Assembly: GCF_900098925.1 (NCBI RefSeq)
Contig: NZ_LT622359.1
Span: 474,152-538,151 of the forward strand
Direction of reading: 5' to 3'
DNA length: 64,000 bases
DNA from: Bacillus massiliglaciei
GTDB taxonomy: Bacteria; Bacillota; Bacilli; Bacillales; DSM-1321
Positions 1-64,000 of the stretch are shown here, piece by piece (the stretch's first letter is position 1; the number at the start of each line of letters is the position of its first letter). The notes below the pieces were generated by a model. It ran no database searches and was not told the DNA's origin. It was given only the letters and a program-made list of their open reading frames with translations. The translations under genes and the position numbers were made by a program.

Positions 1-77
1 AGACAGAAGGAGCAACTGGCCAGGTCGTGGAGAAACATTTTTGTTAAATCTGGATATCTAAAAGAGGTGAAAAGCTG

Positions 78-293
78 ATGGCTTCTTATACCCAACCTGT
101 CTTTATCCGCCGCCGGAAGAAGAGTGAGGCAGAACAAGCCATAAACGATCTTCTAGCCAGGGGATTTGAATTAGTGACTCCTTTGAGGCAGGAAATGGCA
201 AGTGAGAAATTAGATCAATATTCTTTTGAGAAACGTTATACCAGTGAGGATTTTTCTTCCCCGTGGGTTGCTAAGCTGGTTCGGACAAAGTAG
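78..293 (+). CDS. Small phage protein of unknown function (71 aa)
   Basis: I do not recognise the family. The ATG at 78 has an AGAGGTG ribosome binding site about 10 bases upstream. The product is basic at its N-terminus (RRRKK near residue 11) and then mixed charged, with no membrane segment. It lies in the early/middle part of the prophage ahead of other small genes on the same strand. It could be a small DNA- or protein-binding accessory protein, but nothing in the sequence decides this. Confidence 0.6.
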   Translation: MASYTQPVFIRRRKKSEAEQAINDLLARGFELVTPLRQEMASEKLDQYSFEKRYTSEDFSSPWVAKLVRTK

Positions 294-322
294 ACACACA
301 CTATGCGTTAAAAGGAGATTTT

Positions 323-520
323 ATGAGAATACAAACAGCATTAGATGAAAGCACTAACTTTTAATTTGCGGAAATTGATGGAGAAGATGGTGCAACAGCG
401 ATAATCGTACAAAACGAGGAAGGCGAGTTTAACTTTTATTGCACTGCTGAACACGCAGAAGCATTGGTAAAACAACTTCAAAAGTACATCAATAAGCAAA
501 AGTTAAAAGTCGTTAAGTAG
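323..520 (+). pseudogene. Small phage gene broken by an internal stop codon
   Basis: An ATG at 323 with an AAGGAG site upstream opens a 66-codon frame that is open except for one TAA at 362-364 (codon 14). After the stop the same frame continues to a TAG at 518-520 with plausible protein composition (acidic, then a lysine-rich end KLKVVK). Either the gene is inactivated by one point mutation or translation restarts downstream; no good restart site is visible. No family is recognised. Confidence 0.5.
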
Positions 521-562
521 GACGAAGTTTGATTAAATAATGCGGAAAAAGGAGCGATTCAA

Positions 563-1075
563 ATGCAAGTATCAGTTAAAGCACATTTCAATAAACAGAC
601 AAAGGATAGCAAAAAGGAGCTTGTTCAGTTCCATGTTAAAGGGGACGATGAGAAAAAGCCTGAATTGAGGGATCTTACCCGTGAAGTTGTCATCTTGGAA
701 ATTGAGGGAGTAGAACAAAAATTACGCTGTGAATTTAATAAATCTACTAAAGACAGCAAAAAGACGGTTCTGGAGTTCATTGTCAAAGGTGATGCTTCTG
801 CAGAAAATACATTCAACTTTTATAGAAAAGCAGGCTCGGACGTCTCTTTAACTATTGTCGAATCACAAATGAGTACAGATGATTTTGAGGAGAAGCATGA
901 GGGCCTTGAATATAAAGTGGACAAGGATAGTACGGCATCTATTTCTCCTGATCAATTGTCCCTGGAAGATGTGGACGGCCAAGAAGATGAAGCAGCTGCG
1001 GGTCAGGATGAACCAGAGCAAAAGGAAGAAGATCCATTCGGGGATTATTATCCAGATGCGGATGAGCTAGATTAA
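563..1075 (+). CDS. Acidic phage protein with an internal duplication
   Basis: This 170-residue protein starts at an ATG preceded by AAGGAG. Residues about 8-28 and 57-78 are an obvious internal repeat: both contain an FNK-TKDSKK block followed by a V/F-x-VKGD block, so the N-terminal half is a duplicated small domain. The C-terminal third is strongly acidic (many E and D, ending DADELD) and probably disordered. It is soluble, with no signal peptide. Acidic tails are common in single-strand DNA-binding phage proteins, but the family is not recognised. Confidence 0.65.
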   Translation: MQVSVKAHFNKQTKDSKKELVQFHVKGDDEKKPELRDLTREVVILEIEGVEQKLRCEFNKSTKDSKKTVLEFIVKGDASAENTFNFYRKAGSDVSLTIVESQMSTDDFEEKHEGLEYKVDKDSTASISPDQLSLEDVDGQEDEAAAGQDEPEQKEEDPFGDYYPDADELD

Positions 1076-1184
1076 TAGGAATGGCCCTGGGCATACGCTC
1101 GGGGCTGAAATGAAAAATGCCAGGATTTCTCCCGGCCATGGTGTATGTTTTGGTGGAAATATTATACCACAGGGGGAGAATTTT

Positions 1185-1565
1185 ATGAGCAATCAATTAT
1201 CATTCTTTCCGGATGTTGACGAGAAGGAAATACGCTCCATTGTTGTAAAAGAACTTAAATTATTCCGAGCGCTTAAAATACAGCAGCTTAATAAGAAAGA
1301 GCTGAAAGAAAAAGGGATAACCATTGATATATTTCCAAAATTGAATGATAACGATCAGGAGAAGGAAATGAAGGTGCTCCATATGGAGAGAGCGCTGAAT
1401 AGTTTGGACTGTATCGAACGGCAAATCATAGAACAGAAATACTTAGCGATTGAACGTCAAAATGACATAGATATTTATTTGGATTTATGCCTGCAGAAAA
1501 CAGCTTATTACGAAAAGAAGAAGCAGGCTATTTTTATGATTGCTCATTGCTTGAATATTATTTGA
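1185..1565 (+). CDS. ArpU-family phage transcriptional regulator
   Basis: The product is 126 residues and starts at the ATG at 1185, which follows an AGGGGGAG ribosome binding site; an upstream in-frame start at 1110 lacks one. Size, the opening MSNQLSFF, the mid-protein ERALNSLDCIERQII segment and the tyrosine/lysine-rich helix near the C-terminus match the ArpU family of late-gene regulators, which carry a sigma-region-4-like helix-turn-helix. In Gram-positive siphophages these sit just upstream of the terminase genes and switch on late transcription. The position here, about 2.5 kb before terminase, fits. Confidence 0.7.
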   Translation: MSNQLSFFPDVDEKEIRSIVVKELKLFRALKIQQLNKKELKEKGITIDIFPKLNDNDQEKEMKVLHMERALNSLDCIERQIIEQKYLAIERQNDIDIYLDLCLQKTAYYEKKKQAIFMIAHCLNII

Positions 1566-1587
1566 TCTTTGGAAGGAGTGAGGGAAA

Positions 1588-2070
1588 TTGGAGCAGCTAA
1601 GCATTTTCGATTTTCTTGAACTTCAAACTCCAGTCAAACCTTTCCGCATAGAGGATGTACTTGAAAAGGCAAAAAAGATTGTAATGCCCATTCATAAAAA
1701 GGATTTTGATATTGTGGAGTACAGCATCAGAAGTTTTTGCCAAAACTATTATACTCCGGGTAACACAGGCAATGATGGGCCTAATGCCCATATGGATATA
1801 GCGTTGGATATAGGAAGTCATTATTGCGTTCTTACAATTATCAATAAAAATCTAGAAGAGTATAACAAAGGTATCTTTAATCCAAATAGAGTAAATAGAT
1901 GCTGGATATATAGATCGTGGAAAGAGATGAACGAGAAACCCCATTTATATGACGAAGAATTTAAAAGAAACCAAGATTTCACTTATAGTGTGGTCGATGG
2001 CATAAACATTCAAGGATATGAAGATTATGCACGTGACATTCTAAATAATATTAGGTCTTACGAATGGTAA
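1588..2070 (+). CDS. Phage protein of unknown function (160 aa)
   Basis: It starts at TTG 1588 with a strong GGAAGGAGTG site and lies 22 bases after the ArpU-like gene, so the two are probably co-transcribed. The product is soluble and rich in aromatic residues (YNKGIF, RCWIYRSW), with no motif I can assign. The start MEQLSIFDFLE resembles N-termini of several small phage proteins that carry a short conserved leader (QLSIFDF), but this does not indicate function. Confidence 0.6.
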   Translation: MEQLSIFDFLELQTPVKPFRIEDVLEKAKKIVMPIHKKDFDIVEYSIRSFCQNYYTPGNTGNDGPNAHMDIALDIGSHYCVLTIINKNLEEYNKGIFNPNRVNRCWIYRSWKEMNEKPHLYDEEFKRNQDFTYSVVDGINIQGYEDYARDILNNIRSYEW

Positions 2071-2113
2071 AACAGGAAAATTTTCCGGACAAAAAGCGAA
2101 CAAAATATGGAGA

Positions 2114-2144
2114 AAAAGGCAGACAAAGTTGCTGCCTTTTTTTT
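2114..2144 (+). terminator. Rho-independent terminator
   Basis: The stem AAGGCAG / CTGCCTT with a 9-base loop is followed by an uninterrupted run of T. It closes the transcript carrying the ArpU-like and 160-aa genes. Confidence 0.8.
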
Positions 2145-2169
2145 GTGCCCATTTTTATAACATTAATCT

Positions 2170-2249
2170 CAGGAAGTGATTCCTGGGATAAGCACAGTCC
2201 CTTATCAGTTGTGCTAACCCGAGTAGTCAAACAGGCATGATCTTCATGC
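2170..2249 (+). ncRNA. Candidate structured RNA or control region: three consecutive hairpins
   Basis: Three perfect short hairpins follow each other: CAGGAA-GTGA-TTCCTG (2170-2185), AGCACA/TGTGCT (2191-2215) and GCATGA/TCATGC (2235-2249). No convincing reading frame covers them. They sit between the terminator at 2114 and the iterons at 2364. They may be a leader RNA, a small RNA or part of a control site; the sequence alone does not separate these. Confidence 0.35.
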
Positions 2250-2363
2250 TGATGCACCTAGTTTGCGGTGGCTGCGGGCGGGGCGAGGAGGTAAGAGCAC
2301 TCCAAATATATTTTTTGTAAAGCAGGTACTCTATGGAGCATTTGGTTTAGAGAAAATATATTG

Positions 2364-2456
2364 TGTACCCACGTGGAGTACACCGTTTTCTTGTACCCAC
2401 GTGGAGTACAAAGTTGTACCCATATGGAGTACAGTAATGTACCCACGTGGAGTACA
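2364..2456. repeat. Four 19-bp iterons in the prophage control region
   Basis: The unit TGTACCCACGTGGAGTACA occurs at 2364-2382, 2392-2410 and 2438-2456 exactly, and at 2415-2433 with CATATG in place of CACGTG. Start-to-start spacing is 28, 23 and 23 bp, so the last three lie on nearly the same helix face. Each unit is an imperfect palindrome (GTAC outer arms, CACGTG core). This is the pattern expected of binding sites for a replication initiator or late regulator. Open frames across the array are shadows on both strands. Confidence 0.85.
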
Positions 2457-2525
2457 CTTGAAATTTTTCCTTCATTAGAGCACGATTCCTAAAGAAAACA
2501 TAAAGAAAACATAAAGAAAACTACC

Positions 2526-2551
2526 TTGCAAATATCTTGCAAGGGTATAAT
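2526..2551 (+). promoter_or_regulatory. Possible promoter downstream of the iterons
   Basis: TTGCAA (2526) and TATAAT (2546) form a consensus-like pair, but the 14-base spacer is short for sigma-A, which suggests that an activator is needed. A second TTGCAA lies at 2537. The first start codon is 32 bases downstream. Confidence 0.4.
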
Positions 2552-2582
2552 GGTTTTAATAATTAGGATAAGGAGTGATCAG

Positions 2583-2645
2583 ATGAAAGATCCAGGCGTA
2601 GTGGGAAGTAAGGATTTAGATCCAGGTGGAACAACAAGACCATAA
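2583..2645 (+). CDS. 20-residue peptide ahead of a terminator
   Basis: The ATG at 2583 follows AAGGAGTG at ideal distance and opens a 20-codon frame rich in Gly, Pro and Asp (DPGVV, DPGGTTRP), ending at 2645. A terminator hairpin starts 6 bases after the stop. A well-placed ribosome binding site, short peptide and terminator resemble a translated leader that could couple translation to read-through into the downstream genes. No homologous peptide is known to me. Confidence 0.4.
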   Translation: MKDPGVVGSKDLDPGGTTRP

Positions 2646-2650
2646 AGAAG

Positions 2651-2682
2651 AAAGGCATCCATTAATTTGGGTGCTTTTTTTA
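2651..2682 (+). terminator. Terminator or attenuator after the leader peptide
   Basis: The stem GCATCC / GGGTGC (one G-U pair) flanked by an A run and a seven-T run forms an intrinsic terminator between the 20-aa peptide and the next gene. Confidence 0.6.
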
Positions 2683-2703
2683 TTGAAAGAAAGGATGAGG
2701 AGA

Positions 2704-2955
2704 ATGAATACTTATCGTGAAAGATTAGATGAAATCGCAAAGCTGTTTAAAGAAGCAGCTGAAAGGCTAATGATTTTAATCCGGGAAACGTGGGAGAGTA
2801 TTAAAGAACATCTTATGAATCACGTTACTGAATATCTTGAAGGCAATCATCCAGTGCATCCTGCAGCTAAGCATAAGCCATTTCAGAAAGCATTTATTAA
2901 ACATCAGGTAATAGATCGTAAGCCGGCATTTATTCGAGCCAGGACTTCATGTTAA
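2704..2955 (+). CDS. Phage protein of unknown function (83 aa)
   Basis: The likely start is ATG 2704, although ATG 2695 in frame is possible. The product is helical and charged (RLDEIAKLFKEAAERL, ETWESIKEHL), followed by a basic, histidine-rich end. It has no membrane segment and no recognised family. It lies between the terminator at 2651 and the HNH gene, in a stretch of small pre-terminase genes. Confidence 0.5.
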   Translation: MNTYRERLDEIAKLFKEAAERLMILIRETWESIKEHLMNHVTEYLEGNHPVHPAAKHKPFQKAFIKHQVIDRKPAFIRARTSC

Positions 2956-3014
2956 TGAGGTCTTTTAATTTTGTCAGATGCAGGTTGAACACCACAAATT
3001 AAGGAGGAAATAAG

Positions 3015-3248
3015 ATGCAAAACAAAGTACAGGAAGCAGCTAAACAAAAGGTCATTGAGTTACTGGAGAAGTACGATGTATCCTACATCGATTACGATGC
3101 AAAGGAAGATGAGTACAGTATTCGCCTGGATAAGGAACAGGATGACATCACTCGAGCATATGTTGATGGCGGAAAGATAGCTGAGCGTATTTATACTGAA
3201 ATAGAACCAGGTGAACAAATCCTTGCTGGTAAAGAAACTGATGGGTGA
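3015..3248 (+). CDS. Phage protein of unknown function (77 aa)
   Basis: ATG 3015 is preceded by AAGGAGG. The protein is small, acidic and soluble (DYDAKEDEYSIRLDKEQDD). It ends 6 bases before the HNH gene, so the two are almost certainly co-transcribed. Small genes of this type often sit directly before the HNH-terminase block in Bacillus phages; no function can be assigned from sequence. Confidence 0.6.
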   Translation: MQNKVQEAAKQKVIELLEKYDVSYIDYDAKEDEYSIRLDKEQDDITRAYVDGGKIAERIYTEIEPGEQILAGKETDG

Positions 3249-3254
3249 TGTTCA

Positions 3255-3587
3255 ATGGCTGCTGAGTACAAGACAGAAGCACAGAAGAAGAAGTTCTATC
3301 GCTCAAGTGAATGGGAAGCCTTAAGGCAGCAGGCTCTTAAGCGTGATAACTATGAGTGCCAGCAATGTAAACGTGAGGGCAGAGTTCATGCGGACTCACG
3401 CAAGGTCGAGGGCGGACGCAAGAGCATTGAGCTTAACGTCCATCATAAGTATGAGATTGAACACTATCCGCAGCTGGCTCTTGTATTGGACAACCTGGAG
3501 ACTGTCTGCTTGAACTGTCATAACAAAGCGCATGGTCGAGTCTTTGGCCAGGCTAAGAAAAAGAAATGGGATGACGAACGATGGTAG
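3255..3587 (+). CDS. HNH endonuclease next to the terminase genes
   Basis: This 110-residue protein has two CxxC zinc knuckles (CQQCKR near residue 35, CLNCHN near residue 92). An HHKYEIEHYP segment between them supplies the HNH histidines, and the asparagine falls in the LDNLETVCLNCHN block. HNH proteins encoded just before small terminase take part with TerL in cos-site cleavage during packaging of HK97-type phages. Start and spacing (6 bases after the previous gene) are good. Confidence 0.85.
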   Translation: MAAEYKTEAQKKKFYRSSEWEALRQQALKRDNYECQQCKREGRVHADSRKVEGGRKSIELNVHHKYEIEHYPQLALVLDNLETVCLNCHNKAHGRVFGQAKKKKWDDERW

Positions 3588-3644
3588 TCATTGAGAGAAG
3601 TATATATAATATGTATAACTAAACTTAGGATGGAGGGAGACATA

Positions 3645-3833
3645 ATGGCCTATGAATTAAATGATTTACCAGAACATTTAGGTACCATTAATTTTAATGG
3701 CAAAAGGTATGAAGTATTAAAGATTGATCATTGTGATGAGACAGGAAGACATACATGGCACTTGAAAGATGAAACAGGTGAAATTGTTTTAATGGAATAT
3801 GAAAAGCCTTCTTTTGAATGCCGAACTGTTTAA
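3645..3833 (+). CDS. Small phage protein of unknown function (62 aa)
   Basis: The start at ATG 3645 is chosen because GGAGGGAG lies 8 bases upstream; the frame extends further 5' to 3591 without a site. The product is a compact acidic protein (NGKRYEVLKIDHCDETGRHTWHLKDETGEIVLMEYE) that looks like a small beta-rich domain. The family is not recognised. It is directly followed by a terminator. Confidence 0.55.
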   Translation: MAYELNDLPEHLGTINFNGKRYEVLKIDHCDETGRHTWHLKDETGEIVLMEYEKPSFECRTV

Positions 3834-3852
3834 TCACAGTCGGTATTTTTTT
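3821..3852 (+). terminator. Terminator overlapping the end of the 62-aa gene
   Basis: The hairpin CCGAACTG / CAGTCGG (one bulged A) is followed by seven T. The stem begins inside the last codons of the preceding gene. Confidence 0.65.
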
Positions 3853-3867
3853 ATGAAGAAAAGATTA

Positions 3868-3985
3868 ACACCCCCCGGTCAAAAGTTTTGCCGAATTTTT
3901 TTAACCCGGGGACCGGGCAGGGGTCTCAACTCGCAAATATTTTTTCTGAATTCGCGCACGTATGGGGGTGTGGATAGGGGGGAGG
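3868..3985. other. Candidate packaging (cos) region
   Basis: A G/C-rich, gene-free stretch containing CCCCCCGG, CCCGGGGACCGGGC and GGGGGGAGGGG runs stands out from its AT-rich surroundings and lies exactly between the HNH gene and small terminase, the usual cos position in this phage type. The exact nick sites cannot be placed without the phage ends. Confidence 0.35.
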
Positions 3986-3991
3986 GGTAGC

Positions 3992-4333
3992 ATGAACAAA
4001 ATATTAGAAAATTTAAAAGCGCAATTAATGACCCGGATTGACGTTGACGATTTGCTGGAAGTGGATAAAGTAAATCGTTATATAAAATTACGGGAGTTGG
4101 ATGCAGCTTGTGATGAAGCCATTGAACGGGATGGGGCGACTATTGTAATAGAAAATGGTTCGCAAAGGTTTATTAAGGCTCACCCGGCAATGAATGAAAA
4201 GAATAAATTAAACTCGCAGCTGATTGCGCTGGAAAAGAGCATGAATTTCACCAATGGAAACCTTGTCCCTTCCTCTTCATCCTCGCCTGTGGAAGGGAAA
4301 CCAAGTGATTATGAATCAAGTGATTTAGTATGA
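3992..4333 (+). CDS. Terminase small subunit (P27-like)
   Basis: The product is 113 residues from ATG 3992, preceded by GGGGAGGGG. The central helix and the IKAHPAMNEKNKLNSQLIAL segment resemble P27-type small terminases, which recognise the packaging site and hand the DNA to the large subunit. The last 25 residues are a serine-rich tail. Its stop overlaps the large-subunit start by 4 bases (ATGA), typical of translational coupling. Upstream frames from 3962 would start within the G-rich packaging region and are less likely. Confidence 0.75.
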   Translation: MNKILENLKAQLMTRIDVDDLLEVDKVNRYIKLRELDAACDEAIERDGATIVIENGSQRFIKAHPAMNEKNKLNSQLIALEKSMNFTNGNLVPSSSSSPVEGKPSDYESSDLV

Positions 4334-6006
4334 CCACTCAGAAATATGTAGATGAATATATTCACCTGTATGAGACAGGGAAAATTAAGTTAAATGAAGA
4401 ACGAATATTGCTTATAGATTTTGTTCTGAAGAACATTAGCGAGAATGATGATATTTATTTTGATGACGAATTGATTGAGAATTGTATTGCATTTGGTGAG
4501 AAGTGGTACTTCCCATTAACTGCATTTCAAAAATTCTTAATAGCATTCGTTTTTTTATTTTGGAAAAAAAATGATCGTGTCGTCTTTCGAAAATTCCTTT
4601 GGATGCTTGGACGAGGCGGCGGGAAAAATGGTCTGATTACAGTTATATCAAACTTTCTTATTAGTGAGCTTCATGGTATTGAAGATTATAATATTTCAAT
4701 TGTTGCTAACAGTGAGGAGCAAGCTAAAACCTCGGTTGATGAGGCATATAAATGTGTGAAAAAACATGAAGTGTTGCAGCGGGCTTTTAAAGCCACATTA
4801 ACGAAGATCGTATCAAAGAAGACCAATTCCATCTTCACCTTCCGCACGTCCAACGGCGGCACAAAAGACGGCCTCCGAGACGGTGCTGTTATCTTTGATG
4901 AGATCCATCAATATGAAGATAACAAAGATGTACGGGTTCATATTTCAGGACTTGGTAAAAAGCGTAATCCAAGAGAGTTCTATATTGGCACTGATGGATA
5001 TGTACGCGAAGGCTTCTTAGATAAATTAAAAGAAAAGGCCATGAAAGTTTTAAAAGGTGAAGCAAGGTGGAATTCTCTTTTTCCGTTCATCTGTAAGCTG
5101 GATGATGAATCAGAAGCAGACGATCCGGAACTATGGGAAAAAGCGAATCCAATGTTGTGTGAACCTCGGAGCGATTATGCACAAGGTCTTTTCGATACGA
5201 TTTATGAAGAGTACGAGGAGCTGGAAGACGATCCATCAAACTTTGAAGAATTCATGACGAAGCGGATGAACCTTCCTAAGGTTGATTTAGAAAGGTCTGT
5301 AGCAAGCTGGGAAGAAATCGAAGCTACAGATCGTGAGGTACCTGAACTGTTAAATGAGGAATGCATAGGGTGTTTAGACTATGCTTCGATTCGTGATTTT
5401 GCAGCATGCGGCCTTTTATTCAGGGATGCAGAAGAAAATTACATTTTCAAAACTCATTCATTTGTCCGTAAAGAATTCGTGGATAAACATTACGCTTATT
5501 CGAAAAAGATGAGCGATAATGTGAAAAATCAAAAGAAATTGGCTCCTATTCGAGAATGGGAAGAAGAGGGATTGTTATCAGTCCTTGATGGCCCCTCTAT
5601 TGATCCACACATAATTGTTCAATGGTTTGTGGAGATGCGTAAGTATTATGTCATTAAAAAAATCGTTGCAGATAATTTCCGAATGGAGATTTTAAAGCCA
5701 CTGTTCGAGACTGAGGGATTTGAAGTGGAGATTATAAGAAATCCACGTGCCATTCACAGTTTATTGGCTCCGCGAATTGAAACAGCTTTTGCGAATCATC
5801 AAATAATTTTTGGGCCTAATCCGTTAATGCGTTGGTACACCAATAATGTACTTGTGGTTACTGATAAACGAGGCAATAAGGAGTATCAGAAAAAAGAACC
5901 TGTAAAGCGTAAAACAGATGGCTTCCAAGCATTTGTTCATGGGATGTATCGGGCAGATGAAATTGTAATAGGCGGATCATTCGCCTTTGCTGATATCAAT
6001 TTTTAA
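4330..6006 (+). CDS. Terminase large subunit
   Basis: This 558-residue protein is of normal TerL length. The ATPase domain shows a Walker A-type GRGGGKN near residue 95 and a Walker B AVIFDEIHQY near residue 185. The nuclease domain begins near residue 345 with GCLDYASIRDFAACG, whose Asp is the expected first metal ligand, and a further acidic cluster follows at IVADNFRMEIL. It pumps DNA into proheads and cuts the concatemer together with TerS and HNH. It overlaps terS by 4 bases and runs into the portal gene. Confidence 0.92.
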   Translation: MTTQKYVDEYIHLYETGKIKLNEERILLIDFVLKNISENDDIYFDDELIENCIAFGEKWYFPLTAFQKFLIAFVFLFWKKNDRVVFRKFLWMLGRGGGKNGLITVISNFLISELHGIEDYNISIVANSEEQAKTSVDEAYKCVKKHEVLQRAFKATLTKIVSKKTNSIFTFRTSNGGTKDGLRDGAVIFDEIHQYEDNKDVRVHISGLGKKRNPREFYIGTDGYVREGFLDKLKEKAMKVLKGEARWNSLFPFICKLDDESEADDPELWEKANPMLCEPRSDYAQGLFDTIYEEYEELEDDPSNFEEFMTKRMNLPKVDLERSVASWEEIEATDREVPELLNEECIGCLDYASIRDFAACGLLFRDAEENYIFKTHSFVRKEFVDKHYAYSKKMSDNVKNQKKLAPIREWEEEGLLSVLDGPSIDPHIIVQWFVEMRKYYVIKKIVADNFRMEILKPLFETEGFEVEIIRNPRAIHSLLAPRIETAFANHQIIFGPNPLMRWYTNNVLVVTDKRGNKEYQKKEPVKRKTDGFQAFVHGMYRADEIVIGGSFAFADINF

Positions 6007-6019
6007 AGGAGGTGAGGAA

Positions 6020-7186
6020 TTGGGGCTTTGGGATTTGATTGTAAATCGTAAAAGTAGTGAGGCTAGCTTTATATTTGATCTTGAATTGATTCAAGTTACA
6101 TCGAAGAGACTGCACATGAAAAGGTTAGCTATTGATACATGTGCTTCTTTTTTGGCGAGAACCATAAGTCAATCTGAATTTAGGATTAAACAAAATGATG
6201 AATTTATAAAAAATGAATTATATTATCGGTTGAATATACGTCCTAATAAAAATCAAACAGCAAGTACGTTTTGGCAAAAAATTATGTACAAATTGATTTA
6301 TGACAATGAAGCACTTGTTATTCAATCCGATGATGAAGATTTATTGATTGCCGATACCTTTGATCATAATGAATATGCAGTTTTTGAAGATACATTTTCA
6401 AATGTCAAAATTAAAGACTATACCTTTAAACGAGTATTCAAGCAAAATGAAGTATTTCATTTGAAGTATAGTAATGAATCATTAACACCCTTAGTAGACA
6501 GTTTGTTTAGTGATTATGGTGATTTATTTGGCCGTATTCTTAATTCACAAAAGCGAAAAAATCAAATACGTTCAACGGTTAAAGTGGATGCTACGACTGC
6601 CAAAAATAAAGATGGCCTGGAGAAATTACAAGAATTTATCAATAAGATGTACAAGGCTATTGGAGAAAGAGATGTAGCAATCATTCCTGAGCAATCAGGC
6701 TTCGAATACAAAGAGCACTTTGCTGGCAGTGGAAATGGCATTCAATCTGTGGACGAGATAAATAAAGTGACTGATGGTTTTTTCGATCAAGTAGCAACTG
6801 CATTAGGCATTCCTTTAACTCTCATTCGTGGTGATATGGCGGATGTAGAGAAGGTAACAAAAAATTATATGATGTATTCAATTAATCCCATTTTAAAAAA
6901 AATCAAGGATGAAGGGTTATTCAAGTTTTTTGATAAGGAAGATATTTTAAATGGAACAAGATTGGAAGTTCGTTCTCCTTCCTATTTGAGCATTTTTGAT
7001 CTGGCCACATCAATAGATAAATTGCGTTCTTCTGGTGTAGTTAATGGTAATGAAATCAGAACTGAATTGGGATTAGAAAGTGTGGACGAAGACATTATGA
7101 AGAATTATTTCATTACGAAAAATTACCAAGACGGTACAGAAGCAGTTAAAGGAGGTGAGAATAAAAGTGAAGCAGATGAAACGTAA
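6020..7186 (+). CDS. Portal protein, HK97 family
   Basis: I chose TTG 6020 as start because AAAGGAGG lies 8 bases upstream; the frame is open back to 5987. The protein is 388 residues, the usual size for this family. Recognisable blocks are the N-terminal GLWDLIVNRK, the VFHLKYS-type segment and the GIPLTLIRGDMADVEKVTKNYM stretch that is typical of HK97 portals. The dodecameric portal forms the DNA entry channel at one capsid vertex. The protease start lies within its 3' end. Confidence 0.9.
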   Translation: MGLWDLIVNRKSSEASFIFDLELIQVTSKRLHMKRLAIDTCASFLARTISQSEFRIKQNDEFIKNELYYRLNIRPNKNQTASTFWQKIMYKLIYDNEALVIQSDDEDLLIADTFDHNEYAVFEDTFSNVKIKDYTFKRVFKQNEVFHLKYSNESLTPLVDSLFSDYGDLFGRILNSQKRKNQIRSTVKVDATTAKNKDGLEKLQEFINKMYKAIGERDVAIIPEQSGFEYKEHFAGSGNGIQSVDEINKVTDGFFDQVATALGIPLTLIRGDMADVEKVTKNYMMYSINPILKKIKDEGLFKFFDKEDILNGTRLEVRSPSYLSIFDLATSIDKLRSSGVVNGNEIRTELGLESVDEDIMKNYFITKNYQDGTEAVKGGENKSEADET

Positions 7187-7910
7187 ATTCGGCTTTAAAA
7201 ATCAAAAATATAACGAGCAGTTAGCGAGTATCCCACATAATTTTGCTGTTGTTCATGACGAAGAAAAGGGCGTAAGTGAATTAACCATTTATGGAGATAT
7301 TGGGGAGTCATGGTGGGGAGATTTTACTTCTGCAAAGGATGTAGATAATGCGTTGAAAGAAGCAGGGAGTAACGATTTAGTTATTAACCTGAATTCTCCA
7401 GGCGGCAGTGCTTTCGATGGGATAGCTATTTACAATCGTGTAAAGTCTCATAAAGGGAAGGTTACGATCCATGTAGACGGTTGGGCTTGTTCAGCTGCTT
7501 CTATTATAGCGATGGCAGCAGATGAATTAATTATGGGTGCGGGATCCATGTTAATGATTCATGAAGCTTCCACTATCGTATGGGGCAGTAAAACACTTAT
7601 GCGAAAAGAAGCTGATATGCTTGAAAAATTAGAGGATGGCATCATTGATATTTACATGACTCGTGCAAATGTTGAACGAGAAGAAATACGAAACATGGTA
7701 AATGAGGAGACCTGGTTTAGTGCAAATGAAGCCTTAGAAATTGGTTTTGCTACTGCCACAACATCAACTGTGGAGGGAGAACCCGATGAAGAATTAGCAC
7801 AAATGAAAGTCCAAATGCAGACTTTACAAAATGAATTAGATAAATTAAAAAACACGAAACCTAAGAATCCTGCACCTGTTAAACAAAACAGAGCTGTAAG
7901 GATTCTTTAA
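7167..7910 (+). CDS. Prohead maturation protease, ClpP type
   Basis: The GTG at 7167 is correctly spaced from AAAGGAGGTGAG; the longer frame from 7155 overlaps that site. Of 247 residues, the first 190 are a ClpP-like serine protease: substrate strand LNSPGGSAFDGIAI, catalytic Ser in ACSAAS, catalytic His in MLMIHEAS and an Asp in the LEDGIIDIY helix. The C-terminal part is coiled-coil, likely a scaffold-like segment (MKVQMQTLQNELDKLKN). It trims capsid and scaffold during head assembly and sits between portal and capsid as usual. Confidence 0.92.
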   Translation: MKQMKRKFGFKNQKYNEQLASIPHNFAVVHDEEKGVSELTIYGDIGESWWGDFTSAKDVDNALKEAGSNDLVINLNSPGGSAFDGIAIYNRVKSHKGKVTIHVDGWACSAASIIAMAADELIMGAGSMLMIHEASTIVWGSKTLMRKEADMLEKLEDGIIDIYMTRANVEREEIRNMVNEETWFSANEALEIGFATATTSTVEGEPDEELAQMKVQMQTLQNELDKLKNTKPKNPAPVKQNRAVRIL

Positions 7911-7936
7911 TTTTATGAAAATGGAGGAAGTAAATA

Positions 7937-9103
7937 ATGACAATTAAATTCAACAAATCAGAAGCTTTTAAAAGTGCTAAAGAAGCACTAACAGCTGTTT
8001 TATCAAAAGAGGATGCTACAGAACAGGAAACGACACAAGCGTATGAAAATTATTTTAATGCGCTTCAAACAGAAGTAGCTTCATCTATTCGTAACCAAGT
8101 TAATGATGAAATGCTGGATCGCTCTATCCTTCAACAACGCGGACAAAATGTTCTTACTTCTGAGGAGACAAAGTTCTTTAATGCAGCTGTAATTGATGGT
8201 GGATTTAAAGATGATTCTATTCTTCCAGAAACTACACAAGAGCGCGTATTTGAGGATTTGGTAAAAGAGCATCCATTGCTTGCTGTACTTGGTTTAGAAG
8301 ATTTAGGAGCGGTAACGAAGTTTATTTATTCTGATGCCACAAAAGCCTTTGCTTGGAAAGAACTATTCGGCGATATTTCTGGACAAATTAACGCGGCTTT
8401 CCGTTCTGAAAAAGTAGGACAATTAAAACTAACAGCATTTGCGGTTATTCCGAATGATATGTTGGATCTTGGTCCGGCTTGGATTGAACGCTATGTTCGT
8501 ACTATTCTTGTTGAAAGTTACTCTATAGGTTTGGAATACGGATTTGTAAATGGTCGTGGATCTGCACAAAGTGAGCCGGTTGGATTAATGAAAGATGTTG
8601 ATCCAGATTCAGGTGCAGTTACAGATAAAACTTCATCAGGTACTTTAACTTTTGCTCCTTCTCAGTATGGTGAAATTGTGGCTGGTGAGCTATATGAAGT
8701 TGTCAAAGCATTGTCTACGAATGCAAAAGGAGAGACCCGAAAAGTAGCAGGTAAAATTGTAATGGTTGTAAATCCAATGGATGCTATCGGTGTTCAATTC
8801 CGCAATACCATCCAAACTTCCAACGGACAATGGGTAACTGCTTTACCGTACAATATTCAAGTCGTGGAGTCAGAAGAAATCCCAGTTGGAAAAGCTCTAT
8901 TCTTCCTTAAAGGACAGTATTTGGCTGTAATAGCTGGGGGTTATAAGCTCAGAAAATTCGATCAAACTTTTGCCATGGAAGATGCTACTCTTTACACTAT
9001 CAAACAATTTGCTAATGGTAAGCCAAAGGATAATAAAGCAGCCTTGGTCTATGACCTTAACATTTCTTTTGCACCTGCATCTGAAGAACCAGCTGGCGCC
9101 TGA
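7937..9103 (+). CDS. Major capsid protein, HK97 fold
   Basis: The product is 388 residues from an ATG with GGAGGAAG upstream. The first 80 residues are helical and charged, as expected of a delta/scaffold domain that is removed by the preceding protease; the capsid core follows. Blocks such as EHPLLAVLGLEDLG, AFRSEKVGQLKLTAFAVIPNDML and GLEYGFVNGRG belong to the HK97-like capsid family. It forms the icosahedral shell. Confidence 0.9.
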   Translation: MTIKFNKSEAFKSAKEALTAVLSKEDATEQETTQAYENYFNALQTEVASSIRNQVNDEMLDRSILQQRGQNVLTSEETKFFNAAVIDGGFKDDSILPETTQERVFEDLVKEHPLLAVLGLEDLGAVTKFIYSDATKAFAWKELFGDISGQINAAFRSEKVGQLKLTAFAVIPNDMLDLGPAWIERYVRTILVESYSIGLEYGFVNGRGSAQSEPVGLMKDVDPDSGAVTDKTSSGTLTFAPSQYGEIVAGELYEVVKALSTNAKGETRKVAGKIVMVVNPMDAIGVQFRNTIQTSNGQWVTALPYNIQVVESEEIPVGKALFFLKGQYLAVIAGGYKLRKFDQTFAMEDATLYTIKQFANGKPKDNKAALVYDLNISFAPASEEPAGA

Positions 9104-9117
9104 TTGGAGTGATCTAA

Positions 9118-9423
9118 ATGCAGGAAGTTTCTCCTGATTTATTGGCTGAATTTAAAGAGCGCATGCATATAACCCACAACGAGGATGACAATCTGAAAAA
9201 ATTGTTGTCCTTTTCTATCGCTTCGATAAAAGGCAGCTGCGGAGATTTTAACATTGAGGGAGATAGTGATATCGATCTTAGAGCGAAAGAATTAGTATTT
9301 GAACGAACCAGATATGCCTATAATGATGCTTTAGAATATTTCAATGAAAATTTTCTAAGTGATATTAATAGTCTGGGGATATCAATTGCCTTAGCGGAGG
9401 AGGACATTGATGCAACCATTTAA
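9118..9423 (+). CDS. Head-tail connector, gp6-like
   Basis: A 101-residue helical protein (EFKERMHITHNEDDNLKKLL, then RAKELVFERTRYAYNDALEYF) matching the length, helix pattern and genome position of gp6-like connectors, which form the ring beneath the portal. ATG 9118 is preceded by GGAGTGA. Its 3' end overlaps the next gene by about 14 bases, showing a tightly packed morphogenesis operon. Confidence 0.7.
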   Translation: MQEVSPDLLAEFKERMHITHNEDDNLKKLLSFSIASIKGSCGDFNIEGDSDIDLRAKELVFERTRYAYNDALEYFNENFLSDINSLGISIALAEEDIDATI

Positions 9424-9778
9424 GTACAAGCCGCCAAGGGTAAATACAGGCGATTTACGAACTCCGGTTATTTTTTATGAGTATGCTGCCAACGAAGGTC
9501 CTGAGCCAGGGGAGTCTGAAAAAAGAATCCTTCACAAGGCCTGGGCGAAGATTGATAATGTCTGGCTGAAAGATTTGGAGATTGCTAAGTCTAACGGAAC
9601 TCTCTCTGATTTAACAATTACAATCAGAGACCCGCAGGCAGAGTATATCCCGACAAATGAGCATTATTTATCCATTGATGCTCCTGAATACAGGGACAAG
9701 CGTTTTAACATCAAATCTGTTCAGCCAGACCTGCAGCATAAAGCATTTATCAATGTGATTGTGGAGTTGGTATCATGA
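9410..9778 (+). CDS. Head closure / head-tail adaptor protein
   Basis: ATG 9410 is favoured over TTG 9407 by its distance from GGAGGAGG. The product is 122 residues, beta-rich, with the block RTPVIFYEYAANEGP followed by AWAKIDNVWLKDLE; this resembles SPP1 gp16-type head closure proteins that plug the connector after packaging. It overlaps its downstream neighbour by 4 bases (ATGA). Confidence 0.7.
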   Translation: MQPFKYKPPRVNTGDLRTPVIFYEYAANEGPEPGESEKRILHKAWAKIDNVWLKDLEIAKSNGTLSDLTITIRDPQAEYIPTNEHYLSIDAPEYRDKRFNIKSVQPDLQHKAFINVIVELVS

Positions 9779-10179
9779 GCATACAAATCACAGGCATGGA
9801 TCAGTTGCTTCGAAATTTGCAGAGTCGTTTTGGGCCACAACGGATTCAGCAAATCAATGACAAAGCATTAAAGCGCGCGGCCCAGGTTTATGTCCGAGAA
9901 TTGAAAAGCCAGTTTGAATCATTTAAGGATACCGGCGCTTCAATCGATGAAATTACTATTTCTGCCCCGTTTACAGTCAGAGGGGCTAGAACAATTAAAG
10001 TTCACTGGAAAGGGCCGCACAATCGTTACCGGATCATTCACCTTAATGAATTTGGCACTGTAAAGAATCCTAACCCAGCAGGCAAAGGGGCCATTGCCAG
10101 ATCATTGAGAAATGCAGAAACTGCCTATAGGAATGCGATTAAAGAAGAATATCGGCGTGCTCTTGCTGGAGGTTTATAA
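9775..10179 (+). CDS. HK97 gp10-like tail completion protein
   Basis: 134 residues. The opening SIQITGMDQLLRNL and the helix KALKRAAQVYVRELKSQF match the HK97 gp10 family, which acts at the head-tail interface or as tail terminator partner. A glycine-rich HLNEFGTVKNPNPAGKG motif near residue 90 is also typical. It overlaps both flanking genes by 1-4 bases. Confidence 0.75.
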   Translation: MSIQITGMDQLLRNLQSRFGPQRIQQINDKALKRAAQVYVRELKSQFESFKDTGASIDEITISAPFTVRGARTIKVHWKGPHNRYRIIHLNEFGTVKNPNPAGKGAIARSLRNAETAYRNAIKEEYRRALAGGL

Positions 10180-10565
10180 TGGATATTCTCACAATGATTT
10201 ATGAAAAGCTTATGGGTGATCCGTATATCAGAGAAAATGCTGACGGCCGGATAAAATATTATGAATTTCCTGATGCCGGGAGCGTTACAGCTCCCAATAT
10301 TGTCATTGATCCATTGGACGTTCCAATCCCTAAAGATTTCGGAGATAATACCTGGATGACTTATGATTGCCTATTCCAGATAGAAGTTTGGTCGAAGAAC
10401 AGAGCCTCCACAAGGGAGCTATCGAATCATATCCGGCAGGCTATGTGGGAATTAGGATTTTCACAAGGAACCGGTGTGGATGAATGGGACAAGGATACTG
10501 GCGTTTATCGTGATGCCAGAAGGTACAGAGGAAAAGTTTATAGAGAAGATTTAGAGGCCTTGTAA
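10179..10565 (+). CDS. Tail terminator / minor tail protein
   Basis: 128 residues with an alpha/beta pattern. Its place between the gp10-like gene and the major tail protein is that of the tail terminator (gpU/SPP1 gp17-like). The sequence has no sharp motif, so position carries most of the weight. A short T-rich hairpin-like stretch follows the stop and separates it from the major tail gene. Confidence 0.6.
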   Translation: MDILTMIYEKLMGDPYIRENADGRIKYYEFPDAGSVTAPNIVIDPLDVPIPKDFGDNTWMTYDCLFQIEVWSKNRASTRELSNHIRQAMWELGFSQGTGVDEWDKDTGVYRDARRYRGKVYREDLEAL

Positions 10566-10601
10566 GAGGTCTTTTTTTATTACACAAAAGGAGTGGTTTA
10601 G

Positions 10602-11213
10602 ATGAAAAGATATCGTGCAGCTACCGGAGTAGACCGGTTTTATTATGCCCCGTTAGACGAGACAGGAGAAGGAATCACCACTAAAGCTCCCGAGCGTGTG
10701 GAATTTTTACAAAATATTGAGATCGAAATGCCGCAGGAAGCAGTACGTGCCTACGGTGATAATAGAGTGGCAGAAATCGCCGTAGCAAGTGGTAATACGT
10801 CTGTTACCTCCGCCTTTCATAAAGTACCAAAAGAGGATAAACAAGTGCTGTTTGGTTTGGAGGTTAACGGAGGAATTTATGCTTACGGTTCGGATGATGA
10901 ACCACCATATGTAGCATGTGTTTTTGCCAAAACCTATCAAGATGGATCTACAGAATGGGTGGGATTGCCGAAAGGGATTTTTCTCCGCCCTAACATCACA
11001 GGACAAACAAAGGAAGATGGCGTTGAATTTTCTTCTGATGAAGTCACTGCTGAGTTTATGGATCGTGATATAGAAGGGTTTGACAAACCCAAATCTATCC
11101 TGACTGGTACTGATGAAAAAGGAGAAACTACACAGCGTGATGCTATATTCCTCGCTATTTTCGGCAGACCTTTCCCTGGAACTGAAACTGAAACTGCACC
11201 GGCGGGGGCGTAA
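10602..11213 (+). CDS. Major tail tube protein
   Basis: 203 residues from ATG 10602 behind AAAGGAGTGG. The N-terminal ATGVDRFYYAPLDETGEG and the following strands resemble phi13/phage-type major tail proteins, and the place directly before the tail chaperone genes is diagnostic. The Thr/Glu/Ala-rich end (TETETAPAGA) is probably surface-exposed. Many copies stack to form the flexible siphovirus tail tube. Confidence 0.85.
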   Translation: MKRYRAATGVDRFYYAPLDETGEGITTKAPERVEFLQNIEIEMPQEAVRAYGDNRVAEIAVASGNTSVTSAFHKVPKEDKQVLFGLEVNGGIYAYGSDDEPPYVACVFAKTYQDGSTEWVGLPKGIFLRPNITGQTKEDGVEFSSDEVTAEFMDRDIEGFDKPKSILTGTDEKGETTQRDAIFLAIFGRPFPGTETETAPAGA

Positions 11214-11216
11214 ATT

Positions 11217-11408
11217 ATGAGTAATAAAAAAGATAAATATATTGTGCTGTATGATTTCACTGACCTGGAAGACAAGAGTAAGATTTATCGTAAGGGTGAT
11301 TCTTACCCGAAACCGGCGACAAAGAACATCAGCAAGAAACGATTGGAAGAACTATCCTCAACGAAAAACAAAATTGGATTACCATTAATTAAAAAAATTG
11401 AAGAGTAG
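11217..11408 (+). CDS. Small tail-operon protein of unknown function (63 aa)
   Basis: This basic 63-residue protein (YIVLYDFTDLEDKSKIYRKGDSYP) starts 3 bases after the major tail gene stop. Short proteins of this kind sit at the same place in other Gram-positive siphophages. It may be a tail tube accessory; no motif decides it. Confidence 0.65.
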   Translation: MSNKKDKYIVLYDFTDLEDKSKIYRKGDSYPKPATKNISKKRLEELSSTKNKIGLPLIKKIEE

Positions 11409-11448
11409 GCATTATGCCTGCTCTTTTTTATGAAAAGGAGAATGGAAA

Positions 11449-11814
11449 ATGGCAAATTTAAAACGACATATGATTGAACTGGTAAAGGAAGTAAAAGAGG
11501 GGGAAGTCGTTACTCAAAAGTATTTGACCCCAGCTTTTATTCCCTTTGCAGTAGTCTATGAAGCAATTGATATGATGGATGATTTTGAAGATAAGGGAGA
11601 AAAGAAGAGTGCTGCATCTGAAAAAGAACAGATGGATAAATTACTAGATTTTGTGGCCAATAAAGTCTATAACAAACAATTCACGAAAGACGATCTATTC
11701 AACGGGCTGCATGCTCCGGATGCAATCAACACTTTGCAGGAACAAATTATCTTTGTTGCTCAGGGGCGGCAAAATGAAGAATCAAAAAAGTTTATCGCGG
11801 AGAAGAATCGCTAA
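11449..11814 (+). CDS. Tail assembly chaperone (gpG-like)
   Basis: 121 residues, helical, behind AAAAGGAG. It lies immediately upstream of the tape measure gene, where all siphophages of this type encode a chaperone pair. The protein keeps the tape measure soluble and recruits tail tube subunits. A canonical slippery heptamer close to its 3' end allows production of an extended form (see 11449-11999). Confidence 0.85.
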   Translation: MANLKRHMIELVKEVKEGEVVTQKYLTPAFIPFAVVYEAIDMMDDFEDKGEKKSAASEKEQMDKLLDFVANKVYNKQFTKDDLFNGLHAPDAINTLQEQIIFVAQGRQNEESKKFIAEKNR

Positions 11815-11999
11815 CGGATGACGATTTTACTCCACAAAAGCAAAAGGAATATATGGATAAGTTATTCATGAATCTGATGAAAGAAGGCAAGGATCCTACA
11901 GAAATTATGGATATGCCATTCAACTTTATGCTCGAATTATTGAAAGAAAAGAATAAGCCAAAACAAGAAAAATCTCTAATCGCTGCATTCGGTGGTTAG
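11449..11999 (+). CDS. Tail assembly chaperone, -1 frameshift product (gpGT-like)
   Basis: The heptamer A_AAA_AAG at 11784-11790 is in the correct phase of the gpG frame. A -1 shift there leads into an open frame from 11790 to a TAG at 11997-11999, adding 69 residues (VYRGEESLTDDDF ... SLIAAFGG). The extension has no start site of its own and fills the gap to the tape measure gene, as in lambda-type gpG/gpGT pairs. The T domain binds the tape measure protein. Confidence 0.8.
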
Positions 12000-12033
12000 G
12001 GATTTTTTTGGTATGCGGAAGGGAGGTTAATGG

Positions 12034-15000
12034 ATGGAAAGGATTGAAGGCTTATCCATTGATCTTGACCTCAATTCAACCCGGCTGAATCGTGGGTTAA
12101 CAGGCTTAAGAGATAAATTAAAGACAGTTAATAGTGAAATGAGAGCAAATTTATCAGCATTTGACCGCGGTGATAAATCAATAGATAAATATGAGTCTCG
12201 AATAACTGGTCTGAATCGTAAATTAGAGGTTCAGAGGGCTATTACCAGTGAAGCAAAAGAAGAATACAAGAAAATGGTAAGGGAACACGGTGAAGGGTCG
12301 AGACAGGCCGATAAAGCCGCAAGAGCTTATAACAACGAAGTGGCTTCTCTAAATAATTTGGAACGTAGCATCGAGAGGACAGAAGCTGAATTACGAGATT
12401 TACGTGAAGAACAAAGAATTGCGGAATCTGGATGGTCAAGGTTCGGCCAAGGGTTAGAACAAACTGGTTCCAAGCTAACTAACATCGGAAGAAATATGAA
12501 ATCTGTCGGCCAATCGATGTCTTTATATTTAACGGCTCCTTTGGTTGGATTAGGAGTATTGGCTGCTAGAACGGGCATGGACTTTGAATACTCTATGAGT
12601 AAAGTTTCCGCGGTGTCTGGAGCCACAGGAGACGATCTAGAAGCTTTAGAAAAGCAAGCCAGGGATTTAGGGGCAACAACTCAATTCAGCGCCTCAGAAG
12701 CAGCAGATGGTATGCAATTCTTAGCAATGGCAGGCTTTAAAACAAATGACATACTTTCGGCTATGCCGGGGATGCTTGACTTAGCAGCTGCGGGCGCCCT
12801 GGATTTAGGGAGAGCGGCGGATATAACGTCTAATATCATGTCTGGCTTTGGAATTGCAGCCAATGAGTCAGGGCATGTATCGGATGTTTTAGCTAGAGCA
12901 GCATCAAGCGCGAATACAAACGTTGAGCAATTAGGTGAAGCTATGAAGCCTTTAGGACCGGTTGCCAAAACACTTGGGTGGAGTATGGAGCAATCAACTG
13001 CAGCTGTAATGGCATTATCTGATGCAGGTATCCAAGGGGAAATGGCCGGTAGTGCTTTTGCTACCTCTTTAGGTCGATTGGCCAAGCCTACCAAGGCAAT
13101 GAAAAAGATGATTGATCAATTAGGTGTCAGCTTTTTCGATGCTAATGGAAACATGAAATCTATGCCTGATGTAATATCAGAAATTGAAAAAGGCACTGAT
13201 GGCATGACTGCTCAACAGAAATCAGCAGCGCTAACAACCTTATTTGGAGCAGAAGCTTATAAACATTGGGCAGTATTACTAGATAAAGGGTCAAAGGATC
13301 TCGGGAAAAATACTGAAATGTTAAAAGGAGCCGATGGCGCAGCGGCTGAAATGGCAAAAACTATGAATGATAACGCAACCGGGGACGTTAAAACTTTAAT
13401 GTCTGCTTTGAGTGAATTAGGTTTGCAAATTTATGACATAGTACAGCCAGCTCTAAGAGCCGTTATACAGGGTTTGACTAATGCAGTTAAATGGGCGCAA
13501 AATCTATCTCCATCATTGAAGATATTAACAGCTGTTTTCGCAGCAGTAGTGGCAGCTATTGGACCCCTCCTTGTTGCCGGAGGAATGTTTATTGGCTTTT
13601 TAGGCAATGCAGCAGTAGGACTTGCTAAACTTTTCCCTTCAATAGCACGAGCAGGCGGTTTGTTAAAGTGGTTGAGGTTGGGACTAGCAGCTCTTACGGG
13701 TCCTGTGGGAATTGTTATTGGGATTATCACCTTATTAGCGACCGGGTTCATAACACTTTATAAAAACTCGGAGACATTCCGCAATGGATTGAAAGAGGTA
13801 ATTTCTACAGTAGTTTCTGCTGCAAAAAATATAAAAACCTTTTTCACTGGCATCTTGGGACTATTTAAAGATGATGGACAAAAAGGTCGAGATATCCTTA
13901 GCAGTCTAGGGTTCTCTGATAATACGGTGATGAAGATGGATTATATCGCTGAGAGAATTTCATCATTCCGCAATTATGTTAGAGATGTAATATCGGGGAT
14001 AAAAGGCTTATTTAAAGATGATGGTGAAAAGGGTCGGACTATATTAAGCGGACTTGGATTTTCTGATAAGACAGTAGCAACTCTTGATAATATTGCAGAG
14101 AAAATTTCCCTATTTCGTTCTAATTTTATTGACTCATTTTCAGCCATTTTTAAATTCCTAAAAGGCGATAATCAAGGTGCAATGGATATATTAAGCGGTA
14201 TGGGTCTCTCTGACAGTACCGTTCAAAAGATTAATGGAATTGTGGAAGGGATCAAATCTTCACTGAGTAAGGCATTTTCAGCCATTCTTAATTTCATTAC
14301 CGGAATCTTTGCTAAAGTGTCAGATTTCTTTGAATCGGATGGGCAACAGATACTCGCGGCTGCTTCCAATGTATTTGGAGGCATTTTTAAAATTGTTGAA
14401 GTTTTAGGAACAGTGGTTGGTGCTGTTTTTTACGGGATCTTTAAAGTAATCCAATTTATCATGCCGGCGGTACTTGCCATTATAAAGTCAATTTGGGGCA
14501 ACATTAAGGGCGTTATCACAGGGGCCCTGGATGTGATCATGGGCCTTGTCAAAGTTTTTGCTGGATTATTTACCGGTGACTTTTCGAAAATGTGGGAAGG
14601 CATCAAGCAGGTCTTTTCTGGGGCTTTAACTTTTATTTGGAACTATGTTCAATTGATGTTCTGGGGAAAGATGCTAAAAGGCATCTTATCTTTAGGAAAA
14701 CTCCTAGTGAATGCATTCAAAGGTTCATGGAACAGTATAAAAGGTGTCTTTTCCTCAGTGATCGAGTGGATTGTAAACTTCGTGAAAAACCGATTCACTT
14801 CCATGAAAAATCAAACTAACACCCTTATGGACGGGGTTAAAAAGCTTATATCAACCATTTGGAATAGCATTTCAGGATTCTTTAAAACAGTGATTCAGGC
14901 AATTGTCGATTTGGTGAAAAATCGCTTTACCACAATGCGTAATACGATCTCTTCGATTTTCGGAAAGATCCGTGATACTGCGAAGGATATCTGGAATGCT

Positions 15001-16551
15001 ATAAAAAACGCAATCTATAATCCAATTAAAACTGCAGTCAGCAATACGATCAATCGTTTCAGCAACTTTAGATCCGGGGTATCGGACATTTTTAATTCAA
15101 TAAAAAATAAAGTTAAAGATTATGTGTCCAATATGGTTGAGACTGTTAAAGGCATGCCTCAAAAAATGTCTGATGGATTAAAGAAAACAGCAAGTAAAAT
15201 CAAAGCCGGAGTCACTTCGGTAGCGAATAAAATGGTTGATGGGCTTGGAACAGGTGTAAATGGAGTCATTACAGGAGTCAATTGGGTAATGGGTAAGCTT
15301 GGTGTTCCTGATGATAAACAGCTATCCAAGTGGAAAGTCCCGCAATATGCAGGTGGTACAGGTGGACATCCTGCCGATGGTCCAGCTGTTGTTGGTGATG
15401 GAAAGGGTTCTAATGCTGGCTCTGAATTACTTATCATGCCAAATGGACAGCAGTTCCTTTCACCGGAGAAGCCAACTTTAGTGAACCTACCAAAAGGAGC
15501 ACAAGTGCTTCCAGCTTCGCTGACAAAGCAGTTAATTCCACACTATGCATGGGGTACAGACCTCTGGGAAGGAACAAAAAAGGTCGCGGGTAATGTCTGG
15601 GGGGCAACCAAAAAAGGAGCCAAGAAGGTCAAAGATACAGCCGTGGATATTTGGAAGTATGCAACGAATCCGAAAAAGCTTCTTAACTTAGCAATGGAAA
15701 CATTGGGGATTAGTGGACCTTCCGGCAGCGGCAACATCGCTAAGATTGCTAAAGCTGGATTTACAAAAGTGAAAGACACTGCATTTGATTTCTTGAAAAA
15801 AACATTGGAAAATTTCTCTGCATCGCCAAGCGGTAAAGGTGTGGAAAGATGGCGCGGCACTGTCATTCGTGCATTAGGGATGAACGGGTTGCCAACCACA
15901 GACGCTTATGTAAATGCCTGGTTAAGGCAGATTAAGACAGAATCAGGCGGTAATGAAAAGGCTGTACAGTCTATGGCTGTTAATGATATTAATGCCAGGA
16001 CCGGAAATTTAGCTCGCGGCCTCGTCCAAGTAATCCCGCCGACATTTCGAGCCTATGCCTTTCCTGGCCATAATAACCAAATGAACGGTTTGGACAGCTT
16101 ACTTGCCGGTATTAATTATGCAAAAAGCCGTTACGGTGCTACAAGCATGCTTAAATATATCGGTAAGGGTCATGGGTATGCCACAGGTGGATTAATCAAG
16201 AATGAAGGCCTGTATAAGCTTGCTGAGGGCGGCTGGCCAGAATGGGTAATACCAACAGATCCAAGCCGGCGAACTGATGCTATGAAGCTGTTGGCACTGG
16301 CTGGGAAGGATATTGGTAATAAGCGTCCTAATCAATTGCCAAGCTCAAGTTCAAGTTCTGCAGAAGATAACCTGAATCTGGCGAATATTATTCGTTTACT
16401 GCAGGAACAAGTAGAATTATTAACTGCAATTCTTGCGAAAAATCCTAATCTCTATGTGGACGGAATACCTCTTGCAAAAGTATTAGAACCGCATTTGAAC
16501 AGAATGGGATTAACAAAAGTACAGGGATCAGATAGGGGGCTGGCAACATAA
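12034..16551 (+). CDS. Tail tape measure protein with a lysozyme-like (SLT) domain
   Basis: 1505 residues, the longest gene here, setting tail length. Residues 1-150 are coiled coil (LNRKLEVQRAITSEAKEEYKKM). A phage TP901-type tape measure core follows (ATTQFSASEAADGMQFLAMAGF). Hydrophobic segments lie near 490-580, then three related repeats of about 70 residues carry FKDDG-x-KGR-x-IL-SGLGFSD (near 610-740). Near residue 1310 QIKTESGGNEKAV and GLVQVIPPTF mark a soluble lytic transglycosylase domain with its catalytic Glu, which would open peptidoglycan during DNA injection. Confidence 0.9.
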   Translation: MERIEGLSIDLDLNSTRLNRGLTGLRDKLKTVNSEMRANLSAFDRGDKSIDKYESRITGLNRKLEVQRAITSEAKEEYKKMVREHGEGSRQADKAARAYNNEVASLNNLERSIERTEAELRDLREEQRIAESGWSRFGQGLEQTGSKLTNIGRNMKSVGQSMSLYLTAPLVGLGVLAARTGMDFEYSMSKVSAVSGATGDDLEALEKQARDLGATTQFSASEAADGMQFLAMAGFKTNDILSAMPGMLDLAAAGALDLGRAADITSNIMSGFGIAANESGHVSDVLARAASSANTNVEQLGEAMKPLGPVAKTLGWSMEQSTAAVMALSDAGIQGEMAGSAFATSLGRLAKPTKAMKKMIDQLGVSFFDANGNMKSMPDVISEIEKGTDGMTAQQKSAALTTLFGAEAYKHWAVLLDKGSKDLGKNTEMLKGADGAAAEMAKTMNDNATGDVKTLMSALSELGLQIYDIVQPALRAVIQGLTNAVKWAQNLSPSLKILTAVFAAVVAAIGPLLVAGGMFIGFLGNAAVGLAKLFPSIARAGGLLKWLRLGLAALTGPVGIVIGIITLLATGFITLYKNSETFRNGLKEVISTVVSAAKNIKTFFTGILGLFKDDGQKGRDILSSLGFSDNTVMKMDYIAERISSFRNYVRDVISGIKGLFKDDGEKGRTILSGLGFSDKTVATLDNIAEKISLFRSNFIDSFSAIFKFLKGDNQGAMDILSGMGLSDSTVQKINGIVEGIKSSLSKAFSAILNFITGIFAKVSDFFESDGQQILAAASNVFGGIFKIVEVLGTVVGAVFYGIFKVIQFIMPAVLAIIKSIWGNIKGVITGALDVIMGLVKVFAGLFTGDFSKMWEGIKQVFSGALTFIWNYVQLMFWGKMLKGILSLGKLLVNAFKGSWNSIKGVFSSVIEWIVNFVKNRFTSMKNQTNTLMDGVKKLISTIWNSISGFFKTVIQAIVDLVKNRFTTMRNTISSIFGKIRDTAKDIWNAIKNAIYNPIKTAVSNTINRFSNFRSGVSDIFNSIKNKVKDYVSNMVETVKGMPQKMSDGLKKTASKIKAGVTSVANKMVDGLGTGVNGVITGVNWVMGKLGVPDDKQLSKWKVPQYAGGTGGHPADGPAVVGDGKGSNAGSELLIMPNGQQFLSPEKPTLVNLPKGAQVLPASLTKQLIPHYAWGTDLWEGTKKVAGNVWGATKKGAKKVKDTAVDIWKYATNPKKLLNLAMETLGISGPSGSGNIAKIAKAGFTKVKDTAFDFLKKTLENFSASPSGKGVERWRGTVIRALGMNGLPTTDAYVNAWLRQIKTESGGNEKAVQSMAVNDINARTGNLARGLVQVIPPTFRAYAFPGHNNQMNGLDSLLAGINYAKSRYGATSMLKYIGKGHGYATGGLIKNEGLYKLAEGGWPEWVIPTDPSRRTDAMKLLALAGKDIGNKRPNQLPSSSSSSAEDNLNLANIIRLLQEQVELLTAILAKNPNLYVDGIPLAKVLEPHLNRMGLTKVQGSDRGLAT

Positions 16552-17261
16552 TGTTAGGCATTACTTATAACGGTCGCCATTCTTATCAAGATTTCAAAAT
16601 ACCAATAGAGAGTCGTGATATTGGCATTGCAAGCAAACAGAAAAATTTAATCACTGTTCCATTTAGTAATATCCAATATGATTTCAGTGAATTGTATGGG
16701 TCGCAGGTTTATGAACCGCGGCCTTTAACTTATGTGTTTACGATTATGAACAAACAACAGCTGAATGTTCAGTACGTCCACATAATTAAGACAAAATTAC
16801 TCAATTGGCTGTCTTCTACTCGAGGGAAGGTCAGGCTCTATGATGATGCAATACCGGGTTATTACTTTTTGGCTGAATTTGATGAGGGTGGCAGCTTTCA
16901 AGATGATTGGAAGTCGGGACTGCTTACGGCTAATTTTACTGCTTATCCATTTATGATTGCTGATCTTCCAGAAGGTAATGACATATGGGATAGCTTTAAT
17001 TTTGAATTAGATGTATCACAGAAAGTTCGTTTTGATGTGAACGGCCAGTTGTCTATAAACCTGCTGAATGCAGGTACACCGGATGTTACGCCTCGAATTG
17101 TCACGTCGTCTGCCATGACTTTGAAGAAAGATCAGGTGACAATGCAGGTCCCTGCTGGCACATCTCAGAGTGATGATTTTACTCTTCAGCCAGGTGACAA
17201 TATTATTACTATCACTGGTAAAGGCAGCATTGAGTTTGTGTATTATAAGGAGATGCGCTGA
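16551..17261 (+). CDS. Distal tail protein (Dit)
   Basis: 236 residues, starting at the tape measure stop with a 1-base overlap. The N-terminal GITYNGRHSYQDFKI and the block LNWLSSTRGKVRLYDDAIPGYYFLAEF are typical of Dit/SPP1 gp19.1-like proteins, which form the hexameric hub joining the tail tube to the tip. The C-terminal galectin-like half ends with a beta-rich LQPGDNIITITGKGSIEF stretch. Confidence 0.88.
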   Translation: MLGITYNGRHSYQDFKIPIESRDIGIASKQKNLITVPFSNIQYDFSELYGSQVYEPRPLTYVFTIMNKQQLNVQYVHIIKTKLLNWLSSTRGKVRLYDDAIPGYYFLAEFDEGGSFQDDWKSGLLTANFTAYPFMIADLPEGNDIWDSFNFELDVSQKVRFDVNGQLSINLLNAGTPDVTPRIVTSSAMTLKKDQVTMQVPAGTSQSDDFTLQPGDNIITITGKGSIEFVYYKEMR

Positions 17262-18820
17262 TGTATAGAGTAACCATACAAAGTGATAATCAGACAGATG
17301 AAATTGAGATTCATAATGCTAAAGTGAATAATTTGAAATTACCTGAAGGGTCGATCAAAAAGGAAATCAACTTGATTGACTCTTTTGATTTTCGTATATA
17401 TCCCGGAAATCCCGGTTACGGTAAGATTCGGCCTTTCAGAACTCTGATCAAAGTGTTAAACCTTAAGACAGGGAAATATGACTTCGAAGGTCGTGTATTA
17501 AAACCCTCAAAGAACATGGAGAACACAGGAGTGACAAGTACTGCTTTTACTTGTGAAGGGGAGCTTGGTTATCTGCATGATTCCCAGCAAAGGCATCTTG
17601 AATTCCGAGGCACACCGCGGCAACTGCTCCAAACTATCCTTGATTATCACAATAGTCAGGTAGAAGATTACAAGCATTTTCACATCGGTGAAATGGATGT
17701 AACAAATTCTACAGATAATCAGTACATTTATTTATCAGCTGAGACAACTACTTTTGACACAATCAAAGATAAATTATTGGATCGCTTAGGTGGAGAGATA
17801 AGAGTCCGAAAAGAAAATGGCATCCGGTATCTTGATTACATGAAGAAGTTCGGAGAAGTGAAAAAGACACCGATTCGTATTGCAAAGAACCTTTTAAGTA
17901 TGAGCGTTGATGTGGATCCTACCTCTATCATTTCCCGACTTACTCCTTTAGGAGCTAGAATTGAATCGGAAAATCCAGATGCTACAGATGCTTCTGAAGA
18001 AAGGCTGTCAATTTCCTCAGTTAATGGCGGCAAACCTTACCTGGATGGAAATGCTTTGATTGAGGAATTTGGAATCCAAGGTGGCACAGTCGTTTATGAT
18101 GATGTAACGGATGTGAATAATCTTCTTCGAAAAGGACAAGCGGATCTTGAGGCTCAAAAGACTGTCCTTACACAGTACACCATAGAAGCAGTTGATCTTT
18201 TTCTCATTGGATTAGATCCTGACAGCCTTGATGTTTATAATTCTCATCCAGTGTATAACCCGGTAATGGGCATTGATGATACTCTGAGGATAGTCGGTAA
18301 GTCAATTGACATAAATGGTCCTGAGAAAGCAAGCATCACAATAGGGGACAAAATGAAGAAGCTTTATGAATATCAAGCAGATGCAACGAGGGCAACAAAG
18401 AATATTGCTCGAATTGAGTCAAGAGTAGGGGAGCAATCACAACGTATAGGCACTTTATCGGTCGAAATAAAAACAGTTAATCAGAGTGTGGCACAAATAA
18501 ACCAATCAATCATCGATAGTGATTTGCCTGGTATTAACCAAGCAATCATTGACCTAAACAAAGCAATATATGATTTGAATGATGCTGTAGAAGGTGTCCC
18601 TCTCTATGACAATGCAACTTCTGAAAAGTCAGGTCTTATGCCTGCTGCTGATAAAGCAAAAATGAATTTAATCTCTGTTAAAAGCCTGACAGATTTGGAA
18701 CAAATGAAAATGGTCATAAGTGAGCTGCAGAAGAAATTGCAGCTTATTTCTGTTTTGCATCCACAGGATCTTGATCAAATGAATGAAAGAATAACTAATC
18801 TGGAAGGAGGAATAGCATAA
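17261..18820 (+). CDS. Tail tip endopeptidase-like protein (Tal)
   Basis: 519 residues. The first 370 match the prophage tail endopeptidase/gp27-like fold (opening IEIHNAKVNNLKLPEGSIKKEINLID, then EGRVLKPSKNMENTG), which trimerises below the Dit hub. From about residue 390 there is a long coiled coil (RIESRVGEQSQRIGTLSVEI) leading to a helical end that probably anchors the receptor-binding protein encoded next. Coordinates overlap both neighbours by one base. Confidence 0.85.
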   Translation: MYRVTIQSDNQTDEIEIHNAKVNNLKLPEGSIKKEINLIDSFDFRIYPGNPGYGKIRPFRTLIKVLNLKTGKYDFEGRVLKPSKNMENTGVTSTAFTCEGELGYLHDSQQRHLEFRGTPRQLLQTILDYHNSQVEDYKHFHIGEMDVTNSTDNQYIYLSAETTTFDTIKDKLLDRLGGEIRVRKENGIRYLDYMKKFGEVKKTPIRIAKNLLSMSVDVDPTSIISRLTPLGARIESENPDATDASEERLSISSVNGGKPYLDGNALIEEFGIQGGTVVYDDVTDVNNLLRKGQADLEAQKTVLTQYTIEAVDLFLIGLDPDSLDVYNSHPVYNPVMGIDDTLRIVGKSIDINGPEKASITIGDKMKKLYEYQADATRATKNIARIESRVGEQSQRIGTLSVEIKTVNQSVAQINQSIIDSDLPGINQAIIDLNKAIYDLNDAVEGVPLYDNATSEKSGLMPAADKAKMNLISVKSLTDLEQMKMVISELQKKLQLISVLHPQDLDQMNERITNLEGGIA

Positions 18821-21087
18821 TGGCAGATATCAATGAACATCTAAATAAAATCAAAACTGCTGTTTTCGGACAAGACGTTCGAGGCTCATTAGTGGATGGA
18901 TTAGAAGAAATAAATAAAGAAACTCAGTCAGCTACAGATCTTACAAAACACACTGAAAGTCGCCAATCAATATTGGAAATGAAATATAATGAGCAAATCG
19001 CTAATTCTACAGACATTACTGAAGTTAAGGATTTCCATGTGTCAGGTGTAACCGGAAAAGTTTTTCAAACAATGGGACAACGTGCTGATGAATTAGATGG
19101 CCAACTAGCCACAATAGGAGTCCAGGTTGAACCTTTTAAAAACGAACAGAATAGTTGGGCAGATGCTATTGAATCAGCAATAAATATGTCTTATAGAAAA
19201 ACTATTCAATTACCACCGTATTTAATGGAATTAGATCGTCCAGTAAAGGCTATTAACGGACTAACTGTCTTAGGAAAAAAGAAAGAAACTTATATTACTT
19301 CAAAAATACAAATGGATTCAGCTTTTACTGCTTCAGATGATATATCAGATGTAAGTTTTGATGGGGTAGGATTTACTGGCGGGGTTATTGATGAAGGCCA
19401 GAAGGTTCCTAGAAGAAAAAGAACAACAGTTGAAAGCTTTGACACTGCCATACATTTCGCAGGTGACTTAATGCCTGGTGAGTCACATGCTGTCAGAAAT
19501 ATATCCATAAGTAATTGTGATTTCAAAAATATCGCTTCTTTGCCAGTCCTTCTCCAAGGCATTAGAGGATATGCAAGAATTATAAATAATGATTTTGATA
19601 ATTGCTTAGATATTGGTTATACCCATTGTGAAAACGTGTTTTTTAATAACAATTCTGTTTCCCGCAGTGCAGATAATGGTGTCAGTATTAGTCGTAAAAA
19701 TAAAAATATCGTTTGTAATGCCAATATTATCAATACTTCTGCATATTGCGGTATTTGGTTATCTGGTTGGATGGGAGGAGAAGGGAATAACGAATCTGGT
19801 CCTTCTAACTTTACGTGTGTAGGGAATATTGTTAATGATTCAGGATGGAACGGTATCCAGTTAGCTGATGCTCCTAAAAACGGTATCGTTTCAGGAAATA
19901 TCATAAATGGTGTAAGAAAAGGACCGGTAGATGGGCCTGATGATGGAAAAGGTATAGGCATAGGTGTATATCCATATCCAAGTAGCACTTATCCGATTAC
20001 ACCAGAAAATGTAGAAGATTACGCAAGAAATATAGGTATCTTCAACAATGTAATTATGAATGCGGCTAGAGGTGGCATCTATATACGAGGTCTTTTAGTA
20101 GGTCAGTGCAGTCATAACATGATCATTGATTGTGGAAGTAATAAAAAAGCTGATGGATTTACAGATGCTGTACCACTCAATAATGAAAATTTCGGAATTT
20201 TATTAGATGTTAATTCAGGAATCACAATTCAAGACCTACTTGTTGAATCGAATATTATTATTGACAAACGAACTGATACCATGAAAGACGGAACAAGGAT
20301 ATTAAACTTCCCATTATTAATGGGCTATGCAATTCGTTGTACATTTAAAGGGAACAAAGCCTATGGCACAGAACACGTTATCACCGATGGATTGAAACAA
20401 GATGGTACTAATTCAAATAACATAGAGAACTTAATGGTAGCAATAGCTTCTAAAAATGCAGGAGCTAATAATATTGCTTTTACGGGAGCAGATGCTGAAG
20501 GTGAAATGAGAATGGGGATATTAAAAAGATATGGATTCCACCCTTTTATGGCTACTGCTTCAGGTATACCATTTGAAGTTTATCGGATGAATACAGTGTC
20601 AGTCATAGACCCTAATGCCACATATGAAAAACTTATGAAAATCGATAAAGAACCATCCAGTAATCAGCCAGCCCTTTTTCTAGGGAATGGAAATGAAAAT
20701 ATAAGGTTAGATATTGATCCAGTTAATGATGGGACAAATGGTTTTAGAACGGAGAAATATTTCACAGCTGCAGCGGGATTGAGAACCAATTCTTCCTATT
20801 TGAACGGTCTGCATATGGGTGGATATCGAATATTCATAGATGGCAGCGGTAATTTAAGATATAAGTTTGGCAAACCTAATTCTTCTAATGACGGCAAAAT
20901 TATATTAACCATTGATGAGGGTGATGAATTGGTTAATCAGGGTGGACTCGCTTGTCAAAGCACTTATAACGGGGGACACTTTAGAATGGGGAATTTTCAC
21001 ATTTGGATTGATGCTTCAGGAAATCCCAGAATAAAAAATGGGAAGCCAACAAGTGACACGGATGGAAAGACAATACTTACACAATGA
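18820..21087 (+). CDS. Tail fibre / receptor-binding protein with a beta-helix
   Basis: 755 residues. The N-terminal 100 residues form a helical tail-attachment region (ADINEHLNKIKTAVFGQDVRG). About residues 140-520 are repeats of short strands with Asn/Asp-rich turns (VFFNNNSVS, IVCNANIIN, GIVSGNIINGV), the pattern of a right-handed parallel beta-helix of pectate-lyase type. The last 120 residues hold a duplicated motif (GGYRIFIDGSGNLRYK and GNFHIWIDASGNPRIK, each followed by a GKP-S-DGK-IL block). It likely binds or degrades a cell-surface polymer. Confidence 0.8.
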   Translation: MADINEHLNKIKTAVFGQDVRGSLVDGLEEINKETQSATDLTKHTESRQSILEMKYNEQIANSTDITEVKDFHVSGVTGKVFQTMGQRADELDGQLATIGVQVEPFKNEQNSWADAIESAINMSYRKTIQLPPYLMELDRPVKAINGLTVLGKKKETYITSKIQMDSAFTASDDISDVSFDGVGFTGGVIDEGQKVPRRKRTTVESFDTAIHFAGDLMPGESHAVRNISISNCDFKNIASLPVLLQGIRGYARIINNDFDNCLDIGYTHCENVFFNNNSVSRSADNGVSISRKNKNIVCNANIINTSAYCGIWLSGWMGGEGNNESGPSNFTCVGNIVNDSGWNGIQLADAPKNGIVSGNIINGVRKGPVDGPDDGKGIGIGVYPYPSSTYPITPENVEDYARNIGIFNNVIMNAARGGIYIRGLLVGQCSHNMIIDCGSNKKADGFTDAVPLNNENFGILLDVNSGITIQDLLVESNIIIDKRTDTMKDGTRILNFPLLMGYAIRCTFKGNKAYGTEHVITDGLKQDGTNSNNIENLMVAIASKNAGANNIAFTGADAEGEMRMGILKRYGFHPFMATASGIPFEVYRMNTVSVIDPNATYEKLMKIDKEPSSNQPALFLGNGNENIRLDIDPVNDGTNGFRTEKYFTAAAGLRTNSSYLNGLHMGGYRIFIDGSGNLRYKFGKPNSSNDGKIILTIDEGDELVNQGGLACQSTYNGGHFRMGNFHIWIDASGNPRIKNGKPTSDTDGKTILTQ

Positions 21088-21102
21088 TAAGGAGAAGATA
21101 AT

Positions 21103-21405
21103 ATGGCATTGCAATTACGGTATGAAGCTCCTAATGGAGTAGTAGCTGAAACAGCCTATGCGTATATAAAATCCCTAACTGAAACAGACGGAAGTATAGT
21201 ATCTTTTCAGCTTTTTATTTATTATACAAAAAAAATGAAAGATGAAAATAAGGATCCATTATATACAAGATCTTTCACTTTTGTGCCAGACATTTTAGAT
21301 GATTCATTAAACTATAGAAAACAGGGTTATAATTTCTTAAAAACAGAAGAACTATTTAAAAACGCTATTAATGTTTTAGAAGAAGGACAAACGCCGTTTA
21401 ATTAG
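21103..21405 (+). CDS. Small tail-associated protein (100 aa)
   Basis: It begins 15 bases after the tail fibre stop, behind AAGGAGAAG. The product is a soluble protein with alternating strands (ALQLRYEAPNGVVAETAYAYIKSLTETDGS). Proteins with this opening occur directly after tail fibres in Bacillus phages and may be fibre accessory or chaperone proteins. Family assignment is uncertain. Confidence 0.6.
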   Translation: MALQLRYEAPNGVVAETAYAYIKSLTETDGSIVSFQLFIYYTKKMKDENKDPLYTRSFTFVPDILDDSLNYRKQGYNFLKTEELFKNAINVLEEGQTPFN

Positions 21406-21562
21406 TAGTTGTATTTATAGGGAGAAGAAAAATTAAGGTTCAAATAAATGTTAAGGGGATTTCCATCAAAAGCCCTCATTTTAAAATTAACTACTTCTTA
21501 ATTTTTATAAATTAATTCCGATATATGAATAGTATTTATTGAAATCCCAAGGAGATAGTTAA

Positions 21563-21904
21563 ATGAAAGAAGAACACAAAAATTTTTTATTGGGTTTGGG
21601 TATAGGAGTAGGTATCCCATTACTAATCATTTTTTTAGTTGCTCGTATTTATTTCGGGTACTTAGATATTTTTGATGAAGGGTATTGGTATGATGAGTAT
21701 ATCGAAGCCGAAGAAAAATTATATGATTGCGAAACAATATATCAGGATTTAATGGTAGGCAAGCACGGAAGAGCTCTTCCGAGCATTGACTATAGTTATG
21801 GTGATTGTATGAGATTTGAAGATACAGCCAGAAAATACTATCTAAAGATTAATCCAGACGAAGAAAATTATGATTATGACTGGGAAGGTGAAGAAGACTT
21901 TTGA
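21563..21904 (+). CDS. Membrane-anchored phage protein (113 aa)
   Basis: The start at ATG 21563 follows AAGGAGAT. Residues about 8-30 are a single hydrophobic helix (FLLGLGIGVGIPLLIIFLVARIY); the rest is strongly acidic and tyrosine-rich (DEGYWYDEYIEAEEKLYD, ending DYDWEGEEDF), with two cysteines. It probably lies in the inner membrane with its acidic tail on one side. It is placed between tail and lysis genes; a lysogenic conversion or superinfection-exclusion role is only a guess. Confidence 0.6.
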   Translation: MKEEHKNFLLGLGIGVGIPLLIIFLVARIYFGYLDIFDEGYWYDEYIEAEEKLYDCETIYQDLMVGKHGRALPSIDYSYGDCMRFEDTARKYYLKINPDEENYDYDWEGEEDF

Positions 21905-21968
21905 GGACCCCAAACGGAGTCCTCGAATTGTTTATTTACAATAAAAAAACAGGAGAATTATTCTCCTG
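21903..21968. terminator. Two adjacent hairpins between convergent genes
   Basis: GAGGAC / GTCCTC (21903-21924) lies at the end of the rightward gene. CAGGAGA / TCTCCTG (21950-21968), with an A run on its left, can end the leftward gene and overlaps its last codons. Confidence 0.65.
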
Positions 21969-22281
21969 TTATAGCTAAAGCTAAATCATCTATTGTTTGT
22001 TTTGCACCTTCAACGATTTGTAATAATGTCTCGCTAACAGGTGAGTTTAGATTAGTAAAAATAAATTCATAATAGAAAGTTGCAGTATAGTTTTTAAAAT
22101 ATGGGTTATTTGCAGCACTCGGATCATCTAGTGAGTGCCCATTAACTACAATCCCGTTCCCGCCAATAGAAACATTGCCCGAAAAGACATTACCGTACTT
22201 ATCTGTTGCATAATGGTTTACAGTAGCGCGATGTCGTTTCTGGTTCTTGGTTAAATTTCTATGTTTATTCTCATTTATCAA
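21958..22281 (-). CDS. Leftward prophage protein of unknown function (107 aa)
   Basis: It is read against the tail and lysis genes, so it is probably expressed in the lysogen. The N-terminus is basic (NKHRNLTKNQKRHRATVNHY), the middle glycine-rich (GNVFSGNVSIGGNGIVVNG) and the C-terminus helical. No signal peptide, membrane helix or known domain is visible. Orientation and isolated position suggest a late-acquired accessory (moron) gene. Confidence 0.5.
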   Translation of the reverse strand: MINENKHRNLTKNQKRHRATVNHYATDKYGNVFSGNVSIGGNGIVVNGHSLDDPSAANNPYFKNYTATFYYEFIFTNLNSPVSETLLQIVEGAKQTIDDLALAITGE

Positions 22282-22317
22282 AAAGGTTAAGTTGTTTAAC
22301 CAAGGGATTGTACTAAA

Positions 22318-22455
22318 GTGCTAGCCAATTGGGAATCAGCTCAAGAGTATGTAATTCAAGATACAATTTGTGTTGGAGAAGATGAATCATATAAAGAGTT
22401 AGAAGAAGATGTAAAGAAATATAGAAAGAATTTTATTGAAACACTTAATTCATAG
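22318..22455 (+). pseudogene. Short orphan fragment (45 codons)
   Basis: From a GTG at 22318 to TAG 22453 there is an open, protein-like acidic frame (LANWESAQEYVIQDTICVGEDESYKELEEDVKKY). It has only a weak ribosome binding site and is probably the remnant of a gene whose 5' part was lost when the leftward gene was inserted. The rest of 22282-22592 holds a small GTCACC/GGTGGC hairpin with T run near 22480-22503. Confidence 0.3.
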
Positions 22456-22592
22456 TGGTGTTTTTATTAATGTAAGTCACCCCGTTTTGGGTGGCTTTTT
22501 ATTATGCCCAGAAAAGGTGGTGTTGCGATGGAAAATAATCTATGCCAGCAGCACGATATACAGAGAGATATTTTTGTTAGGGGGGATGGACA

Positions 22593-22925
22593 TTGGAGGA
22601 GATTGATGTGGAAAAAATGGTCCAAGATCATGAGCAAAGGATCTTAACGCTCGAAAGGAATTACAGCGAAGTAAAAAAAGAAATGACAGCTGTCCAAACC
22701 AGTCAACTGGAGATCAAGGGAACTTTGCTGAAGGAGAGCCAAGAGCAAAAAGAATTGATCAATAAACAGAGGAAAGAACAGGATGCACTTTTCAAAACTC
22801 TAGTTGATCACACATTGGGAATCAGGAAAAACAACTCAAATAAAAAATGGGAATTGGCTCTTGCTATCTTTGGTGGCGGGGGTCTTTTTTATGGAGTAAT
22901 TGAGATTATTCAAAGGTTATTATAG
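22593..22925 (+). CDS. XhlA-type holin-associated protein
   Basis: 110 residues from TTG 22593 (a GTG at 22608 behind GGAGGAG is an alternative). Residues 5-75 form a long coiled coil (HEQRILTLERNYSEVKKEM, KESQEQKELINKQRKEQ) and the last 25 form one membrane helix (WELALAIFGGGGLFYGVIEII). This layout is that of XhlA/hemolysin-like proteins encoded before the holin in PBSX-type lysis cassettes, where XhlA works with the holin and endolysin in lysis. Confidence 0.8.
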   Translation: MEEIDVEKMVQDHEQRILTLERNYSEVKKEMTAVQTSQLEIKGTLLKESQEQKELINKQRKEQDALFKTLVDHTLGIRKNNSNKKWELALAIFGGGGLFYGVIEIIQRLL

Positions 22926-22937
22926 GAGGCGTTTAAT

Positions 22938-23198
22938 TTGGAAAACGAAGTGATGAATCAAATTTTAATATTTACAACTGTGCTGGCGCCAATTCTTACT
23001 GCGCTGACTAGCTTAATTAAAAGCACGGTTAATATCCCAACTAATTTTATCCCGGCGGTTAGCTTGGGAGTAGGGATTTTAATCGGTGCAGCTGCTTATC
23101 CGTTCACAGATATGGACCTTATTCTCCGTCTGTGGGCAGGGGCATTAGCAGGTCTTGGTGGCACAGGAATTTATGAAGTATTTAAAGATCGCAAATAA
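22938..23198 (+). CDS. Phage holin
   Basis: 86 residues from TTG 22938 behind AGGAGGCG. Two hydrophobic segments (residues about 8-26 and 36-55) and a third weaker one near 62-78, with a charged end (FKDRK), give the small, 2-3 helix form of a holin. It lies between the XhlA-like gene and the endolysin, so it should form the membrane lesions that trigger lysis. A short GGTGGC hairpin with T run follows the stop. Confidence 0.82.
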   Translation: MENEVMNQILIFTTVLAPILTALTSLIKSTVNIPTNFIPAVSLGVGILIGAAAYPFTDMDLILRLWAGALAGLGGTGIYEVFKDRK

Positions 23199-23250
23199 GC
23201 TGCCCATTCGGGTGGCTTTTTATTTTATCTAAAAAAAGGGAGAGATTTTA

Positions 23251-24213
23251 ATGACTGTAGCATTGCAGACACTTATTGATCGGTCGGTTAAAAATATGGG
23301 CAGTGGCATCCATCCAGTGGTGAAAGAGTCAGCTATTGAATTAATCAAGCGAGCGTATGACGAAGGTATCTTTGTACAAATTTCTGCCGGCTATCGTTCC
23401 ATGACAGAACAGGCCAAGCTTTATGGTCAGGGAAGGCTTGGTTATACCTATAACGGCGTAAATTACAGTAATGTTGCTAAAGCCAAGGTGACAAACGCCA
23501 AGCCTGGCCAATCTTATCATAACTTTGGATTGGCTGTGGACTATTTCCTGGTTAGCGATGATGGCAACACAGCACTGTGGACGGTTAACGATAAATGGAA
23601 GCGAGTGGCTGCCATTGGTAAATCACTTGGGTTTAAGTGGGGTGGAGATTGGAAGAGTTTCAAGGACTATCCACACTTAGAGATGACTGGCGGTTTATCT
23701 TACTCTCAATTATTGGCCGGCAAAAAGCCAAATCTTGTTTCTAAGGTGAACGGCACTTCTGCACCAAAAGCACAACTAGCTTCAGAGGTTTCTAAGCCAG
23801 CCAAGCCTGCAACAAAAAGTGGAGATGCAAACATTAAAGCTTTTCAAAAGAAACTGAACAGCCGATACAATACAGGGATTGCAGAGGATGGGTATTTCGG
23901 TCCTGAAACATTAAAGGCTGCACTTAAAGGCTTCCAGACTGAGTTAAACAAACAATATAAATCAGGTCTTGCGGTTGATGGAAAGTGGGGACCTAAAACA
24001 AAGGCAGCCACTCCGACCGTCCGAAAGAGCGCAGAGGGGAATATCACATATATCCTTCAAGGCTTACTATACGTCAATGGTCACGATCCTAAAGGGATTG
24101 ACGGTATGTTCGGAAGCAACACCGAGAAGGCCGTAAAAAGCTTCCAAGGTGCTCATAAATTATCTAAGGATGGAATCGCCGGCCCGAACACATTCGAAAA
24201 GTTATTCGCATAA
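23251..24213 (+). CDS. Endolysin: M15 peptidase with two peptidoglycan-binding domains
   Basis: 320 residues. The N-terminal domain (about 1-155) is an M15/VanY L-Ala-D-Glu or D-Ala peptidase: SAGYRSMTEQAKLYGQGR, zinc ligands in SYHNFGLAVDYF (H and D) and a later His in DYPHLEM. It is followed by a linker and two PG_binding_1 repeats (about 185-250 and 255-320; motifs GIAEDGYFGPETLKALK-like and GIDGMFGSNTEKAVKSFQ). It has no signal peptide, consistent with holin-dependent release. It cuts cell-wall cross-bridges or stem peptides at lysis. Confidence 0.9.
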   Translation: MTVALQTLIDRSVKNMGSGIHPVVKESAIELIKRAYDEGIFVQISAGYRSMTEQAKLYGQGRLGYTYNGVNYSNVAKAKVTNAKPGQSYHNFGLAVDYFLVSDDGNTALWTVNDKWKRVAAIGKSLGFKWGGDWKSFKDYPHLEMTGGLSYSQLLAGKKPNLVSKVNGTSAPKAQLASEVSKPAKPATKSGDANIKAFQKKLNSRYNTGIAEDGYFGPETLKAALKGFQTELNKQYKSGLAVDGKWGPKTKAATPTVRKSAEGNITYILQGLLYVNGHDPKGIDGMFGSNTEKAVKSFQGAHKLSKDGIAGPNTFEKLFA

Positions 24214-24275
24214 TATGTATAAGAATACCACCATAAACCAATAATAAATCCACACCATGGATTAACCTGCGCAAA

Positions 24276-24308
24276 AAAGCCCTGCTCAATTGAGTGGGGC
24301 CTTTTTGT
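24276..24308. terminator. Bidirectional terminator after the endolysin
   Basis: The stem GCCCTGCTC / GAGTGGGGC is flanked by A and T runs on its two sides and serves both the rightward endolysin and the leftward YolD-like gene. Confidence 0.8.
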
Positions 24309-24310
24309 AT

Positions 24311-24652
24311 TTATAACTGTTCTACAGAAGTTATATCCTCAATCATTATCCGTTCAAAATCCTCTTCAAGCTCCAGCCTTAGGTATTTCATATAGTAATC
24401 CACCTTGCTGACTACACCTTCATGTGAGGTAAAATGACCGTCTTTCCATGTAGTTACCCTGATTAATTGAGCGTAATACAATGAGTCCATTACAACAATG
24501 CCAATTTCCTGTAATTCTTGCTCATCCAGGATAGGCTTCTCCACTTTTTTGTTTTCTTCTTTTAATTGCCTGAGCGCAGCTACATGTTCTGGAAGCATCA
24601 TTCTACTTGATTCCCATTTCATATTAGACCCTGGAGTTAGTTTATTAATCAC
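24311..24652 (-). CDS. YolD-like protein under LexA control
   Basis: 113 residues. The core KWESSRMMLPEHVAALRQLKEE is the YolD-like family signature (compare WxxMMLPEH in B. subtilis YolD, YqiX-type relatives). YolD proteins are usually encoded before a Y-family DNA polymerase (UvrX) in prophages and are SOS-induced; here no polymerase gene follows. A consensus LexA box lies 30 bases upstream. Start and GGAGATG-like site are good. Confidence 0.85.
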   Translation of the reverse strand: MINKLTPGSNMKWESSRMMLPEHVAALRQLKEENKKVEKPILDEQELQEIGIVVMDSLYYAQLIRVTTWKDGHFTSHEGVVSKVDYYMKYLRLELEEDFERIMIEDITSVEQL

Positions 24653-24682
24653 GCGATCATCTCCTTTTTATTCAGTATAATA

Positions 24683-24696
24683 CAAACATTTGTTCG
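24683..24696 (-). promoter_or_regulatory. LexA (SOS) box of the YolD-like gene
   Basis: Read on the minus strand, CGAACAAATGTTTG matches the Gram-positive LexA consensus CGAACRNRYGTTYG at every defined position. It overlaps the promoter of the leftward yolD-like gene, predicting induction by DNA damage. Confidence 0.85.
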
Positions 24697-24726
24697 TGAA
24701 CAACAAGAAAAAAATAGGAGTAAATA

Positions 24727-24753
24727 AAAAAGCCCCATACAAGATGGGACTCT
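24727..24753 (-). terminator. Terminator of the lipoprotein gene
   Basis: On the minus strand, a hairpin CCCAT / ATGGGG followed by a six-T run lies just after the lipoprotein stop. Confidence 0.7.
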
Positions 24754-24759
24754 TTCCTC

Positions 24760-25329
24760 TTATTTCATTTCAGTAAGAGCTTTATTCATCTGCTCTTCAT
24801 TCGCTAAAGTAGAATCACTTGTAGCGGTCTCAGCACCACGATAGTTATATTTTGTATTCTGCAAGAAATCAAATGCAAAGTCTTGTATAGGATTGCTGTC
24901 GGAATCGTCATAATGATAATCAACTACAGAAGCTTTAAAGATGTTTTCAAGCATGTATTCATGGTTAGTAACATCTTTTAGGTAATTTCTGTCCTTATAT
25001 TCTTGGATGATATAATTCTCAAATTCTTTAATTTCATCATCTGTTGCTTTGTAATCACGTGCATATGAAACAATTTCATCATGCTTTTCTGTGTTAGAAC
25101 CATCTGTTGTTGCAACTTCTTTCACTTTATCTTCCCATGTGATAGGTTCTGCTTTTTCAGATTTCTCTGTTGTTTCCTCAGTTTTTGCATCCTCTGTTTC
25201 TTTCTTTTTCTCAATAGTTGGTTCAGTCTGTTTTTGCTCGTCTTTTGCTGTATCTTCAGTAGATTCATTTCCACATGCAGCAAGGATTAAAACAAATACG
25301 CTCATTCCAATTAGAAATAGTTTTTTCAC
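24760..25329 (-). CDS. Prophage-encoded lipoprotein
   Basis: 189 residues with a clear lipoprotein signal: KK, a hydrophobic stretch LFLIGMSVFVLIL and the lipobox LAAC (Cys near residue 19). Residues 25-70 are a low-complexity E/K/T linker, followed by a helical domain (VKEVATTDGSNTEKHDEIVSY ...) of unknown family. It would be anchored on the outer face of the membrane. Expression from the lysogen-oriented strand beside a Cro-like regulator suggests a conversion gene, for example in blocking superinfection. Confidence 0.8.
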   Translation of the reverse strand: MKKLFLIGMSVFVLILAACGNESTEDTAKDEQKQTEPTIEKKKETEDAKTEETTEKSEKAEPITWEDKVKEVATTDGSNTEKHDEIVSYARDYKATDDEIKEFENYIIQEYKDRNYLKDVTNHEYMLENIFKASVVDYHYDDSDSNPIQDFAFDFLQNTKYNYRGAETATSDSTLANEEQMNKALTEMK

Positions 25330-25331
25330 GT

Positions 25332-25523
25332 TTACTCCTCCTCATATAAATCATCGACCTTGACCCCCAATATTTGAGCCAATTTAAACGCCTTATCAAT
25401 TGTAGGATAGTTTCTCATATTTATCCAGTTAGAAATTTGTTGCGTGGATACGCCGATTTTATCAGCAATGAATTTGTGCTTTAAACCTCGCTCCTTGATC
25501 AAGTTTCCTATTAAACATTTCAT
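25332..25523 (-). CDS. Cro/C1-type helix-turn-helix regulator
   Basis: 63 residues from ATG 25523; the open frame begins further upstream at 25577 but lacks a start site there. The whole protein is one HTH domain (LIKERGLKHKFIADKIGVSTQQISNWIN) followed by the usual KAFKLAQILGVKVDDLYEEE end. It ends 2 bases before the lipoprotein start and probably controls that gene and itself. Confidence 0.85.
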   Translation of the reverse strand: MKCLIGNLIKERGLKHKFIADKIGVSTQQISNWINMRNYPTIDKAFKLAQILGVKVDDLYEEE

Positions 25524-25672
25524 GTGATCACCCAATAAAGGTATTCGCCAAAATAAGTTATATACCTTTATAAGCAAATTTGTTGTTTTTTATAACTTTT
25601 CTTATAAATACAAGCATCATTTAGGCGAATCCCCATACATTGAAGTATACACAGAAGGGGAGAGTGAACAGC

Positions 25673-25855
25673 ATGGATCCATTTACATTCGGATTGATCG
25701 CTACGGGAACAATGGGTGGGGCATTGGTGGCAATATCATTGTTGGAGAAATCAGGGGTAGGTATCAATATGGAAATGCTGACAATCGCAATGGAGACAGC
25801 CAAATATGGAGGCATCCTGTGGCTACTAAAAGAAATGAGCCATCTGTTTTTATGA
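25673..25855 (+). CDS. Small membrane protein (60 aa)
   Basis: ATG 25673 follows GGGGAGAG. The first half is hydrophobic (FGLIATGTMGGALVAISLL) and the C-terminal half has a second hydrophobic stretch (YGGILWLL), so two short membrane segments are likely. It opens the rightward block with the FtsK-like gene. Comparable tiny proteins precede FtsK-like genes in Gram-positive plasmid/ICE modules. The function is unknown. Confidence 0.5.
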   Translation: MDPFTFGLIATGTMGGALVAISLLEKSGVGINMEMLTIAMETAKYGGILWLLKEMSHLFL

Positions 25856-26064
25856 TTCCAATCTTTTTCGAGGTATGGAATGCCGAGAAAAAGAGATATA
25901 CAGAGTATATCTGTTGCTCCTTCATTGCACAGAGAAATAGTAGTCTCGGCCTTAGTGTCGCATAACATTGCATACTACATTGAATAGTTCACTTGATGCA
26001 CAGTGCAATGAATAGGCCAGTGCAGTCTACATTGAACAATTCATAGAATAGGAGAGTGAAGGGA

Positions 26065-27264
26065 ATGCTCGAATGGTTGGCCATACCCGCGGTTGTGGTG
26101 GGAGCAGCGTTTGTCCCGAAAAAGAAACTGACGGTAGAGGGGAAAATACAGCGGATTTTTGAAAATACTAACGCCGGCATTAAACAAGGAGACTCCATGA
26201 ACTACCCACGGCTGCTCAATAAAGAGGATAAAGTGTCGCATGTAACTTACTCATATTCGTTGCCTTTAGGTATGCCAGCAGATGATGCGATTAAATTATT
26301 GCCCGCCATCAGGGATGGATTAAACAAGGAAATCGAAATAGAATTTACCGGAGTTCTCCTGATACGCGTCTTTAATAAGAAGCTGCCGGTAAGTTGGAAA
26401 TATAAAGATGACCTGCTGCAGAAAGGTACATGGGAGGTACCAGTCGGCCGGAATCACTCAGGGATCCTTTATCATGACTTTGACAAATACCCTCATATGC
26501 TTGTGGGTGGAGTGACCAGGTTCGGAAAAACTGTATTTATTAAGGAAGCCTTTTACAGCCTACTGATGAACCAAATTGAGAATGTAGACTTTTATATCCT
26601 GGACCTAAAGGGCGGGATGGAGTTTGGTGAATATATAGGCATACCACAGGTGAAGGCTGTAGCTTCTGATATATATGAGTCCACAGAATTGCTCTCAGAT
26701 GTTATGGAACAATTAAAGGCCAAACAAAGAGAAATGAGAGCTAAACGGTACAAGAACATTGTGGATACACCTATAAATCAAAGAACGTTCATCATCGTTG
26801 ATGAAGGAGCGGAATTGTCACCACAAATAATAAATGGTAAGGAAGCAAAGAAATACGCAGCTTTTTGTCAAGCCGTTTTATCAGAAATTGCACGTATAGG
26901 TGGAGCACTTGGCTACAGGTTGATTTTTTGCACTCAGTATCCTACAAGGGAAGCAGTTCCTATGCAAATTAAAGCAAATATTGTAGCCCGCCTATCCTTT
27001 ATTGCTGCTGAACAGGTAGGAAGCCGGGTCATATTGGATGATGTGGGGGCAGAGGACCTTCCGAGCATTCCAGGCCGCGCTATTTACAAAATAGAAAAGA
27101 ATCGCACTGTCCAGGTTCCTTATATTGATGACAAATACATGTTCAATAAAATGGAGGAGAGAGCAGATGCAATCAACCATGATGAGAATCGAAAGCCTGC
27201 TAATGACAATCGACACCCTTGGAGCAGCCAAGATAAAACACCTGCAGCAAACCCACGACCTTAA
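26065..27264 (+). CDS. FtsK/SpoIIIE-like DNA-translocating ATPase
   Basis: 399 residues from ATG 26065 behind AGGAGAG. After a hydrophobic opening (MLEWLAIPAVVVGAAF), the ATPase core shows a P-loop-like GGVTRFGKTVFIKE near residue 150, the FYILDLKGGMEFGEY block near 178 and Walker B FIIVDEGAELSP near 238, with a FCTQYPTREAVP sensor block. It resembles the FtsK-like proteins of Gram-positive mobile elements (TcpA/YdcQ-like), which pump DNA. This gene is unusual for a siphophage and overlaps the next gene by about 100 bases. Confidence 0.8.
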   Translation: MLEWLAIPAVVVGAAFVPKKKLTVEGKIQRIFENTNAGIKQGDSMNYPRLLNKEDKVSHVTYSYSLPLGMPADDAIKLLPAIRDGLNKEIEIEFTGVLLIRVFNKKLPVSWKYKDDLLQKGTWEVPVGRNHSGILYHDFDKYPHMLVGGVTRFGKTVFIKEAFYSLLMNQIENVDFYILDLKGGMEFGEYIGIPQVKAVASDIYESTELLSDVMEQLKAKQREMRAKRYKNIVDTPINQRTFIIVDEGAELSPQIINGKEAKKYAAFCQAVLSEIARIGGALGYRLIFCTQYPTREAVPMQIKANIVARLSFIAAEQVGSRVILDDVGAEDLPSIPGRAIYKIEKNRTVQVPYIDDKYMFNKMEERADAINHDENRKPANDNRHPWSSQDKTPAANPRP

Positions 27265-27814
27265 AAGTTATCGCAATGCCTGCCGGGTAGTTAAACAGCT
27301 GCAGCCGTATGTAATCGAGACTTTCCACAACAAAGAGAAGGTGCTGTATCTTAATAAAGATGGCCGGGAGCTTATTGGATCCACAAGGGAAATGAAAAAG
27401 AATATGCTGCTGGATCATACTCTACTTTGCAATGACGCTTATCTGTATTTCAATTGCCCGATTGACTGGCAGCGTGAATGTCCTCTGGAAGCAAAGGAGC
27501 CGGTCGCTACAGGGTACGGAATCCAGTTCAAAGGCATTTCTCTACCGGATAAAAAGAAGGTCATTGCAGACGCCTCATTTACCCGAAATGGATACCTCCA
27601 CTTAGTTGAGATCGATAACACCCGCGGCATGGCAGATAACAGAAAGAAAATAGATGCATACGTCAAAGTGCTGCCGTCTATCAAAGAAGAACGTGGCCTG
27701 GTCCCTGTCCTATATTTTTTCACACTAACAGAAGCAAGAAAGCGAAAACTAGAAGGCTGGATGAAAGAGAAAAATATATATGGCCAGGTCCACACTTTCT
27801 CATCGATCAGCTAA
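27167..27814 (+). CDS. Replication-relaxation-like protein
   Basis: About 215 residues; the frame is open from 27125 and ATG 27167 behind GGAGAG is the best start, inside the FtsK-like gene in another frame. The N-terminal winged-helix part (IDTLGAAKIKHLQQTHDLKSYRNACRVVKQL) and the nuclease-like C-terminal half (ADASFTRNGYLHLVEIDNTRGM) match the replication-relaxation family often paired with FtsK-like ATPases on plasmids. It may act in replication or processing of the excised DNA. Confidence 0.7.
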   Translation: MQSTMMRIESLLMTIDTLGAAKIKHLQQTHDLKSYRNACRVVKQLQPYVIETFHNKEKVLYLNKDGRELIGSTREMKKNMLLDHTLLCNDAYLYFNCPIDWQRECPLEAKEPVATGYGIQFKGISLPDKKKVIADASFTRNGYLHLVEIDNTRGMADNRKKIDAYVKVLPSIKEERGLVPVLYFFTLTEARKRKLEGWMKEKNIYGQVHTFSSIS

Positions 27815-28652
27815 AGTTCTGCATGAAATCCACGTCAAAATAAAGCTTACTCATCAAATTGTTTACAATTCCGTGGAAATAAGCAAAGATGCCGTTTTTC
27901 ATTTTTGCTCCAGACTTTATCTTCATGACAAATTCTTTGATTGCTCTGACTCCTATTTTTAGCTCCTGTTCACTATTAAAAGCCCTAGTGTTATCATAAT
28001 GATCCACAACTCTATTATTCTGCTTAACAACCTTCCAAAATTCCTGAATAGTTTTGGCATCCGAATAGAAATAGCCAGCTAACTCTGCAAAGGTAGATGG
28101 TACCCAATGGGCTACAAAATTTGCTTTTTTGAATTGATCAGTAGATTTATCCATATCGGAAGATGAGGAAACAGTATTACGTTTATTTATATTTTTAATC
28201 TTTTGTTTTAAAGAAACAGGGGTTGTTTTAATGGTCGGACACTTCTCGGACTTTTCGGAAGGGGTCTTGCCGGACATTTCCTTTTCAACAGGTTGAATGA
28301 TAATAGCATTAGCTGTCTGTAGCATATCCTTTTTACGCTTCATTGCTACCTGACGGATCATGCCCAGGTCTTCTAATTTTTTTACCAGGCGCTGCACAGT
28401 CTTATAGGATAATTCCATCTTACCCGCAATCGTATTTTTGCACATGTAGCTCACGCCAATTTGCTTGCAGCTGTGGCGCTTCAAAATTTCCAGTAATGCA
28501 ATTAGTCTGCTTTGTACGTCAGCACGCTTAATAGACGCCCTGATAACGTCTCTGTAAGTACGTACAGTTTGATTCATATCTTCAATCTGAGTGAAGGAAG
28601 AAAGATTGTGGAAGGCTTCTTCATTTGCGATTACATCAATACGTTTTTTCAT
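27807..28652 (-). CDS. Helix-turn-helix protein, possible replication or regulatory factor
   Basis: 281 residues on the opposite strand, its end overlapping the previous gene by 8 bases. Residues about 40-100 contain a winged-helix region (RLIALLEILKRHSCKQIGV ... MELSYKTVQRLVKKLEDLGMIRQV). The middle is low complexity and the C-terminal third is a separate helical domain (ADLAGYFYSDAKTIQEFWKVV-like). Such HTH proteins accompany plasmid-type replication genes. It is the last gene before the host junction. Confidence 0.65.
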   Translation of the reverse strand: MKKRIDVIANEEAFHNLSSFTQIEDMNQTVRTYRDVIRASIKRADVQSRLIALLEILKRHSCKQIGVSYMCKNTIAGKMELSYKTVQRLVKKLEDLGMIRQVAMKRKKDMLQTANAIIIQPVEKEMSGKTPSEKSEKCPTIKTTPVSLKQKIKNINKRNTVSSSSDMDKSTDQFKKANFVAHWVPSTFAELAGYFYSDAKTIQEFWKVVKQNNRVVDHYDNTRAFNSEQELKIGVRAIKEFVMKIKSGAKMKNGIFAYFHGIVNNLMSKLYFDVDFMQNFS

Positions 28653-28849
28653 ACTAAAATGCTCCCTTTATAAGAAAAGCAACGATTCGCTTTTTAGACA
28701 AACCGTTGCTTACCTTGTGCATCTATAATAAAATGCATGTGAAGGGTACAGCAGGTGTTTGCCTAGTTAGAGTAGGCGATCGGTTCTAGAGTGTTACCAG
28801 CACTACATAGAACACGTTGTGCTCTTCTTTTATTTTGGATTTTTTAGTA

Positions 28850-28862
28850 TTCACTTCCGGCT
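28850..28862. other. Prophage-chromosome junction (attR side) inside comFA
   Basis: From base 28,860 the sequence reads directly as ComFA (AICGGGKTEVLFRGIETG...), whereas the bases before it have no ComFA coding sense, although ComFA normally has about 150 further residues there. The switch point marks the right attachment site. The left site is outside the window, so the core cannot be defined. Confidence 0.7.
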
Positions 28863-29819
28863 ATTTGCGGGGGAGGTAAGACAGAAGTCCTTTTTCGCGG
28901 CATTGAAACAGGCCTGAAAGCAGGCAAACGAATTTGCATCGCTACTCCCCGTACTGATGTTGTACTCGAATTGGCTCCCAGACTGAAATCAGCCTTTCCC
29001 TCTATTCACATCACTGCTCTATACGGTGGCAGTGAAGACCGGCATACCTATTCTCCGCTTGTCATTTCAACCACTCATCAGCTCTGCAGATTCCGTGATG
29101 CCTTCGATATGATGATCATTGACGAAGTAGATGCTTTTCCTTATTCCATGGACCGCTCTCTAAAATTCGCCGTTGAAAAATCAAAGAAAGCAGATGCATC
29201 TGTCATTCTTCTTACTGCCACACCTTCTCCTGATATGAAACGTGACCGCCAGCGCGGCCGTCTCCAGGCTGTGAAAATCCCTGCCCGCTATCACCGCAAA
29301 CCGATACCGCTTCCGCAATTAAAATGGAGCGGCCATTGGAAAAAACAATTGGAACGAGGCCTCATTCCCAAAACCCTTCAGCACTGGATTGAATTCCGGC
29401 TAGAAAAAGAAATCCCCTTTTTATTATTTTTTCCGAGTATCACGATGATGGAGTACGCCCTTCCTTTGTTTCAGAAGCTGGACCGCCGTCTGTTATCGGT
29501 TCACTCCGAACACCCGGAAAGGAAAGGCCGGGTTCAATCGTTACGGAACCGTGAAATCCCTGGTCTGTTGACAACGACAATCCTTGAAAGGGGAGTTACG
29601 ATTGAACGGCTGGATGCGGCTGTGATTGGTGCGGAGCATGAAGTCTTTACGGAAAGTGCTCTTGTGCAAATAGCGGGGCGGGTTGGCCGCAGCGCTTCTT
29701 TTCCAATAGGGAATGTCACCTTTTTTCATTATGGGAAAAGTGAAGCAATGGTTTCTGCTGCCCGGCATATTGAGATGATGAATAAGGAAGCAGCGAAACG
29801 GGGTCTCCTTGATGTCTAA
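28860..29819 (+). pseudogene. comFA: comFA, helicase core without its 5' part (split by prophage)
   Basis: About 319 codons of the DEAD-like DNA helicase needed for uptake of transforming DNA. Visible motifs are Walker A GGGKTE (starting near 28,869), motif Ia ATPRTDVVLELAPRLK, motif II IIDEVDA, motif III LTATPS and motif VI QIAGRVGRS. The N-terminal zinc-finger region is missing and replaced by prophage sequence. Without excision the cell should make no complete ComFA. The stop overlaps comFC by 11 bases. Confidence 0.9.
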
Positions 29820-30504
29820 CTGTTTCGTATGTCATGCAAAAACAAGCCAAGCGGATACATGGAAAACACTCTTATTTAATCGTGAAGAAGAAAAGCTCTG
29901 TAAGGCCTGTAAAGAAACCCTGCAGCAAATAAAGGGAGAACGGTGTGAGATCTGCTCAAGATCATTGAAGGATGATTTCCGCAAAGACCGTCTCTGCCTT
30001 GACTGTGTCAGATGGGAAGGGAACAAGGATTGGAATGGAGTTCTATCCAACAACTGGTCCATTTTTCAGTATGATGAGACGTTAAAAGAGCTGATTGCCA
30101 AATTCAAATACAGAGGAGACTATGCATTAGCAGAGGTGTTTAAACCTTATCTTAAGGAATGCCTGGCTGCTGCGGAGTATGATTTGCTGACCGCTATTCC
30201 CCTTAGCAAAGAGAGACTGGGGGAAAGAGGATTCAACCAGGCGGAAGCTCTAATTCATGTGCTTGGCTTGAAGAGTGAAACGCTTCTTATTCGAAACCAT
30301 ACAGAAAAGCAGTCGAAAAAGTCGCGTAAAGAGCGAATTGCCCAAACAAATGTCTTTCAATTGAATAGAACGGAGGAAATCATTGGACAGACAATTTTGA
30401 TCATCGATGATGTCTACACGACCGGGTCCACACTCAGACAGGCTGCGAAGGTGCTGAAGGACGCAGGGGCGGAAAAAGTCATTTCTGTTACATTGGCGCG
30501 GTAA
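29809..30504 (+). CDS. comFC: ComFC, phosphoribosyltransferase-like competence protein
   Basis: 231 residues. The N-terminal zinc-binding part has four CxxC-type pairs (CFVCHAK, CKACKE, CEICSR, CLDC). The C-terminal PRTase domain contains ERGFNQAE and the PRPP-binding loop ILIIDDVYTTGSTLRQAA. ComFC acts with ComFA in moving single-stranded DNA into the cytoplasm. It overlaps comFA by 11 bases and is normally cotranscribed; here transcription must come from inside the prophage or from a local promoter. Confidence 0.92.
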   Translation: MMSNCFVCHAKTSQADTWKTLLFNREEEKLCKACKETLQQIKGERCEICSRSLKDDFRKDRLCLDCVRWEGNKDWNGVLSNNWSIFQYDETLKELIAKFKYRGDYALAEVFKPYLKECLAAAEYDLLTAIPLSKERLGERGFNQAEALIHVLGLKSETLLIRNHTEKQSKKSRKERIAQTNVFQLNRTEEIIGQTILIIDDVYTTGSTLRQAAKVLKDAGAEKVISVTLAR

Positions 30505-30571
30505 TGCTAAAGATTTGCCTCCCGGATACGATATTAGTAATACAATACTCAGGTACTCAGGAGGAAGTTTT

Positions 30572-30982
30572 ATGGAATTAATGAATTGCCCTAATTGCGA
30601 TGCCTTGTTTGTACAGACCAAATTCAGGGACGTATGTGAAGTATGCTATAAGGAAGAAGAAGCCCAATTTGATCAGGTATATGAATTTATCCGAAAAAAG
30701 AAGAACCGGACAGCTACGATGGAGCAAGTAGTCGAGGAGACAGGTGTCGAAGAAATGCTGATAGTTAAATTCATTAAGACAGGAAAGCTGAGATTATCGC
30801 AATTTCCTAATCTTGGAGTGCCTTGTGAGAAATGCGGCAAACCGACTCGTGCGGGGAAGCTTTGCGATGCTTGCAGCAAAGACCTGCGCAGTGAATTGAA
30901 TCAATTTGAGAAAGAAGAGAAGGAACGCTTAGAACGCGAAGAGAGGTTAAGACAGAACACATACCTTTCAAAAGGCCGCTGA
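30572..30982 (+). CDS. yvyF: YvyF, flagellar operon protein (FlgM-linked)
   Basis: 136 residues from ATG 30572 behind AGGAGGAAG. Two zinc knuckles flank the protein (CPNCDALFVQTKFRDVCEVC at the start; CEKCGKPTRAGKLCDAC near residue 95), with a MerR-like helix region between (TMEQVVEETGVEEMLIVKFIKTGKL). The C-terminal end is a charged coil. It lies between comFC and flgM as in B. subtilis, where it is part of the same operon. Confidence 0.9.
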   Translation: MELMNCPNCDALFVQTKFRDVCEVCYKEEEAQFDQVYEFIRKKKNRTATMEQVVEETGVEEMLIVKFIKTGKLRLSQFPNLGVPCEKCGKPTRAGKLCDACSKDLRSELNQFEKEEKERLEREERLRQNTYLSKGR

Positions 30983-31003
30983 TAGAAATTCGAAAAAATC
31001 GGT

Positions 31004-31029
31004 TAAAATTCTGCTTAAACCGCCGATAA
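31004..31029 (+). promoter_or_regulatory. Sigma-D promoter of flgM
   Basis: TAAA (31004) and GCCGATAA (31022) separated by 14 bases fit the sigma-D consensus TAAA-N15-GCCGATAT. It lies about 85 bases before the flgM start and gives the known feedback control of the anti-sigma gene by its own target. Confidence 0.8.
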
Positions 31030-31114
31030 TAATAGAGTAAATCAAACACAAAGCATACTGCTTCATATAGAATGAAAATAAATGAGTGAGATCAAATAAA
31101 CGGAGGGAAGCCAA

Positions 31115-31393
31115 ATGAAAATTAATAATATTGGAACTCAAGGCATCAATCCATATCATCTCCAGTCTCAAAAGGCGGAAAAGGCCAACATGATTTCTGC
31201 TAAAAAAACTGACAAGCTGGAAATTTCTTCAGCTGCTAAAGAAATGCAAAGTGCTTCAGCCGCTAATGTAACAGCGGCGAGACAAGAAAAAATCAACAGC
31301 CTGAAGGTTCAGGTCGAAAACGGCACCTATAAAATCGATGCAAAAGCAACAGCTAAAGGAATCATCAATTTTTACGCCAAAAATAATGACTGA
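31115..31393 (+). CDS. flgM: FlgM, anti-sigma-D factor
   Basis: 92 residues. The first half is disordered and polar ([15 protein letters not shown]); the C-terminal helices ([46 protein letters not shown]-like) hold the sigma-binding part. It binds sigma-D until hook completion and is then neutralised or secreted. A GGAGGGAAG site precedes ATG 31115. Confidence 0.92.
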   Translation: [92 protein letters not shown]

Positions 31394-31486
31394 TTGACAC
31401 GAAGACATCAAGATTGATCGAAAACGTTCGTCTTTCATCGTTAAAAGCAACAAAGCTAAACTAATCAAACGATTGATTAAAATTCA

Positions 31487-31505
31487 GGACGGCTAATGCC
31501 GTCCT
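31487..31505 (+). terminator. Hairpin between flgM and flgN
   Basis: The perfect stem AGGACGG / CCGTCCT with a 5-6 base loop has no T run, so it may pause polymerase or protect mRNA ends rather than terminate the operon. Confidence 0.4.
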
Positions 31506-31532
31506 CATCCATGGGCAGAGGAGGAGAGAAAT

Positions 31533-32021
31533 ATGTCCACACAGCACATTGCTGACATACTGAAGAAGATGATCATGCTGCACAGCAGCCTGAATGCCTT
31601 GGCCGAAAAAAAAACAGGGATGATTAAAGAAGGAAAGACGGACGCGCTCACGGCCCTGCTCATGAATGAACAAAAGCATATTAAAGCCATCAGCCAGACG
31701 GAAACAGAGCGGGAATCGGCTGTAAAGGCGTTTTTACGAGATAAAGGGATTCATAGAACGGCATTCGTACTGGATGATGTAATAGACGCGGCGGAGCAGG
31801 AAGAAGCGGCTTTATTAACAGGGCTTAAGACAGAACTTCTCGGTGAGATGATGAAGCTGAAGGAACAGAATGATTTGAATCAGCAGCTGATTTATCAATC
31901 CCTGCAATTCGTCAATTTGAACTTGGATCTTCTTCAGCCGCAGCGGCAAACTGATACGTATGACCATAAAATGCAGAGCTCTAAAGGCAATGGGAGAAGC
32001 ATGTTCGACTCGAAGGCATAG
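31533..32021 (+). CDS. flgN: FlgN, chaperone for hook-filament junction proteins
   Basis: 162 residues, nearly all helical (IADILKKMIMLHSSLNALAEKKTGMIKEGKTDAL), the size and helix pattern of FlgN. It binds the C-terminal helices of FlgK and FlgL in the cytoplasm and brings them to the export gate. It is encoded directly before flgK (21-base gap). Confidence 0.88.
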   Translation: MSTQHIADILKKMIMLHSSLNALAEKKTGMIKEGKTDALTALLMNEQKHIKAISQTETERESAVKAFLRDKGIHRTAFVLDDVIDAAEQEEAALLTGLKTELLGEMMKLKEQNDLNQQLIYQSLQFVNLNLDLLQPQRQTDTYDHKMQSSKGNGRSMFDSKA

Positions 32022-32042
32022 CGGGAAAAGGAGGCTACATTT

Positions 32043-33602
32043 ATGATTTCAACCTTCATGGGGTTAGAGACAGCGAAGCGCGGAATGAATACGGCGCAAA
32101 GCGCATTATATACAACAGGAAATAACGTGGCGAATGCCAATACAGAAGGATATTCACGTCAGCGTCTGAATCTGGTGCAGACGAGTGCGTTTCCGACCGT
32201 CGGAATGAACAGTCCGCTCGTAGCCGGGCAGCTCGGGACAGGTGTAGCCGGGGAAACGGTTCAGCGTATTCGCGACAGCTTTTTGGATACGCAATTTCGG
32301 ACACAGAACAATAAAATCGGCTATTACGGCGCGCTCAGTGAATCTTTAACCAAAATGGAAGGCATCATGAATGAGCCGACCGATAATGGGCTGCAGGCCA
32401 CCATGTCCAAATTTTGGAGTTCCCTGCAGGGACTTTCGGCAAATGCTGAAAATTCTGGTGCCCGTTCTGTCGTAGCGTCGACAGGACAAATGGTCGCGGA
32501 TACCTTAAATTACTATTACAACTCTCTGACAAATGTGCAGACTGATATCGGCAATCAAATCAATGTCAAAGAAAGCGAAATCAACTCGCTGATCCAGAGT
32601 ATCGACCGGATTAACAGCGAAATCAGCAAGGTAGAGCCGCATGGCTATATCCCAAATGATTTGTATGATGAGCGCGATTTGCTGGTTGATAACCTTTCAA
32701 AAATGGTCAATATCAAGGTTTCCCACGTCATCCCGACCAATTATGGGAAGGCCAGTGACGGGGCGGCCGGATTATATAATATCGAGCTTGTCAGTGAAGA
32801 CGGATCCTCTTACCAGCCTCCTGTTAATCTGGTCAGTGTGAATGAGACAGGCCGGCTCGGAACAGCTAAAGCCGAAGTTCAGTATGACCAAGACAGCGGT
32901 GCTGTATCCGGAGTGAAATTCGGGAATCAGCTTGTCGAGGATATCAGCTTTTCGGGGGAATTCGCCGGGATCATTAAGAGTTACGGCTATATGGAAAACG
33001 GCGAGGTCAAAGGCATTTATCCGGAAATGATTGAGAATCTGAACAATATGACGGCGGCTTTTGTAAAAGAATTCAACTACCAGCATGCCCAGGGGCATAC
33101 ATTGGCAGACATTGAAACGGAGACAACAGATTTCTTTACAATGGATGATACGAACCCTGCGAAATCGATTAAAGTGAATACAGAGATTCTGAATAACAGT
33201 AACCTAATCCGTGCAGGCGGAGACAGCGGTGCTTCGGGTGATAATAAAAATGCGCTGAAACTGGCTGAATTAAAGAAATTGGACTTTACTCAATATCAGA
33301 CATATAACAGTGCAGAATTTACTGCAAAAGGGCTGACTGGCAGCTTTGATTCCTATTATTCCGGGATCATTGGCCAGATGGGCGTCGATTCCCAAAGTGC
33401 TTTAAAGGATACAGCGAATGCCACGACGCTTGCCTCATCCGTTGAAAACAACCGGCAGTCGGTCAGCTCTGTTTCATTGGATGAGGAAATGACAGATATG
33501 ATTAAGTTCCAGCAGGCCTACAATGCTTCAGCACGGATGGTCACAATGATGGACGAATTGCTGGATAAGATTATCAACGGCATGGGGCTAGTAGGACGAT
33601 AA
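32043..33602 (+). CDS. flgK: FlgK, hook-filament junction protein 1
   Basis: 519 residues. The N-terminal D0 helix (GLETAKRGMNTAQSALYTTGNNVANANTEGYSRQ) carries the ANxxTxGYxRQ flagellar rod/hook signature, and the C-terminal helix (EEMTDMIKFQQAYNASARMVTMMDELLDKIINGMG) closes the D0/D1 core. It is exported by the flagellar type III machine and caps the hook before filament assembly. It is followed by flgL after 23 bases. Confidence 0.95.
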   Translation: MISTFMGLETAKRGMNTAQSALYTTGNNVANANTEGYSRQRLNLVQTSAFPTVGMNSPLVAGQLGTGVAGETVQRIRDSFLDTQFRTQNNKIGYYGALSESLTKMEGIMNEPTDNGLQATMSKFWSSLQGLSANAENSGARSVVASTGQMVADTLNYYYNSLTNVQTDIGNQINVKESEINSLIQSIDRINSEISKVEPHGYIPNDLYDERDLLVDNLSKMVNIKVSHVIPTNYGKASDGAAGLYNIELVSEDGSSYQPPVNLVSVNETGRLGTAKAEVQYDQDSGAVSGVKFGNQLVEDISFSGEFAGIIKSYGYMENGEVKGIYPEMIENLNNMTAAFVKEFNYQHAQGHTLADIETETTDFFTMDDTNPAKSIKVNTEILNNSNLIRAGGDSGASGDNKNALKLAELKKLDFTQYQTYNSAEFTAKGLTGSFDSYYSGIIGQMGVDSQSALKDTANATTLASSVENNRQSVSSVSLDEEMTDMIKFQQAYNASARMVTMMDELLDKIINGMGLVGR

Positions 33603-33625
33603 AACAGTAACGGGGTGAACCTCAC

Positions 33626-34507
33626 ATGCGGATAACGCAATCGATGCTCTCAAATAATACATTGAGAAACATTAGCAACAGCTATGAAAAACTGGCCAAA
33701 CTGAATGAACAAGTATCAAGCCAAAAGAAGTTCACAAAGCCATCGGATGATCCGGTTGCTGCGATGATGGGCATGGGGTACCGGACAGACCTCAGTCAAA
33801 TCGAGCAATATAAAAGCAATATCGCAGAAGCAGAGAGCTGGGTAGACAGTACAGACGATGCACTCGATCAGGCAATTAATGCCTTGCAGCGGATCCGCGA
33901 GCTGACGGTTCAGGCCAGCAACGGGACCTATGAAGGTGAACAAAGGAAAAACATCTCGGAAGAAATCAAACAGCTGAAAGAGCACTTGATTGATATCGGC
34001 GATACCGAAATAGGCGGAAAATATATTTTCAATGGTCTGGAAACGAATAAGCAGCCTTCTTCCAATAAGGATGCAGAAGGAAATATCATATATGGGTCAG
34101 GCAAGATTCAATTAGAAGTCTTTTCAGGGATTAATATCGAGATCAATACAGATGGCTCTGCCTTGTTTGGAACAGCTCTATCCCAGGATGGAAGCATTCA
34201 GAAAACGATTGACGCCCTGGAAAACAATGATGCGAACATTGGAGACCGGCTGGCTGATCTGGACCAGACAATCAGTGATTTTTTGAATGTCAGGGCTCAG
34301 GTAGGAGCAAGACAGAACCGGGTCGATATGATGACAGAAAGGCTGAGTGACCAGGAGATCTTCGCAACCGAAATTCTTTCAAAAAATGAAGACGTGGATA
34401 TTGAAAAAGTAATTATGAATCTGACGACTCAGGAAAGTGTCCATAATGCTGCTTTAAGTGTCGGATCCAAAATCATTCAGCCATCATTATTAGATTTTCT
34501 ACGATAA
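33626..34507 (+). CDS. flgL: FlgL, hook-filament junction protein 2
   Basis: 293 residues. The N-terminal MRITQSMLSNNTLRNISNSYEKLAKLNEQVSSQKK and the following PSDDPVAA motif are characteristic of FlgL. The end helices (VIMNLTTQESVHNAALSVGSKIIQPSLLDFLR) resemble the flagellin terminus. It forms the second adaptor ring between hook and flagellin filament. Confidence 0.95.
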   Translation: MRITQSMLSNNTLRNISNSYEKLAKLNEQVSSQKKFTKPSDDPVAAMMGMGYRTDLSQIEQYKSNIAEAESWVDSTDDALDQAINALQRIRELTVQASNGTYEGEQRKNISEEIKQLKEHLIDIGDTEIGGKYIFNGLETNKQPSSNKDAEGNIIYGSGKIQLEVFSGINIEINTDGSALFGTALSQDGSIQKTIDALENNDANIGDRLADLDQTISDFLNVRAQVGARQNRVDMMTERLSDQEIFATEILSKNEDVDIEKVIMNLTTQESVHNAALSVGSKIIQPSLLDFLR

Positions 34508-34536
34508 AGCTATTCCGCTATGGATAGCTTTTTTTG
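34505..34536 (+). terminator. Terminator after flgL
   Basis: AAAGCTAT / ATAGCTTT stem with a T run directly after the stop. Read-through into yviE is still possible since the following genes have no obvious promoter. Confidence 0.7.
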
Positions 34537-34552
34537 ATAAGAGGTGAGTAAA

Positions 34553-35128
34553 ATGGAGATACCGCAAATAAGACTTCAATCCAACTCGGCAAAAATCGGT
34601 TTGGATATTCAAGATCCAGTCCAAAAAATCGAGCAAGCACCGGCAGAGCTTTCCATTGAACAGCCGAAAGCCATTATGAACATTGAAACAATGCTGGGAA
34701 AGCTGACGATCGACCAGACGAAAGCAAGAGAAGATGTCGATTTGAAATCGATATTCAAACGAACAGAAGAAGCCGCTAACCAGGGGTATCAAGACTGGCT
34801 CGCCGGAATGGCAAGACGGTCGGAGCAAGGCCGTGAGCTGAGACATATCGAAAAAGGCGGGAGCCCTTTCTCTGAACAAGCCAAGCAAAACGCCGCAAGA
34901 GAGAAGAAGCAATTTAATATCGGCTGGGTTCCGTCCCATTTCAGTGTCAAGATTCAATACGAACCAGCACGGGTAGAGATTGATGTACAGCAGCAAAAAC
35001 CGGAAATAAGCGCAACAACTCATAAACCGGTTCATGAATATACACCAGGTAAAGTGAATGTTGAATTGGAAGAAAAGAATTCATTGGACATTGATTTTGT
35101 GAACCTATTCCCAGACGAAAAGGAGTGA
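34553..35128 (+). CDS. yviE: YviE-like flagellar operon protein
   Basis: 191 residues from ATG 34553 behind AGGTGAG (GTG 34544 in frame is less well placed). The opening EIPQIRLQSNSAKIGLDIQDPVQKIEQAPAELSIEQP matches the YviE family found between flgL and fliW in Bacillus. The protein is soluble and repetitive in E/Q/P. Its exact role in motility is not established; position ties it to flagellar assembly. Confidence 0.85.
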   Translation: MEIPQIRLQSNSAKIGLDIQDPVQKIEQAPAELSIEQPKAIMNIETMLGKLTIDQTKAREDVDLKSIFKRTEEAANQGYQDWLAGMARRSEQGRELRHIEKGGSPFSEQAKQNAAREKKQFNIGWVPSHFSVKIQYEPARVEIDVQQQKPEISATTHKPVHEYTPGKVNVELEEKNSLDIDFVNLFPDEKE

Positions 35129-35135
35129 TAAGGTA

Positions 35136-35579
35136 ATGGAGATTCAAACAAAATTCCACGGCCCAGTCAGCGTTGCTGAAAATGAAATCTACACATTTGA
35201 AAAAGGGATTCCGGGTTTCATTGACGAGACCTCTTTCTGTCTGCTGCCTATAGAGGAAACCCCGTTTTGGGTATTGCAGTCTGTACAGACGAAAGAATTA
35301 GGGTTTATTGTCGTAAATCCATTTGAGAACTTCCCGGAGTATGAGGTGAAATTATCAGATGAAGCACAGACGGCGTTGCAGATTGGATCAGAACAAGAAG
35401 TGTGGGTGTTTGCTATTTTGACAGTGAGAGAACCCTTTAGCCAGACAACGGTTAATTTGAAGGCCCCTCTCGTGTTAAATAATGAGAAAAAGCTGGGCAA
35501 GCAGTTCATTATGAATGACGCACTCTATGAAACAAAGCAGCTGCTCCTTCAGCCTCTGACTGTACGGGAGGCGAGATGA
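35136..35579 (+). CDS. fliW: FliW, flagellin-homeostasis protein and CsrA antagonist
   Basis: 147 residues with the typical FliW pattern ([41 protein letters not shown]). FliW binds flagellin and, when flagellin is low, binds CsrA so that hag mRNA is translated. It overlaps csrA by 1-4 bases at its stop, so the two antagonists are made together. Confidence 0.95.
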
Positions 35580-35812
35580 TGCTGGTTTTAACAAGAAAGA
35601 AAAACGAATCGATCATGATTGGTGATGAGATTGAAATCACTGTTTTGGCAGTGGAGGGCGAGCAGATTAAGCTCGGAATCCAAGCACCAAAACAGATCGA
35701 TATCCACCGTAAAGAAGTCTATGTATCGATCCAAGAGGAAAACAGCGAAGCAAGTAAAACAGAGGTACAATTGCTTTCTAACTTAACTTCTTTTTTAAAT
35801 AAAAAATCGTAA
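35579..35812 (+). CDS. csrA: CsrA, translational repressor of flagellin
   Basis: 77 residues beginning [24 protein letters not shown], the invariant CsrA core; the ATG at 35576 directly before it is an alternative start. The dimer binds GGA-containing hairpins; the hag leader downstream contains one. The C-terminal extension ([19 protein letters not shown]) is that of the longer Bacillus form which binds FliW. Confidence 0.95.
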
Positions 35813-35831
35813 AAAAATATAAAAACCTACT

Positions 35832-35857
35832 TAACAAACATCACTCCCTGACGATAT
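35832..35857 (+). promoter_or_regulatory. Sigma-D promoter of hag1
   Basis: TAAC (35832) and GACGATAT (35850), 14 bases apart, are close to the sigma-D consensus, 105 bases before the start codon, leaving room for a regulated leader. Confidence 0.75.
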
Positions 35858-35866
35858 TAATAACAG

Positions 35867-35953
35867 AACGGTGAAACTGATACAGGCGGCCGACTTCATC
35901 GGTTTCACCGCTTATTACTCCACACGGATGTGGAAGTTAAAACTCAGGGAGGA
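35867..35953 (+). promoter_or_regulatory. hag1 leader with CsrA-binding hairpin
   Basis: A hairpin CGGTGAAAC / GTTTCACCG lies near 35869-35910. Then TCCACACGGATGTGGA (35919-35934) forms a six-bp stem presenting GGA in its loop, the canonical high-affinity CsrA site. The ribosome binding site GGGAGGA (35947) supplies a second GGA. This is the two-site arrangement known for B. subtilis hag. Confidence 0.75.
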
Positions 35954-35961
35954 AACAAAAA

Positions 35962-37497
35962 ATGATTATCAATCACAATATCGCAGCACTTAATACACAT
36001 CGTCAGTTGAATAGTGCTTCAACAGCGCAATCAAGTTCAATGGAGAAATTATCTTCAGGTCTTCGAATTAACAAAGCTGGAGATGACGCTGCAGGTCTAG
36101 CAATCTCTGAAAAAATGCGTGGACAAATTCGTGGGTTAGACCAAGCGTCTAAAAACTCTCAAGATGGTATCTCTTTCATTCAAACGGCTGAAGGTGCTTT
36201 AAATGAAACACATGATATCCTACAACGTATGCGTGAATTAGCAGTTCAATCTGCCAATGATACAAATACAGATGCTGACCGTGGAGAGCTTCAAAAAGAA
36301 GTTGACCAATTAGCTGAAGAAATTACTCGTATTGCAAATAACACTGAGTTCAATACTAAATCTTTATTGAACGGTGCTGTTAGTGATAGTGGTGAAAAAG
36401 CAGCTGTATTCCAGATTGGGGCAAACTCAGGTCAAAATATTACTTTAAATATTAAAGCTATGGATGCTGCATCTTTAGGAGTTGCAAGAGATGCAACTAC
36501 TGCTACAGCTACTGCTAATGGTTCTGAAATCTCAAATGTGAAATTGGGAGATACTTTAGGAGCAGCGCTTGTTGATGGAGCAAACATTACATTTAATGCA
36601 GCTGATAATACTGGTGTCAATGCTACAGGTACTTTAGATGTAAACGGAAATACAATTACAGCTGACGCAGGTGCAGCTGGTACAGCACTTAATGGTTTGA
36701 AAATTGTTTTTGCTGCAGATGATGACTCAGCAGCAGCTGCATCATTTAATGGTACTGATACAGTAACAATTACTGGAGACTGGGATAACAGTGGAACTAA
36801 TGCCCCTGCTAACTTAGCTGCACTTGAATCTCTTATTCAAGGAGCAGATGCATCCTTATCAGGTGTAACTCTTAGTGAATCAGGCTCATTTACAGCAGCT
36901 GATTTTGCTAACGCTGGAACTATTACTCTAGGTGGAGGAGCAGCGGCAAACGCAGCTGAAACTATTATTACAATTAGTGATGGCGGTTCAAATACTCAAA
37001 CTGTTACAGTAGCAGATACTGCTACAAAGGTTTCCGTTACATCTGGAGCATTCAATGGTCTATCATTCGAAGTAGGTGATGCTACTGCTCTTTCTTCTGG
37101 TGCAGATTCTATTGACCTTGATATTACAACTGTAGCAGCAACTGCGGCAACATTTGCTAGTAACGAAAAAACTGGTGATGCAGTGGCGAAAGCAGGTATT
37201 GATATTTCTTCTCAATCTGCTGCGGACACTGCGGTTACTTCAATTAACAATGCAATTGAAACTGTTTCAGCTGAGCGTTCAAAATTTGGTGCATATCAAA
37301 ACCGTTTAGAGCACACAATCAACAACCTAAACACATCTTCTGAAAACCTAACTGCTGCGGAATCTCGTATCCGTGACGTAGATATGGCGAAAGAAATGAT
37401 GGAACAAACTAAGAATTCTATTCTTTCTCAAGCAGCACAAGCAATGTTGGCTCAATCAAATTCAATGCCTCAAGGAGTTTTGCAACTTCTAAGGTAA
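35962..37497 (+). CDS. hag: Flagellin Hag1 (unspliced reading frame, 511 aa)
   Basis: Flagellin with conserved D0/D1 ends: MIINHNIAALNTHRQLNSAS, SMEKLSSGLRINKAGDDAAGLAI, and at the C-terminus LEHTINNLNTSSENLTAAESRIRDVDMAKEM. The central region (about residues 140-410) is long, Thr/Ala/Asp-rich and surface-exposed; total length is well above the roughly 300 residues of B. subtilis Hag. The last 14 codons and stop (37453-37497) appear to be the 5' end of a group I intron. Spliced mRNA would instead be 35962-37452 joined to 37831-37875, giving QANQQPQGVLQLLR as the end in place of QSNSMPQGVLQLLR. Confidence 0.93.
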   Translation: MIINHNIAALNTHRQLNSASTAQSSSMEKLSSGLRINKAGDDAAGLAISEKMRGQIRGLDQASKNSQDGISFIQTAEGALNETHDILQRMRELAVQSANDTNTDADRGELQKEVDQLAEEITRIANNTEFNTKSLLNGAVSDSGEKAAVFQIGANSGQNITLNIKAMDAASLGVARDATTATATANGSEISNVKLGDTLGAALVDGANITFNAADNTGVNATGTLDVNGNTITADAGAAGTALNGLKIVFAADDDSAAAASFNGTDTVTITGDWDNSGTNAPANLAALESLIQGADASLSGVTLSESGSFTAADFANAGTITLGGGAAANAAETIITISDGGSNTQTVTVADTATKVSVTSGAFNGLSFEVGDATALSSGADSIDLDITTVAATAATFASNEKTGDAVAKAGIDISSQSAADTAVTSINNAIETVSAERSKFGAYQNRLEHTINNLNTSSENLTAAESRIRDVDMAKEMMEQTKNSILSQAAQAMLAQSNSMPQGVLQLLR

Positions 37498-37830
37498 TGA
37501 ACGAAGGGCGTCTTATCTAGTAATGGATAAGAGTATAACTGGGTGAATTGCTGGAACTTCCTAAAGCTTCATCAACCACAACGTAACTGGAAACGGTCAG
37601 CGTGAAGGTCTGAAAATGATGAGGATGACACATGACACAATGGATAATCAGCAGCCAAGCTCCTGTTCCGAAAGGATGGAGAAGGTTCAACGACTAGAGA
37701 AAACGGTCTAAGGCAAAAAGCTATGGCTATGAATCTCGTAGGGCAGCAAATGCTGTTCGAAGTGCCCAGCTCCATGAAAACATGGATGAAGATATAGTCT
37801 ATTCTGTAGTCGAAAGATACAGTCGCAAAG
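37453..37830 (+). ncRNA. Group I intron A near the hag1 3' end
   Basis: All four conserved core elements are present in order: P AATTGCTGGAAC (37546), Q AATCAGCAGCCAAGC (37646), R GTTCAACGACTAGA (37685) and S AAGATATAGTCT (37789). P4 (TGCTG/CAGCA) and P7 (GACTA/TAGTC) pairings form. Boundaries are inferred: exon 1 ends in U (GCT, Ala), the intron ends in G (37830), and joining restores the canonical flagellin end MLA-QANQQPQGVLQLLR. There is no endonuclease frame inside. I could not place the P1 guide helix, so boundaries remain to be shown. Confidence 0.85.
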
Positions 37831-37875
37831 CAAGCGAACCAACAACCACAAGGAGTTCTACAACTTCTTCGTTAA
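37831..37875 (+). CDS. hag: hag1 exon 2 (last 14 codons and stop)
   Basis: Encodes QANQQPQGVLQLLR and TAA in phase with exon 1 after intron removal. It has no ribosome binding site of its own. The 28 bases from 37854 recur exactly at 42133-42160. Confidence 0.75.
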   Translation, partial: QANQQPQGVLQLLR

Positions 37876-37876
37876 T
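37867..37876 (+). repeat. CTTCGTTAAT, flagellin stop-region repeat (4 copies)
   Basis: The 10-mer spanning the last flagellin codons and stop occurs at 37867-37876, 42146-42155, 52069-52078 and 54612-54621. Each lies at the edge of an acquired module. It is the best candidate for an integration core. Confidence 0.55.
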
Positions 37877-37892
37877 TTTAGTTTTGATACAG

Positions 37893-37925
37893 GAGACTCT
37901 AGTTTTGCTAGGGTCTCTTTCTTTT
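37893..37925 (+). terminator. Flagellin terminator, copy 1
   Basis: GAGACTCTAG / CTAGGGTCTC stem followed by a T-rich tract. Near-identical hairpins lie at 42172 and 52095 after the other flagellin 3' ends. Confidence 0.9.
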
Positions 37926-38003
37926 TGATAATCGACAGTATAAAATTGACCTTGTAGGAAGAATAAATAGTTGATAGCTTTAGCAGTTATGGGGGGGATA
38001 GTA

Positions 38004-39515
38004 TTGATTTCTGAAGAAACTTTAAGAAATATATCTGACCTTTTTAATGGAGATATAGAGGGAGATTTCTTTAAATATAAGTCTGGACCTCAGTTGGTTA
38101 ATTTTTTTAACTCCCGTTTTGGTTATGAAGATTCATATGGGCAAGGTTTCCCATCAAGATGGTATTTTACTATGGATAAACTAATAGACCTAATTAATAA
38201 GAAAAAGATTAATAGTTTCTTTGATATTGTTCTAAGTAAAAGGTACCTCATGCTTGAAAAGCAAATTACTGAAGTTAAGGCTGTAATTTTAAGCGAAAAG
38301 ATACTTCAAGCGTTAAATAATTATCTAAAGCCAAGTGGATTTGTAATCGTTAAAAAAGAAGATAAATTCGAGTTAGTTAGTGAAGATGATGATTTGGTAT
38401 ATGTAGGAGAGGGTGGATTTGCTACAGTTTACAGGAGAAAGTCTAACGGATTAATAGTTAAGAAGTTAAGAGAAGAATTTCTTGTAAAGCAAGATATTAA
38501 AAGCCGATTTAAAAGAGAGTATAATATAACAAAATCCTTAAATGATGTACCAGGAATTATTGAAGTTTATGATTTTAATATGGATGATTATTCCTATACA
38601 ATGAAATTTGCTGAACAAAGTTTATTTGATTATATTTCTAATTTCACACATGACTTCGATAGTCAGAAAACTATGATACGTCAAATACTTTATGTAATGA
38701 ATAAGGTACATGACAGAAATATTATACATAGAGATATAAGTCCTCATAATATCTTGATAGTGAATGGAATGCTACATATTTCCGATTTTGGCTTAGGTAA
38801 AGATTTAGATATGTTCCATTCACATAGAACTGCTTATACGAACTCATTTGGACAGTTATTCTATTGTGCACCTGAACAGTTTATGCAACTGAAAGAGGGG
38901 GATAAGAAAAGTGATGTTTATTCTCTAGGAAGATTAATAAACTTTATAATCGCTGGTGACCCTAGAATTTATAATCACATACTTAGAAGTGTTACTGAAA
39001 AAGCAACTAATGAAAATCCTTTATACAGATTTCAAGATGCTAGGGAGTTACTGAAAGCTGTAGAAAAAACAATTTCGTATCATGAGAATAGTGAAAAAAT
39101 CCAAGAAGTAAAAGAAAAGATTAAAAATGGTATTTATGATGAAGATGTTGAAAATTATATTTATGGTTTAAATGGGATAGAGTTATGTAGAGACATGGTT
39201 AACATTCCCCAGTTTATTAATTCAATTATGAGTTTCATTGAAAACAATGAAAAGCGTAGTTTAGAAATAATTAAATTGGTCGAGGATTCCTTTCAAGAAT
39301 ATTGTGGCTTTTCATATCCGTCTTATGATGTATTCTCACAGTTAGCGTATCGAATTTTAAAATCTGACGGCTTCTCATATTTGACTAAAGAAACATCTGC
39401 CAGGGTATTAAATACTATTGCTACTGATGTAAACCGCTTTGATTCACAAAAATTGATAGAAGAATTGATAGAAAATGGAATAGAACCTAGTATTGAAGAT
39501 ATTCTTTCAGTGTAA
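38004..39515 (+). CDS. Defence-like Ser/Thr protein kinase with AbiJ-like N-terminus
   Basis: 503 residues from TTG 38004, placed behind GGGGGGAT (ATG 37989 is possible). Residues 1-90 (ISDLFNGDIEGDFFKYKSGPQLVNFFNSRFG, GFPSRWYFTMDKL) resemble the N-terminal domains seen on AbiJ-type abortive infection and other defence proteins. The kinase domain (about 125-345) is complete: loop GEGGFATVY, lysine in IVKKL, HRDISPHN catalytic loop and DFG. The C-terminal part is helical. It is much more AT-rich than the flagellar genes and lies between flagellin 3'-end copies, so it is probably horizontally acquired cargo. Confidence 0.75.
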   Translation: MISEETLRNISDLFNGDIEGDFFKYKSGPQLVNFFNSRFGYEDSYGQGFPSRWYFTMDKLIDLINKKKINSFFDIVLSKRYLMLEKQITEVKAVILSEKILQALNNYLKPSGFVIVKKEDKFELVSEDDDLVYVGEGGFATVYRRKSNGLIVKKLREEFLVKQDIKSRFKREYNITKSLNDVPGIIEVYDFNMDDYSYTMKFAEQSLFDYISNFTHDFDSQKTMIRQILYVMNKVHDRNIIHRDISPHNILIVNGMLHISDFGLGKDLDMFHSHRTAYTNSFGQLFYCAPEQFMQLKEGDKKSDVYSLGRLINFIIAGDPRIYNHILRSVTEKATNENPLYRFQDARELLKAVEKTISYHENSEKIQEVKEKIKNGIYDEDVENYIYGLNGIELCRDMVNIPQFINSIMSFIENNEKRSLEIIKLVEDSFQEYCGFSYPSYDVFSQLAYRILKSDGFSYLTKETSARVLNTIATDVNRFDSQKLIEELIENGIEPSIEDILSV

Positions 39516-39533
39516 TGAAGGGAATGGGAGAAA

Positions 39534-39560
39534 CGAACCAACAATCACTAGGAGTTCTTG
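39534..39560 (+). repeat. Degenerate copy of the hag1 exon 2 start
   Basis: These 27 bases match hag1 exon 2 (37835-37861) at 23 positions. They lie just after the kinase gene and mark the edge of a module, with a short AT-rich stretch and the IS element between them and the next flagellin remnant. Confidence 0.6.
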
Positions 39561-39707
39561 TTTTTGTCAATATTATATTGAGCCAGAGCGATCACTTTAA
39601 AAGTGAGCCACTTAGTGTCTGTTAACTCCCATATTTGGGAGTAGTTGGGTGTTTGGGTGCCTTGCCCCGGAGAGGGGCAAGACACCCAAACACCTCGCCC
39701 GCCGTTG

Positions 39708-40466
39708 TTACCCTTCGACAACTTCCCGATGTTGCATACTTTGACGGAATCTATAGGATTCTCCGTTAAGTAGGTGGATGTGCGATCGGTGCGTAAGGCG
39801 ATCAAGTAATGCAGCGGTCATTTTATCGTCGCCAAATATGTTTGTCCATTCCGAGAATTCTAGATTAGTTGTAACAATAACGCTCGCGCGTTCATAACGA
39901 CTTGAAAAGAATTGGAACAATAACTCTGCTCCAATTTTGGAGAAGGGGACATACCCTAACTCATCAACAATGATCAAATCAAATTTGAGCCACTTCTTCT
40001 CAAATGCCCCAAGCTTATGCTCCTCGTTGGCCATAAGTAATTCTTCTACTAACGCCGATGCTGTAATAAACTTAGTTTTATAACCATTTTGAATCATTTC
40101 TACCCCAAGAGCGATTGCCAAGTGAGTTTTACCAGTACCACTATTCCCCAAAAATATTAGATTTTCCTTTTTGTCTACGAATTCACCCTTAGCCATGGTG
40201 ATAAAGCGGTTTCGATTCAAGCTTGGCATTAAGCTGAAATCATAGGTATCTAATGTTTTCTGGACAGGGAACGCAGCTTGCTTAAGTCTCCTCTGTCTCT
40301 GATTTTCTTCTCTTGTTTCTAATTCTGTTTCTAGTAATGCCAATAGGTATTCTTCATAACTTAGGTTTCTTTCCTCCGCTTCTCTAGCGAGAGAGCGATA
40401 CTGTCTTCCGATTGTCGGCATTCTAAGTTGCTTTACAATATGATCTAGCATGATTTCTGCATTCAT
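39708..40466 (-). CDS. istB: IS21 helper ATPase IstB
   Basis: 252 residues of the AAA+ (DnaC-like) family: Walker A GNSGTGKTHLAIALG, Walker B LIIVDELGYVPF and the sensor block SVIVTTNLEFSEW. It helps the transposase choose and deform the target DNA. Its start overlaps the istA stop by 4 bases. The reading frame is complete. Confidence 0.95.
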   Translation of the reverse strand: MNAEIMLDHIVKQLRMPTIGRQYRSLAREAEERNLSYEEYLLALLETELETREENQRQRRLKQAAFPVQKTLDTYDFSLMPSLNRNRFITMAKGEFVDKKENLIFLGNSGTGKTHLAIALGVEMIQNGYKTKFITASALVEELLMANEEHKLGAFEKKWLKFDLIIVDELGYVPFSKIGAELLFQFFSSRYERASVIVTTNLEFSEWTNIFGDDKMTAALLDRLTHRSHIHLLNGESYRFRQSMQHREVVEG

Positions 40467-41986
40467 TTTGTCTGACCTCCAGTTAGTTGTTCATATTGAG
40501 CTACATTTGACTTTTTAACTTTATAGTCTAGCAGATTTGTAGGTGTCTTCTCTTTAGAGAGCTCGTGAGACTTCAAATGGTTATTCGTTAGCCTTTGGAT
40601 GATTTCATGCACAACTTCATAACGAAAAACTTGTGCTTCCTCAGCCTCACTCAAGGCCTGTGTTAACTTTTCCATTCCAATTTCACGATGAAGGAGGAGA
40701 AGTCGTATGAACTTTCGATCTCCAATGGCTCCTTCTTGTTCTCTCATCTTCCGATGAAAACGCCTGAACACAGCTGGAATGTCAGAAGCTTGGAAAGCAT
40801 GTGCATCACGTATCGCACGAGGCTTTTTTATCAACGCTTCTAGATAATGGTCCAATACAGTAATCATTTGATTTCGTTCATTTGAACGTAAATGTTCTGC
40901 GATCACTTGGTTTTGAGCCACAACGATCACTCGGTCGACAAAAATTTTTGCCCATACAGCTTGGCCGACATAACCACATGGGACAGAATACTGATTGGTT
41001 TCGATTGAGATTAGTGAAGTCTTGTTTACCTGACAAGAGACTAGCTTACAGGCTTCAAACCGTTGTTCAGGAAGTGGGTGAAGATATTCCTTTTCTTTAG
41101 CCCACATATCAGCGATTGTTTCTTTGGTATAAGGAACGGTTTTGCGTTCTGCCTCGTTAAAACACCAATCTTGTAAATAATCATTCAATTCATCTAGTGT
41201 CTGAACCTCCGGCTCAGGTACAAAGGCATTTCTTCTTACATAGCCTACCAATCCCTCTACACGTCCTTTTTCATTTCCAGATCTGACATTGCAGAACTCA
41301 GATTTGAATAGATAATGTGTTTGTAAGGCAAGAAATGATTCCTGTTCCAATCGGTCTCTACCTTGAAGGATTTTTACCACAGCTGTTTTTAAATTATCAA
41401 ATAGACCTTCAGTTGGAACTCCTCCAAAAAATTCAAACGCATGAACAAATCCATCAAGGAAAGCTTCCTGTTTTTCATGAAGATAAGCTCTCACAAACCT
41501 TACACGACTTGCGGAAAGCTGAATGCAAAAGAGGTAAATACGTTTCTTTCGACCCTGTAGAATGATGTCCGCCTCTCCCCAGTCGAATTGGAATTGGTGG
41601 CCGAGTTGAAAATCAAGAGGAATGAAGACTTCCTGAAGCTTTTTTCTGCGTTTCCTTACTATTTTTCGTATATTAGATTCCGAACCTTCAAAGTCATATT
41701 CATTAACTAATCTGTTATATATATTGGTAGCCGTATGTTTCTGCTTACCCCATCGGTTGAGGTCATCCTCTAACCATTGGTCAATTATTGGTAATACCCG
41801 TTTTGTTTCTTCAGAATAATCTTTAGTACCACCATAGATTCTTTGGCGTTGTATGGTTGTTGGAGCTTCCTGTTCTTTTAAATACTTACTTACTGTATTC
41901 CTTGAAATACCAAGCTTTTTAGCTATTTGTCTTTGTGATAGTCCTTCTACCTCATGTAAGAATTTGATATTATAAAATTGAGCCAT
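40463..41986 (-). CDS. istA: IS21 transposase IstA
   Basis: 507 residues; ATG 41986 is best spaced from AAAGG although the frame extends 3 codons. The N-terminal HTH (LSQRQIAKKLGISRNTVSKYLKE) binds the terminal repeats. The DDE catalytic core shows FQFDWGEADI (first Asp), LFDNLKTAV (second Asp) and NEKGRVEGLVGYVRR (Glu). It is complete, so the element may be active. Confidence 0.95.
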   Translation of the reverse strand: MAQFYNIKFLHEVEGLSQRQIAKKLGISRNTVSKYLKEQEAPTTIQRQRIYGGTKDYSEETKRVLPIIDQWLEDDLNRWGKQKHTATNIYNRLVNEYDFEGSESNIRKIVRKRRKKLQEVFIPLDFQLGHQFQFDWGEADIILQGRKKRIYLFCIQLSASRVRFVRAYLHEKQEAFLDGFVHAFEFFGGVPTEGLFDNLKTAVVKILQGRDRLEQESFLALQTHYLFKSEFCNVRSGNEKGRVEGLVGYVRRNAFVPEPEVQTLDELNDYLQDWCFNEAERKTVPYTKETIADMWAKEKEYLHPLPEQRFEACKLVSCQVNKTSLISIETNQYSVPCGYVGQAVWAKIFVDRVIVVAQNQVIAEHLRSNERNQMITVLDHYLEALIKKPRAIRDAHAFQASDIPAVFRRFHRKMREQEGAIGDRKFIRLLLLHREIGMEKLTQALSEAEEAQVFRYEVVHEIIQRLTNNHLKSHELSKEKTPTNLLDYKVKKSNVAQYEQLTGGQTK

Positions 41987-42132
41987 ATCGATCATCCTTT
42001 GTGCCTCTCTCTAAAAGTGATAGTTTGGTCACTTTCAATCATAAGAGAGGTTATCAAAATTGGAAATCATGTGGCTCATTTTTTATGTGATCGAACCCTT
42101 CAAAAGTGGCTCAATATTAAATTATCAAATAC

Positions 42133-42201
42133 AGTTCTACAACTTCTTCGTTAATTTTAGATTATATGAAAGGGACTCTAGTTTTTACTAGGGTCTCTTT
42201 T
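42133..42201 (+). pseudogene. Flagellin 3'-end remnant with terminator (copy 2)
   Basis: 42133-42160 is a perfect 28-base copy of the hag1 exon 2 end and stop region (37854-37881). It is followed by the flagellin terminator hairpin GGGACTCTAG / CTAGGGTCTC (42173-42199). No flagellin body precedes it, so this is either a target-site duplication or what is left of a third flagellin copy. Confidence 0.8.
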
Positions 42202-42333
42202 ACATATAGAGGTAATGAAAAAGAACGAAAATATATATTATATACTGGAACATGCATGCTTCGGATGTTCATAAATGCAGGGCTTCTCTCTTTTGAGGGA
42301 AGTCCTTTTTCAATTGAAGGAGGAGATAAGATA

Positions 42334-42633
42334 ATGTATTTAGACTGGTTTGTTGGAACAATGAAAAAGACATTTAACATTGAGGTTAAAAGAGAGGATG
42401 TAGGCTATGAAGCCCATGATTTCTATCATGAAGAAATAGATGATTTGCTCATCCCTGCTGAACACCTAGAAAAACTACCAAACCCATTACTTATTGAAGC
42501 AATTTCGTATATAGATGATAAAGGGTATGAGTGGATTGCTGGTTATGTACTTGAGGAGGAAATGAGAGAGAAGCTGTATGAAGTATGGATTAAGAATGGG
42601 GAACAAATTGCTTACGAGATTTATGTTGACTAA
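42334..42633 (+). CDS. Element protein of unknown function (99 aa), copy A
   Basis: The start at ATG 42334 follows GGAGGAGAT; the open frame extends upstream through a terminator and is not used. The acidic, soluble protein (DWFVGTMKKTFNIEVKREDVGYEAHDFYHEEIDDLLIPAEH) has no family I know. A second copy with a stop codon lies at 53473. Both copies precede a conserved leader and a tyrosine recombinase gene, so it is a fixed part of that module. Confidence 0.65.
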   Translation: MYLDWFVGTMKKTFNIEVKREDVGYEAHDFYHEEIDDLLIPAEHLEKLPNPLLIEAISYIDDKGYEWIAGYVLEEEMREKLYEVWIKNGEQIAYEIYVD

Positions 42634-42639
42634 GCGGGA

Positions 42640-42862
42640 TTCACGACATTTCTTTCTGCAATCTCATGTCAAAACTAAAAGGAATTAAATCATGTTTTGC
42701 AGAATGTATGAGCGACAAAGAAATGGAATGGTTTCTATATGAAAAAACTGCCGACATTATTATATAACTGTCGTGAGTTGGAAGGATGGCAAGGAAAATT
42801 GAATACTAAGAAAACGTAAAGGGCTATTGGTGTATAAATGCGTACATCAATAGCCTTTTTTC
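42640..42862 (+). ncRNA. Conserved leader RNA ahead of the recombinase, copy A
   Basis: This gene-free stretch is highly similar to 53793-54014. It contains CACGACA (42643) and its complement TGTCGTG (about 42768), and ends in a strong terminator: GGCTATTGGTGTA (42822) pairs with TACATCAATAGCC (42843), followed by six T. The recombinase start lies 21 bases later. Conservation outside any frame plus a terminator suggests a small RNA or an attenuator controlling recombinase expression. Confidence 0.5.
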
Positions 42863-42882
42863 ATTTTGGAGGTGAATCATTC

Positions 42883-43751
42883 TTGGAGATAGCAGAATTT
42901 GAACAATGGCTTTTCACAGAGGGCAAAGCAGCTAAAACAATCGAGTCATATGTGAACGATGTAAAAGGATTCCAATTATATTTGCAAGAGAAATTGGAGG
43001 ATGTTCCAGTCCTATCCCGTTTTTCTTTTGTCAGGTACAAGGAACATCTGATGAAGGAGAGCATGCTGTTTCAACCATCAACAAAAAGATTAATAGTCTA
43101 AAAGTTTACAACGATTTTCTAAGAACCAAAGGACTTCTAAGTGAATCATTCATTCAGTTGAAGCGGGATAGAATCAAAATTGCCGCTGGAAGTGAGGAAA
43201 ATGTGGATGCTCTTTCGGATGAGCAGGTGGAACAATTGCTATTTTTCGTTGAAAACAGAAACAAGGTTAGCACTCGTAACAAGCTGATTGTCTATTTGTT
43301 GCTCTATACGGGTGTAAGGGTCAGTGAACTGGTTGGAATCAAGATAGCAGACATTGATTTTATGATGAACCAATTGACGGTGATTGGAAAAGGAGGAAAG
43401 AGACGTGAAATCGGGCTTAGACAGGACGTGCTTCAATTAGTAGGGGGCTACATGAAAGAAGAGCGTTCAGCGTCTAATTTCAGCCATAGTGACTATCTAT
43501 TAGTGAGCCAGAGGGCAGAAAAAATGCATCGAGATGCAGTGAGGGATTGGCTAGCGAAGATTTCAAAAGAGCTAGGGTTCAAGCTGCATCCTCATTTGTT
43601 TCGTCATACGTTCTGTACAAGATTGCTGAAAAAGGGTGTAGACCTTACAACTGTAAGCAAGCTGGCAGGGCATTCTACTGTAAATATGACAGCAAGGTTT
43701 TACATTCAAACAACCAAACAAGAGAAGATGGATGCGGTCAATCTACTATGA
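42883..43751 (+). pseudogene. Tyrosine recombinase (XerC-like), copy A, with one frameshift
   Basis: Translation from TTG 42883 (behind GGAGGTG) gives the core-binding domain (EFEQWLFTEGKAAKTIESYVNDVKGF). Near 43050 one base is missing relative to copy B, shifting the frame. The catalytic domain is fully open from 43158: Arg in TGVRVSEL, Lys in GKGGKRRE, HLFRHTFC, LAGHSTVNMT and the tyrosine in ARFYIQT. It is therefore either a recent pseudogene, a frameshift-expressed enzyme, or a stand-alone catalytic fragment. Confidence 0.75.
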
Positions 43752-43811
43752 GGGTGGTGGCATCCACTGCACAATGTTGTTCCCAAATGACTTTTGATTG
43801 GAGTGAAAACG

Positions 43812-43904
43812 ATGAATACTAAGCAAATCCTAATCATCAAAAAAGTAGTATGTGCAATTTTAGTAATTACATTAGAAGAATTGTCTAAGAAAAATAAAAG
43901 GTAA
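43812..43904 (+). CDS. Possible 30-residue hydrophobic peptide
   Basis: ATG 43812 is well spaced from GGAGTG. The peptide has a lysine-rich start, a hydrophobic stretch VVCAILVITL and a basic end (SKKNKR), resembling small membrane peptides such as type I toxins. A terminator follows at 43932. There is no further support, so it is only a candidate. Confidence 0.35.
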   Translation: MNTKQILIIKKVVCAILVITLEELSKKNKR

Positions 43905-43931
43905 ATGATTGTGATTTGTTTTCTATGAATG

Positions 43932-43966
43932 AACAAGAATCCATTGCAGGTTCTTGTTTTTTTTTG
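43932..43966 (+). terminator. Terminator after the recombinase module
   Basis: AACAAGAATCC / GGTTCTTGTT stem followed by nine T; it isolates the recombinase module from the replication genes. Confidence 0.85.
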
Positions 43967-44382
43967 AACCGTTTTGACCTCCTAATGAAGAGTCAGATGT
44001 GAAAATAGGGACGCTTCGATGCTACTTTAGGTGATTAGAAGATTCATGTTTTTTTAAATTTTTCGCTTTCTTCCGAAATGTGTCTAAATGTGTCAGTCGG
44101 GGTTGCTTAGTCTCTTAGTCTGTACGTCTGAAAGGTAAAAATAGTAAGTTTTTGGAACAAAAAAAGTTCGGAAATCATGATTAAGAAATCAAAAACTTCA
44201 AACGTGCACGCTTAGAGACCAAGTGCAAACGTCTTAAAAAATATTTTTTTGATGTGCCTCAAACCCTTGATAAATAAGGGTTTTGTCGATTTGCGTTATC
44301 TTTTTTGTTATTTTATGATAACTCTTGCAAGATAGCTACTAAAACTATTTCAAAAAAATGAAGCTCATTGGAGGGTCATAAA
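43967..44382. other. Gene-free AT-rich region upstream of the replication genes
   Basis: No convincing gene. It contains an 8-bp inverted repeat AAACCCTT / AAGGGTTT (about 44261-44285), GTTATC / GATAAC (about 44297-44325), several A and T tracts and a repeated TGTGTCTAAATG-type motif near 44085. Its place directly before SSB-like and primase-helicase genes makes it the most likely origin or promoter region of the element. Confidence 0.35.
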
Positions 44383-44859
44383 ATGCAAAAACTTCAATCA
44401 AAATTAGTTCGTCCTTCAAACAAGTATGTCTTAGATGACGGAGCCAAGAATGGGAAAATCTTTTCAGTGAGAGTTAAAGAGTTTCCTAGTATCTATCACG
44501 ATTCGGGCAAGCGAGATGCCTTAGTTATTAAAGTAGAATTTATTAAACCTAACGGTGAATTTATCTACTTAGAATATGCACCAACCATTACATGGTCACC
44601 GAAAGGAAGACTTATGAAATTGCTAGATGACCTAGATGCTGTTCCAGCGGAAGGGGAAGAACTAGATACTGATGGGCTGGTCGGTATGAACGTAACAGCA
44701 ACGATTGAGAACGTCCAACGTGATGATATTGTGTACAGTAATATCGTCAGAATCCAAAAAGGAGAAGCTGGCATTCACGCTAAGAAGCCGAATCAAGAAG
44801 ATAGTGAAATGATGAATCAACTGTTTGATGTTGATGACATCGACTTTGATGACATGTAA
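44383..44859 (+). CDS. Probable single-strand DNA-binding-like protein
   Basis: 158 residues from ATG 44383 behind GGAGGG. The N-terminal 110 residues are strand-rich with conserved aromatic positions (YVLDDGAKNGKIFSVRVKEFP, FIYLEYAPTITW), compatible with an OB fold. The C-terminus is an acidic tail ending DVDDIDFDDM, like the protein-interaction tip of SSBs. It directly precedes the primase-helicase. The family is not recognised, so the SSB call rests on shape and context. Confidence 0.5.
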   Translation: MQKLQSKLVRPSNKYVLDDGAKNGKIFSVRVKEFPSIYHDSGKRDALVIKVEFIKPNGEFIYLEYAPTITWSPKGRLMKLLDDLDAVPAEGEELDTDGLVGMNVTATIENVQRDDIVYSNIVRIQKGEAGIHAKKPNQEDSEMMNQLFDVDDIDFDDM

Positions 44860-44891
44860 CACCCTAACGGAGCAACAGTACCGACTATAGT

Positions 44892-44923
44892 GGCAGTTGT
44901 TGCTATAGTCCCTACTGACGCTA
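44892..44923. promoter_or_regulatory. Inverted repeat and TACTGACGCTA motif before the primase-helicase
   Basis: GACTATAG (44883-44890) and CTATAGTC (44903-44910) form an 8-bp inverted repeat. The 11-mer TACTGACGCTA at 44913-44923 recurs exactly at 47572-47582 and nearly in inverse orientation elsewhere in this element, suggesting sites for an element-encoded DNA-binding protein. Confidence 0.4.
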
Positions 44924-44956
44924 CATGAGACAAAAAACATAAAAGGAGCCATTAGA

Positions 44957-47524
44957 ATGACACACATAGAAGTTAGAACAACGGAAGAATCCCTTTCCAT
45001 TCTTAAATCAGAAAAAGAATTAACTGAGGTACGCATCCTAAATTCGCCAAGAGGTACAATTAGTGGCTACTTTAATGATTACCAAAAGCTATCAGATGTT
45101 GTAGAAGAATATGACGGAAAGGTTCCATCTATCTATTTCACATTAAATCCTGTTAATCCTGACTTACTTTCAAGGGCGGCAAACCGAGTTGTGCAACGAG
45201 CAAAAAATACGACTGCTGATGCTGACATTGAATGCAGACGCTGGTTTCCAATTGATTTTGACCCTGTCCGTCCATCAGGTATTTCATCAACAGATGAAGA
45301 ACACCAAGCCGCTCAAACAATGGCAAAAAAAGTACAACAGTTTTTGACAGATAGAGGTTGGAGTGAACCGATTGTGGCAGACAGTGGCAATGGTGCACAC
45401 CTATTATATCCTATTGACCTTCCAAATGATGATGAAAGTACCTTGCTCATCAAAACGGTATTAGAAGCATTGGATTTTCTATTTAGTAACGAATCCGTCA
45501 ATGTCGATAAGAGTGTGTTTAATGCCGCTCGAATTTGGAAGCTCTATGGAACAATGGCCTGTAAAGGTGACCACACGGAGGAACGACCACATCGGCTGTC
45601 TCAAATTTTAACTTATCCAGAAGAACTGAAAGAAGTGTCGTTGGAGCAGCTAAAGGCATTAGCAGATTTATGTCCAACGATGCAGACCAAGGGGAAATCA
45701 TCTTCCAAAAAGAGCAACACCGAAGAAGGGTTTAATTTGGAAGAATTCATTGAAGAACACGAATTAGATATTGCCTTTTCCTCTCCTTGGAAGGATGGAG
45801 CAACTAAGTATGTATTGTCCACTTGTCCTTGGAATGAAAGTCATACAAATCAAAGTGCTTTTATCATCCGTTTTGCTAATGGTGGGATTGCAGCAGGTTG
45901 CCATCATAACAGCTGTTCAGAAGAAAACTGGCAAACATTACGAAAAAAGTTTGAACCAAATTGGAATCCATCATCCCATAATGAAGAACCAAAAAAGGAA
46001 TCGCGAGCAGATATTTTAATTCGAGCGAGTGATGAAGCCGAGTTCTTTCAAAATGATTTGGGAGAAGCCTTTGCAGCCGTAACTATCAATGGTCATAAAG
46101 AAGTATTAAAGGTGAAAAGTAAGAAATTCAAAATGTGGTTAACGAAGCAATTCTATGATGCTACGAAAAAGGCACCAGGCAGTGATGCGATGAATCAAGC
46201 ACTTGGTGTCATGGAAATGAAAGCAGCCTTTGAGGGTGATGAACATAAACTGCAATTACGAGTGACAGAAAAAAATGGTGCATTTTATTATGACCTAGCG
46301 AATGAAGATTGGGAAGTTGTAAAGGTGGAACCACGTTCTTGCCAAGTGTTGAAAGATGCGCCAATCCTATTTACTCGCAACAAGAATATGAAAGCACAAG
46401 TTTTGCCCGATTTTGCGGGGGATTTGAAGCTATTACTAAAACACATCCGAATTAAAAACGAAGATGACCAAATTCTTTATCTTACCTATCTTGTCACATG
46501 CAATATTCCGAGTATTCCGCATGCTGTACTTGTATTTAGTGGTGAAAAAGGAGCGTCCAAGTCCACTTCCATGCGATTGACAAGACAAGTAGTTGACCCT
46601 GCTGTACAAGATTTACTGACGATGCCTAATAGTTTGCAAGACTTGGCATTGTCATTGTCTAACAACTATATGCCATCTTTTGATAATTTAGATGGCTTGT
46701 CAGCCGAAAAAAGCGACCTTTTATGCATTGCCTCAACAGGTGGTGGGTTTAGCAAACGTACATTGTTTACAGACGATGATGAAACCCTACTTGACCTTCG
46801 CAGATGTGTTGGATTGACAGGTATCAATGTAGTGGTGACAAGGGCAGATTTGATTGACCGTTCCATTATCATTGAATTAGACCGTATTCCAGAGGTTGAA
46901 CGGAAGGAAGAACGAGATGTTTGGGAAGCATTTGAAAAGGATAGAGCACGCATAGTTGGTGGAGCGTTGCAGGCATTGGCAAATGCAATGGCAATTTTCC
47001 CTGATGTGAAAATAGACAAGCTCCCACGAATGGCGGATTTCACCCGATGGGGATATGCGATTGCAGAAGTCTTAGGCTATGGAGGAGAACGCTTTTTACA
47101 AGCCTACCGCAAAAATCGTAATCAATCCAATGAAGAAGCCATTTCTTCACATCCAGTAGCCGCTACAGTTGTTGCTCTAATGAAGGAAAATCAATCATGG
47201 TCAGGTTCCGTTGCTAGTTTGCTTAGTGAACTAGAACGTGTAGCCGAACAAGAAAAGATTAATACCAAAGTCAAAACATTCCCAAAAGCGGCTCACATTC
47301 TAAGCAGAAGGCTAAAGGAAGTAAAGTCCAATTTAGAAGATGTAGGGATTACCTTTGACATTCGCCATGCAGGAGATTCCAAAAAGGTATCCATTCAAAA
47401 GTCTGGCGGCAATGTTATTCCAATTCGTCCTCAACAAGGGGTATTGAAACTTACAGGTACTGATTCGAATCAAGTCAAAGATATTGAACTATCGGAAGAT
47501 TACGATGAATTTGAGGGATGGTAA
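44957..47524 (+). CDS. Primase-helicase (AEP-like primase fused to P-loop helicase)
   Basis: 855 residues. The N-terminal 230 residues look like an archaeo-eukaryotic type primase: the metal-binding pair in WFPIDFDPVRP, then IVADSGNGAHLLYPID with its basic/His positions, and AARIWKLYGTMACKGD. A cysteine/histidine knuckle (CPWNESHTN, CHHNSC) follows near residue 290. The C-terminal half is a P-loop helicase: SGEKGASKSTSMRL near 535 and acidic Walker B MPSFDNLDG near 573, with VVTRADLIDRS. Such fusions initiate and unwind in plasmid, satellite and ICE replication. It is the core replication gene of the element. Confidence 0.8.
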   Translation: MTHIEVRTTEESLSILKSEKELTEVRILNSPRGTISGYFNDYQKLSDVVEEYDGKVPSIYFTLNPVNPDLLSRAANRVVQRAKNTTADADIECRRWFPIDFDPVRPSGISSTDEEHQAAQTMAKKVQQFLTDRGWSEPIVADSGNGAHLLYPIDLPNDDESTLLIKTVLEALDFLFSNESVNVDKSVFNAARIWKLYGTMACKGDHTEERPHRLSQILTYPEELKEVSLEQLKALADLCPTMQTKGKSSSKKSNTEEGFNLEEFIEEHELDIAFSSPWKDGATKYVLSTCPWNESHTNQSAFIIRFANGGIAAGCHHNSCSEENWQTLRKKFEPNWNPSSHNEEPKKESRADILIRASDEAEFFQNDLGEAFAAVTINGHKEVLKVKSKKFKMWLTKQFYDATKKAPGSDAMNQALGVMEMKAAFEGDEHKLQLRVTEKNGAFYYDLANEDWEVVKVEPRSCQVLKDAPILFTRNKNMKAQVLPDFAGDLKLLLKHIRIKNEDDQILYLTYLVTCNIPSIPHAVLVFSGEKGASKSTSMRLTRQVVDPAVQDLLTMPNSLQDLALSLSNNYMPSFDNLDGLSAEKSDLLCIASTGGGFSKRTLFTDDDETLLDLRRCVGLTGINVVVTRADLIDRSIIIELDRIPEVERKEERDVWEAFEKDRARIVGGALQALANAMAIFPDVKIDKLPRMADFTRWGYAIAEVLGYGGERFLQAYRKNRNQSNEEAISSHPVAATVVALMKENQSWSGSVASLLSELERVAEQEKINTKVKTFPKAAHILSRRLKEVKSNLEDVGITFDIRHAGDSKKVSIQKSGGNVIPIRPQQGVLKLTGTDSNQVKDIELSEDYDEFEGW

Positions 47525-47548
47525 TCATCCGCTTTTACAAACAGTAGT

Positions 47549-47578
47549 GTCAGTAGCGAAAGAAGAGTTGCTACTGAC
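47549..47578. promoter_or_regulatory. Perfect 9-bp inverted repeat before the recombinase
   Basis: GTCAGTAGC (47549-47557) and GCTACTGAC (47570-47578) with a 12-base spacer and no T run. The right arm overlaps the TACTGACGCTA motif also found at 44913. It is likely an operator or a recombination site. Confidence 0.5.
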
Positions 47579-47664
47579 GCTATTGGAGGGGATTTTTACC
47601 CGAATCAAAACAAGAATCCAAAAATATATTATTAACTTGAATGAATTGGAAAGGGGACATTGAC

Positions 47665-48522
47665 ATGTTATTGATGGAATCAGTTGAACTGTTTGGAAAG
47701 TACCAAACGAACATTGAACGGAGCGTAGTTACTATCAAAGCCTATTATGAGGATTTATCCTTATTGAATCGTTATCTGGAAGAAAAATACAACAGTCCAG
47801 TTTATTTAGAGGACATCACACAAGAAGATGTTGAGGAATACCTTTATTATCTTAAGGATGTTAAGAGGTACCAGCCGATTAGTCGAAAACGTGTGTTAGG
47901 AAGCATGCGGTCATTCTTTGGCTATGCGTACAAAAGCGAATGGTGCGACAAGAATGTGACCGCAAGACTAGAGCCAATCAAATGCCAGCAAAAAGAGCGG
48001 CAATATCTTTCTGAGGAAGAGGTTAATCAATTTGTGAATGCTATCCAACATGACCTTGCTCGTTTAGTCGCACAAACCCTTTATTACACTGGAATGCGTA
48101 TTTCAGAATGCCTAAACCTTCATGTAGAGGATGTCGATTTAGAAGACAATCTGATTCACATTAGGCATGGAAAGGGCAACAAAGACCGCTTTGTACCAAT
48201 CAATTCGAAATTGAAGGAGTTACTAGTGGACTACACGAAGAACTGGAGGGTGAATTCTGACTACTTCTTTGCAACGAGGAACACAGGCACTTTTTCAAAA
48301 ACTAGGGTGTCCAAGATATTTAGGGATACGAATCAGGCATTGGGATGGAAAAAGCATGTGACTGCACACATTCTTCGTCATTCATTTGCTTCTAAGCTAG
48401 TCAAAAATGATGTTCATTTGGTCAAGATTTCAAAGCTATTGGGGCACAGTAGCCTAAAAACAACCAGTATCTATGTCCATAGCAACATGGATGATTTGAA
48501 AGATGCCGTTAACACGCTGTAA
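47665..48522 (+). CDS. Tyrosine recombinase/integrase, intact
   Basis: 285 residues from ATG 47665 (behind AAAGGGG). The SAM-like core-binding domain (SVVTIKAYYEDLSLLNRYLEEKY) precedes the catalytic domain with all active-site residues visible: Arg in YYTGMRISECL, Lys in RHGKGNKDR, HILRHSFASKL, LLGHSSLKTT and the nucleophile Tyr in SIYVHS. It is distantly related to the XerC-like copies at 42883 and 54039 and is the best candidate for element integration and excision. It is followed after 16 bases by the HTH gene. Confidence 0.9.
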   Translation: MLLMESVELFGKYQTNIERSVVTIKAYYEDLSLLNRYLEEKYNSPVYLEDITQEDVEEYLYYLKDVKRYQPISRKRVLGSMRSFFGYAYKSEWCDKNVTARLEPIKCQQKERQYLSEEEVNQFVNAIQHDLARLVAQTLYYTGMRISECLNLHVEDVDLEDNLIHIRHGKGNKDRFVPINSKLKELLVDYTKNWRVNSDYFFATRNTGTFSKTRVSKIFRDTNQALGWKKHVTAHILRHSFASKLVKNDVHLVKISKLLGHSSLKTTSIYVHSNMDDLKDAVNTL

Positions 48523-48538
48523 AGGAGGAATGAAAAAA

Positions 48539-49309
48539 ATGGCTGAATCTGAAGCATTGCAACCAATTTATGATGAAAAGGTTAAAGGAATCTTAAAACT
48601 ACTAGGGGAAGGATTTTCAAGGGAAGACGTGGCTGAACAGTATCGCTATTCAACCTATCGTTCAATGGATAGCTATATGAGCCGAAAGAATTTTGTTTGG
48701 GACAAGCGAAAAGGGACGTATGTACCCGCGGATTCTATCAAGGCTACACTAGAAACAATGACGAATTTTCCATCAGACCGAGTTCGTAGAATTGTAATGG
48801 AATTGAATAAGGAAGGAGCGGATTTGAAGAAGGTTGCATTGAAAGTAGGATTCGAAAATCATTTGGAAATGGCTTCTTATATGAAATCGAAAGGGTTTGA
48901 ATGGTCACAGGAGGCAGGGAATTATCTCTCTACTTCCCCGACATTGCCTAATGCAGAGGAAACGGTTGCTACTGTCAGTAATGACGCTTCATTAGAGGGT
49001 TCCCTTTCCATTGGAAATGGTGACGGTGAGCAATTTCTACCTCTACTCAAATGGTTAGCTTCGAACAAGGAGGGCTTACAAAGCCTTTTGGGAGCGTCAG
49101 TAGCGTCAGGACAAATCCCCCGCTTTACCCTTCCTGGTTTATTTGTTACAAAATCGGTTCATATGACGAACACCCTTGACCAAATGGTTAGAGATTTTAG
49201 CAAGGAAAAGAACATCAATCAGCGGGAAATCTTTGAGGTTGCATTGATTGAGTTCTTTCAGAAATATGGTTATGAGCGAGAAGTTGAGATGTTGTTACAA
49301 CAGAATTAG
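48539..49309 (+). CDS. DNA-binding-like protein with two tandem HTH-type repeats
   Basis: 256 residues from ATG 48539 behind AAAGGAGG. Two related repeats of about 45 residues are visible: ILKLLGEGFSREDVAEQYRY...DSYMSRKNFVWDKRKGTYVP (about 15-60) and IVMELNKEGADLKKVALKVGF...ASYMKSKGFEWSQEAGNYLS (about 85-135). Each looks like a helix-turn-helix plus a YM-K-F-W wing. The C-terminal end (TNTLDQMVRDFSKEKNINQREIFEVALIEFF) resembles a ribbon-helix-helix or dimerisation helix. It is probably the regulator or directionality factor of the recombinase encoded 16 bases upstream. Confidence 0.6.
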   Translation: MAESEALQPIYDEKVKGILKLLGEGFSREDVAEQYRYSTYRSMDSYMSRKNFVWDKRKGTYVPADSIKATLETMTNFPSDRVRRIVMELNKEGADLKKVALKVGFENHLEMASYMKSKGFEWSQEAGNYLSTSPTLPNAEETVATVSNDASLEGSLSIGNGDGEQFLPLLKWLASNKEGLQSLLGASVASGQIPRFTLPGLFVTKSVHMTNTLDQMVRDFSKEKNINQREIFEVALIEFFQKYGYEREVEMLLQQN

Positions 49310-49450
49310 CAAATGGATTTCTAATGGAAGAAATGATGAACAGTTCTATTGGTTTCCGATGACCTGCTGTTTTTCTTCTTCCATTTTTTTGTTGTTTTCA
49401 CACTGTTACCAACAGTCTCTTTTTTGAATTTGCAATTTTAATAACAAGTA

Positions 49451-50254
49451 TTATTGGTTATCATTACTAATACTTACAAATCCTAGTTCAGCTAGTTCTC
49501 TTATACTGAACTGATTTTTTTTCTGATTCGGGATGTTAACATCGTCTAGAGTAAGATTCAGAGCTTCATGAATTCTACTCACATAAGAAATCGTGTCATC
49601 AAAACCTTCCCAACCAGTACTATTGACACCAATTACTTTACCATGTTGATTGAATACTGGTCCGCCACTTGCCCCACCTCTAATATTCATATTGGTTTGA
49701 TAACAAGGTCCTGGAAGCATAACTCTATCACGTCCATTAAGTAAAACCTCGGTAATTATCCCCTTTTCAAAATTACATTGAAAATCAGCAATTGTTTTTT
49801 CAGTCGATGAAATTATTTTCGAGAGAGGATATGCATAGGTTGCTACGGGATGCTGAACCTCACAATCGCTAACATCAAGAGTTAGGACTTTATTTTGAAG
49901 CTGTGCCTTTGTCTCCTTATGAACGAATGGTCTTAATATTCCTAATGCAATATCACCTTTGTTGAGAGCTACAATTTTTGAAATACTTCTCTGAAAATAT
50001 GTATTATTTTCGTGAAAAGAGAAAGCAAATACTCCATCTAGCACTTTATCATTAGAAGGCTCTAACAAAACATGTTTAGCTGTTAAAAAAATATTTTGAG
50101 ATATAAAAAAGGCTGTACCAACAAATTTAAATTCAGAATTTGCTGGGTTTATCCATTGGCATATGGGGAATATCGGCTGACTACCATGGATTTCCAGACC
50201 TGTGTCTGTAAAGAACCCTATTTCTTTGGATAAAGCATTGTCCTGTTTAGACAT
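49451..50254 (-). CDS. Intracellular trypsin-like serine protease
   Basis: 267 residues with a complete S1-type triad: His in FLTAKHVLL, Asp in KGDIALGIL and Ser in GGASGGPVFNQHGKVIGV. There is no signal peptide, so it acts in the cytoplasm. Cytoplasmic trypsin-like proteases on mobile elements occur as effectors or partners in defence systems. It is read against its neighbours, with its own promoter region in the gene-free stretch to the right. Confidence 0.85.
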   Translation of the reverse strand: MSKQDNALSKEIGFFTDTGLEIHGSQPIFPICQWINPANSEFKFVGTAFFISQNIFLTAKHVLLEPSNDKVLDGVFAFSFHENNTYFQRSISKIVALNKGDIALGILRPFVHKETKAQLQNKVLTLDVSDCEVQHPVATYAYPLSKIISSTEKTIADFQCNFEKGIITEVLLNGRDRVMLPGPCYQTNMNIRGGASGGPVFNQHGKVIGVNSTGWEGFDDTISYVSRIHEALNLTLDDVNIPNQKKNQFSIRELAELGFVSISNDNQ

Positions 50255-50519
50255 AAATTCCCACCCCTTTTTTAAAGCTTATTATACATTATTTTATCTA
50301 TCCCAAGGTGGAAGAAATAGGGGGGAGTATACAAACTAATGCTTTCCTATTGATTGACTGTTTTTCAATCCTCCATTTTTTTATGATTTCCTAATGTTTT
50401 GGAACGAGTTCTTTCCATTATATTTGGTTTTCCTAATGGTGCATCTTCACTTTCTGCAATTTCCTTGGGTCACATAGGGTTCTCGGTTAGGAAGATTTTT
50501 GATTTTGGAGGTTGCTTTT
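50255..50519. other. Gene-free stretch up to the hag2 break
   Basis: AT-rich, with repeated TTTCCTAATGG/TTTCTAATGG-type words (also at 49319) and no sigma-D promoter or flagellin leader. At 50,519/50,520 it joins flagellin codon 14. The sequence here has no similarity to the hag1 leader, so the missing hag2 5' end was replaced, not just mutated. Confidence 0.5.
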
Positions 50520-51599
50520 CGTCAGTTGAATAGTGCTTCTAATGCACAATCTAAATCAATGGAGAAATTATCTTCAGGTCTTCGTATCAACAAAGCTGGA
50601 GATGACGCTGCTGGTTTAGCAATTTCTGAAAAAATGCGTGGACAGATTCGTGGGTTAGACCAATCTGGAAAAAATGCTCAAGACTCAATATCAATGATTC
50701 AAACTGCAGAAGGTGCATTAAACGAAACTCACGACATCCTTCAACGTATGCGTGAACTAGCTGTACAGGCTGGAAATGATACTAATACTACTGATGACCG
50801 CGGCGAAATCCAAAAGGAAATAAATCAATTAACTTCTGAGATTAACCGTATTGGTAATACTACTGAATTTAATACTCAAAAATTATTAAATGCTTCATCA
50901 GGTACTCAAGTAGGAGGCACACCAGCTGTTCCGGGGACACCAGCCACAACATTAACAAATCAGAATATGACTGGAAGCGTTACAGGCCTTACTGGTAACG
51001 TAACAGCTAATGGAACATTTACAGGAGCAGCAGATGCTACCTTAACTGTTAAGTGGGATGATACCAATAGTAAATGGCAAACATCTACTGATGGTACTAA
51101 CTTTTCTGACATGACAGGGACATCAGCAACTATTGATGGTGTTACAGTAGATGTAAGTGGTCTTACTGGTACTGCAACGGCTGATGGAACTTTTACCGTT
51201 GATTTAACTGCTGCTGTTGCGGGTACACCAGCAACTGGTGCAAAATCTCAATTTACAACACAAATTGGTGCTAATGAAAATCAAACCATGACGCTTGAAT
51301 TTGAAGACATGCGTGCGGCAGCTTTAGGAATTACTGGTACAGCAGGAAATACTGGTTTTACATCAGCAGATACAGTTACAGATGGTACTGATAATGTTGC
51401 AAATGAAGCGGCATTAGATGTATCTACAGCAGCAAATGCTGGTAACGCTGTTACTGCAATTCAGAGTGCAATTGATAATGTATCAGCAGAACGTTCTAAA
51501 TTAGGTGCTTACCAAAACCGTCTAGAACACACAATCAACAACCTAAACACATCTTCCGAAAACCTAACTGCTGCGGAATCTCGTATCCGTGACGTAGAT

Positions 51600-51963
51600 T
51601 ATGCTTTAGCTGCTTAAGCAGTGACAAGCACAGTCGTCCTAGCTGGTAACGGCTAGAGATTATTATCGGGTGAATTGCTGGAAACCCCTTAGAGCTTTTC
51701 TTGCCACAACGTAGTTGGAAACGACAGGCGTGATGGTTTGAAAAAAGAAAAGATTGGGCAATCAGCAGCCAAGCTCCTGTCTCGAAAGAGTGGAGAAGGT
51801 TCAACGACTAGGATAGACCATCTAAAGGCTAAGCTCAAGATGATGAAATCCATAGGTGAAACAATGGATCATCAGCATTGTGAATCCGAAGTGCCCGACC
51901 CCTACTAGATTACTAGAGGGTGAAGATATAGTCTGGTCATTTATGAAAGTAAATGTTCGCACG
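51600..51963 (+). ncRNA. Group I intron B in hag2
   Basis: Core elements: P AATTGCTGGAAAC (51673), Q AATCAGCAGCCAAGC (51760), R GTTCAACGACTAGG (51799), S AAGATATAGTCT (51923). Exon 1 ends in U (GAT, Asp) and the intron ends in G (51963); joining gives RIRDVD-MAKEMM, exactly the uninterrupted hag1 sequence. Length is 364 nt and there is no endonuclease gene. Unspliced mRNA reads YALAA and a stop, so splicing is needed for a full-length product. Confidence 0.9.
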
Positions 51964-52077
51964 ATGGCGAAAGAAATGATGAACCAAACTAAGAATTCTA
52001 TTCTTAGCCAAGCTGCTCAAGCTATGCTTGCTCAAGCAAACCAGCAGCCTCAGGGAGTTTTACAACTTCTTCGTTAA
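51964..52077 (+). CDS. hag2 exon 2 (C-terminal 37 residues)
   Basis: MAKEMMNQTKNSILSQAAQA followed by MLAQANQQPQGVLQLLR and TAA: the conserved flagellin D0 C-terminal helix. It lacks a ribosome binding site and is only meaningful after splicing to the upstream exon. Confidence 0.85.
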   Translation: MAKEMMNQTKNSILSQAAQAMLAQANQQPQGVLQLLR

Positions 52078-52094
52078 TACTTTTAATCAAATTT

Positions 52095-52127
52095 GGGACT
52101 CTAGTTTTACTAGGGTCTCTTTTTACA
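52095..52127 (+). terminator. Flagellin terminator, copy 3
   Basis: GGGACTCTAG / CTAGGGTCTC stem plus five T after hag2, matching the terminators at 37893 and 42172. Confidence 0.9.
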
Positions 52128-52146
52128 TTTATTCGAGGTGAAGCTT

Positions 52147-52785
52147 ATGAATATTGAACAATTAAGAAGAAACTTACTTGCCCTACAAGATGATTTGCCA
52201 TCTATAACATATAGTGAGTTAGATTATGGGGCAGCCGCAGCTGTGTATCCAGATGGAAGTATAGTAATTTCCACAAAATTGACTGGAAAAGAAAAGGTTG
52301 AAGCTGAAGCTCACGAATTGATGCATATTCTATTAAATAAACAGGGTTTATTAATGGTTGTCTCTGAATATGAGGGAGAAAGTGAGTTTCTAGTATTGGA
52401 AATAAATAATGCAATCTCTCACTGGTTTCTCATTAATGGCTTAAAGAATGATTATAAAATAGAAAGTGAACTTCATTTAAGTGAAAGGGCAGCTAGTTTG
52501 AGCACAATTTCAAGTGTTATTGAAGAACTTTATTTTGAAAATAGTACCACCCTTCTGAAAGGATTAGGTGTGAGGTTATACGATATTGCTAGGACTATTC
52601 CAGAAAGAGAAAGAGAAATTATCGATATTGCAACTACTAATCAGTTGGTTAATCATGTTTTTCAGATGGCTAGAAAAACATTGAGTAGAATTACAATTGA
52701 GTCATCTAAAGAAATGCAATTGGAAACTATAGCAGAATTCTTATTGGAAATAGACGAGAATCCTAGTAGTTTTTCCTTTCGGTAA
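52147..52785 (+). CDS. ImmA/IrrE-type zinc metallopeptidase
   Basis: 212 residues from ATG 52147 behind GAGGTG. The motif EAHELMHILL supplies the HExxH-type zinc site (HELMH) typical of ImmA/IrrE (COG2856) peptidases, with a C-terminal helical part. ImmA cleaves a repressor to induce mobile elements on DNA damage, so this gene may control the neighbouring element or act as a defence regulator. No adjacent ImmR-like repressor is seen. Confidence 0.7.
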   Translation: MNIEQLRRNLLALQDDLPSITYSELDYGAAAAVYPDGSIVISTKLTGKEKVEAEAHELMHILLNKQGLLMVVSEYEGESEFLVLEINNAISHWFLINGLKNDYKIESELHLSERAASLSTISSVIEELYFENSTTLLKGLGVRLYDIARTIPEREREIIDIATTNQLVNHVFQMARKTLSRITIESSKEMQLETIAEFLLEIDENPSSFSFR

Positions 52786-52887
52786 AAACTTAAATTTTTG
52801 TGCTAGATGTCAAGTGGTATATAGAAATTCCTATGTGGTGAATTGGAAAAACAAGAATATATTATTATCATGTATAAGTTTATTAAA

Positions 52888-52922
52888 AGCTCTAATTCCT
52901 TCGGAAATTAGGGCTATTTCTA
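52888..52922 (+). terminator. Terminator after the metallopeptidase gene
   Basis: AGCTCTAATT / AATTAGGGCT stem with a TTCGG-type loop region and a T-rich tail. Confidence 0.75.
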
Positions 52923-52941
52923 TTTTGGGGGAGGAAAAACC

Positions 52942-53458
52942 ATGAATCAATACGCAATGAAACCTATCATACAATTGGAACTACTTGAAAGACGAGTGGA
53001 AATGAAAAAACAATCTGCAAAACGTGTGAACATTGTTAGCCTAAAGCTGGTGAAGGAATCAAGCATCCTTTACAAAAATCGAAGTGTACGAAGCCCGGAA
53101 GATGGTTATCAATTGTTGAAGCAGTTCTTAGGAGACGTGGATAGGGAATACTTTGTTGTTGTTTGTTTGTTTGGATACAAAAAATCAGCCAACAGCCATT
53201 AACATCTGTCACATTGGAAGCCTAAACGCAAGCATAGTACATCCAAGGGAGTGCTTCAAGCCTGCCATTTTGAGTAATGCTGCATCAATTCTTGTTGGTC
53301 ATAACCATCCCAGCGGCAGTAGCGTCCAAAGTAGGGAGGACGTGGAGGTGACTAAAAGATTAGTAGAAGCAGGTAAAATCATTGGGATTGACGTTCTTGA
53401 CCATATCGTGCTGGGTGACGGAGACTATGTTTCACTAAAAGAAAAAGGCTACATTTGA
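52942..53458 (+). pseudogene. RadC-like JAB-domain gene with a 4-bp frameshift
   Basis: The N-terminal part (from ATG 52942, behind GGGGGAGG) reads VRSPEDGYQLLKQFLGDVDREYFVVVCL; the catalytic part continues in another frame with LDTKNQP and the JAMM motif VGHNHPSGSSVQSREDVEVTKRL (HxH...S...D). Between them TTTG is present three times in tandem (53162-53173); removing one unit joins the two halves into a perfect RadC/JAB protein. RadC-like JAB proteins are frequent on mobile elements. Confidence 0.85.
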
Positions 53459-53472
53459 AAGGAGAAGAAACG

Positions 53473-53775
53473 ATGATGCATATAGATTGGTTTGTAGGAA
53501 CAATGAAAAAGATATTTAACATTGAGGTTAAAAGGGAAGATGTAGGCTACGAAGCCTATGATTTCTATCATGAAGAAATAGATGATTTGCTCATCCCTGC
53601 TAAACACTAAGAAAAGCTACCCAACCCATTGCTCATTGAAACACTTTCGTATGTAGATGATAAAGGGTACGAGTGGATTGCTGGTTATGTCCTAGAAAAA
53701 GGAACGAGAAAGAAGCTTTATGAAGTATGGATAAGGAATGGAGAACAAATTGCTTATGAGATGTATATCAACTAA
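53473..53775 (+). pseudogene. Element protein of unknown function, copy B (nonsense mutation)
   Basis: Counterpart of the 99-aa gene at 42334 with the same WFVGTMKK-FNIEVKREDVGYEA opening, but TAA at 53608-53610 breaks it after residue 45; the rest of the frame is open to TAA 53773. The ribosome binding site GGAGAAG is intact. Confidence 0.8.
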
Positions 53776-53792
53776 GTTAATTTCAATTGAGA

Positions 53793-54014
53793 TTCACGAC
53801 ATTTCTTTCTGCAATCTCACGACAAAACTAAAAGGAATTGAATCATGTTTAACAGAAAGGATGAGCGGCAAGGGAATGGAATGATTTGCGTATGAATAAA
53901 CTGATGACATTATTATATAACTGTCGTGAGCGATTAAGGAAGGGAACTGGAAAATGAATATAAAGAAACCGTAAAGGGCTATTGGTGTATGAATGCGTAC
54001 ATCAATAGCCTTTT
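53793..54014 (+). ncRNA. Conserved leader RNA ahead of the recombinase, copy B
   Basis: Same layout as 42640-42862: CACGACA repeats, TGTCGTG, then the terminator hairpin GGCTATTGGTGTA / TACATCAATAGCC (about 53977-54010) and T run. Retention of the terminator stem while flanking genes decay favours an RNA function or recent duplication. Confidence 0.45.
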
Positions 54015-54038
54015 CTCTTTATTGGAGGTTAATCAATC

Positions 54039-54611
54039 TTGGAAATAGTAGAGTTTGAACAATGGTTATTTGCGGAGGGAAAAGCAGCCAAAACAATCGA
54101 GTCCTATGTGAACGATGTCAAAGGGTTCCAATCCTATTTACAAGAGAAGTTGAAGGACATTCCAGTCCTTTCCCGCTTCTCTTTTATTAGGTATAAGGAG
54201 TACCTGATGAAAGAGGACTATGCCGTTTCAACGATTAACAAAAAAACTAATAGTTTAAAGGTTTACAATGATTTTCTAAGAACCAAAGGACACCTAAGAG
54301 AGTCATTCATTCAGTTGAAGCGGGATAGAATTAAAATCGCCGCTGGAAGTGAGGACAATGTGGATGCACTATCGGATGAACGGGTGGAACATTTGCTTTT
54401 CTATGTTGAAAACAGAAACAAGGTTAGCACACGTCAAGCTGATCATCTATTTGTTGCTCTATACGGGTGTAAGGGTAAGTGAATTGTAATTGTAGATATT
54501 GATTTTCTGACAAGCCAATTCGCAGTATGGGAAAAGGCGGAAAAATCGGACTTAGACAAGATGTGCTGCAATTAGTAAAGGACTATATGAAGGAAGACCG
54601 TTCTGTAATTG
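54039..54611 (+). pseudogene. Tyrosine recombinase (XerC-like), copy B, decayed
   Basis: TTG 54039 opens the same core-binding domain as copy A, here without its single-base deletion (LMKEDYAVSTINKKTNSLKVY). A 2-base deletion near 54436 shifts the frame before the catalytic Arg, more deletions follow, and homology stops near 54611, so the HxxR/Tyr region is lost. At the break lies GCTTCGTTAAT, the flagellin stop sequence. Confidence 0.85.
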
Positions 54612-54684
54612 CTTCGTTAATAAAAGCTTTCCAAGAAAATTTCTAGAGATTTTTGTAGGAATGAACCCAAGCTAATTCAAATGC

Positions 54685-54716
54685 AATCCGCCAAAGTTTG
54701 ATGATTTTGGCGGATT
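54685..54716. terminator. Strong bidirectional terminator at the end of the mosaic region
   Basis: AATCCGCCAAA / TTTGGCGGATT, an 11-bp perfect stem, 18 bases from the stop of the leftward prpF-like gene; A- and T-rich on both sides. Confidence 0.85.
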
Positions 54717-54733
54717 TTGTGGTTCCAATGCCC

Positions 54734-55942
54734 TTACACATTCTGTACCTCATCTTTACTCGTTTCTGCTCCTTCAGCAAGCTCACCCGTTAATAAGGAA
54801 ATGGGCACGTAAGCATAGCCATCCATAATCCTCCTTGCTGTTCGGCCAATGGCCGCTCTTGATACTTCCCAGTTGTTCGCTTTTTTTTCAACGTTTGCTT
54901 CCGCATAAATGACTCCTGACGGATGCCCGATCCTAATCCCTGTTCCGGCTGACCGGTTAAGTTGGTGAGGAATGGTTCCGGGAATCTGGGCTGCAGTTGC
55001 CAGTGCAATGGAACCGCTGACTGCGAAAGCTCTGTGTAGCGTTCCCATGGAAAAGTAGCGCGACGCAATGTCGATCATCTCGGGTTTAACTAAATTGTTC
55101 GTGATCGTGCTGTATTCCTTTGCAGCAGCCACCATGGCAATTTTAGGGAGGGCATGGCTGGTCGGTGTAATACCATCCCTCGTTTGTAAAAGACCGGATA
55201 GTAGACCCGCTTCAATCCGGATTTGTTCCATCGTATTTAATAGATGGCTATTCTGGTTCATTTCGGCCGGCAATTCTGTTCCGGTGGCTCCGACTTCTTC
55301 TGCCCGGACAAAAACGACGGGATTTACAGAATCAATAATTGTTACTTCGAATTTTCTGCCATCCGGCAGGCGGACTGTATCCATCGGGTTTGAGGTAGGC
55401 AATGTCTTCCCTGTATAGGAGCCCCCAGAATCCAAAAAGTTGAGCATAATTTTAGGAGAATGGCCGGGAACTCCGTCAATCGCAAAGTCGCCTTCATATT
55501 GGATATGGCCATTTCTGACTGGGATTTCAACATGGATAATGGTGTTCGTATTCGTATTATGTATCCGTACACAGGTTTGCGGTTCTGTTAGGCGCAGATA
55601 TCCTTCTTCAGCCGCATAGAGTCCGACAGCAGTGGCCATGTTGCCGCAGGTTATTTGGTAATCAATCATGTTTTGATCGATACTTACTTGACCGAAAGTG
55701 TAATCGATATGAGCATCAGGGTGAGTAGGAGGGCCGACCAGCGCTAATTTACTTGTTAAAGAGGTTCCGCCTCCCAGTCCATCAATCTGTCCCGGATCCG
55801 GGCTTCCGAAAATCCGTAAAATAACTTGATTCCGAAGTGCTTGGTCTGATGGCAGGTCGATTGTACGTAAGATTAACCCTTTACTCGTCCCTCCCCGCAT
55901 GATTACAGCAGGAAGTTTGTAACGCTGCAGATAACTGTTCAT
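54734..55942 (-). CDS. PrpF-family isomerase (aconitate/methylaconitate type)
   Basis: 402 residues. The N-terminal PAVIMRGGTSKGLILR, the QIDGLGGGTSLTSKLALV and TCGNMATAVGLYAAEEG blocks are signatures of the PrpF family (diaminopimelate-epimerase fold with two related halves), which move the double bond or isomerise aconitate-type acids. Divergent from the TRAP genes, it shares their regulatory region. In this cluster the likely job is trans- to cis-aconitate interconversion. The exact substrate cannot be read from sequence. Confidence 0.85.
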   Translation of the reverse strand: MNSYLQRYKLPAVIMRGGTSKGLILRTIDLPSDQALRNQVILRIFGSPDPGQIDGLGGGTSLTSKLALVGPPTHPDAHIDYTFGQVSIDQNMIDYQITCGNMATAVGLYAAEEGYLRLTEPQTCVRIHNTNTNTIIHVEIPVRNGHIQYEGDFAIDGVPGHSPKIMLNFLDSGGSYTGKTLPTSNPMDTVRLPDGRKFEVTIIDSVNPVVFVRAEEVGATGTELPAEMNQNSHLLNTMEQIRIEAGLLSGLLQTRDGITPTSHALPKIAMVAAAKEYSTITNNLVKPEMIDIASRYFSMGTLHRAFAVSGSIALATAAQIPGTIPHQLNRSAGTGIRIGHPSGVIYAEANVEKKANNWEVSRAAIGRTARRIMDGYAYVPISLLTGELAEGAETSKDEVQNV

Positions 55943-56255
55943 TAGTACACACCCCTTTTAATTAATAGGAATAGATGATTTTGGAGTAAGTGTAATAAGA
56001 TTAGTTCCATAAAAAAAATACATGTTTTTTATTCATATCGATTAATAAAATTTATGATCAAGCGGGGCAGAGGCTCTTTATTGTTTTGGTTAGAAATAAA
56101 AAGTTTTTATTACAGCAGATAAAAAAACAATACTTTTAATATTATTAAAAATATTCATATAATAGAGTCAATACAATGTTGCCAACAAGGGGAATTAGGG
56201 GACCTCAAAAAAGAAAACGCTTTCTTTTTGGCAATTACTTAAAAGGGGGAAAAAC
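55943..56255. promoter_or_regulatory. Divergent regulatory region of the tricarboxylate cluster
   Basis: A 313-bp AT-rich spacer between prpF-like and dctP. It contains a possible -10 TATAAT (56158), AATATT-ATTAA-AATATT dyads near 56139-56155 suitable for a LysR regulator, and a cre-like site AAGAAAACGCTTTCTT at 56211-56226. No gene is seen. Confidence 0.55.
56211..56226. promoter_or_regulatory. cre-like catabolite control (CcpA) site
   Basis: The palindrome AAGAAAACGCTTTCTT has the central ACGC/CGNT pattern and symmetric arms of Bacillus cre sites. It lies downstream of the possible -10, a position that gives roadblock repression when preferred sugars are present. Confidence 0.65.
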
Positions 56256-57302
56256 ATGTATAAAAAATCTTCATATCTTTCAATTGCCGGAACTGCTTTA
56301 CTGGCGTTATCGCTTTCTTTGGCTGGCTGTTCATCGAACAAAGATACTGCGGCTGGTACTTCCTCAGCTTCAAATGGGTATCAAAAAATGGAGATTAAAC
56401 TTTCACATGTTGCAACAGATAATACTCCGAAAGGGCAGGCCGCTCTTAAATTCAAAGAAATAGTAGAAGAGAAAAGTGACGGCGTGATTCAAGTAGACGT
56501 TTTTCCTTCGGGACAGCTGTACGGTGATAACGATGAAATTGAAGCATTACAAGCAAATAACGTTCAGATTATTGCCCCGTCTGGAGCTAAATTAAGCGGT
56601 TTTGAAAAATCTTTTGAGGTGTTTGATTTACCGTTTATGTTTAAAGACGCAGAGGCGTTATATCAATTTGAAGATGGAGAAGGCGGAAAGAAATTACTGA
56701 GCAAGCTTGATCAAATGGGGATGGTCGGCCTCGACTTCTGGCCAAACGGCTTTAAACATATTACAAATAATAAAAAAGATGTCACTGAACCTTCAGACTT
56801 AAAAGGATTAAAGATTAGAACACATGGCGGGACGATTATTAATGAAGTATATGAAAAATTAGGTGCAGCGTCATCGAAGATTGCTTTCAATGAGACCTAT
56901 CAGGCGCTTCAGCTTGGCACCGTAGATGGCCAGGAAAATAGTTTAGTAAATATTGAGTCTCAAAAATATCAGGAAGTGCAGAAGTATATGACTATCACGG
57001 GGCATGCCCGTTCAGAATATGTCCTGGTTGCGAATCAGGAATGGTGGAATAGCTTAAACGAAAAAACGAAAGAGCTAATGAATGAAGCGGTTAAGGAATC
57101 TACGAAAACAGGCAGGGAAGTCGAAGAGCAATATGAGAAAGATGCATTGGAAGCTATCAAAAAGAGCGGGAAGGTCAAGCTCCATGAATTAACAGAGGGG
57201 GAACGCCAAACGTTTATTGAAGAATTAGAGCCTGTATTCAATAAATGGAGCAAAGAGATCGACTCAGATGTATTAAAAAAGGCGGAAGAAGCAAACGAGT
57301 AA
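56256..57302 (+). CDS. dctP: TRAP transporter solute-binding lipoprotein (DctP)
   Basis: 348 residues with a lipoprotein signal (LLALSLSLAGCSSN, Cys near residue 25). The family blocks ELSHVATDNTPKGQAALKFKEIV-like at the start, GLKIRTHGGTIINEVYEKLGA (binding the carboxylate through its conserved Arg) and YQALQLGTVDGQENSLVNIESQKYQEVQKYM are clear. It captures an organic acid outside the membrane and delivers it to DctQM. It begins the operon dctPQM-dehydrogenase. Confidence 0.95.
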   Translation: MYKKSSYLSIAGTALLALSLSLAGCSSNKDTAAGTSSASNGYQKMEIKLSHVATDNTPKGQAALKFKEIVEEKSDGVIQVDVFPSGQLYGDNDEIEALQANNVQIIAPSGAKLSGFEKSFEVFDLPFMFKDAEALYQFEDGEGGKKLLSKLDQMGMVGLDFWPNGFKHITNNKKDVTEPSDLKGLKIRTHGGTIINEVYEKLGAASSKIAFNETYQALQLGTVDGQENSLVNIESQKYQEVQKYMTITGHARSEYVLVANQEWWNSLNEKTKELMNEAVKESTKTGREVEEQYEKDALEAIKKSGKVKLHELTEGERQTFIEELEPVFNKWSKEIDSDVLKKAEEANE

Positions 57303-57338
57303 GGGTTCCTTTTTTACTAGAAAAATGGGAGGTTCACT

Positions 57339-57878
57339 ATGAAAAAATGGAAAAAAACCTATTCTCTCTTTGAAGATTTACTGTCAGGATTCTTTCTCCT
57401 CTCAGGGCTTGCTCTTATCTTTTATGAGGTCATAATGCGTTATATTTTCAATTCACCCTCCACTTGGATTACGGAAGTCTCAACCGTTATGGTGACATGG
57501 GGAATTCTGTTCGGACTTTCTGTAGCCCTTAGAGATAAACATCATATTAGCGTTGATATTCTATATTCGGTGCTCCCTCAGTTCTTGCAGAGAAAAGTAG
57601 ATTATTTTGCGAACCTCGTTGGAATTGTATTTTGCGGGTTTTATGCCTGGAGCGGTATCGCCCTTGTGATTCACACGCTGGAAACAGGTCAAACCTCTAT
57701 GGATACTGGGATTCCTTTGTGGATGTACTATTTAGCTGTTCCTATATCTGGCGTCCTTTTCCTGGTCCGCTTTGTTGAGAACTTTATTGTCGTTAGAAAA
57801 AGCAGGAAAAAGACAGATGCAGTGATTCAAATGAAGATAGACGAGGAGGAATCAGATGAATATAGCAACGCTTTTTAG
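57339..57878 (+). CDS. dctQ: TRAP transporter small membrane subunit (DctQ)
   Basis: 179 residues with four hydrophobic helices (for example SGFFLLSGLALIFYEVIMRYIF and VDYFANLVGIVFCGFYAWSGIAL). The motif RYIFNSPSTWITEV is typical of DctQ. It forms the membrane complex with DctM and overlaps its start by 23 bases. Confidence 0.93.
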   Translation: MKKWKKTYSLFEDLLSGFFLLSGLALIFYEVIMRYIFNSPSTWITEVSTVMVTWGILFGLSVALRDKHHISVDILYSVLPQFLQRKVDYFANLVGIVFCGFYAWSGIALVIHTLETGQTSMDTGIPLWMYYLAVPISGVLFLVRFVENFIVVRKSRKKTDAVIQMKIDEEESDEYSNAF

Positions 57879-59139
57879 CTCATTTGCCGTCTTGGTTCTT
57901 CTTAGAATTCCGATTGCGATTGCCCTGGTATTTGCTTCTGTTATTATGTTTTCACTTTCTGGAACCTTCACCCTTTGGACGATTCCGCACAAAATGTTTA
58001 CAGCGCTTAATTCGACTACCCTCATTGCCATTCCAGGATTCGTCCTTGCGGGAACCATCATGGCGAAAGGCGGTATTTCCAAATATTTAATTAATGCATT
58101 AAAAGCATGGATCGGCCATATTTCAGGAGGATTGTCTGTTGTAACAATCTTAGCCTGCACGTTCTTCGCAGCTATCAGCGGTTCAAGTCCGGCAACGGCT
58201 GCAGCCGTAGGGTCGATTATGATCCCGGCGATGGTATCGGCAGGATATAATAAGCGATATGCCATGGGATTGGTGGCAGCTGCAGGAACACTGGGTATCC
58301 TCATCCCGCCGAGCATCCCGCTCATTGTATATGGGGTAGTGACCGAGATCTCCATCGGTAAACTATTTATTGCAGGTGTTATACCAGGGGTATTCATGAC
58401 ACTGATGCTGATTCTGTATGCGGTGATTTACGCCCGGAGGAAGGGATACGGAAAGCTTGAGAAAGCCGGCTGGAAGGAAAGATGGTCATCATTAGGCAAA
58501 GCCTCTTGGGGAGCTTTTTTACCCATCTTGATTTTGGGCTGTATATATAGCGGTGCTACAACTCCATCAGAAGCGGCGATTATTGCCTGTGCCTATTCTT
58601 TAATTGTCTCCTTGTGCATTTATCGGGAAACGTCTCTTAGTAATTGGCATCAAATTTTAAAAGACACCATTGGCATCAGCGCTATGATTATGTTGATTAT
58701 TGCAGCGGCCACTGTATTCTCGCTGTATATGACCCAGGAACAAATTCCGCAGGTAATCGCCAGCAGCATGCTATCAAGTGAGTTCCTAAGTAAAGCAACA
58801 TTTTTCATTGCTACAGCAATCTTATTCTTGATATTAGGGATGTTCTTGGAGTCCTCTTCCATCATGCTGATTACGCTGCCATTGCTGCTTCCTATCATGC
58901 TTTCAGTCGGAATTGATCCTTTCCATTTCGCCATTGCGATGATTATTAATATGGAAATCGCGCAAATTACGCCTCCAGTCGGACTCAATTTATTTGTCAT
59001 AGGAGGAATAGCTAAAGAAAAATTAAGTGAAGTGTTTAAAGGCAGTGTTGTGTTTATCTTCTTAATGCTTGCATGTCTTATCCTGATTATTTTATTTCCA
59101 AGCATTACTTTATGGCTGCCTGGCAAAATGTCATTCTAA
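57856..59139 (+). CDS. dctM: TRAP transporter large membrane subunit (DctM)
   Basis: 427 residues, about 12 membrane segments. Family blocks include LNSTTLIAIPGFVLAGTIMAKG, ISGSSPATAAAVGSIMIPAM, AAGTLGILIPPSIPLIVYG and AQITPPVGLNLFVIGGIA. It carries out sodium-driven import of the acid captured by DctP. Confidence 0.95.
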   Translation: MNIATLFSSFAVLVLLRIPIAIALVFASVIMFSLSGTFTLWTIPHKMFTALNSTTLIAIPGFVLAGTIMAKGGISKYLINALKAWIGHISGGLSVVTILACTFFAAISGSSPATAAAVGSIMIPAMVSAGYNKRYAMGLVAAAGTLGILIPPSIPLIVYGVVTEISIGKLFIAGVIPGVFMTLMLILYAVIYARRKGYGKLEKAGWKERWSSLGKASWGAFLPILILGCIYSGATTPSEAAIIACAYSLIVSLCIYRETSLSNWHQILKDTIGISAMIMLIIAAATVFSLYMTQEQIPQVIASSMLSSEFLSKATFFIATAILFLILGMFLESSSIMLITLPLLLPIMLSVGIDPFHFAIAMIINMEIAQITPPVGLNLFVIGGIAKEKLSEVFKGSVVFIFLMLACLILIILFPSITLWLPGKMSF

Positions 59140-59156
59140 TTTAGTGGAGGCGAATC

Positions 59157-60233
59157 ATGGTTTATAAGATTGGTGTGATTGAAGGAGACGGAATAGGGCC
59201 GGAAATCGTAAACGGCTCATTGAGAGTAGTCAGGGAACTGGAGAAACTGATGGGGGTTGAGTTTTTCGAAACGATGCCCCTGGATGCCGGGTTAAAGGCC
59301 TTTGAAAAGTATGGAGCGACCTACCCGGATGTCACTAACCAGCGTTTACAGGAGTGCGATGGCCTGATTTTGGGTCCAGTTTCTACTCATCAATATGAAG
59401 GGGAGAATATGGCCAATCCCAGCGCGAAAATCAGGAAGAACTTTCATCTCTTTGCCAATATCCGTCCGATTCGCTCTATCCCCAAAGCTGAAGGGAAATT
59501 TAAGGACGTAGATCTGGTCATCGTCAGGGAGAATACAGAAGGGATGTACGCAGACCGGAATATGGCGGACGGCTCCAGTGAATTTATGCCCGATCCGGAT
59601 ACTGTTCTCTCGATGCGGCTGGTTACCAGAAAGGCCAGTAAAAAAGTGGCTGAAGCGGCGTTTCGGCTGGCACAGGAACGAAATGATAAACGGCTTGTGT
59701 CAGCTGTCCATAAAGCGAATGTATTGAAAAAAGGCTGCGGGCTGTTTTTGGAAGAGTGTTATAAGGTTCAATCTCAGTATAAAGATATTTCCATAGACGA
59801 CTATCATATTGATGCGTTTGCCATGTATTTAATCCTTCACCCGCAGAAATATGATGTGATCGTCACGACAAACATGTTCGGCGATATTCTCTCTGACGAA
59901 GCAGCGGGGTTAGTCGGCGGTTTAGGGCTTGCCCCAAGCTTAAATCAAGGAGATCAGTTTGCGGCAGCCCAGGCAGCCCATGGTTCAGCGCCTTCGATTG
60001 CAGGGCAGGGCATTGCTAATCCGATTGCGCTCCTTCTATCCATTCAAATGCTGATGAACTGGTTAGGCAATAAGTATCAAGATGGGGACATTCTCCATGC
60101 AGCTTCATTATTGTCCACAGCTGTCTGGAATACATTAGAAGAGAGTGAGATTAAGACGCCTGACTTGGGAGGAAATGCTTCTACAGAGGAAGTATGTGAC
60201 GAAATTATCTCACGTGTCGTTCAGTTTGTATAA
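59157..60233 (+). CDS. Isocitrate/isopropylmalate-type decarboxylating dehydrogenase
   Basis: 358 residues of the beta-decarboxylating dehydrogenase family. [14 protein letters not shown] at the start, [26 protein letters not shown] (catalytic Lys), [23 protein letters not shown] (metal Asp residues) and [17 protein letters not shown] (cofactor loop) are all present. RENTEG favours isocitrate-, homoisocitrate- or tartrate-type substrates over isopropylmalate. Encoded 17 bases after dctM, it probably oxidises the isocitrate formed from the imported tricarboxylate to 2-oxoglutarate. Confidence 0.85.
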
Positions 60234-60241
60234 AATAGGCG

Positions 60242-60275
60242 AAAAGGTTATTCATTATTTGAATAGCCTTTTTTT
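60242..60275. terminator. Bidirectional terminator between dehydrogenase and LysR genes
   Basis: AAAAGGTTATTC / GAATAGCCTTTT stem with T run; it overlaps the last codons of the leftward lysR gene. Confidence 0.85.
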
Positions 60276-61132
60276 GCATACCTTTTCTGTATAAAGTCCA
60301 CAAACGCTTTAACCGTCGATAATTCTAATGCGTTCTCCCGATAAATCAGCCATGTCTTTCTGGAAACATCGTTATTATAGATGGATGAAATTTCAATCTT
60401 GTGCAGATGATTAAAGCCTTTTATACAAATGCCTGGCAAAATAGCAAATCCTAGACCGTTAATGACCATTTCCCTGCATGTATCAATCCGATCAACTTCC
60501 ATCGTATAATGAGGCGGGGCATCAAACTTTTCTTCCCACCAGCTATCAATTAAAGTCATCAGAGAATGGTCTGTTTCATAAAAGATTCTGGGTAATTTAG
60601 GTAATTCCGTTAACTCAATCTCATGTTTGGAGACAACATAGATTTTCTCTTCATCAAGCAAATATCGTTTTCCCTGCCAATTGTAATTACCTCTTACAAT
60701 CCCTACATGGGCTTCTTCTTTATGCATCATTTGATTCATTTCAATGCTCCAGCCTGTTTTCAGGACAATATCAATATCCGGATGGATTTTTAAGAAATCG
60801 CTTAGAATCATAGGCAGCTCATAACGGGCAAAAATGCTGGATACGCCGAGCCTTAATGTACCCTTAATCTTGTTATCCATATTTTCGAGATGTTCCTTCA
60901 TTTTTACCAGATTAGCAAGCATAGCATTGGCATATTGAACAAGGTATTCACCTTCTGCGGTAAAATCGACCCCTTTTTTTCCTCTTATAAGGATCTTCAC
61001 ATTCAAAGTTTCTTCCAGCTGTTTAATACGATATGTTAATGCGGGCTGGGAGATGTATAAACGCTCAGACGCCTTTGTAATATTCCGTTCTTTATGAATG
61101 GTTTGGAGAATCTTCCAATCCTTTTCATCCAT
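60248..61132 (-). CDS. LysR-family regulator of the tricarboxylate cluster (TcuR-like)
   Basis: 294 residues from ATG 61132, chosen because GAGAGGG lies upstream; an 11-codon longer frame exists. The N-terminal winged HTH (ILQTIHKERNITKASERLYISQPALTYRIKQLEETL) is the LysR signature, followed by the two-lobed effector domain. It lies between the TRAP operon and the TcuA-like gene, read divergently from the latter, so it probably activates both in response to the substrate. Confidence 0.93.
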   Translation of the reverse strand: MDEKDWKILQTIHKERNITKASERLYISQPALTYRIKQLEETLNVKILIRGKKGVDFTAEGEYLVQYANAMLANLVKMKEHLENMDNKIKGTLRLGVSSIFARYELPMILSDFLKIHPDIDIVLKTGWSIEMNQMMHKEEAHVGIVRGNYNWQGKRYLLDEEKIYVVSKHEIELTELPKLPRIFYETDHSLMTLIDSWWEEKFDAPPHYTMEVDRIDTCREMVINGLGFAILPGICIKGFNHLHKIEISSIYNNDVSRKTWLIYRENALELSTVKAFVDFIQKRYAKKGYSNNE

Positions 61133-61305
61133 ACAAATCCCTCTCTCTGATTGGCTTCTTTTCACCTATTTTATCACTAAGAGAATAAATATTTGAATAA
61201 TCTATAAATTATTTTTATTTAGATAAATAGAATTTTGATATTTTATTTATCGGTCATGACTCCATAAAATAAAAGTATAAATACAAATTGGAGGAGGAAT
61301 AAGGG
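61133..61305. promoter_or_regulatory. lysR-tcuA divergent promoter region
   Basis: The dyad AATAAT-CTATAA-ATTATT (about 61196-61213) and adjoining A/T palindromes fit a LysR binding site (T-N11-A). A possible -10 TATAAA near 61275 precedes the tcuA-like start with its GGAGGAGG site. Confidence 0.5.
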
Positions 61306-62817
61306 ATGGAAAATAAAACGAAAAATTATGATGTGGTAGTCGTAGGAGCAGGGAATGCAGCGATCTGTGCAGCGATTTCAGCAAAGGAAAAAGGAGCCAG
61401 TGTGCTAGTTTTGGAGAAGGCGCCTATACATAAGCGCGGGGGAAATTCGTTTTTCACAGATGGCGCCATCCGCTTTGCCTACCGGGGAGCTGATGCGATT
61501 CGAAAGATTATCCCAAATATTTCGGATGAAGAAGCAGAAAAATTACATATTCCTGTATATGACGAAACAGATTACTATAATGATTTGATGAGAGTGACAG
61601 AAGGTAAAAGTGACCCAGTACTAGCTAATCATTTAACGGCAAATTCTTATGAAACGATTGCATGGATGCAAAGCCATGGGGTTGAATTCGAACTGAATTA
61701 TGAAAATCAATCGTTTGAGAAAGAGGGGAAGTTCCATTTTTGGGGCGGACTGCCGGTAAAAACACATAATAAAGGGGTAGGGCTTGTCAAGCGATTAAAT
61801 GAACGGGCCATTGAACTGGGGATAGACGTCTGGTATAGTTCTCAGGCCGTAAAGTTAATGACGGATCAGGGGCAGATTACAGGCGTGATCATCGAGAAGG
61901 GCGAAAGAACGATAACGGTCAATACAGAAAGCATTATATTGGCCTGCGGCGGGTTTGAAGCCAATAAGGACATGCGCACGCAATATATCGGGGATGAATG
62001 GGAAAAAGCGATCGTACGGGGTACAGAATATAATACAGGAGATGGCCTGGCCATGGCTTTAGAGATTGGTGCCCAGCGATACGGAGACTGGTCGAGCTGC
62101 CATTCAATAGGAACGGATTTACATGCCCCGAAAGTGGGTGATTTTAATAAGCCTGGTGATATATACAAAAAATCATCCTTCCCGCTCGGACTTTTGATCA
62201 ATAAGGATGGAAACCGCTTTGTTGATGAGGGAGCAGACTTCCGAAATTATACGTATGCGAAATATGGCCGTGAAGTATTGAAACAGCCAGGCCATATTGC
62301 CTTCCAATTATTTGACGCCCAAGTATATCCGATGCTTCGCAAGGAGTATACATTGGAGGAAGCCACCGTTTTGGAAGGCAATACCCTGGAAGAGTTGGCT
62401 GATAAAATGGGAGTCAACAAGGTGCAATTTCTGAAAACGATCCAAGAGTACAATGAAGCAGTGCAGGAAGGGGAATACAATCCGACAGTGAAAGACCAGA
62501 AAGGGACGGTCGGCATTACGCCGCCAAAAACAAACTGGGCTTTGCGTATGGAAATGGGCCCTTTTTATGCCTATCCGGTGACTTGCGGCATTACTTTCAC
62601 TTTTGGCGGACTGCGTGTAAATACGGAAGGAGAAGTACTGAGCCAAGAGGGAACACCGATTGCGGGGCTATATGCAGCGGGAGAAATGGTTGGCGGAATC
62701 TTCTTTGGAAATTATCCCGGCGGGTCTGGCCTTATGTCAGGCGCTGTCTTCGGGAAAGTGGCTGGGGAGTCTGCAGCTGACCATTCTCTAAAGAAACAGA
62801 AGGATCCAGTGCAATAA
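61306..62817 (+). CDS. tcuA: FAD-dependent tricarballylate dehydrogenase-like protein (TcuA)
   Basis: 503 residues of the fumarate reductase/succinate dehydrogenase flavoprotein family. The FAD fold is DVVVVGAGNAAICAAISAKEKG, with a second block VLEKAPIHKRGGNSFFTDGAIRFA. The FAD-capping domain and GVTF-type GITFTFGGLRVNTEGEV, then GLYAAGEMVGGIFFGNYPGGSGL close the family pattern as in TcuA. Enteric TcuA oxidises tricarballylate to cis-aconitate and passes electrons to TcuB. No tcuB lies in the window, so the electron acceptor is unknown. Confidence 0.82.
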   Translation: MENKTKNYDVVVVGAGNAAICAAISAKEKGASVLVLEKAPIHKRGGNSFFTDGAIRFAYRGADAIRKIIPNISDEEAEKLHIPVYDETDYYNDLMRVTEGKSDPVLANHLTANSYETIAWMQSHGVEFELNYENQSFEKEGKFHFWGGLPVKTHNKGVGLVKRLNERAIELGIDVWYSSQAVKLMTDQGQITGVIIEKGERTITVNTESIILACGGFEANKDMRTQYIGDEWEKAIVRGTEYNTGDGLAMALEIGAQRYGDWSSCHSIGTDLHAPKVGDFNKPGDIYKKSSFPLGLLINKDGNRFVDEGADFRNYTYAKYGREVLKQPGHIAFQLFDAQVYPMLRKEYTLEEATVLEGNTLEELADKMGVNKVQFLKTIQEYNEAVQEGEYNPTVKDQKGTVGITPPKTNWALRMEMGPFYAYPVTCGITFTFGGLRVNTEGEVLSQEGTPIAGLYAAGEMVGGIFFGNYPGGSGLMSGAVFGKVAGESAADHSLKKQKDPVQ

Positions 62818-62832
62818 AGTTGTCCATAAAAC

Positions 62833-62872
62833 AAAAATAGCCCCTGCTGCTGCGGAGGGCTATTTTTTTTGC
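62833..62872 (+). terminator. Terminator after the tcuA-like gene
   Basis: AAAATAGCCC / GGGCTATTTT stem with eight T. Confidence 0.9.
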
Positions 62873-62933
62873 TGGAAATTGTGTTCATTCTATTTAAAAA
62901 GTATTCCATATAGGCCGAACGTCTCTGTTTTGT

Positions 62934-62960
62934 TAAAATGGTGCAAAACTTGGCCGATTG
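62934..62960 (+). promoter_or_regulatory. Sigma-D promoter of the FliK-like gene
   Basis: TAAA (62934) and GCCGATTG (62953) with the ideal 15-base spacer; it places the following gene in the motility regulon. Confidence 0.75.
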
Positions 62961-63002
62961 TCCGATATGTAGAATAAGAGAAAGTGATCGGAGCGTGTAT
63001 TC

Positions 63003-64000
63003 ATGCAAATTCTTCAAATGATGAATCAAATGATGAATCAGGCAGGTGCTAAGGCAGAGGCGCCAAAAGCAGGGGATATGGTTCAGCTGACGGTAAAGGA
63101 AAGGGTCAGTGACACGGAAGCTGTTGTTTCCATAAATGGCAGTCTTGTGAAGGTGAAATTCGAGGGCGGTGTTCCAAAGGATGACCGCCTTTCTGTGGCC
63201 ATAAGCGGCACGTCTGAAGACGGCCAACTGATTGTACGGGTCGCGGAACAAAAAGTGCCGGATAGTGCCAGTCAACGCAATGTGCCGGCAAATGTCCTGG
63301 ATCATCAAACAAGTGAGGCGGTCCGGGAATTCAAAAGCCGCGGAATGGAAGTGACGAAGGAAAATGTTACGGCCATTAAAGCCTACTTATCAGAAGACAG
63401 CGGAACAATCGAGGAAAAAATGAAAACTATCAAGCTGATGGCGGAAAAGGGGATTCCGTTTACGCTGGCAGCCGTAAAAGCTGTAACAGAAGCGATGAAC
63501 GGCAATCCTCTTCCTGTCTTGATGGAGGAAATTGAATCTATCATCAAGCTGTCTGAAAGCAGCAAAGAATCCAAGCCAGCTCCCGATTTGCCGGTGCTAA
63601 AAGACTCCGTGAAAATGGCAGATTCCGCTGTTCCTAGTCAGAAACCTATTTTCGCTGACCATCCACAGGCTCCGAAAGATCCAGTGAAAATGATGGATAG
63701 CCAGAAGTCTGTTCTGGCAGATGATCCAGAACCCTCTCCGCTTTTAGCTGGAGATGATGACCCGGAAAACACTCCGGAAGCTACTAAAAGATTCCTTGTT
63801 AAGGAACCGCTAACGGAAGTGAATCGATATATATTCAATGGGAAGGAAGCCGACTCCGCGATTAAGCTGCCAGTAAGAAGGGATGTGTCAGAATCGGTTC
63901 CTAATTTACGGGCTCCAAAAGATCCAGTGAAAATGATGGATGCCGCAGCCCCTAGTCAGAAGCCCATTCTGGCAGATGATCCAGAGTCATCTCCGCTTAT
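63003..64000 (+). CDS. FliK-like or related flagellar protein, 5' part (runs off the window)
   Basis: Open from ATG 63003 to the window end (over 332 codons). The start MQILQMMNQMMNQAGAKAE and the beta-rich GDMVQLTVKERVSDTEAVVSINGSLVKVKF domain, followed by long low-complexity sequence, resemble hook-length control proteins of the FliK type. Repeats of KDPVKMMD and QKP-LADDPE-SPL are visible from residue 200 on. The sigma-D promoter upstream supports a motility role. The C-terminal domain that would decide is not in the window. Confidence 0.6.
   Translation, partial: MQILQMMNQMMNQAGAKAEAPKAGDMVQLTVKERVSDTEAVVSINGSLVKVKFEGGVPKDDRLSVAISGTSEDGQLIVRVAEQKVPDSASQRNVPANVLDHQTSEAVREFKSRGMEVTKENVTAIKAYLSEDSGTIEEKMKTIKLMAEKGIPFTLAAVKAVTEAMNGNPLPVLMEEIESIIKLSESSKESKPAPDLPVLKDSVKMADSAVPSQKPIFADHPQAPKDPVKMMDSQKSVLADDPEPSPLLAGDDDPENTPEATKRFLVKEPLTEVNRYIFNGKEADSAIKLPVRRDVSESVPNLRAPKDPVKMMDAAAPSQKPILADDPESSPL

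Follow-up and report, generated by a model that had tools for sequence, protein, structure and literature searches.

The hag1 locus of Bacillus massiliglaciei raises the question of how a group I intron can survive in a gene that ranks among the most heavily translated of a bacterium. Flagellin is made in large amounts from a highly translated message, and bacterial ribosomes follow the polymerase; early rounds of translation therefore meet a message that is still unspliced. In the window considered here, the whole analyzed stretch of 64,000 nucleotides, hag1 is one intact open reading frame of 511 codons that begins at 35962 and closes with QSNSMPQGVLQLLR and a stop codon at 37495-37497, and its message appears, judged from the sequence, to encode a complete flagellin with or without intron removal. 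The reading favored here, with a probability of roughly 0.85, is that the intron carries a spare C-terminus: unspliced mRNA would give flagellin with the intron-borne end, spliced mRNA would give flagellin with the exon 2 end, and both forms would be used. The features concerned are listed below, with a caret marking a splice site.

35962..37452, plus strand: hag1 exon 1, flagellin up to ...QAMLA, ending in GCT, the exon strand of P1
37453..37830, plus strand: group I intron of 378 nt (RF00028), with boundaries placed by P1, the 3'-junction pairing and comparison with intronless genes
37453..37497, plus strand: copy 1, the putative intron-borne replacement C-terminus QSNSMPQGVLQLLR plus stop, in loop L1; based on the sequence, 114/120 junctions among the matches listed, purifying selection and its unpaired state in the local consensus fold
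37506..37509, plus strand: internal guide sequence GGGC, partner of exon/intron GCU^C in P1 with U.G at the splice site, in 108/108 aligned sequences
37824..37836, plus strand: hairpin spanning the 3' splice site (37824-37826 with 37834-37836), in which pair -7/+6 covaries
37831..37875, plus strand: exon 2 (copy 2), the native C-terminus QANQQPQGVLQLLR plus stop, based on the sequence and on selection at codons 8-14
37891..37919, plus strand: terminator-like hairpin with a T run after exon 2, weak evidence by itself
51600..51963, plus strand: hag2 group I intron, sister to that of hag1, inserted at RDVD^MAKEM (RF00028, 92.6 bits), starting in frame with YALAA and a stop codon (51600-51617)

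Intron core and splice sites of hag1

The Rfam covariance search that the original prediction had called for returned a match to the Group I intron family (RF00028) at 37479-37822, with 81.3 bits against a cut-off of 50 bits, an E value of 4.3e-19 and coverage of model positions 1-253 of 253, which places the core of the hag1 intron in this family. Together with the P1 pairing and the covariation at the 3' junction described below, the search upholds the boundaries that had been proposed, 37453 and 37830, for an intron inserted 14 codons upstream of the end of hag1. The open reading frame list contains no sense-strand frame of 60 aa or more within the intron. A direct sequence check also agrees with the two 45-nt ends as first described, each with 14 codons plus stop and with 31/45 bases identical between 37453-37497 and 37831-37875. 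Between 35800 and 38100, the only terminator-like site lies 3' of the second C-terminus, although one such site was found against a shuffle mean of 1.0.

For the 5' splice site, 108 distinct sequences, each made up of the last 15 exon bases and the first 105 intron bases, were folded with RNAalifold. Unprompted, the program returned a four-pair P1 in which exon GCU and the intron C pair with GGGC, with all four pairs present in 108/108 sequences and U.G at the splice site; the hag1 intron thus shows the splice-site U.G pair in P1 that marks group I introns. Since the exon search required an Ala codon (GCN), the G and C of GCU were not free observations, whereas the other six P1 bases (the U, the first intron base and the guide) were. 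The exon ends in GCT in 109/109 intron-bearing sequences, where only the T is a free observation, compared with 48/76 distinct intronless genes. The stop codon of copy 1 precedes the guide sequence by 8 nt in hag1 and by 7-12 nt in 108/108 sequences. Two other placements were rejected. A 5' splice site 18 nt later, where AUGCCU could form six pairs with GGGCGU in the window, would add six residues, and AUGCCU is unconserved in the alignment while GCU^C is conserved. The P1 of the Rfam drawing, starting at 37479, contains several non-standard pairs and was rejected on the same grounds.

At the 3' junction, pair -7/+6 is C-G in 56 sequences, G-C in 50 and G-T in one (n = 107), with 10 and 11 changes on its two sides and 11 joint changes on the tree. 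The two inner pairs of this hairpin were set by the search pattern, and the next outer position, -8/+7, is unpaired in 42/107 sequences. The swaps between C-G and G-C at site 2, as the hag1 insertion site is called here, occur along with the Ala codon of the exon. The last intron bases are AAG in 108 sequences and GTG in one (n = 109); the final G was demanded by the search pattern and is not a free test. The pairing of exon 2 with the guide region is named P10, and inspection by eye found no convincing conserved pairing of this kind.

The sister site in hag2, called site 1, follows the same pattern, with GAU^U facing AGUC. The guide AGUCGUC and the first intron base U occur in 69/69 sequences, as does the exon end GAU (GAY was demanded by the search), and two of the four P1 pairs differ on both sides between the two sites. 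At its 3' junction (51956-51971), an analogous stretch reads UUCGC-ACG^AUG-GCGAA, with GGC/GCC in one relative. The intron core and the splice-site pairings are supported directly by sequence, and we infer that splicing would take place in vivo.

The duplicated C-terminus in related introns

A scan of public genomes with a 3'-junction pattern, which required the exon 2 junction sequence, yielded at least 117 stretches, and searches with the Rfam model added further loci. Among the matches listed, hag1 included, there are at least 126 distinct 3' junctions, comprising 114 with a 14-codon copy plus stop, six without and six cut by record ends. The copy thus occurs in 114/120 testable junctions among these matches, hag1 being one of them, far beyond chance. 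Five of the six junctions without it look like relics (L062, L080, L114, L115 and L157) and have neither the guide sequence nor an adjacent exon 1 in the stretch seen. The sixth, L228 (~870-1300), is the one clear exception, with exon 1, guide and core present and copy 1 frameshifted; an intact-looking intron of this kind indicates that the copy is not strictly needed. In L114 (6602-7276, Neobacillus mesonae), a small open reading frame, a guide-less intron remnant and an orphan exon 2 come after an intact flagellin end, an arrangement that could represent a snapshot of intron decay.

Two differently drawn samples give the same picture. Among loci L001-L057, picked by the Rfam model alone, 27/27 site-2 introns found have the copy; the other 30 of the 57 rows begin just after an Ala codon and represent an uninterrupted flagellin end behind a site-1 intron. 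The second sample consists of 90 loci chosen by similarity to hag1 from the top of a longer list, 30 picked automatically and 60 by hand from the rows that came after; 88 of them gave 91 rows, one gene being present twice, and one of the two loci without a row is L228. Of the resulting 90 distinct flagellin genes with a complete end, 76 are intronless and 14 intron-bearing, and the copy is present in 14/14 of the latter, hag1 included. It has a length of 14 codons at 109/111 places tested by length alone, in site-2 introns of 359-402 nt (109 sequences among the matches listed). In hag1 and its relatives, the 5' end of the intron therefore encodes a homologue of the next exon. Judged by record titles, carriers belong to at least 28 genera, including Heyndrickxia, Metabacillus, Neobacillus, Sporosarcina, Fictibacillus, Oceanobacillus, Planococcus, Virgibacillus and Brevibacillus; the matches listed also contain one record labelled as a Phycisphaerales MAG (L083) and one as Pseudomonas (L102, incomplete). 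On this comparative evidence the copy belongs to the conserved features of a Bacillales intron family, a point that goes beyond the original prediction, as does a sister intron at another flagellin site with a different in-frame tail.

Intronless flagellins indicate which end is native. They generally end 14 codons after MLA, most commonly in QANQQPQGVLQLLR (43/76 distinct genes), so exon 2 is taken as the native end and the upstream copy as intron-borne. The two ends differ chiefly at residues 2 and 5. Residue 8 is alike in both copies in 106/107 sequences and residue 14 in 104/109, the remainder being K/R in two, Q/R in two and one row with an incomplete exon 2; both residues vary among intronless flagellins too.

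Selection was assessed in the site-2 set of 109 unique sequences. Folds and guide comparisons used 108 of them, one having fewer than 120 upstream bases, and selection estimates used 107, one more being without a complete exon 2; these 107, which are not independent of one another, were filtered for a 14-codon copy and not for its composition. The search patterns fixed exon 2 codons 1-6 and codon 7, so conservation there is no result and was not counted. For copy 1, pN/pS is 0.20 overall, 0.38 in codons 1-6 and 0.093 in codons 7-14 (n = 107; rough bootstrap 5-95% range 0.057-0.139). On a tree of the intron core built without the copy, codons 7-14 underwent 203 codon changes versus 19 amino-acid changes, and codons 9-13 underwent 132 versus one. 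Leu-13 is Leu in 107/107 sequences and uses all six Leu codons, while codons 1-6 are only moderately conserved. In exon 2, codons 7-14 have a pN/pS of 0.16. Copy 1 and its own exon 2 are identical at 28.61/42 positions, against a mean of 28.48 and a maximum of 28.93 when exon 2 is shuffled (1000 shuffles); this equality gives no signal of gene conversion, and the likeness of the two ends is therefore not due to recent conversion. Both the copy and the selection on it are supported directly by sequence. The earlier claim that the intron brings a usable replacement C-terminus gains from these results, with mostly silent changes in the copy, residues 8 and 14 mostly the same and no sign of conversion.

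The position of copy 1 in L1, adjoining P1, and the near invariance of CAA at codons 1 and 11 would fit conservation of the copy for RNA structure, such as an extended P1, with protein coding only apparent. This interpretation is scarcely tenable, because the local consensus fold of 108 sequences leaves the whole copy unpaired (it covers the first 105 intron bases only, with distant partners outside the fold), 171/240 nucleotide changes in codons 7-14 fall at third positions, and the length of 14 codons is itself preserved.

It might also be supposed that the intron is dead or lies in a 3' untranslated region, with copy 1 as the sole real C-terminus and exon 2 as a fossil, since hag1 has an intact 511-aa frame ending at copy 1 and relics of intron plus exon 2 without an adjacent exon 1 do exist. 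However, the protein sequence of exon 2 has been kept, with 153 codon changes versus nine amino-acid changes in codons 8-14 on the intron tree. The invariant P1, the fixed GCT at the exon end compared with intronless genes, the covarying pair at the 3' junction and a core score well above the cut-off likewise speak against a dead intron, which is very unlikely. Protein-level selection on exon 2 makes most sense if splicing occurs, and splicing must then matter too; selection on copy 1 makes most sense if the unspliced message is translated.

A further possibility is that splicing selects between two flagellins whose C-termini differ in function, for example by temperature. The differences between copy 1 and exon 2 at residues 2 and 5 would suit such a switch, and flagellin introns with temperature-dependent activity, for which a regulatory role has been suggested, are described in PMC4853749. 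Nevertheless, residues 2-6 are the least conserved part of copy 1, with 31 amino-acid changes at residue 5 alone, and QSNQLPQGVLQLLR, a common copy-1 end, also occurs in one intronless flagellin (L229, 1/76). The selection looks like selection for sameness, and a switch of this kind is considered quite unlikely.

Under the favored reading of a spare C-terminus, a group I ribozyme with no large open reading frame separates the last 14 codons from the rest of the flagellin gene, and the 5' end of the intron, where loop L1 connects the splice site to the guide sequence, would serve as a substitute last exon of 14 in-frame codons plus stop. Before or without splicing, ribosomes would read exon 1 and the intron-borne end, produce a full-length flagellin and halt short of the ribozyme core. 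With the stop codon 7-12 nt upstream of the guide sequence, terminating ribosomes could delay P1 formation, and each message may see translation and splicing in competition. Once the intron has been removed, nearly the same end would come from the native exon 2. Both messages would then be translated and both proteins would be present in filaments. The intron would thereby be spared the cost that a slow ribozyme would impose on a highly translated mRNA when transcription and translation are coupled, and tolerance to the unspliced message would be a selected trait.

A sister intron with a different in-frame tail

This C-terminal region occurs at two flagellin loci of the B. massiliglaciei genome, hag1 and hag2, the latter split by the sister intron; the genome also has two matches to the intron family. 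Around 50499-50540, the start of hag2 lacks the beginning found in hag1 (MIINHNIAALNTH...), and its coding sequence starts at RQLNSAS after dissimilar sequence; hag2 may be a recombined or dead copy, and hag1 thus the main flagellin. Between both genes, at 39708-41995 on the minus strand, lie two open reading frames of 252 and 510 aa, which we take to resemble an IS21-type transposase pair.

At the RDVD^MAKEM site, 69 distinct introns each start with a short in-frame tail and a stop codon. The tail is YALAA in 52 of them, and the other 17 comprise YDLAAA (four), YTEAA (two), YVLAA (two) and nine singletons. Its last residue is Ala in 68/69, with 28 codon changes versus one amino-acid change. 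The site-1 tails thus have the C-terminus ending in (L)AA that defines ssrA-type tags; the tmRNA tag of the host is GKQNNNLAFAA, and YALAA is also how the ssrA tag of E. coli ends. In 64/69 sequences, 4-5 base pairs are possible between the Ala-Ala codons of the tail and the bases that follow the stop, and a small hairpin around the stop codon may account for part of the conservation of the tail. In B. subtilis, ClpXP degrades ssrA-tagged proteins, as described in PMC5506225, and the YALAA tail may mark the truncated flagellin for ClpXP.

In 48/69 cases, the gene with the site-1 intron also has a site-2 intron further downstream. A tree without outgroup splits the site-1 and site-2 cores completely (69 versus 108, support 1.0), and each intron class therefore probably arose once. 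In a tree rooted with a poor outgroup of 10 other introns, which included an empty sequence and four introns whose orientation is unproved, the site-1 and site-2 clades have supports of 0.88 and 0.63, the latter a modest value for a single site-2 clade. Tentatively, and with somewhat less than an even chance of being right, the sister introns could represent opposite answers to translation before splicing: the late-site intron would rescue the unspliced message through a functional C-terminus, and the earlier-site intron would condemn it through an ssrA-like YALAA that directs the truncated flagellin to ClpXP. If this is true, the intron-encoded peptide would be part of the adaptation of the intron to a highly translated host gene.

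Relation to known introns and implications

For Geobacillus stearothermophilus and thermophilic Bacillus, group I introns in flagellin genes (Hayakawa and Ishizuka 2009, 2012) are cited in PMC3984707 and PMC4853749, where they are assigned to group IA2 with temperature-dependent activity. Like the hag1 intron, they are group I introns in Bacillales flagellin genes; the descriptions in these citing papers, through which the comparison was made, mention no C-terminal copy. The original prediction had pointed to fungal mitochondrial introns that bring a replacement gene end, and this likeness is real: introns in the Tremella fuciformis mitochondrial genome are reported to begin, at their 5' end, with a duplicate of the exon that follows them (PMC7315562). 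These introns are the closest analogue of the hag1 intron, since there, too, the downstream exon has a homologue encoded at the 5' end of the intron and annotation software misses the true exon. However, they are fungal and mitochondrial, 2.1 and 2.2 kb long in the two cases given with a size and variable within one species, and their duplicates are explained as gene-fragment exchange by mobile introns (PMC7315562). In contrast, the hag1-type introns are bacterial, 359-402 nt long and spread over at least 28 genera, with measured purifying selection on the copy.

A published case of a ribosome stop in an intron before its core offers a further likeness, although as described it involves the stop only, whereas the hag1-type stop follows a complete substitute C-terminus. 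IStrons, which combine a group I intron with an insertion element, have been suggested to yield different protein variants (PMC4853749); there the variants arise by alternative splice sites, whereas in hag1 they would arise from the intron-borne end, in an intron without a 60-aa sense-strand frame. A search of the open-access literature (titles, abstract starts and term counts) returned no account of a bacterial intron bearing a substitute exon under selection. It is already known that flagellin genes contain group I introns and that introns can duplicate the next exon; within that search, what appears new is the bacterial intron whose substitute exon is under selection.

Such introns can escape ordinary annotation, since a gene of this kind reads as intact even when unspliced. 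As a bacterial intron with a substitute exon under selection, the hag1 intron would also allow the price of delayed splicing during coupled translation to be measured directly. The spare end would account for the persistence of a slow ribozyme in a gene that is among the most heavily translated in bacteria and whose unspliced message is read by early ribosomes.
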